A DNA stretch of 48,909 bases from a bacterium (GTDB lineage: Bacteria > AUK180): NCBI GenBank assembly GCA_023144005.1, contig JAGLGN010000004.1, forward strand, positions 1 to 48,909, in the 5' to 3' direction. Position numbers and translations under genes: made by a program. Under the pieces are notes generated by a model. That model was not told the origin of the DNA. It saw only the letters and a program-made list of their open reading frames with translations, and ran no database searches. Positions 1 to 48,909 of the stretch are shown in pieces; the stretch's first letter is position 1, and every line of letters starts with the position of its first letter.

Positions 1-42
1 AATGAAAAGACGGATCAAAACTCCACTAAATAATCTTTATTC

Positions 43-67
43 AATTGTCAATTTTACATTGACAATT
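43..67 (-). terminator. AT-rich hairpin at the end of the DUF2085 gene
   Basis: Perfect 10-bp arms AATTGTCAAT and ATTGACAATT enclose a 5-base loop and touch the stop codon of the upstream minus-strand gene. The stem is A/T-rich and no clean T run follows, so termination would be weak. The word AATTGTCAA resembles the short repeats found in other intergenic regions, so this may simply be one of them. Confidence 0.35.
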
Positions 68-654
68 CATGATAAAAGAAGATATGAAAGCAGAAGAAAT
101 ACAATGGAAAGGATCAGTGTGACAAAACAGATCAGCGCCTTCTTTTTTGTAAATCCCTTCACGATGCCCGCGATGATAAGAAATACCGTAGAAATAAGCA
201 CTAAAGAAAGAAGGAGATTGAAAAACAAAGCAGCTCGAAAGACCATCAGCAACGCAAGTATCAGAGATGATATGATCAGGAAATAAGAGAGCTCAACCGT
301 TACTGACCCTCTCGATATCTTGTATCTTCCAAAGAGATTGAATATAGCGCTGAGACCCAGGCCGAATCCAATGATGCCTCCGAGAAAGTAGACCAGTACC
401 CGATTATAAGGAAAAGCAAAGAAATGGCTGAGAAGAAAATAAACAATGCTTACCAACACTCCCGCCAGAAAGTACAGCAAATGATGTCTCTCACTCTTTC
501 TTGTGAAGAGATAGTAGATATATGCGGCGAATATTCCGCAATAGATGCCGAAACAGCGGGCACATAGGCCTAACTCACCCCTCACACAAGCAAAGGTATG
601 GCCGGGATCCTGTGAGCAAAATCCGCCTAAGAGATCATAAATAAAATTATCCAC
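67..654 (-). CDS. DUF2085 family membrane protein
   Basis: A 195-residue integral membrane protein of unknown function. The N-terminal part holds the family signature GFCSQDPGHTF followed by LCARCFGIYCG, whose conserved Cys and His could bind a metal (inference). About five hydrophobic segments follow. I chose the GTG at 652-654, two bases after the TamB stop codon; the upstream ATG at 741 would make a long overlap with TamB and adds residues that do not look like the family start. It is the last gene of a tight minus-strand unit that begins at birA. The family is recognised from the paired cysteine motifs; the role is not known. Confidence 0.75.
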   Translation of the reverse strand: MDNFIYDLLGGFCSQDPGHTFACVRGELGLCARCFGIYCGIFAAYIYYLFTRKSERHHLLYFLAGVLVSIVYFLLSHFFAFPYNRVLVYFLGGIIGFGLGLSAIFNLFGRYKISRGSVTVELSYFLIISSLILALLMVFRAALFFNLLLSLVLISTVFLIIAGIVKGFTKKKALICFVTLILSIVFLLLSYLLLS

Positions 655-655
655 C

Positions 656-3600
656 CTATTTCCCGACCTTGAATAATGAGGTAAGTTCAAAATTCCGAAT
701 GAACATGATATATATGGAGTCCCCGAATGATCGTGTATCATAGGGACTGATATTGAGGTTCAATGACAAGACAAGTCTCGGGTTGATATAGAACTTGAAC
801 TCCATCTGTTGATCGTAAAGAGAGTCCTCGTATCTGGAGTAGCCGATATACAGATCGGGAAAGAGGTATTTACCCATAGAGAATTTCCAACGGCTGTCAA
901 GTTGCGAGGTTTCCAACCCCTCGGTAGCAATACGCTCGATCTTGATCGTATCGAACATCATCGAGGTAAGGTATCCGAAGGCGGTGTTTCTCGTGAGTTT
1001 GAAAAGTCCGGCGGTCAATTCACTCAAGAGAAGGTCCAGCCCTACGGAAACGAGGCCAGCTCCCTCACCGGTAAGATCTTTTCTTTTGAAGAGCATCAAA
1101 GAAAATATCTCTGAAAAAGAAAGATGCGGTATGGAAGCCAATGTGATCTGTGGAGATGAGAGGGAGCCAGCCGCCTTTATATTGATCCGGTTGCCCTTGA
1201 TGGTCGACTCCAATTGGAAGGCGATGAACGGATCAAATATCTCCCTGTTGCGAAAATTAATAGAAGATGGCAGGAATGCGAATTCATTTCCGAATCCACG
1301 AATAGAGCCCTCAAGGATATCGATGGAGCCGGCGATCCTGACCTTTTCAGGAGTACCTCTCAAAGAAACACCCTCTGTCGAAAAAGAAATATTCTGAGAA
1401 CTCCCTATCAGAAACGCCGCGTTCTCGGTTTTCACCAAAAAGTCCAATTGCGTCTCATCGTCCTCAAAAAGGGTTAGATTGCCCCCGATCAAAGGCGTAC
1501 GGCTCTCTTTTTGCTGCAGAGCGTCAACAATAATATCAAATACACTTACAATTTCGCGTTTGATCCTTATATCCTTCAATACTATGCTGCCGTCAAGCTT
1601 TCTATCGTCTTCCGTCATTATCAGTCCGGAGCTCAATGAAGAAATAATGAGGGAATAATCATCTCCCGAAACCGGGTATTCACCCTCCTTCAGATTAAGT
1701 TTCAATCGTCCTAAGGGTACTGATCTGTTCACAGAGACCGCGGCATTGAGTCCGAATATCCCGCTTTGCTTCTCCTCGCCAAGGCGAAATGAGAGCGAAT
1801 TCACGAGAAGTGTATCAATCCCCGAGCTCCGCGACCAGCTTATATCTCCGTTCATGGAGGAAAAAGCGGATTTAAAATCCTTCAGGACAATGCTTCCGCT
1901 GATATCCGAAGCGATAAGCTTTGAGTCGATAAGAGGGTCATCACTGCTACCCTTCACGAGGGCTTTGCCGGATATTTTTCCCGTTCGCAGCTGTACCCAT
2001 TCTATTTCAAGTGGTTTCAGCCCCAAAATATATGGAATATCCCTGAAGAGAAAATCCAATATTCCCATTCGTACATCTTTAAGGTCCGCTTCCATATTAA
2101 TATCACCTTCCCCGGGATTGACAGAAAATGGGAACAATGAGATATTCACAGGCAGGAAGCCCCTTATCCCAAGAGAATACTCTTTCCTGTACGCGGTGAG
2201 TTCGTAAAAGGTCAATCGGCCCTGTGCATATTTTCCGGAGGTCTCCAGAAGGCCGAAATATCGGTCATCTCTGGCAAAGCCATTACCTTTGAGGTAAAAT
2301 TCAAAACCCGGAACTGCAAGGGAGTCGAAAAATTTGATCGAGCCGTCAACAGTACCGCTGAGGCCGGAGAATTCGTCAACTATAATATCATGGAAGACCG
2401 CAGCTGGAAAGGTATTCAGCAATACTTCACCCAATATATTCAACTCCTTGTCAAGGAAGATACTGCCCATAATAATATCCCCGACAAGATCTATATTTAC
2501 GCCGGTTTTTGATCTCTTGAAATCTGCTTTTATCCCGCGTGTCAAGGGGGCATTACCCATCATTACCGGCAATAGGTCAACTTCGCCCCAGATCGTATCA
2601 GGGGTCGCGGAAAGATCGGTTCTGACAGCGAAGGTATCCGATATTGAATTCGCACGGTGTTTGAATCCTTCCAGATCGCCACTCAGTGACCAATTTCCAT
2701 TTTTCATGTGAGAAAATTCAAGCGCCTTATCGCTCATATTCGAGATCAGCCGCGCATCCACCGAGACCTTTCGATCTTTCATCTCTGTTTTAGAATGCGC
2801 CGCGCCCAGATCAAATCTCTGGTCGCCTAATTTCAATATGATCCTGTCCACGGAAATTTCTCCCGTATAATCTCCCCTCTTATCCAGATCACTGATCACC
2901 CGGCCGGATAATTTCATAGGAGCGAACACTTCATTATTGAACAATATCAATTTTTCAGGAATGATGTCAAGAATCGTATTATCCGGAGAGGATATTGCTG
3001 TCGCCTTTCCGAAGATGAACGATTCGGGAAGACCGGGAACCTTGAATTTAATATCCTTGATATCAAGGTGATACTTCTCCGTTTCAGTATCTCCATAGCC
3101 CTGAAGAAGGGCATGGCCGGAATCCGCCAAAAATGCCTCCAGCTTCGTGAAATACACCTTATTGTTCTCAACCTGAATATTCACAATGGAAGTATTCTCT
3201 TCAAGATCAAATCCGAAGAGCTCTCCGCATATATTTTTGCCTTCAATATTTACACTGTAATCCGTGATAGAGGAGAAGGTAGCGTTGATCACCACATCGC
3301 CGGAAAGACAGGAATTATCCTCGGGATATTCCAAGATCTCGCGCAATGGAAAATTCTTCACATTTCCAGAAACATACAATGCGTCTGGAGTATAACAAGC
3401 GGTAGCTACACCATCGCCGCCCCAGATAGATACCGCGGGGGATGTAAAATCGATCCTCTGATTCAGGGCATCGAATAAAAATGACACTGTCAATTTCTTC
3501 AAGGGGATCGCATAGATATTGACCATATCGGATGTGCCTGTCCCCGTAACTATAATGGATTTTTTCTCGGCATCGATATCAAGTTTGAAATGCCCTGACG

Positions 3601-4321
3601 CGACACCTCTCAGACCGTCATCGTCCATCATCAGAAAATGGCGATGAAGCTCCTCGAGGTAAAATTTATCCGTTCTGCAGTCCAGCAGTAGGCCGTTTCT
3701 GTTTATCATCCCCTTTCCGGTTACCGTTGAAAGGGGTGTTCGGGCGATGATCTCTTCTACAAGCAGATCGCCGGCAGGCGAGAGTTTGAATTTACCGGAA
3801 GCGGAAGCAATGCTCAAATCCCGGAAAGCATTATCGATAGAGCTTCGGCAGGATAAACTGTTCAGAATAATTTCATCATTTGGAAGATCGATCGACCCCG
3901 TAAGAAAGATCTGCTCCACATTACCGTATGGGAAGGTGAACTCCCCTTCAATGACCTTCAAATGGGATATTTTCAGATCCGGTTTATCGGCAGATGACTC
4001 AGACATCTTGTGTATGGTGATCCTCGGTTTTGAAAGCACGAGATCCTTCACTCTGTATCTCTTGAAGAGAAGAGAGAGTATATCGACCTTGGCCTTGATA
4101 TAATCACTGCAAATGGATATTTCACTGCTCTCATAGACAAGATCGGTCAATTGGAGAGCGCCGTTGATATTCAGATCAAGTGATGTGAATTTCACATTCA
4201 GCTCACCCAATTGCTTTTCAGCGTAATTTCTGATGATACCGGGAAACAAAACGATATATAGGAGAAGTATTATGAGGTTAAGTGAGAAAAAATAAAAGAA
4301 GAACCTCTCCCGTTTTATCAT
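656..4321 (-). CDS. tamB: TamB-like (DUF490/AsmA-type) translocation and assembly module protein
   Basis: A 1221-residue protein with one N-terminal membrane anchor (about residues 8-30), then a very long region of short repeating beta strands typical of AsmA/TamB proteins, which form hydrophobic grooves between inner and outer membranes. The C-terminal 300 residues (around SLMLFKRKDL, GLDLLLSEL and LYIGYSRYEDS) fit the DUF490 domain. TamB family members help outer-membrane protein insertion or move phospholipid across the periplasm. Length matches the family (about 1200-1500). It starts 6 bases after the metallo-beta-lactamase gene, so it is co-transcribed. No BamA/TamA partner is in the window. 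An AsmA-like paralogue with another role is possible. Confidence 0.8.
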   Translation of the reverse strand: MIKRERFFFYFFSLNLIILLLYIVLFPGIIRNYAEKQLGELNVKFTSLDLNINGALQLTDLVYESSEISICSDYIKAKVDILSLLFKRYRVKDLVLSKPRITIHKMSESSADKPDLKISHLKVIEGEFTFPYGNVEQIFLTGSIDLPNDEIILNSLSCRSSIDNAFRDLSIASASGKFKLSPAGDLLVEEIIARTPLSTVTGKGMINRNGLLLDCRTDKFYLEELHRHFLMMDDDGLRGVASGHFKLDIDAEKKSIIVTGTGTSDMVNIYAIPLKKLTVSFLFDALNQRIDFTSPAVSIWGGDGVATACYTPDALYVSGNVKNFPLREILEYPEDNSCLSGDVVINATFSSITDYSVNIEGKNICGELFGFDLEENTSIVNIQVENNKVYFTKLEAFLADSGHALLQGYGDTETEKYHLDIKDIKFKVPGLPESFIFGKATAISSPDNTILDIIPEKLILFNNEVFAPMKLSGRVISDLDKRGDYTGEISVDRIILKLGDQRFDLGAAHSKTEMKDRKVSVDARLISNMSDKALEFSHMKNGNWSLSGDLEGFKHRANSISDTFAVRTDLSATPDTIWGEVDLLPVMMGNAPLTRGIKADFKRSKTGVNIDLVGDIIMGSIFLDKELNILGEVLLNTFPAAVFHDIIVDEFSGLSGTVDGSIKFFDSLAVPGFEFYLKGNGFARDDRYFGLLETSGKYAQGRLTFYELTAYRKEYSLGIRGFLPVNISLFPFSVNPGEGDINMEADLKDVRMGILDFLFRDIPYILGLKPLEIEWVQLRTGKISGKALVKGSSDDPLIDSKLIASDISGSIVLKDFKSAFSSMNGDISWSRSSGIDTLLVNSLSFRLGEEKQSGIFGLNAAVSVNRSVPLGRLKLNLKEGEYPVSGDDYSLIISSLSSGLIMTEDDRKLDGSIVLKDIRIKREIVSVFDIIVDALQQKESRTPLIGGNLTLFEDDETQLDFLVKTENAAFLIGSSQNISFSTEGVSLRGTPEKVRIAGSIDILEGSIRGFGNEFAFLPSSINFRNREIFDPFIAFQLESTIKGNRINIKAAGSLSSPQITLASIPHLSFSEIFSLMLFKRKDLTGEGAGLVSVGLDLLLSELTAGLFKLTRNTAFGYLTSMMFDTIKIERIATEGLETSQLDSRWKFSMGKYLFPDLYIGYSRYEDSLYDQQMEFKFYINPRLVLSLNLNISPYDTRSFGDSIYIMFIRNFELTSLFKVGK

Positions 4322-4327
4322 AAAGCA

Positions 4328-6130
4328 TTACTTTTTAGTTGGCTTTAATATCTCGTTCACCTTTTCGATGAAATCCTGAATGACCGGGTCTATGCTGAGG
4401 AAGTATTCTTTTCTGAATTCTTTGATCTTCTGCTGGAACTTGGTATCCACTATCTCGTCCTCTTCTTTTATCTGATCGTATGAGTCAAAAACAGCGGCGC
4501 CAACAAGATCGGAAAAGCGTTTCAATAAGATCAGGGCTTTTTCCGAACGAACTGCAAGATGCGCGATCTTTTTCTCTGAATCCTCGATTGAGCCCAATTC
4601 TTCCACAAATGTCTTCAGTCGTTTTCCAAGGATCTCAATGCCTTCATCAAGGTCGATCGAATCCGCAAGTATCTTATTCTTGTCCTCCACAGTGATAAGC
4701 AGTGGTTCCGCACCGGTATCAACAAGCTCGATACCGCTCTTATCTATAGAGAATCCCTGAGCATAAGATGGAATGATTGATTCAAGATCGTATTTCTCTT
4801 TGAGATTGTCCTGCAGAGCTTTCTGTGCCTCTTCTTCCCCGTGAACGATAAAGATACCCCTGGGCTTAACCGGTATATCTCCGGCAAACGAGGCAAGGTG
4901 TTCCGCATCGGCATGAGCGGAAAAAGAATCCAGAGAATATATGGACGCGTTTATCTCAACGGGTTCTCCGAATATCGAAACATTGTCCCGCCCTGACTGT
5001 ATCAATTTTCCCAGTGTTCCCTGAGCTTGATAACCCACAAATACAACGGAGGTATTGGGGTTCCACAGATTATGTTTCAAATGATGCAGGATACGCCCAG
5101 CATTACACATTCCCGCGGCAGAAATGATCATCGCGGGTTTATCGAATTCATTAATGCTTCTTGATTCATCCACCGATTGTGTGGAGCTGAGGGATGGGAA
5201 GCCGAAGGGGTCACCATCCTTTTTCAGGTCAATAATATTTCTCGAGAAGTATTCTGGATCGCTTTTGGCGATCTGACCGTAGATTTTCGTTGCTTTGATG
5301 GCAAGAGGCGAGTCAAGGAATACCTTTATCAGATTGATCTTACCCTCGTTCAGAAGCTGATTGAGATAGTACATCAACATCTGAGTTCGACCGATAGCAA
5401 ATGAAGGGACCAATATCTTTCCGCCCGAGCGCAATGATTCTTCGACAATATCCGAGAAAAGATGCAGGGAGTCCTCTATCTTATGCCTTCCTCTGTTTCC
5501 GTAGGTGGATTCCATTATCAGATAATCGACATCTTCAAAGGAAGAAGGTTCATTCAGAACCGGACTCAGAACGCTGCCGATATCACCGGAAAAACCGATC
5601 TTCAATCCTTCGCTTTCCAGAAGTATATGCGCAGAACCCAGAATATGCCCCGCGTCCCTGAAGGTAATGAAAATATCCTCCCCGATCTGCAGGCGTTTGC
5701 CGTAGCTCTCGCCCTGAAAATATTTCAGGGACTCCTGGGCATCGGCAACCGTATATAGCGGCGGCCGCTCAGCCAGGCCCTTGCGCCTTCTTTTTCTATT
5801 ATCCCATTCATTTTCCGTTTCCTGAATGTGTCCGCTGTCCAGAAGCATGATCGAGCAGAGATTAAAGGTCGCCTTTGTCGTAATTATCTTCCCGGTAAAG
5901 CCATCCTTTACAAGCTTGGGGATCAAGCCGCTGTGATCAATGTGAGCATGCGTGAGAAGCAGCATATCCAAGGTTGACGGGTCAAATGGGAACGGCTCGT
6001 AATTGGCCTCTTTATTATCCTTCGAACCCTGATGAAGGCCACAATCCACTAAAATCTTTTTATTATTGGTCTCCAAAAGGAATTTTGATCCGGTAACCTC
6101 TTTTGTCGCACCGAAAAAACTCAATTTCAT
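4328..6130 (-). CDS. beta-CASP metallo-beta-lactamase fold ribonuclease-like protein with a C-terminal extension
   Basis: A 600-residue protein. Metal-site motif HAHIDHSG lies at residues 61-68. Further metal and beta-CASP motifs are GDIGS, MESTYGNR, PSFAIGRTQ, SAAGMCNAGRILHHL, DSFSAHADAEH and VHGEEEA. These match bacterial RNA exonuclease/CPSF-like proteins, which cut or trim RNA. The typical catalytic core ends near residue 460. The remaining 140 residues (charged, helical, with EEDEIVD and KEFRKEYF segments) are an extension of unknown role. It follows the TPR gene by 2 bases and precedes the TamB-like gene by 6 bases. All metal ligands I can see are intact, so activity is expected; the substrate cannot be told from the sequence. 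Confidence 0.85.
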   Translation of the reverse strand: MKLSFFGATKEVTGSKFLLETNNKKILVDCGLHQGSKDNKEANYEPFPFDPSTLDMLLLTHAHIDHSGLIPKLVKDGFTGKIITTKATFNLCSIMLLDSGHIQETENEWDNRKRRRKGLAERPPLYTVADAQESLKYFQGESYGKRLQIGEDIFITFRDAGHILGSAHILLESEGLKIGFSGDIGSVLSPVLNEPSSFEDVDYLIMESTYGNRGRHKIEDSLHLFSDIVEESLRSGGKILVPSFAIGRTQMLMYYLNQLLNEGKINLIKVFLDSPLAIKATKIYGQIAKSDPEYFSRNIIDLKKDGDPFGFPSLSSTQSVDESRSINEFDKPAMIISAAGMCNAGRILHHLKHNLWNPNTSVVFVGYQAQGTLGKLIQSGRDNVSIFGEPVEINASIYSLDSFSAHADAEHLASFAGDIPVKPRGIFIVHGEEEAQKALQDNLKEKYDLESIIPSYAQGFSIDKSGIELVDTGAEPLLITVEDKNKILADSIDLDEGIEILGKRLKTFVEELGSIEDSEKKIAHLAVRSEKALILLKRFSDLVGAAVFDSYDQIKEEDEIVDTKFQQKIKEFRKEYFLSIDPVIQDFIEKVNEILKPTKK

Positions 6131-6132
6131 AT

Positions 6133-9060
6133 CTACTCCTCTTTTTCCATATCATGAAGCATCTGTCTTGCTTTTTTACGAGAATCGGGATCTCCGCTCT
6201 TTTGAATGATAAGCTCCAGCATCCTGGCGGCGCCGTCTGCATCGTCTTTTTTCATATAGGCCTCGACGATCTTGAAGCGCGCGGAATTCACCCACATCGT
6301 GAATTCCTTGTACAAATAGACGATTTTCATGAACTCTTCGATCGCACGATCTGTTTCTCCCTTATTCAGAAGCAGCTCTCCAAGCCAGTACTCGGCTTCG
6401 ACCTGTTGTATCGGCGTACCATTCACTACTACACTTGAAAAAGCGGCCTCAGAGCGTTTGTGATATCCCAATATTTCGTATATATCTCCGAGTTTGAGAT
6501 AAACCTCTCCCCGGAGCTCATTGTCCTTTGTTTCATTCAGCAGACGCTCAAAATACCCGGTGGCGGCATCGTACTCACGCAATTTCTTATATACCACACC
6601 GAGATTGTACAGGATATTTTCATACATCTTCTGATCGATCTCTTCGGCCAGAAGCAATTTATAATTGGCGGCGGCTTCCCTGAACTTTTCCTCTGCAAAT
6701 TGAATTGAAGCCAGTTTGAATATGCCCAGATTCTTCCATTTCACAGAATCCTTCAATTTCGACAGCTCTTCGAAATACAAAAACGCTTTATCGGTATTGC
6801 CAAGCTTCATAAATGAAAGCCCCAGATAAAAACGCGCCTCGTTGATCTCTTTGGATAAAGGGTATTGCATGATCACCCGCTGAAATTCCGTGATGCCATT
6901 TGTGAAATTATCCTTGGAAAAGTAGAATTTACCCTTATTGAGCTGTATCTGAGGAGCGATCGCGGAGTCGGGGTACTTTTTCAAAAAATTGGTCGATACA
7001 TCGATCGAGCTCTGATACTTCCCCATCTTAAAAAGGGTCCATTCATAATTGTAGGCCGCCCAACCCTTGAATTCACCCGGCGCGTCCGCATTGTCCATCA
7101 GGGTCTTGAACGCGGTGACCGCTGCATCGTATTCCCCTGTGGAATAATGAATATCGCCTATTTTCAGAGCGGAGTCATATCTGTATTCGTGGCCGGGCTT
7201 CAGTCGTATCTTCTCAAATTCCCCTATCGCCTTCTCATTCTCTTTCATATTCAAAAGGCACCAGGCAGCGTAGAATTCCGCCTCTTGCCCAAATGTAGAA
7301 TTATCGGTGATCATTAAAAAATACTTTCTGGCTTCCGAATACTTCTCTATCTTATAGTAAACCCTTGACAGATAATATATCACCTCATTCTGCTCAAGCA
7401 GACTCTTGGAAAAAAGCTCTAAAAGAAGCGGTAATGCCATGGCATTATTCTTCAGTTCATAATAGACCTTTGCCATGTCAAAACGGATCTGATGGTATAT
7501 TTCCTCATCCAGAGTTTTTCCCTCAATAAATTTACCCCAATGATTGATCGCGTCGAAGTGATTTCCCGCGGAGTAAATGCACCAGCCGATATAACGCTGC
7601 GCCTCAGCATATTCTTTTGTCTCTACCGGGATAAGGCTCAGATATTCCAGTGCTTTCTCACTCTTCTCGGATTTAAAGAGTACCTTACCCATTATCAGAT
7701 TGAAAGGGCGGTCAGTGCTTGAAAATTCAAAGGCGTTCAGAAGTTCAAGCGCGGAACCGTACTGTGAGAGCGCGAAATACGATGATGCCAGTTTCACCCT
7801 GAGTTCGCCGCTTTTTACAGGATCCGCGACACCTTCTGAGATAGCGCTTTTATAATACTCCGCGGCGGAGAGGTATTTGCCCGAATTAAAACGCAGGTCG
7901 CCGGCTAATTCGAACACCGCCGGGAATTTCCCATCGGAGTTCATCTTGATCATATACTCCACCGCGGGATCTCCATTGTCTGAAAGGTTCATCACATCTC
8001 CGTATAAAAGCAGAAGATTCTGCTTCAATTCGCTTGAAACCGATTTACTTAAAAGCTCCTTGATCTTATCCGCGGCCTGAGCGTATTTCTTATTGCTCTT
8101 CAATATAAGCGCATCAAAATATCCGATAGAGGCGGGATCGATCTTTCTGCCGGGTTGTTTCATTATGAACACGGCATCCTTCGCTCCCTCAAGGTCCTGA
8201 ACCCTGTACTTAGAAAGGAACATCGCACGCAGGGCTTCATCCTGATGGGGAGTGTTGAAGTCCAGAGCTCTCTGATAGAACTTGCCCGCCTTGGTATAAC
8301 TCTCTAAATAGAAGTAGCATTCGCCGATGAAGTAATAGGTCTCGCCAAGCAGGAAATCCTTTTTGGCAAGCTGGGCGAAGATCTCCAGCCCCTCATCGTA
8401 TTCTCCTGTTTCATAAAGAAGAAATCCCAGAAGAAAGCGCATCTTATCAGCATATTTGCCATCCGGCGTACGATGAAGATAAGCCCGTATCAGGCGGTCT
8501 TCCAGGTCAAAACGCCCCTGCTTCTTATACAGCTCCGCGAGTTCCAGATTAGCCGCGTCCCATTTGGATGATTCCAGATACTTTTTAATGAGGTATGCAT
8601 ATTCCCCGACTGCGGCTTCATCATCTCCTTGGAGATTATGGAAAAGCGCAGAGTAGTAAAAAGCGTCAGGGGCAAGATTTCCGGTCTTCAATTCGTTCAA
8701 TGTGGAAAAGACCTTCTTCATATCCTTTCTATAATAGTTCACGATCGCCGAGTATAAGAGGACCTTGTCCTTGTTCTCAAATCCCGGATGGTCTATCAAT
8801 ATCGAGTTGAATGTGATCAGAGCGGCATCGTATTTTTTCATCTTGAATTGGCATAAGCCCACCATATACTTTCCGCGCCCCTGGTCGGAGGCGGGGTCTT
8901 CAAGATACTTGCTGGCGTATTTCAGGGACATGGAATAGAATCCGTCCCTGTAGGCATTGATGGAAAGGACCATATTCTCATTTCCCGCAGAAGTAAATAT
9001 CGGCAGGAAGATCAGGAGGATAAGGATGAACTTCTTAATAACCGTTCCTCTCCATTTCAT
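6133..9060 (-). CDS. Secreted tetratricopeptide repeat protein
   Basis: About 975 residues, nearly all tandem TPR-type helix pairs (for example YDAALITFNSIL, YDEGLEIFAQLA, YDAAVTAFKTLM, YDAATGYFERLL). The start at 9060 gives a clear signal peptide, MKWRGTVIKKFILILLIFLP, so the protein is periplasmic or lipid-free outer-envelope. The next in-frame upstream Met codons lie deep inside coaX. An unusual alternative is an ATT at 9037-9039 behind AGAGGA. Large TPR proteins of this type act as scaffolds, for example in outer-membrane assembly or gliding and secretion machines; the partner here is unknown. It overlaps coaX by 26 bases and precedes the beta-CASP protein by 2 bases. Confidence 0.75.
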   Translation of the reverse strand: MKWRGTVIKKFILILLIFLPIFTSAGNENMVLSINAYRDGFYSMSLKYASKYLEDPASDQGRGKYMVGLCQFKMKKYDAALITFNSILIDHPGFENKDKVLLYSAIVNYYRKDMKKVFSTLNELKTGNLAPDAFYYSALFHNLQGDDEAAVGEYAYLIKKYLESSKWDAANLELAELYKKQGRFDLEDRLIRAYLHRTPDGKYADKMRFLLGFLLYETGEYDEGLEIFAQLAKKDFLLGETYYFIGECYFYLESYTKAGKFYQRALDFNTPHQDEALRAMFLSKYRVQDLEGAKDAVFIMKQPGRKIDPASIGYFDALILKSNKKYAQAADKIKELLSKSVSSELKQNLLLLYGDVMNLSDNGDPAVEYMIKMNSDGKFPAVFELAGDLRFNSGKYLSAAEYYKSAISEGVADPVKSGELRVKLASSYFALSQYGSALELLNAFEFSSTDRPFNLIMGKVLFKSEKSEKALEYLSLIPVETKEYAEAQRYIGWCIYSAGNHFDAINHWGKFIEGKTLDEEIYHQIRFDMAKVYYELKNNAMALPLLLELFSKSLLEQNEVIYYLSRVYYKIEKYSEARKYFLMITDNSTFGQEAEFYAAWCLLNMKENEKAIGEFEKIRLKPGHEYRYDSALKIGDIHYSTGEYDAAVTAFKTLMDNADAPGEFKGWAAYNYEWTLFKMGKYQSSIDVSTNFLKKYPDSAIAPQIQLNKGKFYFSKDNFTNGITEFQRVIMQYPLSKEINEARFYLGLSFMKLGNTDKAFLYFEELSKLKDSVKWKNLGIFKLASIQFAEEKFREAAANYKLLLAEEIDQKMYENILYNLGVVYKKLREYDAATGYFERLLNETKDNELRGEVYLKLGDIYEILGYHKRSEAAFSSVVVNGTPIQQVEAEYWLGELLLNKGETDRAIEEFMKIVYLYKEFTMWVNSARFKIVEAYMKKDDADGAARMLELIIQKSGDPDSRKKARQMLHDMEKEE

Positions 9061-9694
9061 GCAAATCAGCGTTTTCAAAATACTCATCATATTTAATAAG
9101 AGGCAATAAGCGTTTATCTCCTCCGGTAACGAAGATCTTCTCTTTGTATTTATGCAGGATCTTATCAAAAAATCCCGAATACATCAAGGTTAAACCGGCA
9201 TTGATATTGCTTCTGGTGTCATTGCCGGGAAAGGGAGTAAGGAATATAGAAGAGGGGAGTTCCATACGGCCTATCGTGGAGGTTGATTTCATCACCCTGT
9301 CCGGCCCGGGAATGATCGCACCGCCGATAAGGATGCCGTTCTTTACAATACTTGCGGTGATCGCTGTTCCGAGATCAAAACAGCAGAAATCCTCTTTGTG
9401 CTTCGAATAAAAGAATGAAGCGGCCAGGATACGGTCAACGCCGAGAAGGCCGGGTTGGGCATACCCGTTGGTAACGGAGAATTTATCCGTGCTCTTGATT
9501 TGGCGTACTTCCACTCTGCTGTCCAGGCCTTTGAAATTATGAGGCGCTGCGGATGTATTATAATATACTATCCTTGAAACCTCAGGTAGCAGATCACTGA
9601 CCAGAGCATAATCGTATATCGATTCAACCGTCCCCTGATACAGGTATTTGGCCGAACTGTTCCCTATTTTCAGAAAGAGAGTATCATCTGACAT
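9035..9694 (-). CDS. coaX: Type III pantothenate kinase (CoaX-like)
   Basis: 219 residues. Known role of the family: ATP-dependent phosphorylation of pantothenate, the first step of CoA synthesis. Supporting motifs are GVDRILAASFF, FDLGTAITAS (with the Asp that acts as general base in this family) and GGAIIPGPDRVM, then a C-terminal FVTGGD. The N-terminal phosphate motif, normally DxGNT, reads KIGNSS, so the usual Asp is Lys. The protein is also a little short (about 255 is usual). The ATG at 9692-9694 lies 6 bases after GGGGAGG; a TTG two codons upstream is less likely. It overlaps birA by 11 bases, a pairing that is common in bacteria. Either a divergent kinase or one with reduced activity. 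Confidence 0.75.
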   Translation of the reverse strand: MSDDTLFLKIGNSSAKYLYQGTVESIYDYALVSDLLPEVSRIVYYNTSAAPHNFKGLDSRVEVRQIKSTDKFSVTNGYAQPGLLGVDRILAASFFYSKHKEDFCCFDLGTAITASIVKNGILIGGAIIPGPDRVMKSTSTIGRMELPSSIFLTPFPGNDTRSNINAGLTLMYSGFFDKILHKYKEKIFVTGGDKRLLPLIKYDEYFENADLHEMERNGY

Positions 9695-10457
9695 TCTCAA
9701 CCTCCCCGGTTTCTATTGTTCGGATCCCCCCGCTGCTTGCGGATATAATAAGGGCGCCGCTGCTGGAATATCCTTTAACGGTACCTTCAAAGTTTCCCTG
9801 AGATGATTTGACTTTCACGGTTTTTCCCGAAAAAAGGTCGTATTTCTCCCATCCGGCCATAAGTTCTTCGGAAGAATCATAGAGTTTCTCCCTTAATATA
9901 TTGAGATTCATGATCAATTTCTCGAGTATTTCGAAATTGGGGACCTTCTTGATACCCAGATCAAGAAGTGATGTCCAATTCTCTTTCGATCCATTCCAGG
10001 TATTCAGTCCCATACCTGAAACAACGGTCTTCCCGGACGGGCCGTCAAATGTCTCAAGAAGTACACCCCCAAGCTTTTTGCCGGAGGCATAGATATCATT
10101 CGGCCACTTCACCTTGAGTGTATCGCTATCCAAATATTGCTTCATAGTGTTAATTGCGGCAAGAATGATACCAAAATTCATGAAAAATGAGAGCTTCCGT
10201 ATATCTTCATCCGGTACGGTCTCAAATAGGGAGAACCACAATCCGCCCTCCGGGGAATCCCAAACCCTTTCCCTTCTGCCGCGGCCGCCGCTCTGTGTAA
10301 GAGCGGTCACAATACCCTTCGCCGATCCGCTCTCCGACAACTCCTTTGCTACGGTATTCGTACTGCTTATTTCCTTATAAGAATATAAGGAATAATCGCG
10401 GATAAACCCTTCGCTATGATTATAGTCTTTTTGCATGTGGCTAATGTCTTCTTTCAT
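9684..10457 (-). CDS. birA: Biotin--[acetyl-CoA-carboxylase] ligase, short form without DNA-binding domain
   Basis: 257 residues; attaches biotin to the biotin carrier protein of carboxylases through biotinyl-AMP. Catalytic motifs: SGGRGRRERVWDSP (residues 56-69), VKWPNDIY (116-123), KKLGGVLLE (128-136) and SGMGLNTW (147-154). The glycine that usually follows GRGRR is Glu63. A C-terminal SH3-like module (about residues 210-257) is present. There is no N-terminal helix-turn-helix, so it is not the repressor form. It is the first gene of the minus-strand unit. The ATG at 10457 sits in front of intergenic repeats and has no clear ribosome binding site; the Met at codon 8 is an alternative start. 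Confidence 0.85.
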   Translation of the reverse strand: MKEDISHMQKDYNHSEGFIRDYSLYSYKEISSTNTVAKELSESGSAKGIVTALTQSGGRGRRERVWDSPEGGLWFSLFETVPDEDIRKLSFFMNFGIILAAINTMKQYLDSDTLKVKWPNDIYASGKKLGGVLLETFDGPSGKTVVSGMGLNTWNGSKENWTSLLDLGIKKVPNFEILEKLIMNLNILREKLYDSSEELMAGWEKYDLFSGKTVKVKSSQGNFEGTVKGYSSSGALIISASSGGIRTIETGEVENVR

Positions 10458-10464
10458 AAATCCG

Positions 10465-10498
10465 ATGACCGTCGTTCACGAGTGAACGAGGTACGAGG
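10465..10498. repeat. Short hairpin word shared with the 138-bp MITE
   Basis: Perfect hairpin CGTTCA-CGAG-TGAACG followed by AGGTACGAGGT. The same arrangement (CGTTC, ATGAGG, GAACG, then AGGTACGAGGT) is found at about 37231-37258 inside the shorter MITE, which marks it as a dispersed module. Confidence 0.6.
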
Positions 10499-10512
10499 TG
10501 TAAATGAAAACA

Positions 10513-10710
10513 ATATCCACACCCGTAACCGGAAAATCAATTTTTCGTTTAACACTTTAATTCTCCTGTTCCAATCATATCACGCCGCACCCCAAACAAG
10601 ATATGGGACATGTCGTACGCCGCCGGCGTTCGTCTGTCCCGATGTAAAAGTTCCAAGCGGAGAGTTGAAAATTGCGAAGCAATTGTACACTCTTCGCAAT
10701 GTATAGAATC
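10513..10710. repeat. 198-bp structured dispersed repeat, copy A (uninterrupted)
   Basis: It starts near ATATCCACACCCGTAACC and ends at CAATGTATAGAATC. The same sequence, 197 bp after removing an insertion, occurs at 32423-32892. It contains two stem-loop regions: one closed by GGGACA and TGTCCC around a GC-rich core, and a second closed by GCGGAGAGT and ACTCTTCGC. Copy B keeps the second stem with changed bases on both sides. It may be a structured RNA, a palindromic non-autonomous element, or both. Confidence 0.75.
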
Positions 10711-10998
10711 CCCTGCAAACGCTCTCCACATATCTTTGAATCTCACTCCCTTTTTCTCTCCTAATTGTTCTTTATTCATTTCTCAATTATTCACTATTCA
10801 CTTCTCTACAGGCCTCTAACCTCTTCTCTAATTGTTCTCTTTTCACTGTTCATTTCCCAACTCTTCATTACCTATCGTCTGTTGTTCCACTGGGTCCACT
10901 GGTTTACTGGGTCCACTGCGTAGCGTGTCCATTTCTCTTATTCACCTCTGCACTAACCTCCAACCTCTATCCTCTAACCTCTTCTCTAATTCCCCATT

Positions 10999-11075
10999 TT
11001 TCATTCTTCATTCTTCATTCTTCATTCTTCATTTTTCATTCTTCATTTTTCATTCTTCATTCTTCATTCTTCATT
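10999..11075. repeat. TTCATTC-type short tandem repeat array
   Basis: About ten copies of a 7-base unit (ATTCTTC/TTCATTC) with some 6- and 8-base variants. It resembles the heptanucleotide short tandemly repeated sequences known from filamentous cyanobacteria. The same word appears on the opposite strand near 30670-30690. Confidence 0.8.
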
Positions 11076-11098
11076 TCCCAATTCATTGTATTTTCCCA

Positions 11099-11130
11099 CT
11101 TTACACTTCACACTTCACACTTCACACTTT
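11099..11130. repeat. CACTTCACA-type short tandem repeat
   Basis: About four copies of the 8-base unit ACTTCACA. The same word occurs near 20438-20465, 30724-30748 and, on the other strand, near 34145-34165, so it is a genome-wide intergenic word and not specific to this locus. Confidence 0.8.
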
Positions 11131-11137
11131 TCCCTCA

Positions 11138-11587
11138 CTAGATCTCCCATTCCGAAATGATCCCTATAATATCATCCGGTGAATCCGCGGACAGAAGATC
11201 ATCACGGATCTCACCGTAAGAACACATCCTTGAAATACGGGAAAGCAATGGCAGATACATCTTGTCATTCTTCTTGGCACCGATGAAGAAGATCAGCTTC
11301 GACGGCTGAGAATCTATGGAATCAAAATCCACACCGCCATGCGATATGCCGAGAAGCAAGAACATCTCGGACACAAAATTGTCCCGTAAATGCGGTATGG
11401 CGATGCCCTTCTCCAATGCGGATGAGCCGAGATTCTCCAATTCCAGTATCTTATTGAAGAATTCGTCATTATTGCTTATCAGCCCGAGGCCGTTTCCGTA
11501 TTCGATGAACTCCATCAAAACCGCTTCCTTGGAATTTCCTTTCAACTCCATGATTATACTGTCACTCTTCAGCAATTCTTTTATCAT
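11138..11587 (-). CDS. PTS EIIA domain protein, fructose/nitrogen (EIIA-Ntr) type
   Basis: 149 residues, a single PTS_EIIA type-2 domain. The phosphorylated histidine is in GIAIPHLRDN (His66). EIIA-Ntr proteins receive phosphate from EI and HPr paralogues and mostly regulate rather than transport, often acting on potassium transport. It is the last gene of the V-ATPase operon, 10 bases after the Usp-like gene, with no sugar permease nearby, so a regulatory role is more likely than sugar uptake (inference). It stops at a repeat-rich non-coding region. Confidence 0.85.
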   Translation of the reverse strand: MIKELLKSDSIIMELKGNSKEAVLMEFIEYGNGLGLISNNDEFFNKILELENLGSSALEKGIAIPHLRDNFVSEMFLLLGISHGGVDFDSIDSQPSKLIFFIGAKKNDKMYLPLLSRISRMCSYGEIRDDLLSADSPDDIIGIISEWEI

Positions 11588-11597
11588 TACAACCTCA

Positions 11598-12029
11598 CTA
11601 CACTATTATTACCATTTTTTCAGAGGAAAGAAGCATGTCATTTATCATATCCGACTTGATCTTCCCGGATAGTCCTGTCTTATAGGACCGGGCAAAGAGA
11701 ACCGTATCAATATTATATTCCTTCAAAAAGCCGTGTATCTCCTTCAGGATATTGCCCGAACGCAGTACAATGCGTACATTAACATCCAGGGATTTGAATT
11801 CTTCCTGAAAGAAGTAAAGTGATTTCCACCCGTCATCTTCGAGTTCCGCCATGAGCAGATGAAAATCCTTCTCCATCCTTTTGGAAAGCAGGCGCGACTG
11901 CTCATGATCCAGAAGGCGCAGAAGTATATAACGCTTGTCTTCTGTCCTCAATTCCGGCAGGGAGTCGATAATTCGGTTTATATCGTCACTATCGATAAAC
12001 GGAATAAGAACATTTCTCTTCTTAGCCAC
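11598..12029 (-). CDS. UspA-like small alpha/beta protein
   Basis: 143 residues. The first strand (KRNVLIPF), a middle strand (VRIVLRSG), IDTVLFARS and a final VIIV strand give the order expected of a universal-stress-protein fold. The usual ATP-binding glycine pattern near the C terminus is degenerate (TGLSGKIKSD), so nucleotide binding is uncertain. It overlaps the end of the V-ATPase subunit D gene by 8 bases and is followed by EIIA, so it is part of the ATPase operon. The assignment rests on fold pattern only; function is not recognised. Confidence 0.5.
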   Translation of the reverse strand: MAKKRNVLIPFIDSDDINRIIDSLPELRTEDKRYILLRLLDHEQSRLLSKRMEKDFHLLMAELEDDGWKSLYFFQEEFKSLDVNVRIVLRSGNILKEIHGFLKEYNIDTVLFARSYKTGLSGKIKSDMINDMLLSSEKMVIIV

Positions 12030-12633
12030 TTTTTTTCTCCTTTATGATCTTCTTTATCACAAATTCTTCCCTCTCCTTTTCTTCCAGCTCATCCTTGATC
12101 CTCTTGACACCGGTCTCATATTCTGGAACAAAGATATTCTCAAGCGACCTTACCCGCTTTGATGTCTTCTCTATCTCTCTCAGAAGCCGGTAAACCGTGG
12201 AATACAATTTCAGCCAGCGGCTAAGGCCCGAAAATAGATCGGTGAACCCGCCGACGGTCTCATCCCAGATGGGCCCCATGCCTTCAAAGCTGTCCATATA
12301 CGGAAGGGTCTCATCTTTGATGTTCAGCTCAACATCCATTCCGATCACACCCATATTGGATGTACTCATAATATTTATGTCAAATATCTTATTCTTTTCC
12401 GGTTTGAAATAATGGAAGGAAAGGATCTCTTCCAGTTTTTCATTTATCTTATTGAATACACCGATCATGGTCTCATTGATCTCCTCGAATCCGTATTGCT
12501 GATTCATCAATTCATTGATCAGTAATTCCCTCTTCTGCTTCAGCACATCCAATCCTGTTATATAGACCTCCAGATCCTTGCACAGCTTCATATAATTGGA
12601 TTTGGTCGAGGGGAGACGGGAGATATCAGTCAT
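12022..12633 (-). CDS. ntpD: V/A-type ATP synthase/ATPase subunit D
   Basis: 203 residues, mostly long N- and C-terminal helices forming the central rotor shaft, as in the family (about 200-220). Family features: an N-terminal PSTKSNYMKLCKDL and a C-terminal RLLREIEKTSKRVRSLENI segment. It contacts the A3B3 ring inside and subunit F at the base. It overlaps subunit B by 8 bases and the Usp-like gene by 8 bases. Confidence 0.9.
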   Translation of the reverse strand: MTDISRLPSTKSNYMKLCKDLEVYITGLDVLKQKRELLINELMNQQYGFEEINETMIGVFNKINEKLEEILSFHYFKPEKNKIFDINIMSTSNMGVIGMDVELNIKDETLPYMDSFEGMGPIWDETVGGFTDLFSGLSRWLKLYSTVYRLLREIEKTSKRVRSLENIFVPEYETGVKRIKDELEEKEREEFVIKKIIKEKKSG

Positions 12634-13999
12634 AATATTTATCCAGCTCCTCTTTGGTGAATTTACTCAATTCCCTTCTTGGGAGAACTTTCAGCGCCTC
12701 CCAGGCGATCTCCAATGTCTTCTCCATCGAATGATATGCGCCTCTTTTCTGGTTCAGGAATTTCTCTTCGAATATCCTTGAAAATTCCAGATACTTCCTG
12801 TCGGTAGGCGAAAGCTCTTCTTCTCCGATAACCGTAGAGATCATCTTCACATCCTGTGAATACGAATATGCCGCATAGATCTGAGCGGCGAGATGCGGAT
12901 GATCCGCTCTGGTATATTCCTTGCCTATGCCGTCCTTCATCAATCTGGACAATGAGGGTAGAATATCAACGGGAGGAAAGATACCGCGATGATTCAGCTC
13001 TCTTGAGATAACGATCTGCCCCTCGGTAATATATCCGGTAAGATCGGGAATAGGATGTGTGATATCATCATTGGGCATCGTGAGTATGGGTATCTGCGAG
13101 ATCGAGCCCTTACGCCCTCTCATTCTGCCCGCCCTTTCATAAAGCGATGCCAGATCGGAATAAAGATAGCCTGGATACCCCTTTCTCGAGGGCACCTCTT
13201 CACGGGCAGATGATATCTCCCTTAATGCCTCACAATAATTGGTAATATCCGACATGATCACAAGAACCTGATAATCCTTTTCAAAGGCGAAATACTCCGC
13301 TGTGGTCAGCGCGGTCCTCGGAATGATGAGCCGCTCCATCGGGGGGTCATCGGCAAGATTGAAAAAGAGTATGACCTTATCCAATTTACTGTCCGCTTCA
13401 AAGGAGCGGTAGAATTTTATGGCATCATCATGCTTAATGCCCATCGCGACAAAGATAACTATCATCTTCTCATTGTCATCCTTGAGTCGGGCATTCTTCG
13501 CGATCTCCAGGGCAAGATCATAATGCGGAAGCCCCGCGCCGGAGAATATGGGGAGTTTCTGCCCGCGGATCAATGTAACAAGCCCGTCTATCACCGAGAT
13601 CCCCGTCTGAATGAAGTCATGCGGATATGTCCGGTGATACGGATTGATGGGCCGGCCGTTGATATCCCTCGTTGTTTTGGCGACAATAGGCTTCAAGCCG
13701 TCACGGGGCTTGCCGTAAGCGTCCAATATGCGCCCCTTCATACTTTCGGTAACGCCCACCTTGAAGGGTTCTGTGGAAAAATGTATCCCCGAATGATCTG
13801 TATCGATATCCCCCGTTCCCTCAAATATCTGGACCACCGCTTCAGTCCCGTTGACCGCCAATACCTGACCCTTTCTTTCGGTACCGTCGGGAAGCACGAT
13901 GGATGTAAATACGCCATATGGCACATCTTCCACGCCTTCAACGATCATCAGGGGACCCCAGACTTTTTTAATGCTCGTATAATACTTTCTGTATTTCAT
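12626..13999 (-). CDS. ntpB: V/A-type ATPase subunit B (regulatory, non-catalytic)
   Basis: 457 residues. The P-loop position reads SGAGLP, the normal non-catalytic form of subunit B, followed by HYDLALEIA. Also seen are VIIPRTALTTAEYFAFEKDYQVLVI and PILTMPNDDITHPIPDLTGYITEGQI, all typical of the family. It forms the alternating hexamer with subunit A. It begins directly after the stop codon of subunit A. Confidence 0.95.
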   Translation of the reverse strand: MKYRKYYTSIKKVWGPLMIVEGVEDVPYGVFTSIVLPDGTERKGQVLAVNGTEAVVQIFEGTGDIDTDHSGIHFSTEPFKVGVTESMKGRILDAYGKPRDGLKPIVAKTTRDINGRPINPYHRTYPHDFIQTGISVIDGLVTLIRGQKLPIFSGAGLPHYDLALEIAKNARLKDDNEKMIVIFVAMGIKHDDAIKFYRSFEADSKLDKVILFFNLADDPPMERLIIPRTALTTAEYFAFEKDYQVLVIMSDITNYCEALREISSAREEVPSRKGYPGYLYSDLASLYERAGRMRGRKGSISQIPILTMPNDDITHPIPDLTGYITEGQIVISRELNHRGIFPPVDILPSLSRLMKDGIGKEYTRADHPHLAAQIYAAYSYSQDVKMISTVIGEEELSPTDRKYLEFSRIFEEKFLNQKRGAYHSMEKTLEIAWEALKVLPRRELSKFTKEELDKYYD

Positions 14000-15724
14000 C
14001 TATTGCTTTCCCTCCAGTTCCGTATTGATCTCATCGAGCGTAGAGTCAAATTCCGCGGAAGGGAACGGGATGAACTTCAATCTCTGTATCTTGTCAATAG
14101 CTTCCGATTTATTTATCTTATTGAAGGAATCGCCGTCATTCATCATTTCGGCGGACCTGGAGTGGAAATATATCAATGCCTGCGCGATCTTAACCTGCTT
14201 CTCGGGAAGACAGAAGCTGTCCACAGGATCATAGGAATTCTGCTGAAGGAAACCCTTTTTTATCAGATTGGAGGACAGTACTGTTAATTTCTCCCTGTCC
14301 GGCAGAGACTCAAAGCCGACGATCTTGATAATATTTTCCAGCTTGTCCGCATCCTGAAGTATCTCGGTGAGGGTTGTCCTCATTGAATTCCAATCCACAT
14401 TAGCATTGAGCTTCCACCAGTCTACCACCTCTTCACCGTACTCTGAATAGCTTATCTTCCAGGAAACGGCGGGAAAATGTTTTGCCGAAGCCAATGACTT
14501 GTCCAATGCCCAGAAACTTCTTACAAATCTCTTTGTATGCTGCGTTACAGGTTCGGAAAAATCAGCCCCTTGCGGGGAAACCGCGCCGATGGCGGTGATA
14601 CTGCCGGTCTTGCCGCTCAGCGTCTTGAAAGACCCGGCCCTTTCATAATATTCCGCTAGCCGTGAAGCGAGATATGCGGGATAGCCCTCTTCCGCGGGGA
14701 TCTCCTCCAGACGGGAGGAAAGCTCTCTCAGCGCCTCAGCCCAGCGGGAGGTCGAATCCGCCAATATGGTAACATTATACCCCATATCCCGATAATATTC
14801 CGCCATCGTGATCCCTGTGTAAATACTGGATTCACGGGCAGTTACCGGCATATTTGATGTATTTGCGATTATAATTGTCCTCTCCATTAATGAACGACCG
14901 CTGCGGGGGTCCTTTAATGTAGGGAATTCTTCCAATATCTGCGCGATCTCATTTCCTCTCTCTCCGCATCCCACATAGATGATGATATCGGCATTGCTCC
15001 ACTTAGCGATGGAATGCTGCAGAACTGTTTTACCGGCGCCGAAACCACCCGGCACTGCGGCGACTCCGCCACGCGGAATAGGAAAGAGAAAGTCCAATAC
15101 ACGCTGCCCTGTAAAAAACGGTTCATTCATCGAAAGCCGTTCATTCACGGGGCGTTTTTTTCTCACGGGCCATTTATGAAAGCCCCGGATCTCAAGCGGA
15201 TCGTCATGGTCAAGCTCTATGGTGCAGAAAATGTCTTCCACCTTGCGTTTGCCGGGAAATATATCACCGATAATGCCGGTCACTCCGGGAGGGACCATAA
15301 TATAATGCTTCAGCGACATCTCAATGATATGGCCCAGATGCATGCCCTCCGATACCTCATCGCCTTTCTTCATTTCGCTAATAAAATCGTATTGCTTATC
15401 CCCGTCAAGAGGAAACGGGTATAATCCCCTTTCGATAAAGCCGTTTTCGGAGAATTTCTTAAGGGGACGGCCGATACCGTCAAAGATTCCGCCCAGTAAT
15501 CCCGGGCCGAGTGTAACAGATAAAGGGTATTTCAGCGCTTCGACCTTTTCATTGACCTTGACACCTGTGGTATCTTCGTACACCTGTATCACGGCATGTT
15601 CTTGCTGTAATTCTATTACTTCTCCGATGAGGCCGAAATCACCGACCTTCACCATTTCACGCATCCTTATGGACCCGTCATTATCCGCCTTTATTATCGG
15701 GCCGTTTATACTAAGTATCTTCAT
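14000..15724 (-). CDS. ntpA: V/A-type ATPase subunit A (catalytic)
   Basis: 574 residues. The P-loop GGFGAGKT is at residues 226-233, followed by GCGERGNE, and the Walker B strand VTILADSTSRWAEALRE is intact, so ATP hydrolysis or synthesis is expected. The 'non-homologous' insert typical of A subunits is present between residues about 110 and 190. I chose the ATG at 15722-15724 (MKILSINGP), 9 bases after GAGG, instead of an ATG 11 codons upstream; this gives a 14-base overlap with subunit E. The first strand then matches the family start. Confidence 0.95.
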   Translation of the reverse strand: MKILSINGPIIKADNDGSIRMREMVKVGDFGLIGEVIELQQEHAVIQVYEDTTGVKVNEKVEALKYPLSVTLGPGLLGGIFDGIGRPLKKFSENGFIERGLYPFPLDGDKQYDFISEMKKGDEVSEGMHLGHIIEMSLKHYIMVPPGVTGIIGDIFPGKRKVEDIFCTIELDHDDPLEIRGFHKWPVRKKRPVNERLSMNEPFFTGQRVLDFLFPIPRGGVAAVPGGFGAGKTVLQHSIAKWSNADIIIYVGCGERGNEIAQILEEFPTLKDPRSGRSLMERTIIIANTSNMPVTARESSIYTGITMAEYYRDMGYNVTILADSTSRWAEALRELSSRLEEIPAEEGYPAYLASRLAEYYERAGSFKTLSGKTGSITAIGAVSPQGADFSEPVTQHTKRFVRSFWALDKSLASAKHFPAVSWKISYSEYGEEVVDWWKLNANVDWNSMRTTLTEILQDADKLENIIKIVGFESLPDREKLTVLSSNLIKKGFLQQNSYDPVDSFCLPEKQVKIAQALIYFHSRSAEMMNDGDSFNKINKSEAIDKIQRLKFIPFPSAEFDSTLDEINTELEGKQ

Positions 15725-16244
15725 CAAGAATTTCCTCTTCCAGGATCGTGTCGACACGCTCTTCCAGAACTGATTTTAAAAAGAGCTCCGTATAATCGTA
15801 TTCAACCCCGCTCTCCGGGCATACTACACGAAAACCGTAATCGAATCCGCCCTTCAAAAAGCCGGGGAGCTTCTGTTTACGGCCGATGATAACGGTGAAC
15901 CCGGCCTTATCCTCAAGTATTTTATCCATATATGACAACAATCCCTTCTCGCCTTCTTCAGAGATGAAATGCTCTTCCAGACCGGCGAGAAGCTCTGTTT
16001 TGAATTCTCTTGAAAGCCGTGACAATACACGCAGGCGCAGCTGATCACCGTCATGTTCCGCCTTCTTCACATCCTCCGCCTTTTTATTTTTCATATATGT
16101 CTTCAGATCTTTCTTTCTGCTTTTGTGGTCTGACACAAGGGCTTCGCTCTTCTTTTCAAAAGAATCCGTCAGGATCTTAAGACGGCTCTCCCATTTACGC
16201 CGGATCTCTTCTCTCATTTCTATGCGGAAACCCTGTATTTCCAT
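15711..16244 (-). CDS. ntpE: V/A-type ATPase subunit E (peripheral stalk)
   Basis: 177 residues: an N-terminal charged coiled coil (about residues 8-75, rich in K and E) and a globular C-terminal part. This is the layout of subunit E, which pairs with a G/H coiled coil to form the outer stalk. Sequence similarity is weak by eye; position between subunit F and subunit A supports it. Confidence 0.8.
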   Translation of the reverse strand: MEIQGFRIEMREEIRRKWESRLKILTDSFEKKSEALVSDHKSRKKDLKTYMKNKKAEDVKKAEHDGDQLRLRVLSRLSREFKTELLAGLEEHFISEEGEKGLLSYMDKILEDKAGFTVIIGRKQKLPGFLKGGFDYGFRVVCPESGVEYDYTELFLKSVLEERVDTILEEEILDEDT

Positions 16245-16525
16245 TACAGCCTCCCCACTATTCTGCTCAACATCCTTTCGATCGAATCCTTCGCGATCTT
16301 GCCCTTGTTCTTACGGTCGGGGATCGGGATCACAGCGACAGGTGAACGGGGGTCCAATTCGGGTTCAATGATATCCCAGAGCCCCTCCGTGATCAGGACC
16401 ATACTCGCTCCTGTCTCATCTATCACCTGCATAGGATCCTCACTTTCCTCCAATACCCGCACATTAAAACCGAATGCGGAGTAGTTCAGGAAGAAGGGGT
16501 CGTCGGTGAGCAGCAAATGTTCCAT
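16244..16525 (-). CDS. ntpF: V/A-type ATPase subunit F
   Basis: 93 residues, slightly shorter than usual (about 100). The alpha/beta pattern is FFLNYSAFGFNVRVLEE, MVLITEGLWDII and SPVAVIPIPD, as in subunit F, which binds the lower end of subunit D on the rotor. It shares one base with the start of subunit E and is 2 bases after subunit K. Confidence 0.85.
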   Translation of the reverse strand: MEHLLLTDDPFFLNYSAFGFNVRVLEESEDPMQVIDETGASMVLITEGLWDIIEPELDPRSPVAVIPIPDRKNKGKIAKDSIERMLSRIVGRL

Positions 16526-16527
16526 TC

Positions 16528-16920
16528 TTATAGATTAAAAATAATAAGTAGAGCGACGATCACGCCGTATATCGCAATTCCTTCCGCAAGGCCAACATAG
16601 AGAATCGTTTTTCCATAGACCTCGGGCTTTTCGATGATCGCGCCTATTGATGCGCTTCCAACCTTCTCCACCGCCCTGCCTGCGGCTACAGAGCCTACCG
16701 AAACTGCGATAGCTGCGGCAAGAACTCCACCTATGAATCTCCACGGAGTTTGTTCCACAGGCTGCGCTTTCTCGCTTACCACCTCGTCATCAATAACTCC
16801 CGCATAGGTCATGTTGGGGATCAACACGAAGAAACCGATTGCCAGAATGGCGAGCACCTGAACAAGGACGAAGAAGGTCCTGACCCTCATTATCCTTTTG
16901 CTTGCTTCAACTTTATTCAT
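16528..16920 (-). CDS. ntpK: V/A-type ATPase subunit K (membrane rotor ring)
   Basis: 130 residues. A first hydrophobic segment (residues about 15-40, ending in TYA) looks like a signal peptide, as in the Thermus ring subunit, followed by one helical hairpin: FIGGVLAAAIAVSVGSVAAG and ILYVGLAEGIAIYGVIVALL. The ion-carrying carboxylate is the Glu of GLAEGIA. No Gln or Thr/Ser ligands of the Na+ type are visible near it, which favours protons (inference). It encodes a single hairpin, not the doubled form of eukaryotic or Enterococcus subunits. Confidence 0.9.
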   Translation of the reverse strand: MNKVEASKRIMRVRTFFVLVQVLAILAIGFFVLIPNMTYAGVIDDEVVSEKAQPVEQTPWRFIGGVLAAAIAVSVGSVAAGRAVEKVGSASIGAIIEKPEVYGKTILYVGLAEGIAIYGVIVALLIIFNL

Positions 16921-16933
16921 TTTTTGTTCCTCC

Positions 16934-18739
16934 CTATATTTTCAGCGGATCGTAATTAGCACCGTCCGCGGTAAAAAATTTGCTGAAAAACTCATAAAAG
17001 GTCAGTCTCATGGATTGAATGAAGACCACAAGGCCCTCAAGCAATATCACGAATATATTCCAGAAGACTAGCAGCACGATCGCGCTGAACCCTTTCAACT
17101 CCATACCTTCAATGATAAGAAAACTGGCGGAAGATAACGCCACATGGGCAAGCAGGAAAGCCGCTACCCTTATAAATGAGACAGTATTTGACAGAAATTC
17201 TATGAACCAGATAAAGACCAGCATCCCCTGTGTAAGCCCCTTTTCGAGGCCTTCTCTTTTAACATTAAAAAATACCTTGACCATCAATTCCCCGACGGTG
17301 AGGAATATCAGTAATTTGACGCCGAATCCCTTCGGAAGAATACCGCGCCATATCAAAAGCGGGATCACTATCAGCTGCAGATAGAATACAAGGGCAATAA
17401 TACCCCATTCATCAAAGAACATCTCGTAAATGTCTTTTTTTATGAACTTTTGAAAAATATTTAAAAGCGCGCCCAATATATTCACGATCACCCCTGCGGC
17501 GATCGCGCCGAAGAGGATGAAGTATAGCTGATGATACGGCCTGAATAAAAGCGGCTTCATCACCTCTTCATTTCCGAAAAGGGAACCGAATAAGAGTCCG
17601 AATATCATTGAAGAGCCGCCCAAAAAGAGCAGCAGCGAGGCGAACTTTTTATAATTGGGAGAAAATAGCATAAGTATTCCGAATGTCATCAGGACAGAGC
17701 CGTGACCGAGGTCGCCGAACATAAATCCGAATAGAAAGCAGTAGATCACGGCAAAGATGATCACCGGATTGAAATAACCGTATCTGGGATTCCCGTATTG
17801 AGCTACCAGCATATTGAAAGGACCCAATATCGAGGAAGGGGAAAATCTCACAGGGATGCTGGCATTGCCCTTTTCCTCTTCGTAGAACTCATAGTAAAGA
17901 TTATGATCGGTGAGTATCTTCTTGAAATCGGTACTCTTTGACTCGGGGATCCAGCCGGAGAAGATGGATACATAATCGCCTTCGAAAACACCTGCCTTGA
18001 ACTTATCGACCTCCCTGTAGAAACGGACATTGAATTTAAAATGGGGCATATCCTCTTTTATCTTTTCAACGAAGCGCTTTACCCTCAGATTGAAATTCCT
18101 CATGCCCTCAAGCAGGCCCCATTTCTTATTTTCCAATGCCTCAAAAAGATCGGCGCCGGGTTTGAACTTCACCATCTCAAAGAAATGATTGCCGTTCAAT
18201 TCCTTGACGATATCGTATATGATATTTCTGGAGGTGCGCTCCAATGTTATCAGGAAATACACCGCGCTGTCCTTGAATTCCTCATATGTCCCCAGAAGCC
18301 CGTATTTATCTATATATTCGTTCATCAGCGTCACATGCTCAAGCGGGATAGTGAAAAAGAGCTGTTTCTCGCTCAATACTTCGGGGGTCTGCGGGTACAT
18401 CTCAAAGAAGGCCGTATAATTGTTGATAATGGCAGCACGCTGATTCAATCTCTCCCTGCTCTCCATAAACAGCCGGTACTTGGATTCGTCGGAAGTGAGT
18501 TTTTTATTGAGCTCCTCAAAGCTCATCAGCTTCTCTTCCCTGGGGAATTTGTTGTCGAATTCCTTTTCAAAGAATTTTAGCGTCTCCTCGAGCTTGGCGA
18601 TATCTGAAAATTCGGGTTTGGTCCTCTTTTCAATATGAAGCGACCCGCTCTTCATTATATCGGGCAGGATGAATGGAAGTTTGTCATTCGCCGCGACAAT
18701 AAGGAATTTGTACATCTTCTCAGAGAATGTAATGTTCAT
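16934..18739 (-). CDS. ntpI: V/A-type ATPase subunit I (a-type stator)
   Basis: 601 residues: a cytoplasmic N-terminal half (about 1-300) and a C-terminal half with about seven membrane segments starting near YFNPVIIFAVIYCFLFGFMF. The essential stator arginine sits in SFIRVAAFLLAHVALS. Together with the K ring it forms the ion path. It overlaps subunit C by 4 bases. Family length is usually 600-680. Confidence 0.95.
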   Translation of the reverse strand: MNITFSEKMYKFLIVAANDKLPFILPDIMKSGSLHIEKRTKPEFSDIAKLEETLKFFEKEFDNKFPREEKLMSFEELNKKLTSDESKYRLFMESRERLNQRAAIINNYTAFFEMYPQTPEVLSEKQLFFTIPLEHVTLMNEYIDKYGLLGTYEEFKDSAVYFLITLERTSRNIIYDIVKELNGNHFFEMVKFKPGADLFEALENKKWGLLEGMRNFNLRVKRFVEKIKEDMPHFKFNVRFYREVDKFKAGVFEGDYVSIFSGWIPESKSTDFKKILTDHNLYYEFYEEEKGNASIPVRFSPSSILGPFNMLVAQYGNPRYGYFNPVIIFAVIYCFLFGFMFGDLGHGSVLMTFGILMLFSPNYKKFASLLLFLGGSSMIFGLLFGSLFGNEEVMKPLLFRPYHQLYFILFGAIAAGVIVNILGALLNIFQKFIKKDIYEMFFDEWGIIALVFYLQLIVIPLLIWRGILPKGFGVKLLIFLTVGELMVKVFFNVKREGLEKGLTQGMLVFIWFIEFLSNTVSFIRVAAFLLAHVALSSASFLIIEGMELKGFSAIVLLVFWNIFVILLEGLVVFIQSMRLTFYEFFSKFFTADGANYDPLKI

Positions 18740-19527
18740 ATTATCGTATTCGTCAATCTTTGACGGTTAATTCCAAGTTCCAGGCAATTAATGCTCGCAA
18801 GTATCAACTCACTCTGGCGGACAAAGAGAAATATCTCCGCCAGTATGCGCGACAGAACATTATCCATGTCCATCGAGCGTTCCATTTTGAGCAGGTAGGA
18901 GTAAAACACCACCTTGGCGGCCTCGAACATCTCCTGCAAGCCGTTCAAGTCGAATATATGGTCGTAATCAGCCAGTTGGCCCCTTGGGAACTCCGGGGTC
19001 TCGGACTCGAATATCATTTTAAAGACCTCACGGGTATCAAGGTCCAGAAATTCCAGATCATGCTTGCGGAACACCACATCCTGTACCTGATAAGCCGTTC
19101 GGACACGGTAGAGAAAAAGGACTAAAAGGATGTCGAACCACTGCCGGAAGATGCTTTCACCGCTCCACTTCACCTCGGCAAGATGACCCATCGCGATATG
19201 TATCTTCTTGAACTTTACTGCGACCTCATCCGATCCGCCCAGAGGGACCTTGTACAAAAGCAGGTCCCGAAAGCTCAGGCCCGGCATATTGATCTTGAGA
19301 AAAGGTTTGATCTTGGCAAGGTAATCTTCCCTCACATAATCAAAGAACTCCTCCACATCCGCCTTGCTGTTTATCTCTCTATTGAGATTGAACATCGCCT
19401 TCAATCTCTTGAATAATTCCTCCATATCCCCGATCCGGGTTATCTGCAGAAGCTCTTCTTTATTGAGCAAGTTACGCTTCAAGCCCTGGAGAATAGTAAA
19501 GATCTCAATAAAATCATAGGAGTTCAT
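18736..19527 (-). CDS. ntpC: V/A-type ATPase subunit C/AC39-like (central stalk socket)
   Basis: 263 residues, shorter than the usual 320-350. Helical, with motifs such as FFDYVREDYLAKIKP and a C-terminal EIFLFVRQSELILASINCLELGI. It would seat the rotor shaft on the K ring. Its position between the coiled-coil G/H gene and subunit I, with overlaps on both sides, supports the call more than sequence does. Confidence 0.7.
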   Translation of the reverse strand: MNSYDFIEIFTILQGLKRNLLNKEELLQITRIGDMEELFKRLKAMFNLNREINSKADVEEFFDYVREDYLAKIKPFLKINMPGLSFRDLLLYKVPLGGSDEVAVKFKKIHIAMGHLAEVKWSGESIFRQWFDILLVLFLYRVRTAYQVQDVVFRKHDLEFLDLDTREVFKMIFESETPEFPRGQLADYDHIFDLNGLQEMFEAAKVVFYSYLLKMERSMDMDNVLSRILAEIFLFVRQSELILASINCLELGINRQRLTNTII

Positions 19528-19828
19528 TTTTTAGCTTCTTAAGAATATTCCCCTTTCTCTCTTCAAATCTGAACATCAATTGATCATGAAGGGCTTCCGC
19601 CTCCTCATTTCTGTATATGCGGATCTCTTCGATCGCTTTCTCGATATCCGCTTCCATCTCGGCTTTCAATTTGTCGTAATTCTTTCTGTATTTAACCTGC
19701 AGTTTCTCATATTTCTTAATGTGTTCCAGCTCAGTTGATGAATACTCTTTTTTTAATTCCTCTTCAAAGGTCTTCAACTCTTTATTAATGGCGTGAAATT
19801 TTTCAATGAATGTCTTATCCTTCTTCAT
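19514..19828 (-). CDS. Coiled-coil protein, candidate V-ATPase peripheral stalk subunit G/H
   Basis: 104 residues, almost entirely charged heptad-type helix (EEELKKEYSSTELEHIKKYE, KLKAEMEADIEKAIEEI). Subunit G/H of V/A ATPases is a helix of about 100 residues that pairs with subunit E, and no other G/H candidate is in this operon. It overlaps subunit C by 14 bases and the 46-residue membrane protein by 14 bases. The assignment is by size, composition and place. Confidence 0.65.
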   Translation of the reverse strand: MKKDKTFIEKFHAINKELKTFEEELKKEYSSTELEHIKKYEKLQVKYRKNYDKLKAEMEADIEKAIEEIRIYRNEEAEALHDQLMFRFEERKGNILKKLKNELL

Positions 19829-19955
19829 CTTCTTCGCCTTCTTTGTCTTTCTTTTTGAATAATTCCTTCAGAATGAAGTAGAGCAGCAAGAGCAATACCC
19901 CTACTTTTAAAATGGAAAAGATCGCGAATAATATAAAATTGATCACCTCAACCAT
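19815..19955 (-). CDS. 46-residue single-pass membrane microprotein in the V-ATPase operon
   Basis: An ATG at 19953-19955 opens a 46-codon frame ending in TAA at 19815-19817. The product starts MVEVINFILFAIFSILKVGV, one hydrophobic helix of about 27 residues, and ends with a highly charged Lys/Glu/Asp tail. It overlaps dgkA by 8 bases and the coiled-coil gene by 14 bases, the same tight overlap style as the rest of the operon, which supports translation. The GAGG inside the first codons (GTTGAGGTG) belongs to the frame. I do not recognise the family; possible roles are an ATPase assembly factor or membrane anchor for the peripheral stalk. Confidence 0.6.
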   Translation of the reverse strand: MVEVINFILFAIFSILKVGVLLLLLYFILKELFKKKDKEGEEDEEG

Positions 19956-20310
19956 TTATCAGCTCCAATATAGGGGGAAGAAAAAATAATACCCCTACCA
20001 AAACGGCTGTAAGAGATACGAGCAGAACCGCTCCGGCGGAGATATCCAACGCCAGTTTTATTATATCACTTTTTTCGCCCTTTGAAACAAAATGCGCCAA
20101 AGTTTCCACAGAATCATTGAAAAGTTCAGCCGACAGAACACCGGCGACCAGAATGATCACGATAACTATCCTCTCTATGGGCAATTTCAAAAATATAGAC
20201 AGTGTTATCGCACATATCCCACAGATGATGTGAAAAAGGTAGGTTCTCGGTTCCCGTATGACCCTCGTGAGTCCCCTGAAAGCATTTCGGAATTTGAGGT
20301 AAATTCGCAT
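19948..20310 (-). CDS. dgkA: Diacylglycerol kinase / undecaprenol kinase (DgkA family)
   Basis: 120 residues with three membrane helices. Family motifs: NAFRGLTRVIREPRTY at the N terminus and VLSAELFNDSVETLAHFVS with the catalytic Glu, then DISAGAVLL. The enzyme phosphorylates diacylglycerol or undecaprenol at the inner membrane. It is the first gene of the V-ATPase operon and has a -10 box only 5 bases before its ATG and no ribosome binding site, which suggests a leaderless mRNA. The protein ends with FLPPILELING. Confidence 0.9.
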   Translation of the reverse strand: MRIYLKFRNAFRGLTRVIREPRTYLFHIICGICAITLSIFLKLPIERIVIVIILVAGVLSAELFNDSVETLAHFVSKGEKSDIIKLALDISAGAVLLVSLTAVLVGVLFFLPPILELING

Positions 20311-20315
20311 GTATT

Positions 20316-20344
20316 GTTATAACATATTTCGTAAATCTCAACAA
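20316..20344 (-). promoter_or_regulatory. Promoter of the dgkA/V-ATPase operon
   Basis: A -35 box TTGTTG and a -10 box TATAAC with a 17-base spacer. The -10 box ends 5 bases before the dgkA ATG, so transcription should start at or next to the A of ATG. TGTTATAACA, a perfect palindrome, covers the -10 box and could be an operator. Confidence 0.55.
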
Positions 20345-20617
20345 ATGGATTTTTCATCGTTTTGATGCTTAGAGATCGACCCTAACTATCCTCTGTCTAT
20401 ATTCATTTATGGGTGTAGATATCTTCCCCTCCACCACTTTACACTTCAGACTTCACACCTCACACGGGCTACCAGCCCTTGCCATATCTTGAGCAGGTGT
20501 CAAGCGAAGTGCGTAGCACTTCATCGTTCACAGGTTCCAAGTTCGCATGTTCACATGTTGAGAAAAAACGTTCGAGATAAAATTCTCTTTATGTTCTATC
20601 TTTTAATTGCCAAGCAA
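20345..20617. repeat. Intergenic repeat words and hairpins
   Basis: Holds CACTTCAGACTTCACACC words, a hairpin GGGCT-ACC-AGCCC (about 20465-20477), and the perfect hairpin GAAGTGC-GTA-GCACTTC at 20506-20522, then GTTCGCATGTTCACATG. No coding frame is convincing. The hairpins lie downstream of the lipoprotein gene on its strand but no T run follows them. Confidence 0.6.
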
Positions 20618-21064
20618 TTATTCTTGTGTATCCTGGATTTTTTCTTCCACGAATGGAGCGACATCCTCGACGACTAAGCGCTTTAGCTCTTTCGTCAATA
20701 CCTTGAGGGCTTCTTTGGCCTCACTGCTCATCTCCGAGAGTTTATCATCCAGCTCCGAATCCATGATGTAGAATTTTGTGGGAAAAAGCGGGATGGAGAT
20801 GGTCTTGACACGGCCCTTGAATTTTGCCTTCTTGCCTTCCACCAATAATGTATCGGTCTCGCCAATATAGACGATGTTATTCTTGCCGGCTTCAAGCTTC
20901 ACAAATGTATAGTCTCCTACTTTTGATACTTCATTCACCTGCGCCGAGACGGTGACATCCTGATCCTTGAATTTCGCCGGATCATCCTTGATATCCATTA
21001 TGTCAACTGTGCAACCGGCGAGCAATAATATGACTGATAAAATGAGAACTATCTTGATTTTCAT
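20618..21064 (-). CDS. Small lipoprotein with an OB-like central domain
   Basis: 148 residues. The ATG at 21062-21064 lies 6 bases after GAGGAG and gives a lipoprotein signal with lipobox LLLAGC. The middle (DVTVSAQVNEVSKVGDYTFV and KAKFKGRVKTI) resembles OB-fold nucleic-acid or cytochrome-assembly-like domains that evaluate 'pay for expression' strands in many lipoproteins, but this is only a fold impression. The C terminus is an acidic helix. A strong promoter precedes it and it is a single-gene unit. Function unknown. Confidence 0.7.
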   Translation of the reverse strand: MKIKIVLILSVILLLAGCTVDIMDIKDDPAKFKDQDVTVSAQVNEVSKVGDYTFVKLEAGKNNIVYIGETDTLLVEGKKAKFKGRVKTISIPLFPTKFYIMDSELDDKLSEMSSEAKEALKVLTKELKRLVVEDVAPFVEEKIQDTQE

Positions 21065-21085
21065 GTTCACTCCTCTCGTATGCAT

Positions 21086-21114
21086 ATTATATGCTATTGT
21101 AGATTCATTTTCAA
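21086..21114 (-). promoter_or_regulatory. Promoter of the small lipoprotein gene
   Basis: A -35 box TTGAAA and a -10 box TATAAT with a 17-base spacer, 21 bases upstream of the ATG. Near-consensus sigma-70-type promoter. Confidence 0.7.
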
Positions 21115-21414
21115 TATTCCTGAAAATGGGTTGTTGGTTGAATAGTATGCATTAGAGGTTGGTTGGGGAATAAGTAAGGATAGGAGGGGGGGGGGGGCGA
21201 TATCATGTGTTCTGCAAGGAGGGGCCCCTGTTTAATTCTTCTTCCGTCATTGCAAATTATCCTAAAGAGTTAGAATCATTCACTTCGCGGAATATTTCCT
21301 CTCCTTTTGTACACTACAACTGGTTTTCCTGCATTATTCACATTTTATTTCTGTAAGTCAACGGAGATAGCAACGCGTTATTGAAACTCCTCTTTTTCAC
21401 AACAGTATAAAATA
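21115..21414. other. Non-coding region with a 12-base poly-G tract
   Basis: No gene is seen between the lipoprotein promoter and the long TPR gene. A run of 12 G lies at 21186-21197, and the palindrome AGGGGCCCCT lies near 21221-21231. Words of the GAGGTTGGTTG type occur at 21151-21165. No clear terminator for the TPR gene was found. Confidence 0.7.
21186..21197. repeat. Poly-G homopolymer (12 G)
   Basis: Twelve consecutive G bases in a non-coding region. Such tracts slip easily during replication and in sequencing, so the exact length is doubtful. Confidence 0.8.
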
Positions 21415-24400
21415 TTACTTATGGTATTTACTAGAAATTATTTCTTTTGATTTTGGTCGCATTCTTTTCCTTTTGATAGTATATGATTCTGATTTTCTCA
21501 AAATCGTTAACAGATAATCTTTCTCCTTACTATCAAATATTTTTTCTAGTATTTCTTTTGAAGCAGAGTCACTTTTTTTGATTCTTGCTGCTTTATCAGC
21601 AGATTCTTTAGCCTCTTCAAATTGTTTGTTGAGTAAATGTGCCTTTGCTAGTCTCATTAAGATTGAATAATTATAATCTCTGAACTTTGGTAGAATATCT
21701 GATAGGATCTCAATCTCTTTTGCATGCTGCTCAATTTTTCTGAAGATAGAACACAGAGAAATATATCCCATTATACCATCCGGGTTCGTCTTAATTGCTT
21801 TCTTCGCGGTTTGCTCAGCTTCTTTCATCTGCCCATTGTAAGAATAAGCCTCTGAAATTTTACAGAGGATTGAATAAGCATAATCACTGAACTTCGACAG
21901 AATATCTAACAGGATCGTGATTTCCTTGGTATACTGCTCAGAATTTCTGTAGACAGAGCATAAAAGAATATATCCTTTTATATCATCCGGGTTCGTCTTA
22001 ATTGCTTTCTTCGCGGTTTGCTCGGCTTCTTTCATCTGCCCATTGTAAGAATAAGCCACTGAAATTTTACAGAGGATTGAATAAGCATAATCACTGAACT
22101 TCGACAGAATATCTAACAAGATCATGATTTCCTTGGCATACTGATTAGATTCATTGTATGTAAACCATAGAGAATGATATCCGTCAATATCATCCGGTTT
22201 CATCTTAATTGCTTTCTTCGCGGTTTGCTCGGCTTCTTTCATCTGCCCATTGTGTAAATAGGCCACTGATAGTTTACAAAGGACGGAATACTTACTATCC
22301 TTGAACTTCGACAGAATATCCAAAAAGATCGTAATTTCTTTTGCATACTGCTCAGAATTTCTGTAGACAGAGCATAAAAGAATATATCCTTGTATATCAT
22401 CCGGGTTCGTCTTAATTGCTTTCTTCGCGGTTTGCTCGGCTTCTTTCATCTGCCCATTGTAAGAATAAGCCTCTGAAATTTTACAGAGGACAGAATACTT
22501 CTGATCCTTGAACTTCGACAGAATATCTAACAAGATCATGATTTCCTTGGCATACTGCTCAGAATTTCTGTAGACAGAGCATAAAAAAATGTATCCTTTT
22601 ATATCATCCGGTTTCATCTTAATTGCTTTCTTCGCGGTTTGTTCGGCTTTTTTCATCTGTCCACTGCGTGAATAGACCATCGACAGTTTGCAAAGGACAG
22701 AATACTTCTGATCCTTGAACTTCGACAGAATATCTAACAGGATCGTGATTTCCTTGGTATACTGATTAGATTCATTGTATGTAAACCATAGAGAATAATA
22801 TCCGTCAATATCACCCGGTTTCATCTTAATTGCTTTCTTCGCGGTTTGTTCGGCTTCTTTCATCTGTCCATTGTAGGAATAAGCCTCTGAAATTTTACAG
22901 AGGACAGAATACTTCTGATCCTTGAACTTCGACAGAATATCTAACAGGATCATGATTTCCTTGGCATACTGCTCAGAATTTCTGAAAATAGAACCTAGAA
23001 TAATATATCCTTCGACATCGTCCGGTTTCATCTTAATTGCTTTCTTCGCGGTTTGTTCGGCTTCTTTTATCTGCCCATTGAATAGATAGGCCACTGATAG
23101 TTTGCAAAGGATGGAATACTTACTATCCTTGAACTTCGACAGAATATCTAACAGGATCATGATTTCCTTGGTATACTGATTAGATTCACTGTATGTAAAC
23201 CATAGAGAATAATATCCGTCAATATCATCCGGTTTCATCTTAATTGCTTTCTTCGCGCTTTGTTCGGCTTCTTTTATCTGCCCATTGAATAGATAGGCCA
23301 CTGATAGTTTGCAAAGGACGGAATACTTACTATCCTTGAACTTCGACAGAATATCTAACAGGGTCGTGATTTCCTTGGTATACTGATTAGATTCATTGTA
23401 TGTAAGCCATAGAGAAATATATCCGTATAAATCATCCGGTTCGAGCTTAATTGCTTTCTTCGCGGTTTGCTCGGCTTCTTTCATCTGCCCATTGTGTAAA
23501 TAGGCCACTGATAGTTTGCAAAGGACGGAATACTTACTATCCTTGAACTTCGACAGAATATCTAACAAGATCATAATCTCTTCAGGATATTGATGTAGAG
23601 TCCGGTAAGTCCTTCCAAGCTTGTTATAGATTTCAATTTTATTAGGAAACAGCTCAATGGCTTTCTTGAGGGGGCTTATTGAGTCTTCAATATTGTCTGA
23701 ACAGTAAAATATATCGGCTTCTTGCAGATAAGGCTCCTCCGATTTATCAACCTTAAATAGTTCTTCAAGCAATAAGTTTGCCCCTTTAATATTTTTCACG
23801 CCAATATTTATAGTCAAACTAGCACTTAACAAAGATGATTTAATTTCGTCTTCAATGTCCAATTGACAAAGTTTTTCAACAAGATTAGTGGCGTTTCTAA
23901 TAATAATTTCGTCTTTGAGTACTTTCTTCTCTGCTATTTTAAACCAGCTATTTAAACCAATTACAATTTCTTGATTAAAGCTTACTTCGAAGTTTGATAA
24001 ATCAAACTTGCTTCTATTATTTCCGACGAAGGAAACCATCGAAAATAATGATTTAGTTTCCCACTCCTGAAGAGACTTCGCAAATCTACTTAGAAATAAG
24101 AAAGATAATTCTTCTTTTGACTTTAGATATGCATTAAGTTTTAAAACAAGAAACTCTATCGAAGGTGCAATCTCTTTAGAAAAAGGTTCATTTCCCACAT
24201 CCTCTCTTTGTTTATTTATGTAATCTATCAAATATGCGGAAAATTTTACCACTAAATCATCATCAAATTCTTTGACGGGAATGGTTTCATCTTCCTTTCC
24301 AATCTCCTCGGAAGTTTCTAGTCGATACCATTCTTTAGTGATTGGTTTAAACAAAGGTTCATTAGACTTAAATATTTCATCAATATTGGTATTTGAGGAA

Positions 24401-25869
24401 GGAAGCTTCTTTGCTTTTAGGAATATTTTAATAATACCTCTATCGAAAATTCCCAAAGGATATAGAATTCTAATTAATTCTTTAGTTAAAGAAGATCGAT
24501 TAGAAGTAAGTGATTCATAATTGTCTTCAAGAATAGGGTTTAGACTCTGTCCATCTTTTGAAAGTTTACAAAATGTGAAAAAGAGATTTTCTGCATTAAT
24601 GGCCTTTTTTATATCAATTAATATTCCTTCTTCACCTTCACTATTAACATCACTATGATCGATAATATTAAGAATCCGATTCACTTTTATGTTTGTTGAC
24701 CATTCTGGGACCCAGTCAATTATATCCTTCTTAATTAAACGTGAAACAAAACTATTTTGATACGTATTACTAATTTGCCCTATTTCTAATTCTTTAATTT
24801 TAGCTTTGCCAATTTTTATATCATCTGCAACACGAACATATTCTCCATAATTATTAGGGCGGCCGAGATTAGGATGACATATTCCCGATATTAATTGTTC
24901 TTTTACATATCGAGTTTCTTTTTTCAATTCTTTAATAACTGTTTTAGTTACATATGAAGCTTCCTCATTGGATAATTTTCTATAATCATTACTTATTTTA
25001 TCAAATAAGTTATCCTTTATCTTACGATCATAAATATCTACAAATGTCTTTGCAGGTAAAAAGAAGGTTGTGTTCCATAGAAGATTTTTCCGCATTTCGA
25101 AATAAAATATTGAATATAATAAATCCTTGTAGTTCGAATTGTCTTTATGTTCAAGATAAAATTTCTTAAATTGTTTATAAATCTGAAAATTGTTGAGATT
25201 TGTATAGGTTATCCTTGTTCTATAATTTTCTAATTTATTAGAAATATTAGAAACCGTATTCAATCTATCAGTTTGCAGTCCTTTAACATCGGCACCAAAT
25301 TGCAAAGGAAGTTTTGTTGTTTTACTAAAATGTCTAAAAAATTCCTTATATACATGCTTTTCATATTCCAAATCCTTTTCAGATGGATCTCCTAAGGGAT
25401 AAGAGATACAGCCCCAAGGCGCTCCATATGGATAGGTTTCATGCTTGAAGTTTATAATATCTTTTTGCTCAATATTAGTAAATAATTCAGAGAGGGCAAT
25501 TTGCAAATATTTTGCTTTTTTCTTGTCATCTTTTCTCCAGTATTTATCAATCATAAATTCGTGTATCCACCAATTCGAAGTAAGTTTATTAACAATTAAA
25601 TGTTCATACTTCTTATATTTAGCGGGAATGAGTGTTTTCGCTATTTCGGTAATTACTTCAATATTGTTTATTATTATCTGTGCCTTGTTTAAGGGCATTT
25701 CTAAGAATATCTCACCCTGATAATTAAAGAATTCTGGTCTGTATTTATAGCTATATTCAATATCCATGAAAGATCTAATCGCATTAAAGAAAAGACTTTT
25801 TACCAAGCTCTCCGAAATTATTGAACTGAAATACTTAATCCTCTTGAAATATCTATCTTGTTCAGTCAT
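21415..25869 (-). CDS. 1484-residue protein: unknown N-terminal half and nine near-identical TPR-pair repeats
   Basis: Residues 1 to about 765 match no family I recognise; they are helical, A/T-rich in codon use, and lack a signal peptide. From about residue 766 there are nine 69-residue units (34 plus 35, two TPRs each), for example LLDILSKFKDSKYSVLCKLS with AEQTAKKAIKMKPDDI, then one divergent unit and a Lys/Arg-rich tail. The units are so alike at DNA level (207-base period) that recent duplication is likely. It is the last gene of a three-gene cassette, 9 bases after the 225-residue gene, with a KAP NTPase first. TPR arrays next to P-loop NTPases are common in STAND-type and other defence sensors, so a sensor role is plausible but unproven. 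Confidence 0.8.
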   Translation of the reverse strand: MTEQDRYFKRIKYFSSIISESLVKSLFFNAIRSFMDIEYSYKYRPEFFNYQGEIFLEMPLNKAQIIINNIEVITEIAKTLIPAKYKKYEHLIVNKLTSNWWIHEFMIDKYWRKDDKKKAKYLQIALSELFTNIEQKDIINFKHETYPYGAPWGCISYPLGDPSEKDLEYEKHVYKEFFRHFSKTTKLPLQFGADVKGLQTDRLNTVSNISNKLENYRTRITYTNLNNFQIYKQFKKFYLEHKDNSNYKDLLYSIFYFEMRKNLLWNTTFFLPAKTFVDIYDRKIKDNLFDKISNDYRKLSNEEASYVTKTVIKELKKETRYVKEQLISGICHPNLGRPNNYGEYVRVADDIKIGKAKIKELEIGQISNTYQNSFVSRLIKKDIIDWVPEWSTNIKVNRILNIIDHSDVNSEGEEGILIDIKKAINAENLFFTFCKLSKDGQSLNPILEDNYESLTSNRSSLTKELIRILYPLGIFDRGIIKIFLKAKKLPSSNTNIDEIFKSNEPLFKPITKEWYRLETSEEIGKEDETIPVKEFDDDLVVKFSAYLIDYINKQREDVGNEPFSKEIAPSIEFLVLKLNAYLKSKEELSFLFLSRFAKSLQEWETKSLFSMVSFVGNNRSKFDLSNFEVSFNQEIVIGLNSWFKIAEKKVLKDEIIIRNATNLVEKLCQLDIEDEIKSSLLSASLTINIGVKNIKGANLLLEELFKVDKSEEPYLQEADIFYCSDNIEDSISPLKKAIELFPNKIEIYNKLGRTYRTLHQYPEEIMILLDILSKFKDSKYSVLCKLSVAYLHNGQMKEAEQTAKKAIKLEPDDLYGYISLWLTYNESNQYTKEITTLLDILSKFKDSKYSVLCKLSVAYLFNGQIKEAEQSAKKAIKMKPDDIDGYYSLWFTYSESNQYTKEIMILLDILSKFKDSKYSILCKLSVAYLFNGQIKEAEQTAKKAIKMKPDDVEGYIILGSIFRNSEQYAKEIMILLDILSKFKDQKYSVLCKISEAYSYNGQMKEAEQTAKKAIKMKPGDIDGYYSLWFTYNESNQYTKEITILLDILSKFKDQKYSVLCKLSMVYSRSGQMKKAEQTAKKAIKMKPDDIKGYIFLCSVYRNSEQYAKEIMILLDILSKFKDQKYSVLCKISEAYSYNGQMKEAEQTAKKAIKTNPDDIQGYILLCSVYRNSEQYAKEITIFLDILSKFKDSKYSVLCKLSVAYLHNGQMKEAEQTAKKAIKMKPDDIDGYHSLWFTYNESNQYAKEIMILLDILSKFSDYAYSILCKISVAYSYNGQMKEAEQTAKKAIKTNPDDIKGYILLCSVYRNSEQYTKEITILLDILSKFSDYAYSILCKISEAYSYNGQMKEAEQTAKKAIKTNPDGIMGYISLCSIFRKIEQHAKEIEILSDILPKFRDYNYSILMRLAKAHLLNKQFEEAKESADKAARIKKSDSASKEILEKIFDSKEKDYLLTILRKSESYTIKRKRMRPKSKEIISSKYHK
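21690..23578. repeat. Nine tandem 207-bp repeats inside the long TPR gene
   Basis: The word ACTTCGACAG recurs every 207 bases (for example at 21891, 22098 and 22305). The units differ mainly in two exchangeable segments: SLWFTYNESNQY versus LCSVYRNSEQY in the second half, and SKYSVLCKLSVAYL versus QKYSVLCKISEAYSY versus YAYSILCKIS in the first. The variants are mixed between units, which suggests recombination or gene conversion between repeats. Confidence 0.9.
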
Positions 25870-25878
25870 TTGATTTCC

Positions 25879-26556
25879 TCATTCACTATACGTTTTCGGT
25901 TCTGTCTTATGTGTAATTGTGTACAGTGCTAATGTCTCAACATCAAAATTATCTTCCAACATCTCTATCCAATCCTTAGCAGCATTAGAAATAGTAGATT
26001 CGGAAATTAGTCTAACAGGACCGTATTTCTTTGCTTCAGTAATAAATTCGAAAATGGCCGCTTCTTTTTCGTTAGGATGATTCTTTTGTTCATAAACAAA
26101 AATCATCAGTTTTCTTTTTGCATGGATGGTGATAAAATCTGTAAGACCCAAGCCCGGAAATTTATCAGAAAATAGTAAGCCAATTGGGCAAATGAAAATC
26201 ACGAAAAGTGAAGGGTTTGAAGGGTATTTCTCTATTTTTATATCTTCAGCAATTGCATTAAATTTTTCTCTCGAAAGGAAATAATCTGAAGTAGTTGTGT
26301 TGAATTTAAATACTAAACCTAAACGTGGATGTCGATTAACTCTGTCTTCTGCTATTCTCTTAAAATCAGCTAAGAAGTCACGATAAATTATTGCGTTTTC
26401 TTTGCATTCAATTTTATAAGTGCTACCATCAACATTTATTTTACAAAATATCGGTTTATCCTCTTCTGAACTCTTTTTTAATTCTAAAGATAATTTTAAA
26501 TCAGAAGTATCATTCGTAAATACTAGAAAAGTTGGATTTATAAATAATGTTGCCAT
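25879..26556 (-). CDS. Hypothetical protein, 225 residues, middle gene of the KAP cassette
   Basis: I do not recognise a family. The N-terminal part looks like beta strands (TLFINPTFLVFTND, PIFCKINVDGSTYKIEC), and the C-terminal part has alternating strands and helices (KRKLMIFVYEQKNHP, KYGPVRLISE, AAKDWIEMLE). No signal peptide or membrane segment except a hydrophobic strand SLFVIFICPIGLLF. It starts inside the TAATG overlap with the KAP gene stop, so it is translationally coupled, and lies 9 bases before the TPR gene. Codon use is A/T-rich like its partners. It may be an effector or adaptor of the NTPase; nothing in it shows a nuclease motif clearly. Confidence 0.7.
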   Translation of the reverse strand: MATLFINPTFLVFTNDTSDLKLSLELKKSSEEDKPIFCKINVDGSTYKIECKENAIIYRDFLADFKRIAEDRVNRHPRLGLVFKFNTTTSDYFLSREKFNAIAEDIKIEKYPSNPSLFVIFICPIGLLFSDKFPGLGLTDFITIHAKRKLMIFVYEQKNHPNEKEAAIFEFITEAKKYGPVRLISESTISNAAKDWIEMLEDNFDVETLALYTITHKTEPKTYSE

Positions 26557-27761
26557 TATAATAAATTAACCTCAATCAATGATTTGAGCGGAATAGCATT
26601 AAAAGCGCTATTATGCTTATCTATATATTTTATTGAATTCTTGTCTATTTTTGCATTGCCGTGCATTAATTTTTGAATATAACCAAACATTTGATTTGTT
26701 TCTTTCATTATTTCTCCAAGTACAATATTGTAGGTTTCTGGCCATATTTCTTTAAAGAACAACCAAAATATAACAAACTTGATATCTAAACTCTTCTCCT
26801 CAATAACACTGTTGTAAAAGAAATAGCCAGAGATAATCTTGTCAATTACTCTCAAACTTCTGTTATCAACTTCTTCATTAAACTCTTGAATAATATTTGT
26901 TAACTCATGATCAAGAGATCCAAATACCTCAGTTATTCTTGACCCGATAAATGTTTTCATTTGTTCCTTGGTGACCCCAGGCATTTTGATACTATAGTCA
27001 AATATCTTTTTGAGATAATTCGACGCATATTTAACATCAATTGAAGGATATTCTGAATTTATGAATCCTCTGGTAATGTCTACATTTTGGCCACAAATAA
27101 AAATCGCAGTAGAATCCTTAACATTAAAAGTATTCTTTAGCGCTTCTAAAAGCTCCAATGCGTTTTTGGGTAAACACCTATCAAGGTCATCAAGGAAAAT
27201 AATAATAGGTTTTCCATTAAATTCCTTACTAGTAGTTATTTGACGCGTTATTTTAACAAAATCGCGTTTTATTTCTTGAATTGTGTCTTTATAGTTAGCA
27301 GCTTCACTCTTTGTTGCTTTTGAAACATCTTTTGAAATGTTTTTAATATTCGAATAACTAATACTATTGTTAGAAATGAAACGTGCCGTACTATCAATAC
27401 TGCTTACAGCAAGTGCTAGTCCGAAAATTCCCAGAGTTTTGAAAGATATTTTGAAGCGATCCCTGAAGGAAATTGATACCTTATTAATAAATGCTAAGTA
27501 GGCTGAATTCGTTTTCTCGTATTCCCAAGGATTAAACCAAATCGTAGGATAATGCTCCTCTTTCAATTTCCTTTCAAGGATTTTCAGCAAATGAGTCTTA
27601 CCGGTTCCCCAATTTCCATCGATAGACAATGAAAATGGGGGAGAAATCTTATCTTTAATTAAATTAATTAATCCATTAATGTATTGTTCTGAAAAGCAAT
27701 AGTTAGCAATCTCTTCTTCGCTACTAATGTTGTTTGGGTCATGAGCTTTTAATCCTTCCAT
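26556..27761 (-). CDS. KAP family P-loop NTPase
   Basis: 401 residues. Walker A GNWGTGKT is at residues 49-56, the KAP-typical WFNPWEYE follows at about 75-82, and Walker B IIIFLDDLDRC is at 186-196. A short hydrophobic stretch (GIFGLALAVS, residues about 111-120) sits where KAP proteins carry their membrane insert. KAP NTPases include PifA, which excludes phage T7, and QatA of the QatABCD defence system. The gene is first in an A/T-rich cassette, overlaps the next gene by one base, and lies beside an AbiE pair. A defence role is an inference from family and neighbourhood; a housekeeping membrane NTPase is the alternative. Confidence 0.85.
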   Translation of the reverse strand: MEGLKAHDPNNISSEEEIANYCFSEQYINGLINLIKDKISPPFSLSIDGNWGTGKTHLLKILERKLKEEHYPTIWFNPWEYEKTNSAYLAFINKVSISFRDRFKISFKTLGIFGLALAVSSIDSTARFISNNSISYSNIKNISKDVSKATKSEAANYKDTIQEIKRDFVKITRQITTSKEFNGKPIIIFLDDLDRCLPKNALELLEALKNTFNVKDSTAIFICGQNVDITRGFINSEYPSIDVKYASNYLKKIFDYSIKMPGVTKEQMKTFIGSRITEVFGSLDHELTNIIQEFNEEVDNRSLRVIDKIISGYFFYNSVIEEKSLDIKFVIFWLFFKEIWPETYNIVLGEIMKETNQMFGYIQKLMHGNAKIDKNSIKYIDKHNSAFNAIPLKSLIEVNLL

Positions 27762-27769
27762 CGTATTAT

Positions 27770-27798
27770 ACTGTACAACTATTTCAATATAATGTCAA
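27770..27798 (-). promoter_or_regulatory. Candidate promoter of the KAP/TPR cassette
   Basis: A -35 box TTGACA and a -10 box TACAGT with a 17-base spacer, ending 8 bases before the KAP ATG. An overlapping TATAAT lies 3 bases before the ATG but its spacing to TTGACA would be 22. No ribosome binding site is visible, so a leaderless start is possible. Confidence 0.5.
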
Positions 27799-28012
27799 CA
27801 TTTTGTTGTGCACATCCTATTCTCATCTCACAAAGTTGAATTATTCGGTTCGAGGTTGGTTAAGAAGTAGAGATTCAAAAAAGAGAAGATGAATTCCATG
27901 CTCCTAGATGTAATCGAGGTTTCCAAGGTCATGCGCCTTGGAATGACAGAGGACAGGTCAAGCCCCGTCCCCTCGGGGGAATTAATTTTTTAACCTGAAA
28001 ATAAATTAATAT
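27799..28012. repeat. Repeat-rich spacer between the cassette and AbiE, with an 8-bp hairpin
   Basis: Contains words of the GAGGTTGGTTAAGAAGTAGAG type and the perfect hairpin TTCCAAGG-TCATGCG-CCTTGGAA at 27921-27943, followed by TGACAGAGG. Similar hairpin-plus-TGACA sequences occur near 47405-47436, 34185-34215 and 35912-35947. A weak GC-rich stem (CCCCG/CGGGG, about 27964-27979) before TTTTTT could terminate plus-strand transcripts. No gene is seen. Confidence 0.6.
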
Positions 28013-28046
28013 TTGACTTTGATGCCATAATATGTTATAAATAACA
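28013..28046 (+). promoter_or_regulatory. AbiE promoter with an overlapping palindromic operator
   Basis: A -35 box TTGACT (28013-28018) and a -10 box TATAAA (28036-28041) with a 17-base spacer. The perfect inverted repeat TGTTAT-AA-ATAACA (28033-28046) covers the -10 box. AbiEi antitoxins are known to bind inverted repeats at their own promoter and repress it, so this is the likely autoregulatory site (inference). Confidence 0.65.
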
Positions 28047-28061
28047 CGAAATGGTATTATA

Positions 28062-28685
28062 ATGAAGTATTTAACATTCAAGAACAAGTTTAAGGAATTT
28101 CCAGTTATCAATCTCAATGAGGTGTATAAGATCGATCCGGCCTTTGACCGAAGGCGGCTTTTCGAATGGCAGAACTACGGGTATTTAAACAAAATCCGCA
28201 ACGGTTATTATATGTTTTCGGATACTGAAATTGACGAGAATATGCTTTTTATTATTGCCAACAACATATACAGGCACTCTTATGTCTCTCTTGAAAGCGC
28301 ATTAGGTCATTATAATCTAATCCCTGAACAGATCTTCGCAACAACCTCGGTCAGTACGAAAAAGAGAGCGGTATTTGAAACATGTGAAGGCGTTTTTCGA
28401 TACCACATGATCAAGGAGGCCTTATTCTGGGGATACAGGATCGAGAGGAAGGGTAATTATCGCTGGAAGATCGCCACACCAGAAAAGGCTATAATTGACT
28501 ATCTCTATTTAAACCCCGATATCAAAAATAGAGAAGATGTGGCGGGAATCAGGATCAATTCAGATGTTTTTCACGATATTATAGAACTTGACACCTTAAA
28601 GAAATATTCGGCTCTGGCCGGTAATCAAAGGGTGAAGAGATGTTTGCGGCACTTGTTAAAGGAGGTTGAAAATGCTCAGTATTGA
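28062..28685 (+). CDS. abiEi: AbiEi-family type IV antitoxin / transcriptional regulator
   Basis: 207 residues. The N-terminal part (FDRRRLFEWQNYGYLNKIRNGYYMF) is the winged-helix DNA-binding region of the family. The middle (SYVSLESALGHYNLIPEQIF and TPEKAIIDYLYL) matches the AbiEi C-terminal domain. In AbiE systems this protein represses its own operon and neutralises the AbiEii nucleotidyltransferase without binding it directly. It overlaps abiEii by 14 bases. AbiE can act in phage abortive infection and plasmid or island stability. There is no clear ribosome binding site at the ATG. Confidence 0.85.
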   Translation: MKYLTFKNKFKEFPVINLNEVYKIDPAFDRRRLFEWQNYGYLNKIRNGYYMFSDTEIDENMLFIIANNIYRHSYVSLESALGHYNLIPEQIFATTSVSTKKRAVFETCEGVFRYHMIKEALFWGYRIERKGNYRWKIATPEKAIIDYLYLNPDIKNREDVAGIRINSDVFHDIIELDTLKKYSALAGNQRVKRCLRHLLKEVENAQY

Positions 28686-29445
28686 TGAAATGCTAAAATT
28701 CTACCCGGAGTCAATGCACAAATATAAAAGACAGATCCTCCGAGAATATCTTCAGTGCAAGATATTGGAAATTATTTTCAACAGTAAATTTTCAGACCGC
28801 ATAGTATTCATCGGAGGAACTGCGATCAGAATAGTTCACGGTTCCCAGAGGTTCTCTGAAGATATTGATCTGGATAGCAAAGATCTCGTACTGAGTAATT
28901 TTACTGAGCTTTCCGAAATCGTTGCGGCCGAACTGGAACTTGAAGGATACAGTGTTGAAACCAAAGTCGTTTCAAAAAATGCATTCCGCTGCTATATTCG
29001 GTTTCCAGAACTTCTTTTTGATAACAACCTTTCAGGATATGAAAATGAGAAGATCCTTATACAGCTTGATGCAGAAAAACAGCCTTATCAATACAGCGGC
29101 AAGGAATTTCTCCTGAACAGATTTTCGATATTGACAAGAATATTAGTGGTTCCCAAAGATATTCTCTTAGCTCAGAAAATATCCGCATTTCTTAACCGCA
29201 AACGGACGAAAGCAAGGGATATTTATGACATTATTTTTATGTATTCATTCACTAAGCCCGAATTGAGTTATCTCACAATTACAAACGGTATTGAGAGCGT
29301 TGCTTCCTTAAAATCTGTTCTGCTCGATAAGTGCAAGGAGTTGGACATGAAGAAATTGAAGAAAGAGATTGAGATATTCTTGGTAAACCCGGAAGAAGCT
29401 AAAAAGATCGAAATATTTCCTGATTTTATCAAATCAATTAAATAA
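28672..29445 (+). CDS. abiEii: AbiEii/AbiGii-family nucleotidyltransferase toxin
   Basis: 257 residues. I chose the ATG at 28672, 6 bases after AAAGGAGGT; an in-frame TTG two codons upstream is less likely. Nucleotidyltransferase motifs: FIGGTAIR (residues 47-54), FSEDIDLD (61-68) with the metal-binding acidic pair, and the downstream Lys/Arg motif NRKRTKARDIYDI. AbiEii toxins of this fold transfer nucleotides to RNA, and some family members modify tRNA. All motifs look intact. The gene ends just before an inverted-repeat element. Confidence 0.88.
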   Translation: MLSIDEMLKFYPESMHKYKRQILREYLQCKILEIIFNSKFSDRIVFIGGTAIRIVHGSQRFSEDIDLDSKDLVLSNFTELSEIVAAELELEGYSVETKVVSKNAFRCYIRFPELLFDNNLSGYENEKILIQLDAEKQPYQYSGKEFLLNRFSILTRILVVPKDILLAQKISAFLNRKRTKARDIYDIIFMYSFTKPELSYLTITNGIESVASLKSVLLDKCKELDMKKLKKEIEIFLVNPEEAKKIEIFPDFIKSIK

Positions 29446-29450
29446 ATAAT

Positions 29451-29617
29451 TAGGGACGGTGCTTTAATTCTTTAGTTTTTGTTTTCGGATATACCAGGGA
29501 AAACGACTAAGTGCCTTACTTCTCCAAAATAATGTTTCTCGTGATTACTACGTATATACCAGCAAATATCTAAGATAATCAATTTTGAAATACTAAAGAA
29601 TTAAAGCACCGTCCCTA
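29451..29617. mobile_element. 167-bp non-autonomous inverted-repeat element related to the RAYT ends
   Basis: Perfect 26-bp inverted repeats occupy 29451-29476 and 29592-29617; each starts TAGGGACGGTGCTTTAATTC. The first 10 bases match the ends of the RAYT transposase element at 42621-43579. The interior has no coding frame. The right end touches the L,D-transpeptidase gene and supplies its TAG stop codon. Confidence 0.75.
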
Positions 29618-30574
29618 TTTTCCGGATTCAAACAAGGATCGCGCTGTCTTGGGACCAAGGAGGCCGTCGATCGCGCCATTGTAATGGCCGGAGACCTTCA
29701 GCTCCCGCTGGAGAGCCGTGATCTGATCTTTTGTCAGCGCAAGGATCTTCTCTATCCACTTGAGATCGATCTCCTGGCCGATGATATAGACCGGAGTGCC
29801 GGCGCGCACGGACACGGTATCCATCAGCTCGTCGATGTCCATGTTTCGCATCGCGATACAGCCGAATGTCCAATTGGAGCTTATCCCTAGCCCGTGTATT
29901 TGTATCTCACCGCCGATATGCGGTAGCGTTGGATCCGCCGCTTTACGGGAAGAATATCTGCCACGGTCCCAGATATTGGGATAGTTCAGATCGAAGGCGC
30001 GGTAATATGTCGCTCTCGGCTGAACATTGTATATCCGGTATATGCCCTCCGGGGTGGTCGAGTTGTCCTGATGCAGCTTTCTCTTTACCGGATCTCTGCC
30101 CAATGCTATGGGATAGACCTTCTTCACATCAGCACCGTCTTTCAGTATCAGAATATAATGTGTCTTGTCCACGAGTATGGAAGGATCTCTTAAAGGCGTA
30201 GCAAGGGCCCTATCATCGGTGGCGACCTTGATCACATTCGAATACCCTGAATATCCACCGCTTCCTTTGATAGCAGCGATGTAATAATACTGCGCATTGT
30301 GAGCTGTTTTGGTATCATGTAATATAAAGGACGCTGTATCTCCCGACGATATTTTGACTATGGGATAGCTCGCCCCATCTTCTATGCTGATCTCATTCAG
30401 ATCTGAAGTGGAACGAAAGATATCAATGCTTCTTGCCTTTGGATTTTTCAAGACCTGTACTTTGAGCGTGATATCCTTTCCTGATCTCGCGGAGAGCTTC
30501 AGCACTATAGCGTCTTCCGCAAAGATCATAGTGCCTAGAGCCAAAATAAGAAATATTATTAGATTGATCTTCAT
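29615..30574 (-). CDS. L,D-transpeptidase (YkuD) with N-terminal Fn3-like and C-terminal peptidoglycan-binding domains
   Basis: 319 residues. A signal peptide ends near MIFA (residue 19); I chose the ATG at 30572-30574, 10 bases after AAGGAG (a TTG one codon upstream is the alternative). An Fn3-like domain spans about residues 25-118, and the YkuD catalytic domain 130-265, with IHGLG (226-230) and TFGCIAMRN (236-244), the catalytic Cys being 239. A short peptidoglycan-binding domain follows (280-316: ITALQRELKVSGHYNGAIDG). It makes 3-3 cross-links or attaches proteins to peptidoglycan. The stop codon is within the right arm of the inverted-repeat element at 29451-29617, so the original C-terminal end may differ by a few residues. 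Confidence 0.88.
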   Translation of the reverse strand: MKINLIIFLILALGTMIFAEDAIVLKLSARSGKDITLKVQVLKNPKARSIDIFRSTSDLNEISIEDGASYPIVKISSGDTASFILHDTKTAHNAQYYYIAAIKGSGGYSGYSNVIKVATDDRALATPLRDPSILVDKTHYILILKDGADVKKVYPIALGRDPVKRKLHQDNSTTPEGIYRIYNVQPRATYYRAFDLNYPNIWDRGRYSSRKAADPTLPHIGGEIQIHGLGISSNWTFGCIAMRNMDIDELMDTVSVRAGTPVYIIGQEIDLKWIEKILALTKDQITALQRELKVSGHYNGAIDGLLGPKTARSLFESGK

Positions 30575-30577
30575 CAA

Positions 30578-30753
30578 TTGCTTCGCTCCTTTAGGGTTTG
30601 CACGTTCCTAGTTCGCAGGTTACGCTTCGCAGAGCACAAGTGACAAGTGCACAAGGCACAAGTTGGGAAATGAAGGATGAAGAATGAAAGAGAAACGGGT
30701 GTGGCTATTGTTTTTATTCTCCCCACTTCACACTTCACACTTCACACGTTCCT
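30578..30753. repeat. Intergenic repeat words
   Basis: Contains GCACAAGTGACAAGTGCACAAGG-type, GGATGAAGAATGAAAGAG-type and CACTTCACAC-type words. No gene is seen. Confidence 0.6.
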
Positions 30754-32292
30754 CTAAAATACTAGTGTCGCGGCAAAATCAGCCTGTATCTCCCCTATTT
30801 CAAAGCCCAACTCCCTGAGATTGATCTCTAATTTCAGATTTTTCGCGGGTTTCCAGAGGAAGCCGAGATACAGATAAGTAGCCCTGACCATCTGTGTACC
30901 TTTGACATCATAGTCATTGGACTGATAAGCAGAATCAGATGTTTCCGAAGCATCCCCAAATATCACATCAAGTTCTTCAGAAGTATAGGAATCGCCGGGA
31001 TGTATTTTCGTATGCGTGATATTCCAGATCACTGAATGAAGTGTGCCCATACGAAGCGTTACTTTTTCAGAGAGATCTACTTCAAGTCCTATCGGGATCC
31101 ATATATTATGTGTAACGGTCTTGTTTTCTCTCTTTTCGTATATCGTCTTGGTATATGTCCCGACATAATCATCGGGGTCATCCACTTCAACATCACCGTC
31201 ATCGTGTTCAATAGTGGCTTCGCTCGTATAATCAAGTATATAAGTTCGCTTTTCCGGCTGGGCAAATGAGTAGAAGAGGCTGGCGCCAAGCCACACTCCT
31301 TCAGCAAGCTCATAACGGCCGGTCGTATTTGCCGCCAATAATACAGTACCTGAGAAATCATCCGTTATCAAAGCGGTCCAAGTTGTAGCGGTTGTATCGC
31401 TGGGGGATGTTATTTCCAATTTATCACCTTCTTCCTCATAATCGCTTGAATTAGTGAAGGTATAGGAAAACAGGCCGGAGCATAAGATATGGAATTTTTC
31501 ACTGAAATTGCGAACCTTTCTAAATCCCATTCGGATCTCGGGGATTTTGTGGATATTGATACCGGCTCCATCAGACTCCAAGGATGCAAAGGCGATCGGG
31601 ATTCCCACTGAATCTCTTAATACAATATCTTGAACTCGGAATTCCTCGGCCTCCGTTTTGGAATTGGAATAAGAAAAGCCGAGATAAGCTCCGCTTCCCT
31701 TTTCGTTTGAAAGCCCCAGTTTAAGAGAGATCTCATGGGATTTAATAAAATCACCCTCCACAAGTTCAAGGGAAGTGGTGATATATGTATCAGGGGTTGT
31801 CTGCTGTATCGTCTCATTTACGCCCACTGATTCAATACTAAGATTGCTTCGCCTCAAAGTCAGAGATAGTCCTGCATCAAGCTTGTCACTGAGCTTATAC
31901 GCGTGTCCAAGAACTATATACATATCATCTGCATCGCTGGATACTTCACTCTCAGTTTCATTTGAAGCATATGCTGCCCATAAACTCCAAACATCGCCTT
32001 GACCGTCTGAATATATGCTTTGATCAACAGCGTTGATATAAAGAGAAGTCCTGCTTCGAGGAGATAGCTGCAATCCCAGGAATCCAAGCGAAAGACTTCC
32101 CGATCCATTAAAGAAATTCGCGTAGATCTCGGCATGTTCGAATTCCGCCATGTACGCAGGATTCAATTGGAAGAGGTCTTCATAATCCTCAAAGATCCCT
32201 GCCGTACCGAGGGCTCTGAATGACGGGCTGCTTACACCAAAAGAAAGTGTTATGGTGAGTAGAATAACAATGATCAAAAGGCTTTTTTTCAT
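30754..32292 (-). CDS. Predicted outer-membrane beta-barrel protein
   Basis: 512 residues with a signal peptide (MKKSLLIIVILLTITLSFGV). The rest is alternating amphipathic beta strands (ARTSLYINA, HEISLKLGLSN, YLGFSYS, GLFSYTF) and ends in an aromatic residue pattern, DFAATLVF, typical of barrels. It begins near SFRALGTAGIFEDYEDLFQLNPAYMA, a start seen in PorV/FadL-like proteins of FCB bacteria (family-level inference). The gene has a near-consensus promoter and a ribosome binding site GAGGAG. Possible transport or secretion shell role; the substrate is unknown. Confidence 0.65.
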   Translation of the reverse strand: MKKSLLIIVILLTITLSFGVSSPSFRALGTAGIFEDYEDLFQLNPAYMAEFEHAEIYANFFNGSGSLSLGFLGLQLSPRSRTSLYINAVDQSIYSDGQGDVWSLWAAYASNETESEVSSDADDMYIVLGHAYKLSDKLDAGLSLTLRRSNLSIESVGVNETIQQTTPDTYITTSLELVEGDFIKSHEISLKLGLSNEKGSGAYLGFSYSNSKTEAEEFRVQDIVLRDSVGIPIAFASLESDGAGINIHKIPEIRMGFRKVRNFSEKFHILCSGLFSYTFTNSSDYEEEGDKLEITSPSDTTATTWTALITDDFSGTVLLAANTTGRYELAEGVWLGASLFYSFAQPEKRTYILDYTSEATIEHDDGDVEVDDPDDYVGTYTKTIYEKRENKTVTHNIWIPIGLEVDLSEKVTLRMGTLHSVIWNITHTKIHPGDSYTSEELDVIFGDASETSDSAYQSNDYDVKGTQMVRATYLYLGFLWKPAKNLKLEINLRELGFEIGEIQADFAATLVF

Positions 32293-32315
32293 TTTCGTCT
32301 CCTCTTTGTGCCTTC

Positions 32316-32344
32316 ATTATATTCTATTATTTGTGCTTTTTCAA
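32316..32344 (-). promoter_or_regulatory. Promoter of the beta-barrel gene
   Basis: A -35 box TTGAAA and a -10 box TATAAT with a 17-base spacer, 23 bases upstream of the ATG; GAGGAG at 32299-32304 serves as ribosome binding site. Confidence 0.7.
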
Positions 32345-32422
32345 TAATGTAAGGCACAAAGCGCACTAGTGACAAGCGAAGCAGAAGTACAAGGTGCGAG
32401 ATACGAAGTAAAACCGAAACCG

Positions 32423-32892
32423 ATATTCACATCCGTAACCGGAAAATCAATATTTCGTTTAACACTTTAATTTTCCTGTTCCAATCATATCACGCCGCAC
32501 CCCAACAGAGTGTACTGTTCCATAAATACTATAACAATGGCTGATGCTATTTTGTTTTGTATTCAAGGCGCGAGGAGCGCCGCAGACCCACAGCGGTATG
32601 TAAGCAACGAGCAACACAGGAGACAGAAAAAGAGCTTCAGCCCGAAGGGAATGTCATCTTTGGTCAATTTCTTCCTCTCTCTTCGCTTCCGGACCACAAA
32701 GGGTACGCCGCAATCATCGTTTGTTGGAATTGACTCAAATCTAAACATTCCATTGACATAGTATTTATGGAACAGGACACTGGATAGGGGACATGTCGTG
32801 CGCCGCAGGCGTTCGTCTGTCCCGATGTAAAAGTTCCAAGCAAAGAGTTGACAGGAAGCGTAGCGTGTAAACTCTTTGCAATGTATAGAATC
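32423..32892. repeat. 198-bp structured dispersed repeat, copy B, split by a MITE
   Basis: Without the 273-bp insertion this copy is 197 bp and aligns end to end with 10513-10710. The second stem is GCAAAGAGTT with AACTCTTTGC. Against copy A, one G-C pair has become A-T and one G-T pair has become A-T, so base pairing is kept while sequence changes. Confidence 0.75.
32509..32781. mobile_element. 273-bp MITE inside the structured repeat
   Basis: Terminal inverted repeats of about 32 bp start AGTGTACTGTTCCATAAATA on the left and AGTGTCCTGTTCCATAAATA on the right strand. There is no coding capacity. The internal hairpin GGCGC-GAGGA-GCGCC follows the left end. Removing the element restores the 198-bp repeat without a net target duplication longer than about 2 bp. 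A related shorter element is at 37202-37339. Confidence 0.8.
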
Positions 32893-32960
32893 AAATGTAT
32901 CCATTATTCACATTTGCTTTTTTTTCAACGCTCCACGTTACACTTCATATGTCTCCCGCT

Positions 32961-33464
32961 TTAATGCGGAACATTAAAGACATTGAAGAGCAGAGCAGCG
33001 AAGAGCGCGGCAGGGATCATCAGCAAAGCGGCCATCAGTATTCGGATACCTACCCTTGATGTTCTGTCCAGGGGCGGATCCTCGTCTCCTCCCGTGAGAA
33101 GCGAATAGTATTGGATCAGAAAGTCAGCACCGCCGAGAAAGAACACCCATATGAAACAGTAGATCAAAGAGGAGTAGATTATCGCATAAGTGGCGATGAC
33201 CCAGGGATTCCACAAAAACGGCCTGATAAAATCAAGGCTGCTCGCGCCGCGGGATATTCCCGCGATGAGCATTATAACCCAGGGAAGTGATTGAATTATC
33301 GTGCCTCTGAAAACTACCTTGTGGAAGTGCTTCTCTTCATCCGTGGTATCGAATTTCCGCTTTCTGGCACGGTAAGAGATCAGCAGAAATCCCGCGATAT
33401 GCCCTATTATCGGCAGCATCCACCAGAATCTGCGCCAGAACCTTATCCACCACCAGACATTCAT
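32961..33464 (-). CDS. Membrane protein of unknown function
   Basis: 167 residues with about four hydrophobic segments (IGHIAGFLLISY, IIQSLPWVIMLIAGI, VIATYAIIYSSLIYCFIWVFFLGGADF, ILMAALLMIPAALFAALLF) and a charged loop RARKRKFDTTDEEKHFHK. It overlaps the upstream membrane protein gene by 4 bases (ATGA type), so the two are likely co-translated and may act together. I do not recognise either family. It ends at a repeat-rich region. Confidence 0.7.
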   Translation of the reverse strand: MNVWWWIRFWRRFWWMLPIIGHIAGFLLISYRARKRKFDTTDEEKHFHKVVFRGTIIQSLPWVIMLIAGISRGASSLDFIRPFLWNPWVIATYAIIYSSLIYCFIWVFFLGGADFLIQYYSLLTGGDEDPPLDRTSRVGIRILMAALLMIPAALFAALLFNVFNVPH

Positions 33465-34024
33465 CTTCGAAGCCTCGCGTATAGGCGCTTTGTGATATTG
33501 CGCACCGCCAGAACGGTACCGACTATCATCGCAATGAGCATGATAATATACTTTGCGGGTGTAAGGAAGGCGGCAAGATACTCTGCTGTTTTTGACCCGG
33601 TCTCATATCTTAATACGAGCGTGTAGAAGCAGATATTCTCCGAGATATCCAATATTCCAGGTATCAATCCGAGCCAAGGGATCAGGCGGTTACTGATCTT
33701 GAGTCCCATGAGCAGATATGAGAGCAGTCCGGCGAAAAACAGGCCATATGCGATCGGAAAGAACATATCCACGACCATGAGCTTGGTGTAAACTTTTCTA
33801 CCGTCAGGGCCAAAGTCACGGATGTTCTGCAGGGTCTCACCGGGCTTCTGGATCATATCAAAGTCCGGAAGCGGCTTATCTCTAAGCGCGATGCGCTCCG
33901 ATGGAAAAAGTACATTGTTCAGGAGTATGGAAAGGATAAGCATTGTGAAAAAAAGGGTTATCACCACAGGCACCTTGCCTAAAAAGGTGAAAAATCTGCT
34001 ATTTCCTGCTCCCTCTGTATCCAT
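33461..34024 (-). CDS. Membrane protein of unknown function
   Basis: 187 residues with about five hydrophobic segments, the first at VVITLFFTMLILSILL, and a conserved-looking loop LGLIPGILDISENICFYTLVLR. An Arg/Lys-rich C terminus faces the cytoplasm by the positive-inside rule. It is the first gene of a two-gene unit. A -10 box lies 5 bases from its ATG, so its mRNA may be leaderless. Family not recognised. Confidence 0.7.
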   Translation of the reverse strand: MDTEGAGNSRFFTFLGKVPVVITLFFTMLILSILLNNVLFPSERIALRDKPLPDFDMIQKPGETLQNIRDFGPDGRKVYTKLMVVDMFFPIAYGLFFAGLLSYLLMGLKISNRLIPWLGLIPGILDISENICFYTLVLRYETGSKTAEYLAAFLTPAKYIIMLIAMIVGTVLAVRNITKRLYARLRR

Positions 34025-34029
34025 ATTGT

Positions 34030-34057
34030 ATTTTACACGATTTCAGTAAATATTCAA
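34030..34057 (-). promoter_or_regulatory. Promoter of the two-gene membrane protein unit
   Basis: A -35 box TTGAAT and a -10 box TAAAAT with a 16-base spacer; the -10 box ends 5 bases before the ATG at 34024. Confidence 0.5.
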
Positions 34058-34348
34058 GCGTTGCGAAGCAACCTGAGGGAAGATGTTATGCTTCGCAGTG
34101 AACAATTAAGAAATGAACAATGAACAATGGGGAGGGGTATTAAGAAGTGTGAGGTGTGAAGTCTGAAGTTGGTAGAAAGCCAAGATGAAAAAACCTGGAT
34201 GCCACGCTTTCGCTCTGCATGACAAAATCCTTCCCCACCCCACTTGTGCTCTTTCCCCTTGTTCCACTGGGTCCACTTGTTCCTGGGTCCACTGCGCAGC
34301 GTGTCACTTGTGCTCTGCGAAGCGTAACTTTTAAACAATCCCTTCAAG
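34058..34348. repeat. Intergenic repeat words
   Basis: Contains GAACAATTAAGAAATGAACAATGAAC-type words (split variants of the GAACAAT heptamer), GTGAGGTGTGAAGTCTGAAG, TGTTCCACTGGGTCCACTTG and TGCGCAGCGTGTCAC. The same words are found at 10870-10930 and 35765-35830. No gene is seen. Confidence 0.6.
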
Positions 34349-35707
34349 TTATGAACCGGAGATGAAGGCGACCTTTTTAAATACATTGCCGGCGGGAGTT
34401 TCAATGGCAAATATGTACAATCCAGATTTCACTGTAAAGCGGCCGCTTTTTGCTTCCCATATCCATACACTTCCCGAGGGCTGTGCTGACTCCACAAGCT
34501 CACCGTAAATAGTGTAGATGGAGACCTTTGAATTTTCTGGAAGATTTGCAACGGTTACCGGGCCATGCGCCGGATTAGGATATACCACTATGGAGTCACC
34601 CAAAGAAACATATGGCGTTGCCTGCCTCTCTACGGTATTGGTCTCTTCAAAACCTTCGCTATCCTCGGCACGGACAATATAATAATAGGTAATGCCGTCC
34701 ACAAGGCCTGAATCTAAAAATGATGTAGAGGTGGTCGTATTAGTAGGTGAAGAAAGGTTCTGTCCGCCGGAGAACGCGGCTCTGTAAATATTGTAGGTAA
34801 TGGGAGGAGAATCATCGGAAGCGGCAGACCATGAAAGTTGGACCGCACCTGTGTCGCCGGTAGCGGTAGCTGATGCTATCCCCGCAAAAACAGGAGGCTC
34901 ATCGTCGGTATATGACGAACAGGAGCCGCCCCAGATCTCGCACACCCACTCGGGATGGTCGATGAAGGGATTTCTATTACCCTGGAGATCATTATAGATC
35001 TTGTCATTTGCCCACATTTCATGGGGACTGGGTGGGTCAAGATTGTTCCACTCGATGAGAACGGATAATTTCGCCATCTGATAATTTCCGGAGCTTCCGG
35101 ATTCCGCCAATTTAAGATCAAGCTCACCGGCGGGATCACCATTGTAACGGACATCCATATAAAAAAGTGCCCTGGCAATATCACCCTTCACCTCATCACG
35201 GGGCTCACACCAGCCGGTTGTAATGGTGGTTTCAGAGGTCCCTACCCAATCATCTTCATATAATTGATCATTGTAATTCTGATATGTTGTTCCCGCTCCA
35301 ACCCATCCGAAAGGATAATTGGACCTGGAGCTGTTTATCTGCATCCGCGACGGCATCAGATGATGCATATCGGATCTCATCGGAGAGCTGTCACAACCGT
35401 AGGATTGAGGCCATAGATGTTCGCAGTTAATATCATCATTGCTGGGATATCCTGTTTTATCTGCCTTTTCTCCGGAATAAATACAGTAGGTATAATTTGA
35501 CCTCACATGAATATATTGGAAGATCTGTACCTTGGCATTGTCATATCCGAAATCAGTATGGGCGTCAATGATATTGTGAAGCGCGCTCTTCAATGAAGTG
35601 CCGGTTAATCCCTCAGCCGTATCGTAATAATCCGAAGGGGCATCTGAAAATACACTCACTGAAAACAGAAGTAGAATAAGTAATGCGGTTATCTTTATCT
35701 TAGTCAT
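34349..35707 (-). CDS. Secreted endonuclease I family nuclease with Fn3 and type IX-like sorting domains
   Basis: 452 residues. A signal peptide (residues 1-21) is followed by an endonuclease I (EndA/NucM/Bsn) domain with EHLWPQS (96-102) and RSDMHHLMPS (111-120), the catalytic His and metal-ligand region. An Fn3 domain spans about residues 265-360, and the C-terminal FlgD-like sorting domain starts at VVYPNPAHGPVTV and ends KKVAFISGS, typical of type IX secretion or FlgD-type cell-surface cargo in FCB bacteria. It would degrade extracellular nucleic acid for nutrients. All key motifs are intact. It sits alone with its own promoter. Confidence 0.85.
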   Translation of the reverse strand: MTKIKITALLILLLFSVSVFSDAPSDYYDTAEGLTGTSLKSALHNIIDAHTDFGYDNAKVQIFQYIHVRSNYTYCIYSGEKADKTGYPSNDDINCEHLWPQSYGCDSSPMRSDMHHLMPSRMQINSSRSNYPFGWVGAGTTYQNYNDQLYEDDWVGTSETTITTGWCEPRDEVKGDIARALFYMDVRYNGDPAGELDLKLAESGSSGNYQMAKLSVLIEWNNLDPPSPHEMWANDKIYNDLQGNRNPFIDHPEWVCEIWGGSCSSYTDDEPPVFAGIASATATGDTGAVQLSWSAASDDSPPITYNIYRAAFSGGQNLSSPTNTTTSTSFLDSGLVDGITYYYIVRAEDSEGFEETNTVERQATPYVSLGDSIVVYPNPAHGPVTVANLPENSKVSIYTIYGELVESAQPSGSVWIWEAKSGRFTVKSGLYIFAIETPAGNVFKKVAFISGS

Positions 35708-35724
35708 AAAAGTTCCAAGGTGAA

Positions 35725-35752
35725 ATTATACGCTTTTCTCAGAAATAAGCAA
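35725..35752 (-). promoter_or_regulatory. Promoter of the endonuclease I gene
   Basis: A -35 box TTGCTT and a -10 box TATAAT with a 16-base spacer, 17 bases before the ATG. Confidence 0.6.
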
Positions 35753-36096
35753 GAGTTGCGAAGCAGGCTTCGCAGAGGTTATGCTTCGCAGTGGACCCAG
35801 GCACAAGTGGACCCAGTGGAACAGCAGTCTGCGGTGCAGACTGAGTACGACGTTGGAAGTACGAGGTGCGAGGTAGAGAGAAGATCGTGAGACAAGTTGA
35901 AAAGTGGGGAAGGATGGATCCTTCGCGGAAAAGCTCAGGATGACAGAACAATATTGATAACATTCAAAGATGTGGAGATCAAAGTAATTGACAATGGACA
36001 ATTATTCTTAATACTCTTTCCAATTTTTCATTATCCATCCTTCATTTCCCAACTAACCTCTAGCCTCCAACCTCTAACATCTTCTCTAATTGTTCA
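35753..36096. repeat. Intergenic repeat words
   Basis: Contains GCTTCGCAG units, GGACCCAGTGGAACAGC, CGTTGGAAGTACGAGGTGCGAGG, a GGATCC...AGGATGACAG sequence (35912-35947), AATTGACAATGGACAATT, and CTCTAGCCTCCAACCTCTAAC. These match other intergenic words in the window. No gene is seen. Confidence 0.6.
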
Positions 36097-36900
36097 CTAC
36101 TTCTTTTCCCATCCTAAGGAAAATTCCAACATGCCAAAGAAAACACTTGGATTAGTACTCGCCTCATACTGATTCGGAGTAGTGAGATAATACCAATTGT
36201 CCCAAACCAGAAAGCAATAGCCCGCCATTATTCCAACATTCAAATAGAATCCTGATGCATAGCGCCAGCGATATCCGTATTGCAGGGCAATGACCAGATT
36301 GCCATGACTGCCTTTCCATTCCCAGCTGGTATCGAAGTCACCTGAAGTCCACCCGAGTCCGAAGTCGGCGAAAAATCCCATGAACATTCTGTTATTGGAA
36401 AGTGTATTTGGAAACAAATATTTCATCTGAAAGCCCAATGCGAAAGACCAGGGAGCGGCAAAATCCTCAAACGCTTGACTCGCGATCAATTGGTATAAAA
36501 CCCCAATACCTTGAAGGCGAAGATGCCCGCCAACCATGATATCATCAGCTATTTTAAGATCATAGGAAAATATCGGACCGAATTGCAAGAGTCCTAATAT
36601 ATTGATCTCGAACTCCGTTTGCCCGATGGGAGTTTTCGCAACATTCGTGCGAGTCAGCTGCATCTCTCCTTTTAACTGCATAATATCGCTGCGATAGACC
36701 GTTACTATGCGTCCGTCCTTTTTCATCACAGTGAGCTTCAATGGGTCAAAACCCATTAGTTTTCCTGCAACCTCACTCCCGTCCACTTTTTCAACGACGA
36801 CATAACGGCCGTTCATGACCTCAAGAACAGAATTATCCACATCGGCATTAGCATAAGAAAAAACCAGTACAAGTAAAAGTAGAATCAGATACTTCTTCAT
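36097..36900 (-). CDS. Outer-membrane protein with a small N-terminal Sm-like/KOW-like strand region
   Basis: 267 residues with a signal peptide (MKKYLILLLLVLVFSYANA). Residues about 25-80 form a small beta region (YVVVEKVDGSEVAGKLMGFD, RIVTVYRSDIMQLKGE). The remainder reads as a transmembrane beta-barrel with aromatic-rich strands (MFMGFFADFGLGWTS, NLVIALQYGYRWRY) and ends EFSLGWEKK. It begins 14 bases after the second BMC vertex gene and may be read through from the BMC operon, but its envelope role is separate. Family not recognised. Confidence 0.6.
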   Translation of the reverse strand: MKKYLILLLLVLVFSYANADVDNSVLEVMNGRYVVVEKVDGSEVAGKLMGFDPLKLTVMKKDGRIVTVYRSDIMQLKGEMQLTRTNVAKTPIGQTEFEINILGLLQFGPIFSYDLKIADDIMVGGHLRLQGIGVLYQLIASQAFEDFAAPWSFALGFQMKYLFPNTLSNNRMFMGFFADFGLGWTSGDFDTSWEWKGSHGNLVIALQYGYRWRYASGFYLNVGIMAGYCFLVWDNWYYLTTPNQYEASTNPSVFFGMLEFSLGWEKK

Positions 36901-36914
36901 AGAAACCCCCGTTT

Positions 36915-37184
36915 TTATTTCTTTACATAAATTTCGTCTATTATTCCGCAGATGGTAATATCGGCGGGAGGTTTGTGCCCTGTCAGCATATCCACTCCCT
37001 CTTTGCCTTTTACAAGCAGAACGGTCTCACCCACGCCTGCCCCCATTTTATCCACGGCAATACTGTATTTTCCTGTTTCCTTTCCATCGGGATCCAGAAA
37101 TTTGATGATGAGCAGTTTTTTGCCGATCAGGCCCGGCTCACCCTTTGAAACGGTGACGGATCCTACGACTTTTCCTACATGCAT
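36915..37184 (-). CDS. BMC vertex protein (EutN/CcmL family), copy 2
   Basis: 89 residues, one BMC-P domain: MHVGKVVGSVTVSKGEPGL at the start, LLIIKFLD, DKMGAGVGETVLLVKG and ICGIIDEIYV. BMC-P proteins form pentamers that cap the 12 vertices of the shell. GAGAGG lies 9 bases before the ATG. A MITE separates it from rpiB, but it is in line with the BMC operon. Its partner vertex protein at 41285 has only moderate similarity, so the two are not a recent duplication. Confidence 0.9.
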   Translation of the reverse strand: MHVGKVVGSVTVSKGEPGLIGKKLLIIKFLDPDGKETGKYSIAVDKMGAGVGETVLLVKGKEGVDMLTGHKPPADITICGIIDEIYVKK

Positions 37185-37201
37185 CTTTTTATATCCTCTC
37201 T

Positions 37202-37339
37202 AGTGTACTGTTTAACAAATACGATGGCAATCGTTCATGAGGGAACGAGGTACGAGGTTGGTATGCGGCACTCCCGGCGCCTCTCATGCTAAAATAAATA
37301 GCGGCAGCCATTGTTAATGTATTCATGAGATAGTACACT
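37202..37339. mobile_element. 138-bp MITE of the same family as the 32.5 kb element
   Basis: Ends AGTGTACTGTTTAACAAATA on the left and AGTGTACTATCTCATGAATA on the right strand. Read inward from the right end it aligns with the left end of the 273-bp element over about 75 bases, including AACAATGGCTG and a matching hairpin (GGCGC-CGGGA-GTGCC). Its last base is the first base of the rpiB stop codon on the complementary strand. It lies inside the BMC operon between rpiB and the vertex gene. Confidence 0.75.
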
Positions 37340-37953
37340 TAGCGCTCCACAAGACGGACATTGAGGTCAAAGGATAATTCCTTCGCCATATCCGTAACGA
37401 TAGCGCCTTTTTCATAGTATATCACAGAAACCTTTTCTTTGGCGGCGATGCGGACATCATCCCCTGTTATCAGCTTTTTCGGAGGGGCTGTGTATTTTTC
37501 GATATCCTTCTGATTCGCGTCTTCAAGTTTCTTTATCTTATTCAATCGACGCTCATGCCTTCCGCCGCCGAACGGCTTGGTAAGGAAGGTCTCAGTGATC
37601 TGCAATGCCAGTGCGAATGCGGTTTGAGCAGCTCCCAGAACCAGGATATTAGCGTCATTATGCTCTCTGGCGGATGATGCCATAAATAAATTATTGCACA
37701 CTGCCGCCCGTATTCCTTTGATCTTATTGGCAGAGATCGCAGAGCCGTTCCCGGTCCCGTCGATAAGTATGCCCATGGGATAATTTCCCTTCGTCACTTC
37801 AAAGGCAACGATCGCCGCGATATCAGGGTAATCCACACTGTCAGGTGTATAACTACCCATATCCGCAACTTCAAAGCCCTTTTTTGTCAGGGTTGCCATC
37901 AGCTCCCTTTTTAATTCAAATCCGCCGTGATCGGCTCCTATTGCTACTCTCAT
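37339..37953 (-). CDS. rpiB: RpiB/LacAB-family sugar-phosphate isomerase with a C-terminal tail, BMC-associated
   Basis: 204 residues, about 50 longer than the family (about 145-155). The core has GADHGGFELK (6-15), IDGTGNGSAISANK (64-77) and AREHNDANILVLG (95-107) with the conserved His98. The position of the usual catalytic Cys is Asp65. The tail (about 155-204) contains TGDDVRIAAKEKVSVIYYEK followed by a TDMAKEL motif that resembles a short module seen on several BMC-associated proteins (family recollection, not verified). It may direct the enzyme to the compartment. The family interconverts aldose and ketose phosphates. Its place at the end of the BMC operon points to a sugar-phosphate pathway. 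Confidence 0.8.
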   Translation of the reverse strand: MRVAIGADHGGFELKRELMATLTKKGFEVADMGSYTPDSVDYPDIAAIVAFEVTKGNYPMGILIDGTGNGSAISANKIKGIRAAVCNNLFMASSAREHNDANILVLGAAQTAFALALQITETFLTKPFGGGRHERRLNKIKKLEDANQKDIEKYTAPPKKLITGDDVRIAAKEKVSVIYYEKGAIVTDMAKELSFDLNVRLVER

Positions 37954-37963
37954 AAATTAATCC

Positions 37964-38527
37964 TCATAATAATGACCGCTTCACTTCATCACTCGGAGAA
38001 GGAATGATCTTGAACTGAACAAGGTTTGTGATATCTTTCAGAAATTCCACCGCTGCCATGACCGAGCTCTTCACGGCACCGATATCTCCGGTAACAATGA
38101 AATAACCCTTGCCTCCAAGCGCTTTACCGAGACGCATATCCACTAATTTAACTTTTGACTGCTTACATGCGATATCCGCGGCTTCCACGCATTTTATCAC
38201 AGAAAAGCTCTCCACAATACCGATCGCGTCAATATCCTCAAAGGCCGTATTCGGTATTCCCAATGCGGCATTCAAAACAAGCGGATTTACATTCGGTATC
38301 ACCGTCTGCTCCAGAACAAAGTCCTTGCCCGCTTTATATCCATTCTTTACAGCTTCTTGTACTGCTTGCGTGTCACCCGATACTATGACAATATGTTTAC
38401 CGGGACAGGTGGGGTAATTGTCCAATAACTTCACCGCGCCGCCCTTCACCATCTCATCGGCAAAGGCAATGCCATGTGCGATCGAATTGAACTCCACCAG
38501 AGCGATGGCCTGCATATCCTTCATCAT
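37964..38527 (-). CDS. pduT: Tandem BMC-domain shell protein (BMC-T), PduT-like
   Basis: 187 residues made of two BMC domains (about 1-95 and 96-185). It contains NYPTCPGKHIVIVSG with Cys41 at the place where PduT binds a [4Fe-4S] cluster in the trimer pore. Such shell proteins pass electrons across the shell together with PduS. It directly follows the pduS-like gene (stop and start share a base). Homotrimers with pseudo-hexameric symmetry are expected. An ordinary BMC-T without cluster is the alternative, but the Cys motif argues for the iron-sulfur type. Confidence 0.88.
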   Translation of the reverse strand: MMKDMQAIALVEFNSIAHGIAFADEMVKGGAVKLLDNYPTCPGKHIVIVSGDTQAVQEAVKNGYKAGKDFVLEQTVIPNVNPLVLNAALGIPNTAFEDIDAIGIVESFSVIKCVEAADIACKQSKVKLVDMRLGKALGGKGYFIVTGDIGAVKSSVMAAVEFLKDITNLVQFKIIPSPSDEVKRSLL

Positions 38528-39846
38528 TACCTCGTTATCTCAATATAATTATCGCCTACCGCGGAAACAGTCCCCCCGATGGAAGCGTGATAATTCACTC
38601 CCATGCCTGAGACCTCCGAGATGGCGATGTTGTCGTTCTTCTTTACTTTGTCACCCTTCAAAACAGTGATCTTGGAGGGCGATCCGATATGCTGATCAAC
38701 AAATATCCGTACTCGGCGGGGATTGATATCAAGTTTCTCAAATGCGGGATGCACATTGAATTTTGATATATCCAAATGTTCCATCAGCCGGTCTGTACTG
38801 ATCTCTCTTAATTCATGAAAACCGCATATCTCCTGCGGGGTCTCATGATAATTCTCATTCTTGATCCCTTTCTCCGTCATATCCTTTTTAAAATACTCCG
38901 CGACCAGCCGTGGTGAGATATCCATCGGACATGCTATCAACTCGCAAACGCCGCATTCACTGCACAGATATGACATCTCCGAAGGGATCAACTCCCCAAA
39001 CGCGAGATTTCTCATCCATTTGTGCGGCTCGATCCGATGCCCGTTCAAATAACGGGGACAAAAATCGGTGCATCTTCGGCATTGAATACAGGCGGACCGT
39101 GAGATCCTGATAATGGCATTCAAATCCCTGCTGCGCTGCCTTATCACCTTTTCCCTGTCACTGAAGACCAATATACCGGAAGTGGTCTTTTTTACATAGC
39201 TGTCCTTTGAAATAAACTTTCCCATCATCGGGCCGCCGTCCATGATCTTTGCCAGCTCAAGCGGGATTCTCGGCTCCGCGATATCAAGAAGCAATGAAAC
39301 GGGTGTTCCGACAGGGACCTCGGCGACAAATGGGAAAGCGACATCACCGGAAACAGTAACAAATCTTGATACTACGGGCTCGCCTTTATTGAGCAGACGC
39401 CCCAGCCGATACATCGTCTCGACATTCTGTACCACTATTCCCACATCAAGAGGAAGTCCGCCTTCCGGAATGATCTTTCCCGTGACCTCTCTGACGAGTA
39501 TATGCTCATCCCCTATCGGGTACATATTCTTCAGAGGTGATATTTTGATCTCTTTCGGCAAATCGGATGCAACCTTTTTTATCAGGTCTTTGTATTTCTG
39601 TTTTATGCCGATGAGCCCTTCGGATGCTCCCGTCAGCTCCATCGCCTTTTTAACACCGGCGATCAGATCCTCAATACCGATATTTAGAATGGTTTTGTCG
39701 GTCTCCAGAAGCGGTTCGCATTCAGCGCCGTTGATTATGAGAGTCTGTACCTTGGAATTTAATTTGATATAAGTGGGAAAACCAGCGCCGCCGGCGCCGA
39801 TGAGGCCCGATTCCCTTATCTCTTTCAGGCCTATTTTCTCTGTCAT
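38527..39846 (-). CDS. pduS: PduS-like RnfC-related iron-sulfur flavoprotein of a BMC
   Basis: 439 residues. An N-terminal RnfC/Nqo1-like region (GLIGAGGAGFPTYIKL and INGAECEPLL, FMN/NADH-binding type) leads to two [4Fe-4S] motifs: Cys253, 256, 259, 263 and Cys295, 298, 301, 306. The C terminus is a barrel-sandwich-like segment (SKITVLKGDKVKKNDNIAIS). In Pdu compartments PduS oxidises NADH and reduces cobalamin or shuttles electrons to PduT. No Rnf subunits lie nearby and both neighbours are BMC genes, so this is PduS and not RnfC. It overlaps pduP by 4 bases. Confidence 0.9.
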   Translation of the reverse strand: MTEKIGLKEIRESGLIGAGGAGFPTYIKLNSKVQTLIINGAECEPLLETDKTILNIGIEDLIAGVKKAMELTGASEGLIGIKQKYKDLIKKVASDLPKEIKISPLKNMYPIGDEHILVREVTGKIIPEGGLPLDVGIVVQNVETMYRLGRLLNKGEPVVSRFVTVSGDVAFPFVAEVPVGTPVSLLLDIAEPRIPLELAKIMDGGPMMGKFISKDSYVKKTTSGILVFSDREKVIRQRSRDLNAIIRISRSACIQCRRCTDFCPRYLNGHRIEPHKWMRNLAFGELIPSEMSYLCSECGVCELIACPMDISPRLVAEYFKKDMTEKGIKNENYHETPQEICGFHELREISTDRLMEHLDISKFNVHPAFEKLDINPRRVRIFVDQHIGSPSKITVLKGDKVKKNDNIAISEVSGMGVNYHASIGGTVSAVGDNYIEITR

Positions 39847-41267
39847 ACTATCCTGAATCTATCCACCATAGCGCATCTCCTGATCCTTGTAAATGTAATG
39901 GCAGTCGTAATTCCTTCACCTGTCGGAGTGGCAATGGTCATTGTAGTAGGCCCTTCGCCCAGATAACCGAGGCCCTGAAGGGACATACCGTTCTTTACAA
40001 AGATGGAAGCATTGCACGCCTTCGCCATATCGGATAACCTGTCTATATTTGTAGAATGCATGGTAAATGTATGTCTGTACCCATGCTCGGTCTTCAATGC
40101 ATGTTCCTTGGCTTCTTCCCAGTCCTTGACACGAACGATGGGAAGAACAGGCAGAAGCTGCTCGACCTGGACCATGGGGTGGTCCCAGGGGACATCCATG
40201 ATCACGATGGGGGTTGTGGCGGGAACTTCTATACCGGCATCCTTGAGAATTAACGCGGCATCTTTGCCCACATACTTTTTGTTGATAACGGGAACCCTGT
40301 AACCTTCGCCTTCATCCTTTGCGATGAGCATGCTCGTAACCTTCTCCATGTCTTCGCCTTTCAATTCATAGGCACCGTTTTTACACATATTACTGATCAG
40401 GGAATCGGCAATGGAGTCCACCGCGAATACCTCTTTCTCCAGAACACAGATGACATTATTGTCAAATGAAGAAGATGTAACGATATCAAGGGCCGCCTTG
40501 GGGATATCAGCCGTCTCATCAACGATGCACGGAGGATTTCCGGGTCCGCCGACGATGGCCTTTTTACCTGAATTCATTACCAGATTGACCATGAATTCTC
40601 CGCCGGTCGCCAGGATCAGGGCTATTTTCTCATTCTTGAGAAGTATTTCACTGGTCTCCTGAGTCGGCTCATTTATCGAAGTCAGCAGGTTTTCAGGACC
40701 GCCTGCTCCTTTTATTGCATCATTCATCAGCTGAAGCGCCTTAAGCGATACGCCTTTTGCCGCTGGATGTGGATTGAAAACTATTGAATTACCGCCGGCA
40801 ATGGCTGATATCGCATTATTGATAATAGTGGAAGGGGGATTTGTGGAAGGGGTCAGAGAGCCGATAACACCGTAGGGTGCCCGTTCTTCAAGGACCATAC
40901 CATGATCGCCAGTATAAACTCTTGGCTTAACATCTTCAACGCCGGGTGTTTTCTCCGCGACCAGTCTGACCTTACCTGCCTTGTCGGGATTCTTGCCCAT
41001 GCCCGTTTCAGACACAGCCATCTCGCCGAGCATATCGGCATGCTTCAACGCCATTGCTTTCATTGCGGCAATAAGCGCGGCACGCTTTTCAAGACTGAGA
41101 TCCATTAACTCCACTTGGGCGGTCTGAGCGGCGTTGATTGCCTGATCGATCGAATCAAATACACCGTTCTCGCCCTTGGGAGCTACTGTTTTATCATTCG
41201 ATACAACAGTTGTCTGGAATTCACCGACAACTTTCTTTATTAATTCATCAATACGTTTTTCATCCAT
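39843..41267 (-). CDS. pduP: CoA-acylating aldehyde dehydrogenase of a BMC (PduP/EutE family)
   Basis: 474 residues. The catalytic Cys274 is in SFDNNVICVLEKEVF, the family's FDNN-x-x-C signature. Other landmarks are PYGVIGSLTPSTNPPSTI and ATGGEFMVNLVMNSGKKAIVGGPGN. The enzyme oxidises an aldehyde with CoA and NAD+ to acyl-CoA. The N-terminal helix MDEKRIDELIKKVVGEF resembles an encapsulation peptide. The operon supplies a CoA-recycling partner (PduL), an electron outlet (PduS/PduT) and the shell. No alcohol dehydrogenase is encoded here, so NAD+ recycling inside the shell must rely on PduS or another gene elsewhere. Confidence 0.93.
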   Translation of the reverse strand: MDEKRIDELIKKVVGEFQTTVVSNDKTVAPKGENGVFDSIDQAINAAQTAQVELMDLSLEKRAALIAAMKAMALKHADMLGEMAVSETGMGKNPDKAGKVRLVAEKTPGVEDVKPRVYTGDHGMVLEERAPYGVIGSLTPSTNPPSTIINNAISAIAGGNSIVFNPHPAAKGVSLKALQLMNDAIKGAGGPENLLTSINEPTQETSEILLKNEKIALILATGGEFMVNLVMNSGKKAIVGGPGNPPCIVDETADIPKAALDIVTSSSFDNNVICVLEKEVFAVDSIADSLISNMCKNGAYELKGEDMEKVTSMLIAKDEGEGYRVPVINKKYVGKDAALILKDAGIEVPATTPIVIMDVPWDHPMVQVEQLLPVLPIVRVKDWEEAKEHALKTEHGYRHTFTMHSTNIDRLSDMAKACNASIFVKNGMSLQGLGYLGEGPTTMTIATPTGEGITTAITFTRIRRCAMVDRFRIV

Positions 41268-41284
41268 TCAGTGATCCTCTGCTA

Positions 41285-41554
41285 TTATTTGTCCAACTGG
41301 ATAGAGTCAACTATCCCTATTATCGCAGCATCCACCGGATTATTGGATTGGTCAGTAACTAAACGGGCAGATGAACCTTGGACGATCAAGACCGTCTCTT
41401 TATATCCGGCGCCTACGGCATCGATACACACCATAGGAACTCCGGAAGGTTTGTAATTAAGATCAAGCGGTTGCACCACTATCAATTTAGCGGCCAGCAG
41501 TTTGGCCTCTTTTCTTGTGGCGACAACTCTCCCGATCACTTTTCCTATCAACAT
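41285..41554 (-). CDS. BMC vertex protein (EutN/CcmL family), copy 1
   Basis: 89 residues, one BMC-P domain: MLIGKVIGRVVATRKEAKLL, LIVVQPLDL, DAVGAGYKETVLIVQGSSAR and IIGIVDSIQLDK. It would cap shell vertices as pentamers. GAGG lies 7 bases before the ATG. It lies between BMC-H and pduP. Confidence 0.9.
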   Translation of the reverse strand: MLIGKVIGRVVATRKEAKLLAAKLIVVQPLDLNYKPSGVPMVCIDAVGAGYKETVLIVQGSSARLVTDQSNNPVDAAIIGIVDSIQLDK

Positions 41555-41601
41555 GTCATCACCTCGATCTCAGATCTTGGGGAGAATCTCTCCCCTTTTA
41601 A

Positions 41602-41892
41602 CTACTTTGCAGCGCTTTTGGGAATCTTAATTGGGAAAATAGACTCAAGATTATTATGTGGTCTGGGTATTACGTGAACACTGACCAATTCCCCAACTTT
41701 CTGTGCTGCTGCCGCACCTGCATCCGTGGCCGCCTTACATGCCGCAACATCACCTCTGACAAGGGCTGTGACATAACCGCCGCCGGTTTTTTCGTATCCT
41801 ACCACTGTAACCTTTGCAGCTTTGACCATTGCGTCCGCCGCTTCTATACATGCAGTAAGGCTTTTGGTTTCAATCATTCCTAATGCTTCCAT
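41602..41892 (-). CDS. BMC-H shell protein
   Basis: 96 residues, one BMC domain: [41 protein letters not shown] and SVHVIPRPH. It forms the hexameric tiles of the shell facets. I chose the ATG at 41890-41892, 5 bases after GGAGG, over an upstream ATG four codons earlier. It is the only single-domain BMC gene in the operon, which is few compared with Pdu and Eut loci. The pore loop reads KTGGGY. Confidence 0.93.
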
Positions 41893-41911
41893 GAAAACCT
41901 CCAATTATTTA

Positions 41912-42556
41912 TCATTTAATTATCCGGGTTAAAGTCCCGTTCTTTATATCGTAAGCATTCGCTTCATCTGTATCAATATGTATCGCATCGTTGTACTTAT
42001 CCGAGATCCTGACAACGATACCGCTCATGACCCCGCTCCGTTTGGAATCGATCTTTATAGAGATCTCATCGGCATCCTTCAGCCCAAGGCGTTCTGCGGT
42101 CTCAGGAGTGCAATGCATATGCCTCTTGGCAACGATCACTCCCTTCTCAAGTATGACCTGGCCGTTGGGCCCCCAGATAACACAACCGGGTGAAGCTTCA
42201 ATATCTCCGGACATCCTGATCTCGGGTTTTATCCCAAGAGAATATGTATCCGTCATTGAGATCTCGATCTGGGTTTCCGGCCTTACCGGGCCAAGTATGC
42301 GGACCTTTGAAATAGCGCCGCGGGAACCGGCGACCCTTATGGTCTCACCTGTAGCGAACTGATCGGGTTGCGAAAGGTCTTTGAAATGAGTTAGCTCGAA
42401 CTCTTCTCCGAAAAGTATCTTTAAATGTTCCTGTGAGATATGAAGATGGCGGGCGGATACTTCGATCTTTATCATCTCTTCCTGACCGGAAGGATCGTTC
42501 ATATCCGAATTGACCTTCTCTATAAGGTCATTGATGCGTTTCTTATCAATAGTCAT
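41912..42556 (-). CDS. pduL: Phosphate propanoyltransferase (PduL)
   Basis: 214 residues, the family length. The zinc-site histidines are in SARHLHIS (His37, His39), KRHMHCT (His146, His148) and HIDTDEANA (His193). It converts acyl-CoA plus phosphate to acyl-phosphate and CoA inside the shell. I chose the ATG at 42554-42556; the longer open frame starting at 42649 lies upstream of the -10 box. The N terminus (MTIDKKRINDLIEKV) is an encapsulation-peptide-like helix that strikingly matches that of PduP. First gene of the BMC operon. Confidence 0.93.
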   Translation of the reverse strand: MTIDKKRINDLIEKVNSDMNDPSGQEEMIKIEVSARHLHISQEHLKILFGEEFELTHFKDLSQPDQFATGETIRVAGSRGAISKVRILGPVRPETQIEISMTDTYSLGIKPEIRMSGDIEASPGCVIWGPNGQVILEKGVIVAKRHMHCTPETAERLGLKDADEISIKIDSKRSGVMSGIVVRISDKYNDAIHIDTDEANAYDIKNGTLTRIIK

Positions 42557-42563
42557 ACAATAG

Positions 42564-42592
42564 ATTCTATCCTTTTTATGGGAATTTTTCAA
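42564..42592 (-). promoter_or_regulatory. Promoter of the BMC operon
   Basis: A -35 box TTGAAA and a -10 box TAGAAT with a 17-base spacer. The -10 box ends 7 bases before the pduL ATG, and no ribosome binding site fits, so a leaderless transcript is likely. No activator site is evident. Confidence 0.6.
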
Positions 42593-42653
42593 GGTTTTCT
42601 TTTTATACTGTTTTGTATATTTAGGGACGGTCTTTGATTTTGTACACAAAGAG

Positions 42654-42681
42654 TTGCAAAATACGTCTAAAGTGGTATAGT
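42654..42681 (+). promoter_or_regulatory. Promoter of the RAYT transposase gene
   Basis: A -35 box TTGCAA and a -10 box TATAGT with a 16-base spacer, 5 bases before the ATG. Confidence 0.45.
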
Positions 42682-42686
42682 TAATT

Positions 42687-43535
42687 ATGAGTAGAGCAGC
42701 GAGGTTAGATCTAAAAGGATTCTTTTATCATGTTATTTCCCGCGGTCAACGCAAGAATCCCATATTTTTCTCCCGCAAGGATTATGACAAATTCGTGAAA
42801 ATCTTGGATAATGTCCTTGCAGAGACGGATATTGAGCTCTTCGCCTTCTGCCTGATGAGAAATCACTTCCATCTATTGGTTAGAAGAAATGATACACATT
42901 TGCACCGTTTTATGAAATTATTGAACACAAGATATGCTGTATATTTCAACCACGAATACGGTTGTGTAGGCCACGTGTTCCAAGACAGGTACAAGTCATT
43001 CATCGTTATGAACGAACGGTATTTATCCTATCTGAAGGAGTACATACACAATAATCCTCTGCGAAAGGGCGTAGTGGAAAAGGCCGAGCAATATAGATAT
43101 TCCAGTGCCGCTTTTTACGCCAAAGGGAATTACGCCTATTCACAACTGAATCTTTCGAATATATTTGAGCATCCCGGATATGATGACAGAATCGATCCAA
43201 CATATCAGATCTTTGGCATCCCCGAAAGTAACGGCGTATTGGGAAGCTTTGAGGAATATTTGGTATTAGAGAAAAGACTTTCCGGAAGGGAAGCCGGTAA
43301 ATATATTGAAAGAAGGAAACAATTTGCAAAACCGCTGGAGAAAATGCTAAGTGTAATGATCCAGGAAAAAGGGTATAGTATCGAGGATCTGAAATTGTTG
43401 AGATGGAATAGAGAATTCAAAAAGGACCTGATCCCGATAATCAGAACTCTTGTGAAGTTGGGATACGGAAGGACAGATATTTCCAAGGCTATTGGTCGTA
43501 GCCGTGGCTGGATCAATCAACTTTTAAAATATTGA
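42687..43535 (+). CDS. REP-associated tyrosine transposase (RAYT, Y1 family)
   Basis: 282 residues. The N terminus (GFFYHVISRGQRKNPIFFS) and the HUH motif RNHFHLLVRR (His60, His62) are characteristic, with the catalytic Tyr in RYLSYLKEYIHNNPLRKG. Residues about 245-282 (RTDISKAIGRSRGWINQLLKY) look like a helix-turn-helix extension often found in RAYT group proteins. Such enzymes cut single-stranded REP hairpins. The gene is intact and framed by inverted repeats. It may mobilise the non-autonomous copy at 29451. Confidence 0.9.
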   Translation: MSRAARLDLKGFFYHVISRGQRKNPIFFSRKDYDKFVKILDNVLAETDIELFAFCLMRNHFHLLVRRNDTHLHRFMKLLNTRYAVYFNHEYGCVGHVFQDRYKSFIVMNERYLSYLKEYIHNNPLRKGVVEKAEQYRYSSAAFYAKGNYAYSQLNLSNIFEHPGYDDRIDPTYQIFGIPESNGVLGSFEEYLVLEKRLSGREAGKYIERRKQFAKPLEKMLSVMIQEKGYSIEDLKLLRWNREFKKDLIPIIRTLVKLGYGRTDISKAIGRSRGWINQLLKY

Positions 43536-43612
43536 GATTTTCGAATCTCTTAATGTACAAAATCAAACACCGTCCCTAATCTCGAAGCATAAAATAATCT
43601 CTGGTACGGTTT

Positions 43613-43641
43613 TTGCTTTTGAAAGGGAAATCGGTTATACT
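43613..43641 (+). promoter_or_regulatory. Promoter of the TPR/charged-repeat operon
   Basis: A -35 box TTGCTT and a -10 box TATACT with a 17-base spacer, 19 bases before the ATG at 43661. The RAYT element ends 33 bases upstream. Confidence 0.6.
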
Positions 43642-43660
43642 ATATCGGTTCGGAGGTACT

Positions 43661-44674
43661 ATGAAACGGAACCTGAGCATATTAATTATTTTATTTGTGG
43701 CTGTAATTGCTTTTCCTATCTCGGAATTTGAGAAATATATCTCAAATGCGAAGATCTATTATGAAAACGGTGAGTTCGACAAGGTTATATCAGAGCTGAA
43801 AGAAGCTGTTCAGATAGCCGAGAAAGATAATCAAAAGGGAATGGTAGAAGCATTGCAGTATCTTGCCTTTTCATATGTTGCATATGATGATTATGAGAAA
43901 GCCGAAATGCTTTTCAAGGATATCTTTAAGATCGAGGCCGAATTTTCCTTGGACCGCGACACTACTTCCCCCAAGATCTTGGGTGTTTATGATAAAGCGA
44001 AGATCGGTTTTCTTCAGATGAAGGCCGATGAAGCGAAGGCGATGAAGGACGCGGCGGCGAAAAAAACGGCAGACGAGGCGCGAATACAGAGGGAAAAGAA
44101 AGAAAAAGAAGCGCAGAAATCAGCAGAAAAAGCCAGGATAGCAAAGGAAAAAGCAAAGGAAAAAGAAAAGGAAAGAGCGAAACTTAAGGGAAGCAGCTCA
44201 TATCAGATGGGTTATCAGAAAAAGGAAGAGACCCCTGAGCAGAAGAAAGCGAAACTTCTGAAGGAACAGAAGGCGAAAGAAGAGAAGGAAGCTAAGAGAT
44301 TGGCAAAAGAGAAGAAGATCCGTGAAGCCAAGGAAAGAGCGAGATTAAATCCGGATGAAGCCAATCCGTATAATATGGGTTATCAGAAAAAGGAAGAGAC
44401 CCCAGAAGAGAAGAAGGCAAGACTGGCAAAGGAAGCATTGAAAAAGGAAAAATCCGAAAAAAAGGCATTGGAAAAAACTAAAGCAGGGAAACCTAATTGG
44501 GATAGTTTCGGAATGGATGATAGTAATCTGACCGAAGAGGAAAAGAAACTTAAAGAAGAAAAAGAAAAACAAGCTAAAGCGGAAAAAGAAAAGAAGAAGC
44601 AGGAAAAGAAGGAAAAGAAAGAAAAGGAAAAGAAAGATAAACCCACGGTCGATTGGGACAGTTTTGGAAATTAG
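43661..44674 (+). CDS. Secreted TPR protein with Lys/Glu-rich charged tail, paralogue 1
   Basis: 337 residues. The ATG at 43661 lies 4 bases after GGAGG and gives a signal peptide (MKRNLSILIILFVAVIAFPI). Residues about 20-120 form TPR helices (KIYYENGEFDKVISELKEAV, YDDYEKAEMLFKDIF) that strongly resemble those of the next gene. The rest is highly charged (KEKEKERAKLKG type) with a repeated motif YQKKEETPEQKKAKL/YQKKEETPEEKKARL and WDSFG near the end. Probably an extended, helical envelope protein. No C-terminal anchor is visible, unlike its paralogue, so it may be a truncated relative. Function unknown. Confidence 0.7.
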   Translation: MKRNLSILIILFVAVIAFPISEFEKYISNAKIYYENGEFDKVISELKEAVQIAEKDNQKGMVEALQYLAFSYVAYDDYEKAEMLFKDIFKIEAEFSLDRDTTSPKILGVYDKAKIGFLQMKADEAKAMKDAAAKKTADEARIQREKKEKEAQKSAEKARIAKEKAKEKEKERAKLKGSSSYQMGYQKKEETPEQKKAKLLKEQKAKEEKEAKRLAKEKKIREAKERARLNPDEANPYNMGYQKKEETPEEKKARLAKEALKKEKSEKKALEKTKAGKPNWDSFGMDDSNLTEEEKKLKEEKEKQAKAEKEKKKQEKKEKKEKEKKDKPTVDWDSFGN

Positions 44675-44683
44675 GAGGGGATC

Positions 44684-45898
44684 ATGAAAAAGTATATTCT
44701 GATAATTTTGGCGCTCGCCATTTTCACAAATGTCTATGCTATCTCACAATTTGAAAAACATACATTGAACGCAAAGACCTATTATGAGAATGGAGAGTTC
44801 GATAAAGTAATAGACGAGCTTTTAAAGGCATTAAAGATCGCCAAGAAGCAGAATCAGGGCGAGATGATCGAAGCATATAAATATCTGGCATTTTCGTATA
44901 TCGCTTATGAGGATTATGCTAAAGCGAGAGAACTCTTTATAGATATCTTTGATCTTGATCAGGAATTTGAGCTGGACCGTGAAACCATATCACCGAAGAT
45001 CCTTGGTGTTTATGACAGCGCTAAATCTGAATATAAAAAGAGAGTGAAGCAGGAAAAGAAGGATAAAGCAAAGAAGGATAAAGAAGAGAAGGACAAGAAG
45101 GATAAGGACAATAACGGAAATAGTGGAAGTTACGGGAACAGCGGCGAGTACGGAAATAGCGGCTATGGAAATAGCAGCAAAAAAGACGAAAAGGACAAGA
45201 AGGACAAGAAAGATAAAGACGATAAAGATGATAGCGGCAATCATTACGGTCAGGATAAGGACAAGAAAGACAAGAAAGACAAAAAAGACAAGGATGACAG
45301 CGGCAATCATTATGGACAGGACAAGGACAAAAAGGACAAAAAAGATAAGAAAGACAAAGACGAGAATTGGGCGGAACCCAAAAAGAAGGGACTTTATGTT
45401 CAAGGAGACCGTGATTATGTTCCCGGAAAAAAGCAAAAGGACGATGCCGGCAGAAAAGGCAAGCTCAAAGGGTTCTCCGGAGAGATCAATCCCAATACTC
45501 ATATCGGCGGGCCGATGGTAAGTAAATTCAGTGCAGTATGGCGCTCCGCGCTTATACCCGGCTGGGGACAGCTGCACAAAGGGCAGAAGGTAAAGGGATG
45601 GATCTTTATAGGAACGATATTGGCCCTTGATATTGCAAGCATGACAACAATGACCGAGGCACAGAGTGCTTACGAGGATTATGAGGTGGCGGCAAATACA
45701 ACAAGAGATGAATATAATGCCGCATGGGTCAATTATGAAGAAAAATATGATACCTATGAGATGGTCGCAATAGCACATGTCTTATTCTGGTCTTACAATA
45801 TGGCGGATGTATCTTTGTTTGGATGGAAAAATACAAGGATGTCACTGAAATTGGATAAGAAGGGCGGCAAATTTCTTGTCCTTGAAAAGAAATTTTAG
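44684..45898 (+). CDS. Secreted TPR protein with Lys/Asp-rich repeats and a DUF5683-like C-terminal domain, paralogue 2
   Basis: 404 residues with a signal peptide (MKKYILIILALAIFTNVYA). TPR helices occupy about residues 20-115. Next come a Ser/Gly/Tyr/Asn segment and two copies of a Lys/Asp-rich unit beginning SGNHYGQDKDKKDKKDKK. The C terminus (RSALIPGWGQLHKGQKVKGW to about residue 400) is a DUF5683-like domain with hydrophobic helices, common in FCB-type bacteria. It starts 9 bases after paralogue 1 (AGGAGGGG in front). It could act as a membrane-bound scaffold; role unknown. The charged repeats are encoded by repetitive DNA at about 45187-45370. Confidence 0.75.
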   Translation: MKKYILIILALAIFTNVYAISQFEKHTLNAKTYYENGEFDKVIDELLKALKIAKKQNQGEMIEAYKYLAFSYIAYEDYAKARELFIDIFDLDQEFELDRETISPKILGVYDSAKSEYKKRVKQEKKDKAKKDKEEKDKKDKDNNGNSGSYGNSGEYGNSGYGNSSKKDEKDKKDKKDKDDKDDSGNHYGQDKDKKDKKDKKDKDDSGNHYGQDKDKKDKKDKKDKDENWAEPKKKGLYVQGDRDYVPGKKQKDDAGRKGKLKGFSGEINPNTHIGGPMVSKFSAVWRSALIPGWGQLHKGQKVKGWIFIGTILALDIASMTTMTEAQSAYEDYEVAANTTRDEYNAAWVNYEEKYDTYEMVAIAHVLFWSYNMADVSLFGWKNTRMSLKLDKKGGKFLVLEKKF

Positions 45899-45908
45899 GG
45901 GATGGAAT

Positions 45909-47324
45909 ATGAAAACTAAGAAAAGACAATTTTTGGTTCTTGGGATAATTGCTTTGTTTATTTTATTTATCGGGGGCTGCCTCACTAAACAGGACAAGGT
46001 GCTCTTCACACCGAATGACCTTATCATTACTGCCGATAGTGTAATATTTATTCAGGGCGATACCGTGCAACTTACCGTTACCGGCGGCCTTGGCCCTTTT
46101 ACCTGGACATTTGAAGGCGATACTTATGGCTGCACAATAGACTCTGAAGGCGTATTGATGAGTAGGATCTCTGCTACGCTGAACACTTACGCGATTACGG
46201 TAAAGGCAACAAATAAAGATAATGCATGGGGCGATTTTAAGATGCTCTTTGAAAGGATAACAATCTTAGGGGCCGGCGTAGTTTTGCAATCGGCAGATGT
46301 AGACGAATACCAATATGACGCTACCAACACCCAGGGCGCTGTTGCCTGGGCTGTTGTTCCCGATACCTATGCTACAATTTCGCAGGACGGAAGCGCCACA
46401 GCATTTGTACAACCCGAATGGGATGCGAACGGCGATGAAACAAATTATGGGATGTTCCTGGTTTGTCAGGATGCCGAAGGAAATACCGCGGCGAAACTCT
46501 TGACATGTGTATATCCATATCTGCTTGCCAGTACTTATTCGGTAGATTGTGATTCAAGCGATACCATTACTATGACCGCTTATTATATGCATGGCAATGC
46601 CGTTGATACCTGGGATTATGATCCTACTTACCTGGATATTACAATAACAGGCGCGAATACGGCAGTATTTACTCCAAAAGGTGTTAACGGACAAACTAAA
46701 ATAATTGCGATCGATGACCTTGGCAATGAATCAAGAGAGCGTACGATCACCCTATATAAAACAATATCGATAATTCCTACACCTAATTATGACGGCTCTA
46801 TTGGAAGCAATTTTCTACCTACGCCATCTTATAGTGTGGTGACGAATGACCCCTTGATGGCAATCGGCGATGCTGGCGGAGGTTTAATTTACAGATCCTA
46901 CTTCGGTTTTCATATTCCGAATACGGTTACAAGCGATGTGTTATGGGTTGAGCTCAGCCTAACTGCTGACAGCTATACAAGCGGTGAAAATCCTTACGAC
47001 ACCACTGTTTTGACGATCGATTATTTCTGGCCTAACGCATTCGATAGTCCGATACCCGCCATTGATCAAAGCGATTTCACATTTTGTCCTATTGGCGGCG
47101 TTGGTTCATATACTTATCCGGAATTCGTAGATTTTGACACCCCGTATGTCATCGATCAGAAGAATTGGGTAGAATTGAAGAACGCGGTATTAGCCAATAT
47201 CGGAACCAGGGCTGATTTCGGCATAAGATGCGCAACTGAAGGTTGGGGTTACGGTATATTCATTCATGCTTCAGAAGCAACAACTGCGGAATATAGGCCG
47301 ACATTGACGATTCTTTATTATTAA
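45909..47324 (+). CDS. Lipoprotein with Ig-like repeats
   Basis: 471 residues. The ATG at 45909 follows AGGGGATGGA and gives a lipoprotein signal with a lipobox FIGGC. The rest is beta-rich with Ig-like or cadherin-like segments (FIQGDTVQLTVTGGLGPFTW, TISQDGSATAFVQPEWD, TLYKTISIIPTPNYDG). The last 180 residues form a beta-sandwich resembling DNRLRE-type domains (SDVLWVELSLTADSYTSG, YRPTLTILYY). Likely surface-exposed; ligand unknown. It lies 10 bases after paralogue 2 and may share its transcript. Confidence 0.65.
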   Translation: MKTKKRQFLVLGIIALFILFIGGCLTKQDKVLFTPNDLIITADSVIFIQGDTVQLTVTGGLGPFTWTFEGDTYGCTIDSEGVLMSRISATLNTYAITVKATNKDNAWGDFKMLFERITILGAGVVLQSADVDEYQYDATNTQGAVAWAVVPDTYATISQDGSATAFVQPEWDANGDETNYGMFLVCQDAEGNTAAKLLTCVYPYLLASTYSVDCDSSDTITMTAYYMHGNAVDTWDYDPTYLDITITGANTAVFTPKGVNGQTKIIAIDDLGNESRERTITLYKTISIIPTPNYDGSIGSNFLPTPSYSVVTNDPLMAIGDAGGGLIYRSYFGFHIPNTVTSDVLWVELSLTADSYTSGENPYDTTVLTIDYFWPNAFDSPIPAIDQSDFTFCPIGGVGSYTYPEFVDFDTPYVIDQKNWVELKNAVLANIGTRADFGIRCATEGWGYGIFIHASEATTAEYRPTLTILYY

Positions 47325-47357
47325 CATTTGCCGCATCACCTGTGACTTAGGCAAATG
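47325..47357 (+). terminator. Hairpin after the lipoprotein gene
   Basis: Arms CATTTGCC and GGCAAATG surround an inner TCAC/GTGA stem, directly after the stop codon. No T run follows, so it may be a weak or Rho-assisted terminator. Confidence 0.4.
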
Positions 47358-47573
47358 CAAGGTTAGAGGTTGGAGGCTAGAGGTTAGTTAAGAAGTAGGA
47401 GAAGATGGATTCCTCGCTCTCGCGAGTTTGACAGAAGGCTGAATCTTTTGTTTCACTCAAGATGACAAACAACACCAGTATCCCTTCACAATTAATCTAT
47501 ATTCACTATCAGTTTTTTATTCCAATCTCCCATTGTTCATTGTTCATTTCTCAATTGTTCATTTCTCACAGCG
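47358..47573. repeat. Intergenic repeat words between convergent genes
   Basis: Contains GGTTAGAGGTTGGAGGCTAGAGG, AAGATGGATTCCTCGC with hairpin CTCGC-TCTC-GCGAG (47413-47426) then TTTGACAGAAGG, and TTGTTCATTTCTCAATTG. The genes on both sides converge here. No gene is seen. Confidence 0.6.
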
Positions 47574-48647
47574 TTACACGCGTTTTTTTATTGCGTTTTT
47601 GAGGATACGCCCCATATCGAATTGAATAGAGAAAAGCGTACCCAGCGGGCAGAGATTATTGCACCAGATATATGGCAGAAATAGCGATACCACCGCAAAT
47701 ACGATTATCGTTATGATCTTAAGCGGATTGTACGGGGTGACGAAGGCCATAAAGGGGAATACCGTGAAATATACAAAACCCAATAGGTATAGGATATTGA
47801 ATAAAAGAAATGACATCAGACGCAATGTCCTGTTATCTCTGAAAGTGCATTTTTTGCTCTTCACCTTACAACCCAATTGCGAAAGCAGGCCGACAGGGCA
47901 CATATAAAAACAATAAGGACGGTTCTTAAAAAACGACAGTATCAGTATAAATGCCGCAAGCAATCCTATGGGAGTCAGAATAACGGGTGACGGCAGATAG
48001 CCGATGATGTAATTCAGCGACAAAATACGCCCAAGAAATACCGGAAAGAATCCTATGTACAATGCGAAGCTGATATATCTCAGAATAGGCTTTTTTAAAT
48101 AGACTGCGAGCAAGCCCGCCAAAATTACGATCACGGTCAACATCAATAGCATCAACGGCGGCTTCTTGGCACTCTTATTCGGAACATCCGCTTTTGCCAG
48201 TGTTATGGTCTCCCTGATGGCTGTAATGATCGCGTCTGAGGTAAATGTAGCCCCTGATACCGCGGAAATGCCGCTTTGCCCTGAGATAATATTGTCCACA
48301 CCCGCGCTTAAATGAGCTTTGATGATACCGGCATTCTCGGCCATTCTGAAAAAGCCGGGGGTCTCATTATGAGAGAAAAGCAGAATATCCCTTACGGAAG
48401 TTACATCCTCATCCACTATCAGCGCCAGGATCACCGGACCCACATATCCCCGGGCCGATGAAAATTTATCAGTGAAGAAGGCTTTCAGGATTTCCTTGTC
48501 CCCTTTTAGAAGATACAAGCTGTCCTGAGAGATCATTTTCACCTTATGATCGGGATAATTCTTGATCAAAAACTCTTTACGCAGATCTTCGGCATGAAGC
48601 ATTATAAAGGAACATAGTAAAAGGAAGATCATCAGTGTCTTTTTCAT
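47574..48647 (-). CDS. Membrane FMN-binding / 4Fe-4S (NosR/NapH-like) electron-transfer protein
   Basis: 357 residues. The ATG at 48645-48647 lies 6 bases after GGAG and gives a signal peptide. An extracytoplasmic FMN-binding domain (residues about 20-155) holds SGATFTS at 131-137, where Thr134 is the expected FMN attachment residue. Then about six membrane helices carry two Cys motifs, CFYMCPVG and WCNNLCPLG, as in NapH/NosR-type membrane ferredoxins. Role: electron transfer across the membrane between quinone or cytoplasmic donors and an extracytoplasmic flavin. An ApbE flavin transferase would be needed and is not in the window. The partner reductase is not here either. Confidence 0.85.
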   Translation of the reverse strand: MKKTLMIFLLLCSFIMLHAEDLRKEFLIKNYPDHKVKMISQDSLYLLKGDKEILKAFFTDKFSSARGYVGPVILALIVDEDVTSVRDILLFSHNETPGFFRMAENAGIIKAHLSAGVDNIISGQSGISAVSGATFTSDAIITAIRETITLAKADVPNKSAKKPPLMLLMLTVIVILAGLLAVYLKKPILRYISFALYIGFFPVFLGRILSLNYIIGYLPSPVILTPIGLLAAFILILSFFKNRPYCFYMCPVGLLSQLGCKVKSKKCTFRDNRTLRLMSFLLFNILYLLGFVYFTVFPFMAFVTPYNPLKIITIIVFAVVSLFLPYIWCNNLCPLGTLFSIQFDMGRILKNAIKKRV

Positions 48648-48692
48648 TCTACACTCCAAAAAGGTTCCGTAAGAATACATAGGCATGTACCC

Positions 48693-48767
48693 CTATTGTG
48701 TTCGCTGCTCACACTTGGGAACAAGTATGGGCCTCTGTAAAGTTTAATGTATTCTTTTACGCTCATC
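48693..48767 (-). CDS. 24-codon upstream ORF / leader peptide
   Basis: An ATG at 48765-48767 lies 7 bases after a perfect AAGGAG and directly downstream of a consensus promoter. It reads 24 codons, beginning MSVKEYIKLYRGPYLFPK, to a TAG at 48693-48695. It ends 45 bases before the start of the FMN-binding gene. The promoter and ribosome binding site are stronger than those of the FMN gene itself, so ribosomes should translate it. It may be a regulatory leader or the remnant of a gene. I do not recognise it. Confidence 0.4.
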
Positions 48768-48786
48768 GATATGCTCCTTTACATTC

Positions 48787-48815
48787 ATTTTATCCGATTC
48801 ATTATTTATTGTCAA
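48787..48815 (-). promoter_or_regulatory. Consensus promoter of the FMN-binding protein operon
   Basis: A perfect -35 box TTGACA and a -10 box TAAAAT with a 17-base spacer, 19 bases upstream of the leader ATG. The remainder to 48909 (about 90 bases) shows nothing I can support. Confidence 0.7.
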
Positions 48816-48909
48816 TCTTTGTTCTTCTCGGCTTTTTTGATAATTTTCACCTCTATTGTATCTTTTCATTATTAACATATGCCCTTTTCACATCATTTCA
48901 TGATGCTCA

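Follow-up and report, generated by a model that had tools for sequence, protein, structure and literature searches.

Several families of short structured repeats between bacterial genes have been described. ERIC elements are characterized by terminal inverted repeats and a TA target duplication, and CIR elements by a linker between two hairpin arms (PMC2229807). REP units are 20-40 bp long and carry a GTAG tag beside the hairpin (PMC3733652, PMC8266576). The stem-loop families of Cozzuto et al. 2008, from a study of 40 genomes, are outlined there as intergenic repeats with a common predicted structure (PMC2267715).

Here, we analyzed a repeat that occurs twice in a 48,909-nt stretch of bacterial DNA (hereafter, the window) and contains two hairpins, named H1 and H2. 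Like the enterobacterial ERIC (IRU, RU-1; 127 bp), it is short, dispersed, intergenic, non-coding, structured, and lineage-restricted. Unlike ERIC, it has two hairpins, its core ends show no terminal inverted repeat by eye (only a separate MITE family has them), and no TA target-site duplication is seen at L053/L107 and L009/L106, two loci of spacer replacement. Compared by description, CIR of Caulobacter (associated with CcrM) shares the two hairpin arms and the linker, whereas it has GANTC in the terminal loop; here the H1 and H2 loops are free of GANTC, and GAATC lies in the tail. The REP/BIME/REPIN systems with RAYT (TnpA-REP) resemble our repeat in their strand-specific hairpin with conserved stem irregularities and in the presence of Y1 genes in the genome. 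However, our unit is far longer than REP, and its consensus flanks have no GTAG beside H1 or H2. In addition, none of the five Y1 transposase genes of the genome, one of them in the window, has a flanking hairpin (0/5; H1 searched for within 1.5 kb on each side). A REP/RAYT link was rejected on the missing GTAG and the missing hairpin at the 5 Y1 loci. The families of Cozzuto et al. are alike, again compared by description, in being intergenic and sharing a predicted structure. In its workings the repeat comes closest to ERIC, CIR, and REP. Each of these has one or more defining features that were tested and are lacking here, so we regard the repeat as a new family of the same general sort but place it in none of them.

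Two copies of the repeat in the window

The preliminary description had paired 10513-10710 (copy A) with 32423-32892 (copy B) as copies of one repeat, and BLAST within the window bears this out: the left parts match at E 1e-36 (89% over 109 bp) and the right parts at E 9e-31 (86% over 112 positions). The lengths given for them, 198 and 197, also hold, as copy B measures 470 bp and a 273-bp insert brings it to 197 bp. The conserved unit extends about 20-30 bp beyond the right end first assigned to copy A; its homology begins at ~10518 with CACACCCG and fades on the right side at ~10741. The features are as follows, all on the + strand, with the evidence in brackets.

10442..10469, +: sequence to the left of copy A that differs at 3 positions from a MITE terminal repeat (separate family) and overlaps the region where the minus-strand ORF 9684-10457 starts (TIR search, alignment with the relative)
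10513..10710, +: copy A, repeat core as first delimited (BLAST and genome search)
10605..10640, +: copy A, hairpin H1 with a bulged T, two T.T mismatches, and a 3-nt loop (pattern match with a chance expectation of 0, pair counts, covariation)
10641..10656, +: copy A, linker GATGTAAAAGTTCCAA, mean column identity 95%, n=58 copies (alignment)
10657..10697, +: copy A, hairpin H2, apical part of type 1 (alignment, pair counts, folding)
10698..10710, +: copy A, tail AATGTATAGAATC (alignment)
10711..10741, +: copy A, right end of the unit, conservation lower (alignment)
32423..32508, +: copy B, left part of the core (sequence, BLAST)
32509..32781, +: MITE-like insert splitting copy B, 273 bp with terminal inverted repeats, from AGTGTACTG at 32509 to GACACT at 32781 (sequence, TIR family, identical insertion point in L038)
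32782..32892, +: copy B, right part of the core (sequence, BLAST)
32788..32823, +: copy B, hairpin H1, fitting the family pattern at all but 1 position (pattern match)
32840..32879, +: copy B, hairpin H2, apical part of type 2 (alignment, folding)

Copy number and taxonomic range

The repeat is a family of about 45 copies located between the genes of the window bacterium and of its closest sequenced relative. The H1 pattern matched 45 times in the window's genome (G000) and the reversed-pattern control 0 times, and BLAST with a 231-base query found 44 matched pieces in G000, mostly at identities of 75-98%. At least 35 copies are present in G001, the single genome of the same genus that was searched, and the loci collected contain 73 distinct H1-linker-H2 domains. 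Contigs end in or near core copies (C29:1 and the end of C34 in G000; near the ends of C12, C100, and C148 in G001), so these draft genomes probably contain more copies than were counted.

Of 98 genomes scanned with a covariance model built on H1-linker-H2, two, both of this genus, gave at least 37 matches each, and the 96 others gave none. In a BLAST search of 41 genomes, the repeat was likewise confined to G000 and G001; a match in G035 (32 bp, 88%) was set aside, as it seems to have arisen by chance in unrelated, coding-like sequence. When the GTDB genome collection was searched for the exact pattern, 31 stretches were obtained, each of them from JAGLWT01. This assembly is G001, with 100% identity in 12/12 loci among the matches listed, and the window's own genome is possibly absent from that collection. 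No matching family was found in Rfam 15, neither at gathering nor at E<=1, and the repeat was not found in viral contigs.

Anatomy and conservation

Along the + strand, the conserved box, CACACCCGTAACCGGAAAATCAATATTTCG, is followed by an AT-rich stretch, of which there are two subtypes, and then by H1, a 16-nt linker, H2, the TAGAATC tail, and a right end of lower conservation. Averaged over columns, identity among 58 copies is 0.88 in the box, 0.96 and 0.97 in the H1 arms, 0.95 in the linker, 0.92 and 0.93 in the H2 arms, 0.77 at the H2 apex, and 0.68 in the right end. In H1, one position stays bulged, as T or C, one T.T mismatch never varies, and a further opposed site is retained; H2 comes in two types. 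The family is modular: the left half, the H2 type, and the flanks are exchanged among copies.

Low-complexity arms with purine/pyrimidine asymmetry (GAAGTGTGAAGTGT..., AGAGGTTAGAGG..., CAGTGGACCCAGTGG... and complements) flank most copies, for example at window 10990-11130, and their strand is set by the core orientation on the left side. The left arm outside the core is purine-rich, with a purine fraction above 0.5 in 39 of the 42 copies, independently of the direction of the left gene (0.648 vs 0.639), and the right arm is pyrimidine-rich, more weakly (28/42 copies). Ordinary spacers of the same sample have a sense-strand purine fraction of 0.556 downstream and 0.521 upstream of genes. Both core ends (window 10513-10521 and ~10724-10732) carry 9-mers near TTATNCACA, such as ATATCCACA, with the exact motif in some copies (L019, L033, and L053); these 9-mers may resemble a DnaA box. 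Further palindromic repeats, such as GTCATTCCCGCGAAAGCGGGGAATCC and GGGCACGGCATGCCGTGCCCCTAC, lie directly to the right of many cores.

Three other readings of these parts were discarded. Pairing of the left box with the H2 5' arm was dropped by eye, the box being constant whichever H2 type is present. A coding repeat was rejected, as each frame is open in at most 43 of the 59 copies and no clear codon periodicity is seen over 50 columns. The same holds for a promoter, the TGTTACAAT stretch seen by eye varying among copies.

Covariation in the two hairpins

Two alignments were used, each leaving out domains or copies truncated by an insert or contig ends: A1 with 59 copies (14 of the 73 domains left out) and a full-length alignment with 58. 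The null was home-made, with a FastTree tree, the changes in each column kept by parsimony, 150 simulations, and an APC-corrected G statistic. The named structure pairs in 92.1% of cells (59 copies) vs 34-49% with the partners slid by 1-3 columns, a contrast that is partly built in, as the structure was drawn from the same sequences.

The changes in H1 are more telling. Columns 27/35 read GC in 56 of 80 copies, TA in 23, and AT in 1, with 0 broken. The opposed mismatch site at columns 21/41 is T.T in 59, C.A in 17, and A-T in 4 of the 80 copies, with no other state, and TT and CA are each found with both GC and TA at 27/35. With no broken state and these combinations of 21/41 with 27/35, simple linkage does not readily explain the pattern. 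The lack of breakage at these nested sites also counters the worry about linked blocks, since a single crossover between the sites would break them. Under the tree-based null, 27/35 and 21/41 rank first and second among 1176 column pairs with E ~0.007 each; the next-ranked pairs, 112-117 and 1-5, lie outside the stems at E 0.04. The full-length alignment (58 copies), tested with 40 simulations, gives E values of 0.025 and 0.05 for the H1 pairs. Several unpaired H2 columns are also at E 0.025 there, as significant as the H1 pairs, which indicates that linked-block exchange inflates the full-length test.

For H2, the base changes that the preliminary description had reported are present: the third pair is G-C in copy A and A-T in copy B, and the fourth is G.T in copy A and A-T in copy B. 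Across the 59 copies, the third pair reads GC 36, AT 20, GT 2, and AC 1, and the fourth AT 26, GT 19, GA 9, TA 3, AA 1, and GC 1. An A-T to G-C double change was observed at the orthologous H2 pair of L017/L074. The G-C/A-T swap itself falls short of significance (E ~2.1 in A1 and 0.1 in the full-length alignment), and in its two-copy form it is weak evidence because it travels with the two inherited H2 block types.

The proposal that the stems are preserved by compensatory changes is thus upheld for H1 under the tree null and not for the H2 swap, which mostly reflects two inherited types. As to stem-breaking changes at a neutral rate, the varying H1 pair is broken in 0 of 80 copies, and H2 is mixed, its fourth pair being unpaired in 10/59. 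Covariation, which had been suggested as a check, was tested with the home-made null; 27/35 and 21/41 of H1 lie beyond it, and H2 does not reach significance. It is the first hairpin, passed over in the preliminary description, that carries the compelling covariation.

Strand preference and a possible RNA role

With RNA parameters, the + strand of H1-linker-H2 folds with z values of -4.55 (copy A) and -4.46 (copy B), and 0 of 200 dinucleotide shuffles fold as well. RNA folding favors the + strand over the minus strand (-41.0 v -34.9 and -39.8 v -31.8 kcal/mol), and DNA folding shows a small gap (-22.1 v -21.1 and -22.1 v -20.1). Wobble pairs point the same way: two H2 pairs hold G.T in 19 and 20 cells of 59 copies and A.C in none, and 11 G.U vs 5 A.C cells are counted when these two polymorphic H2 pairs and columns 21/41 are left out.

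These observations argue for a structured RNA in transcripts, similar to ERIC or NEMIS, in which read-through of H1-H2 alters the formation of mRNA ends or mRNA decay, or which acts as a discrete small RNA. The conservation of the linker, which equals that of the stems, and the folding z values speak for it as well. On the other side, one-sided changes within H1 alone (G.T 8, A.C 2 in 80 copies) are only suggestive, no T-run follows H2 by eye, and an Rfam match is absent. Furthermore, the orientation of neighboring genes is unbiased. In the G000 stretches analyzed, with genes called by a simple ORF rule, 42 of the 44 hairpins have called genes on both sides, and one of the 44, at C24, lies inside a called ORF. 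In the element's own direction, these 42 gene pairs divide into 13 convergent, 12 and 9 tandem, and 8 divergent. We consider a transcript-borne role rather unlikely.

Spacer turnover between two related genomes

The two congeneric genomes were compared at matching spacers. Five of them carry the core in the same orientation in G000 and G001 (L013/L076, L015/L075, L017/L074, L019/L084, and L024/L083), one carries it in opposite orientations (L026/L082), and three further matches are one-sided. At all four sites searched (window A, window B, L009/L106, and L053/L107), the core is absent from the matching spacer of the other genome, and none of these filled/empty sites shows a clean insertion with target-site duplication. 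The empty counterpart of window B carries an inverted piece of the right end, the spacers of L009/L106 diverge from the stop codon onward, and those of L053/L107 differ throughout.

The subtypes are swapped at the orthologous sites L015/L075 and L024/L083. Such swaps, the block-like H2 types, the mosaic flanks, and contigs ending inside copies, a sign of near-identical copies, would fit decaying selfish DNA with no current function, in which gene conversion between copies and hairpin-templated correction keep the pairing. Hairpin-templated DNA correction could indeed yield some covariation without function. However, columns 21/41 covary from T.T to C.A and yet remain unpaired, an outcome that templated correction would not produce, and the nested H1 pairs assort without breakage. 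We judge this explanation improbable.

A separate MITE family and candidate partner enzymes

The MITE family has a terminal repeat TAGTGTNCTGNTTCATAAATNCGATGAC of ~28 bp, with 84 TIR matches in G000 and 0 in the control. MITE copies interrupt copy B and L038 at the identical core position, and a second insertion point, at the H2 apex, is common to L008, L014, L026, L030, L032, L070, and L089. At some loci, the MITE TIRs enclose the core. A TIR with an arm and no core is located at window 37201-37258 (TIR 37201-37228).

That the repeat is itself part of this TA-flanked family is very improbable: the 84 TIR matches against 0 in the control and the TIR-bounded units around several of the cores closest to copy A, among the matches listed, speak for it, but TIRs accompany a minority of copies (8/52 flagged by a script that missed some, e.g. 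L001, L004, L044, and L046), and copy B is among the cores that the MITE interrupts, which marks the two families as separate and sometimes joined.

No match in G000 was found to the IS630-type DDE_3 transposase as a TA-MITE partner (0), nor to the reverse transcriptase PF00078 for RNA-mediated spread (0). The TIR-bounded spans of L096 (1.6 kb) and L097 (2 kb), two of the six retrieved (L096-L101), were rejected as autonomous elements, as they hold ordinary or unknown ORFs only. The Y1 (RAYT-type) gene at window 42687-43535 is bracketed by inverted repeats TTAGGGACGGT(C/G)TTTGATTTTGTACA at ~42621-42646 and ~43554-43579.

Interpretation and significance

The reading we prefer, with about even confidence, is that the copies are genus-restricted, non-coding, non-autonomous structured intergenic repeats of ~200-230 bp, the hairpins of which are recognized single-stranded, as DNA or RNA. 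The earlier suggestion of a non-coding RNA family or structured mobile element is borne out in part: the dispersed structured family, the covariation of H1, and the better folding of the + strand agree with it, and a clean insertion with target duplication does not appear at the four sites searched. In the preferred reading, copies would spread or be exchanged at the DNA level together with the surrounding spacer sequence, and the top strand would be recognized as a folded single strand during copying of the element, so that the hairpins are kept.

Its two forms differ in standing. A single-stranded DNA form, acted on by a hairpin-recognizing enzyme in the style of IS200/IS605 or RAYT, is a tentative choice, and a role as RNA is somewhat doubtful; the former is placed slightly ahead because the orientation of the element is independent of neighboring genes. 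No enzyme tied to the repeat was identified in G000 among the Y1, DDE_3, and PF00078 candidates. Also speaking against the preferred reading are the imperfect pairing of H2, whose main swap is inherited in blocks, and the even split of orientations relative to regional GC skew (24 v 20), a weak proxy for replication. The remaining weight goes to the lack of any present function or to other readings.

A bolder version, which we hold to be a long shot, is a genus-specific element that spreads by replacement of whole spacers, not by cut-and-paste, and the top-strand double hairpin of which is recognized by an undescribed single-strand nuclease or RNA-binding system. The structure recognized would then comprise the bulged T, the invariant T.T, and the coupled site that switches among T.T, C.A, and A-T.

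The repeat represents a new multi-copy structured family that is missing from Rfam 15 and was detected only in two genomes, both of the same genus. It also brings to light a rapid exchange of intergenic spacers between two congeneric genomes, the compared flanks of which are mostly 92-97% identical. The covariation at a conserved mismatch position points to recognition by something, and the ~80 natural variants at hand exist for a binding or expression test.
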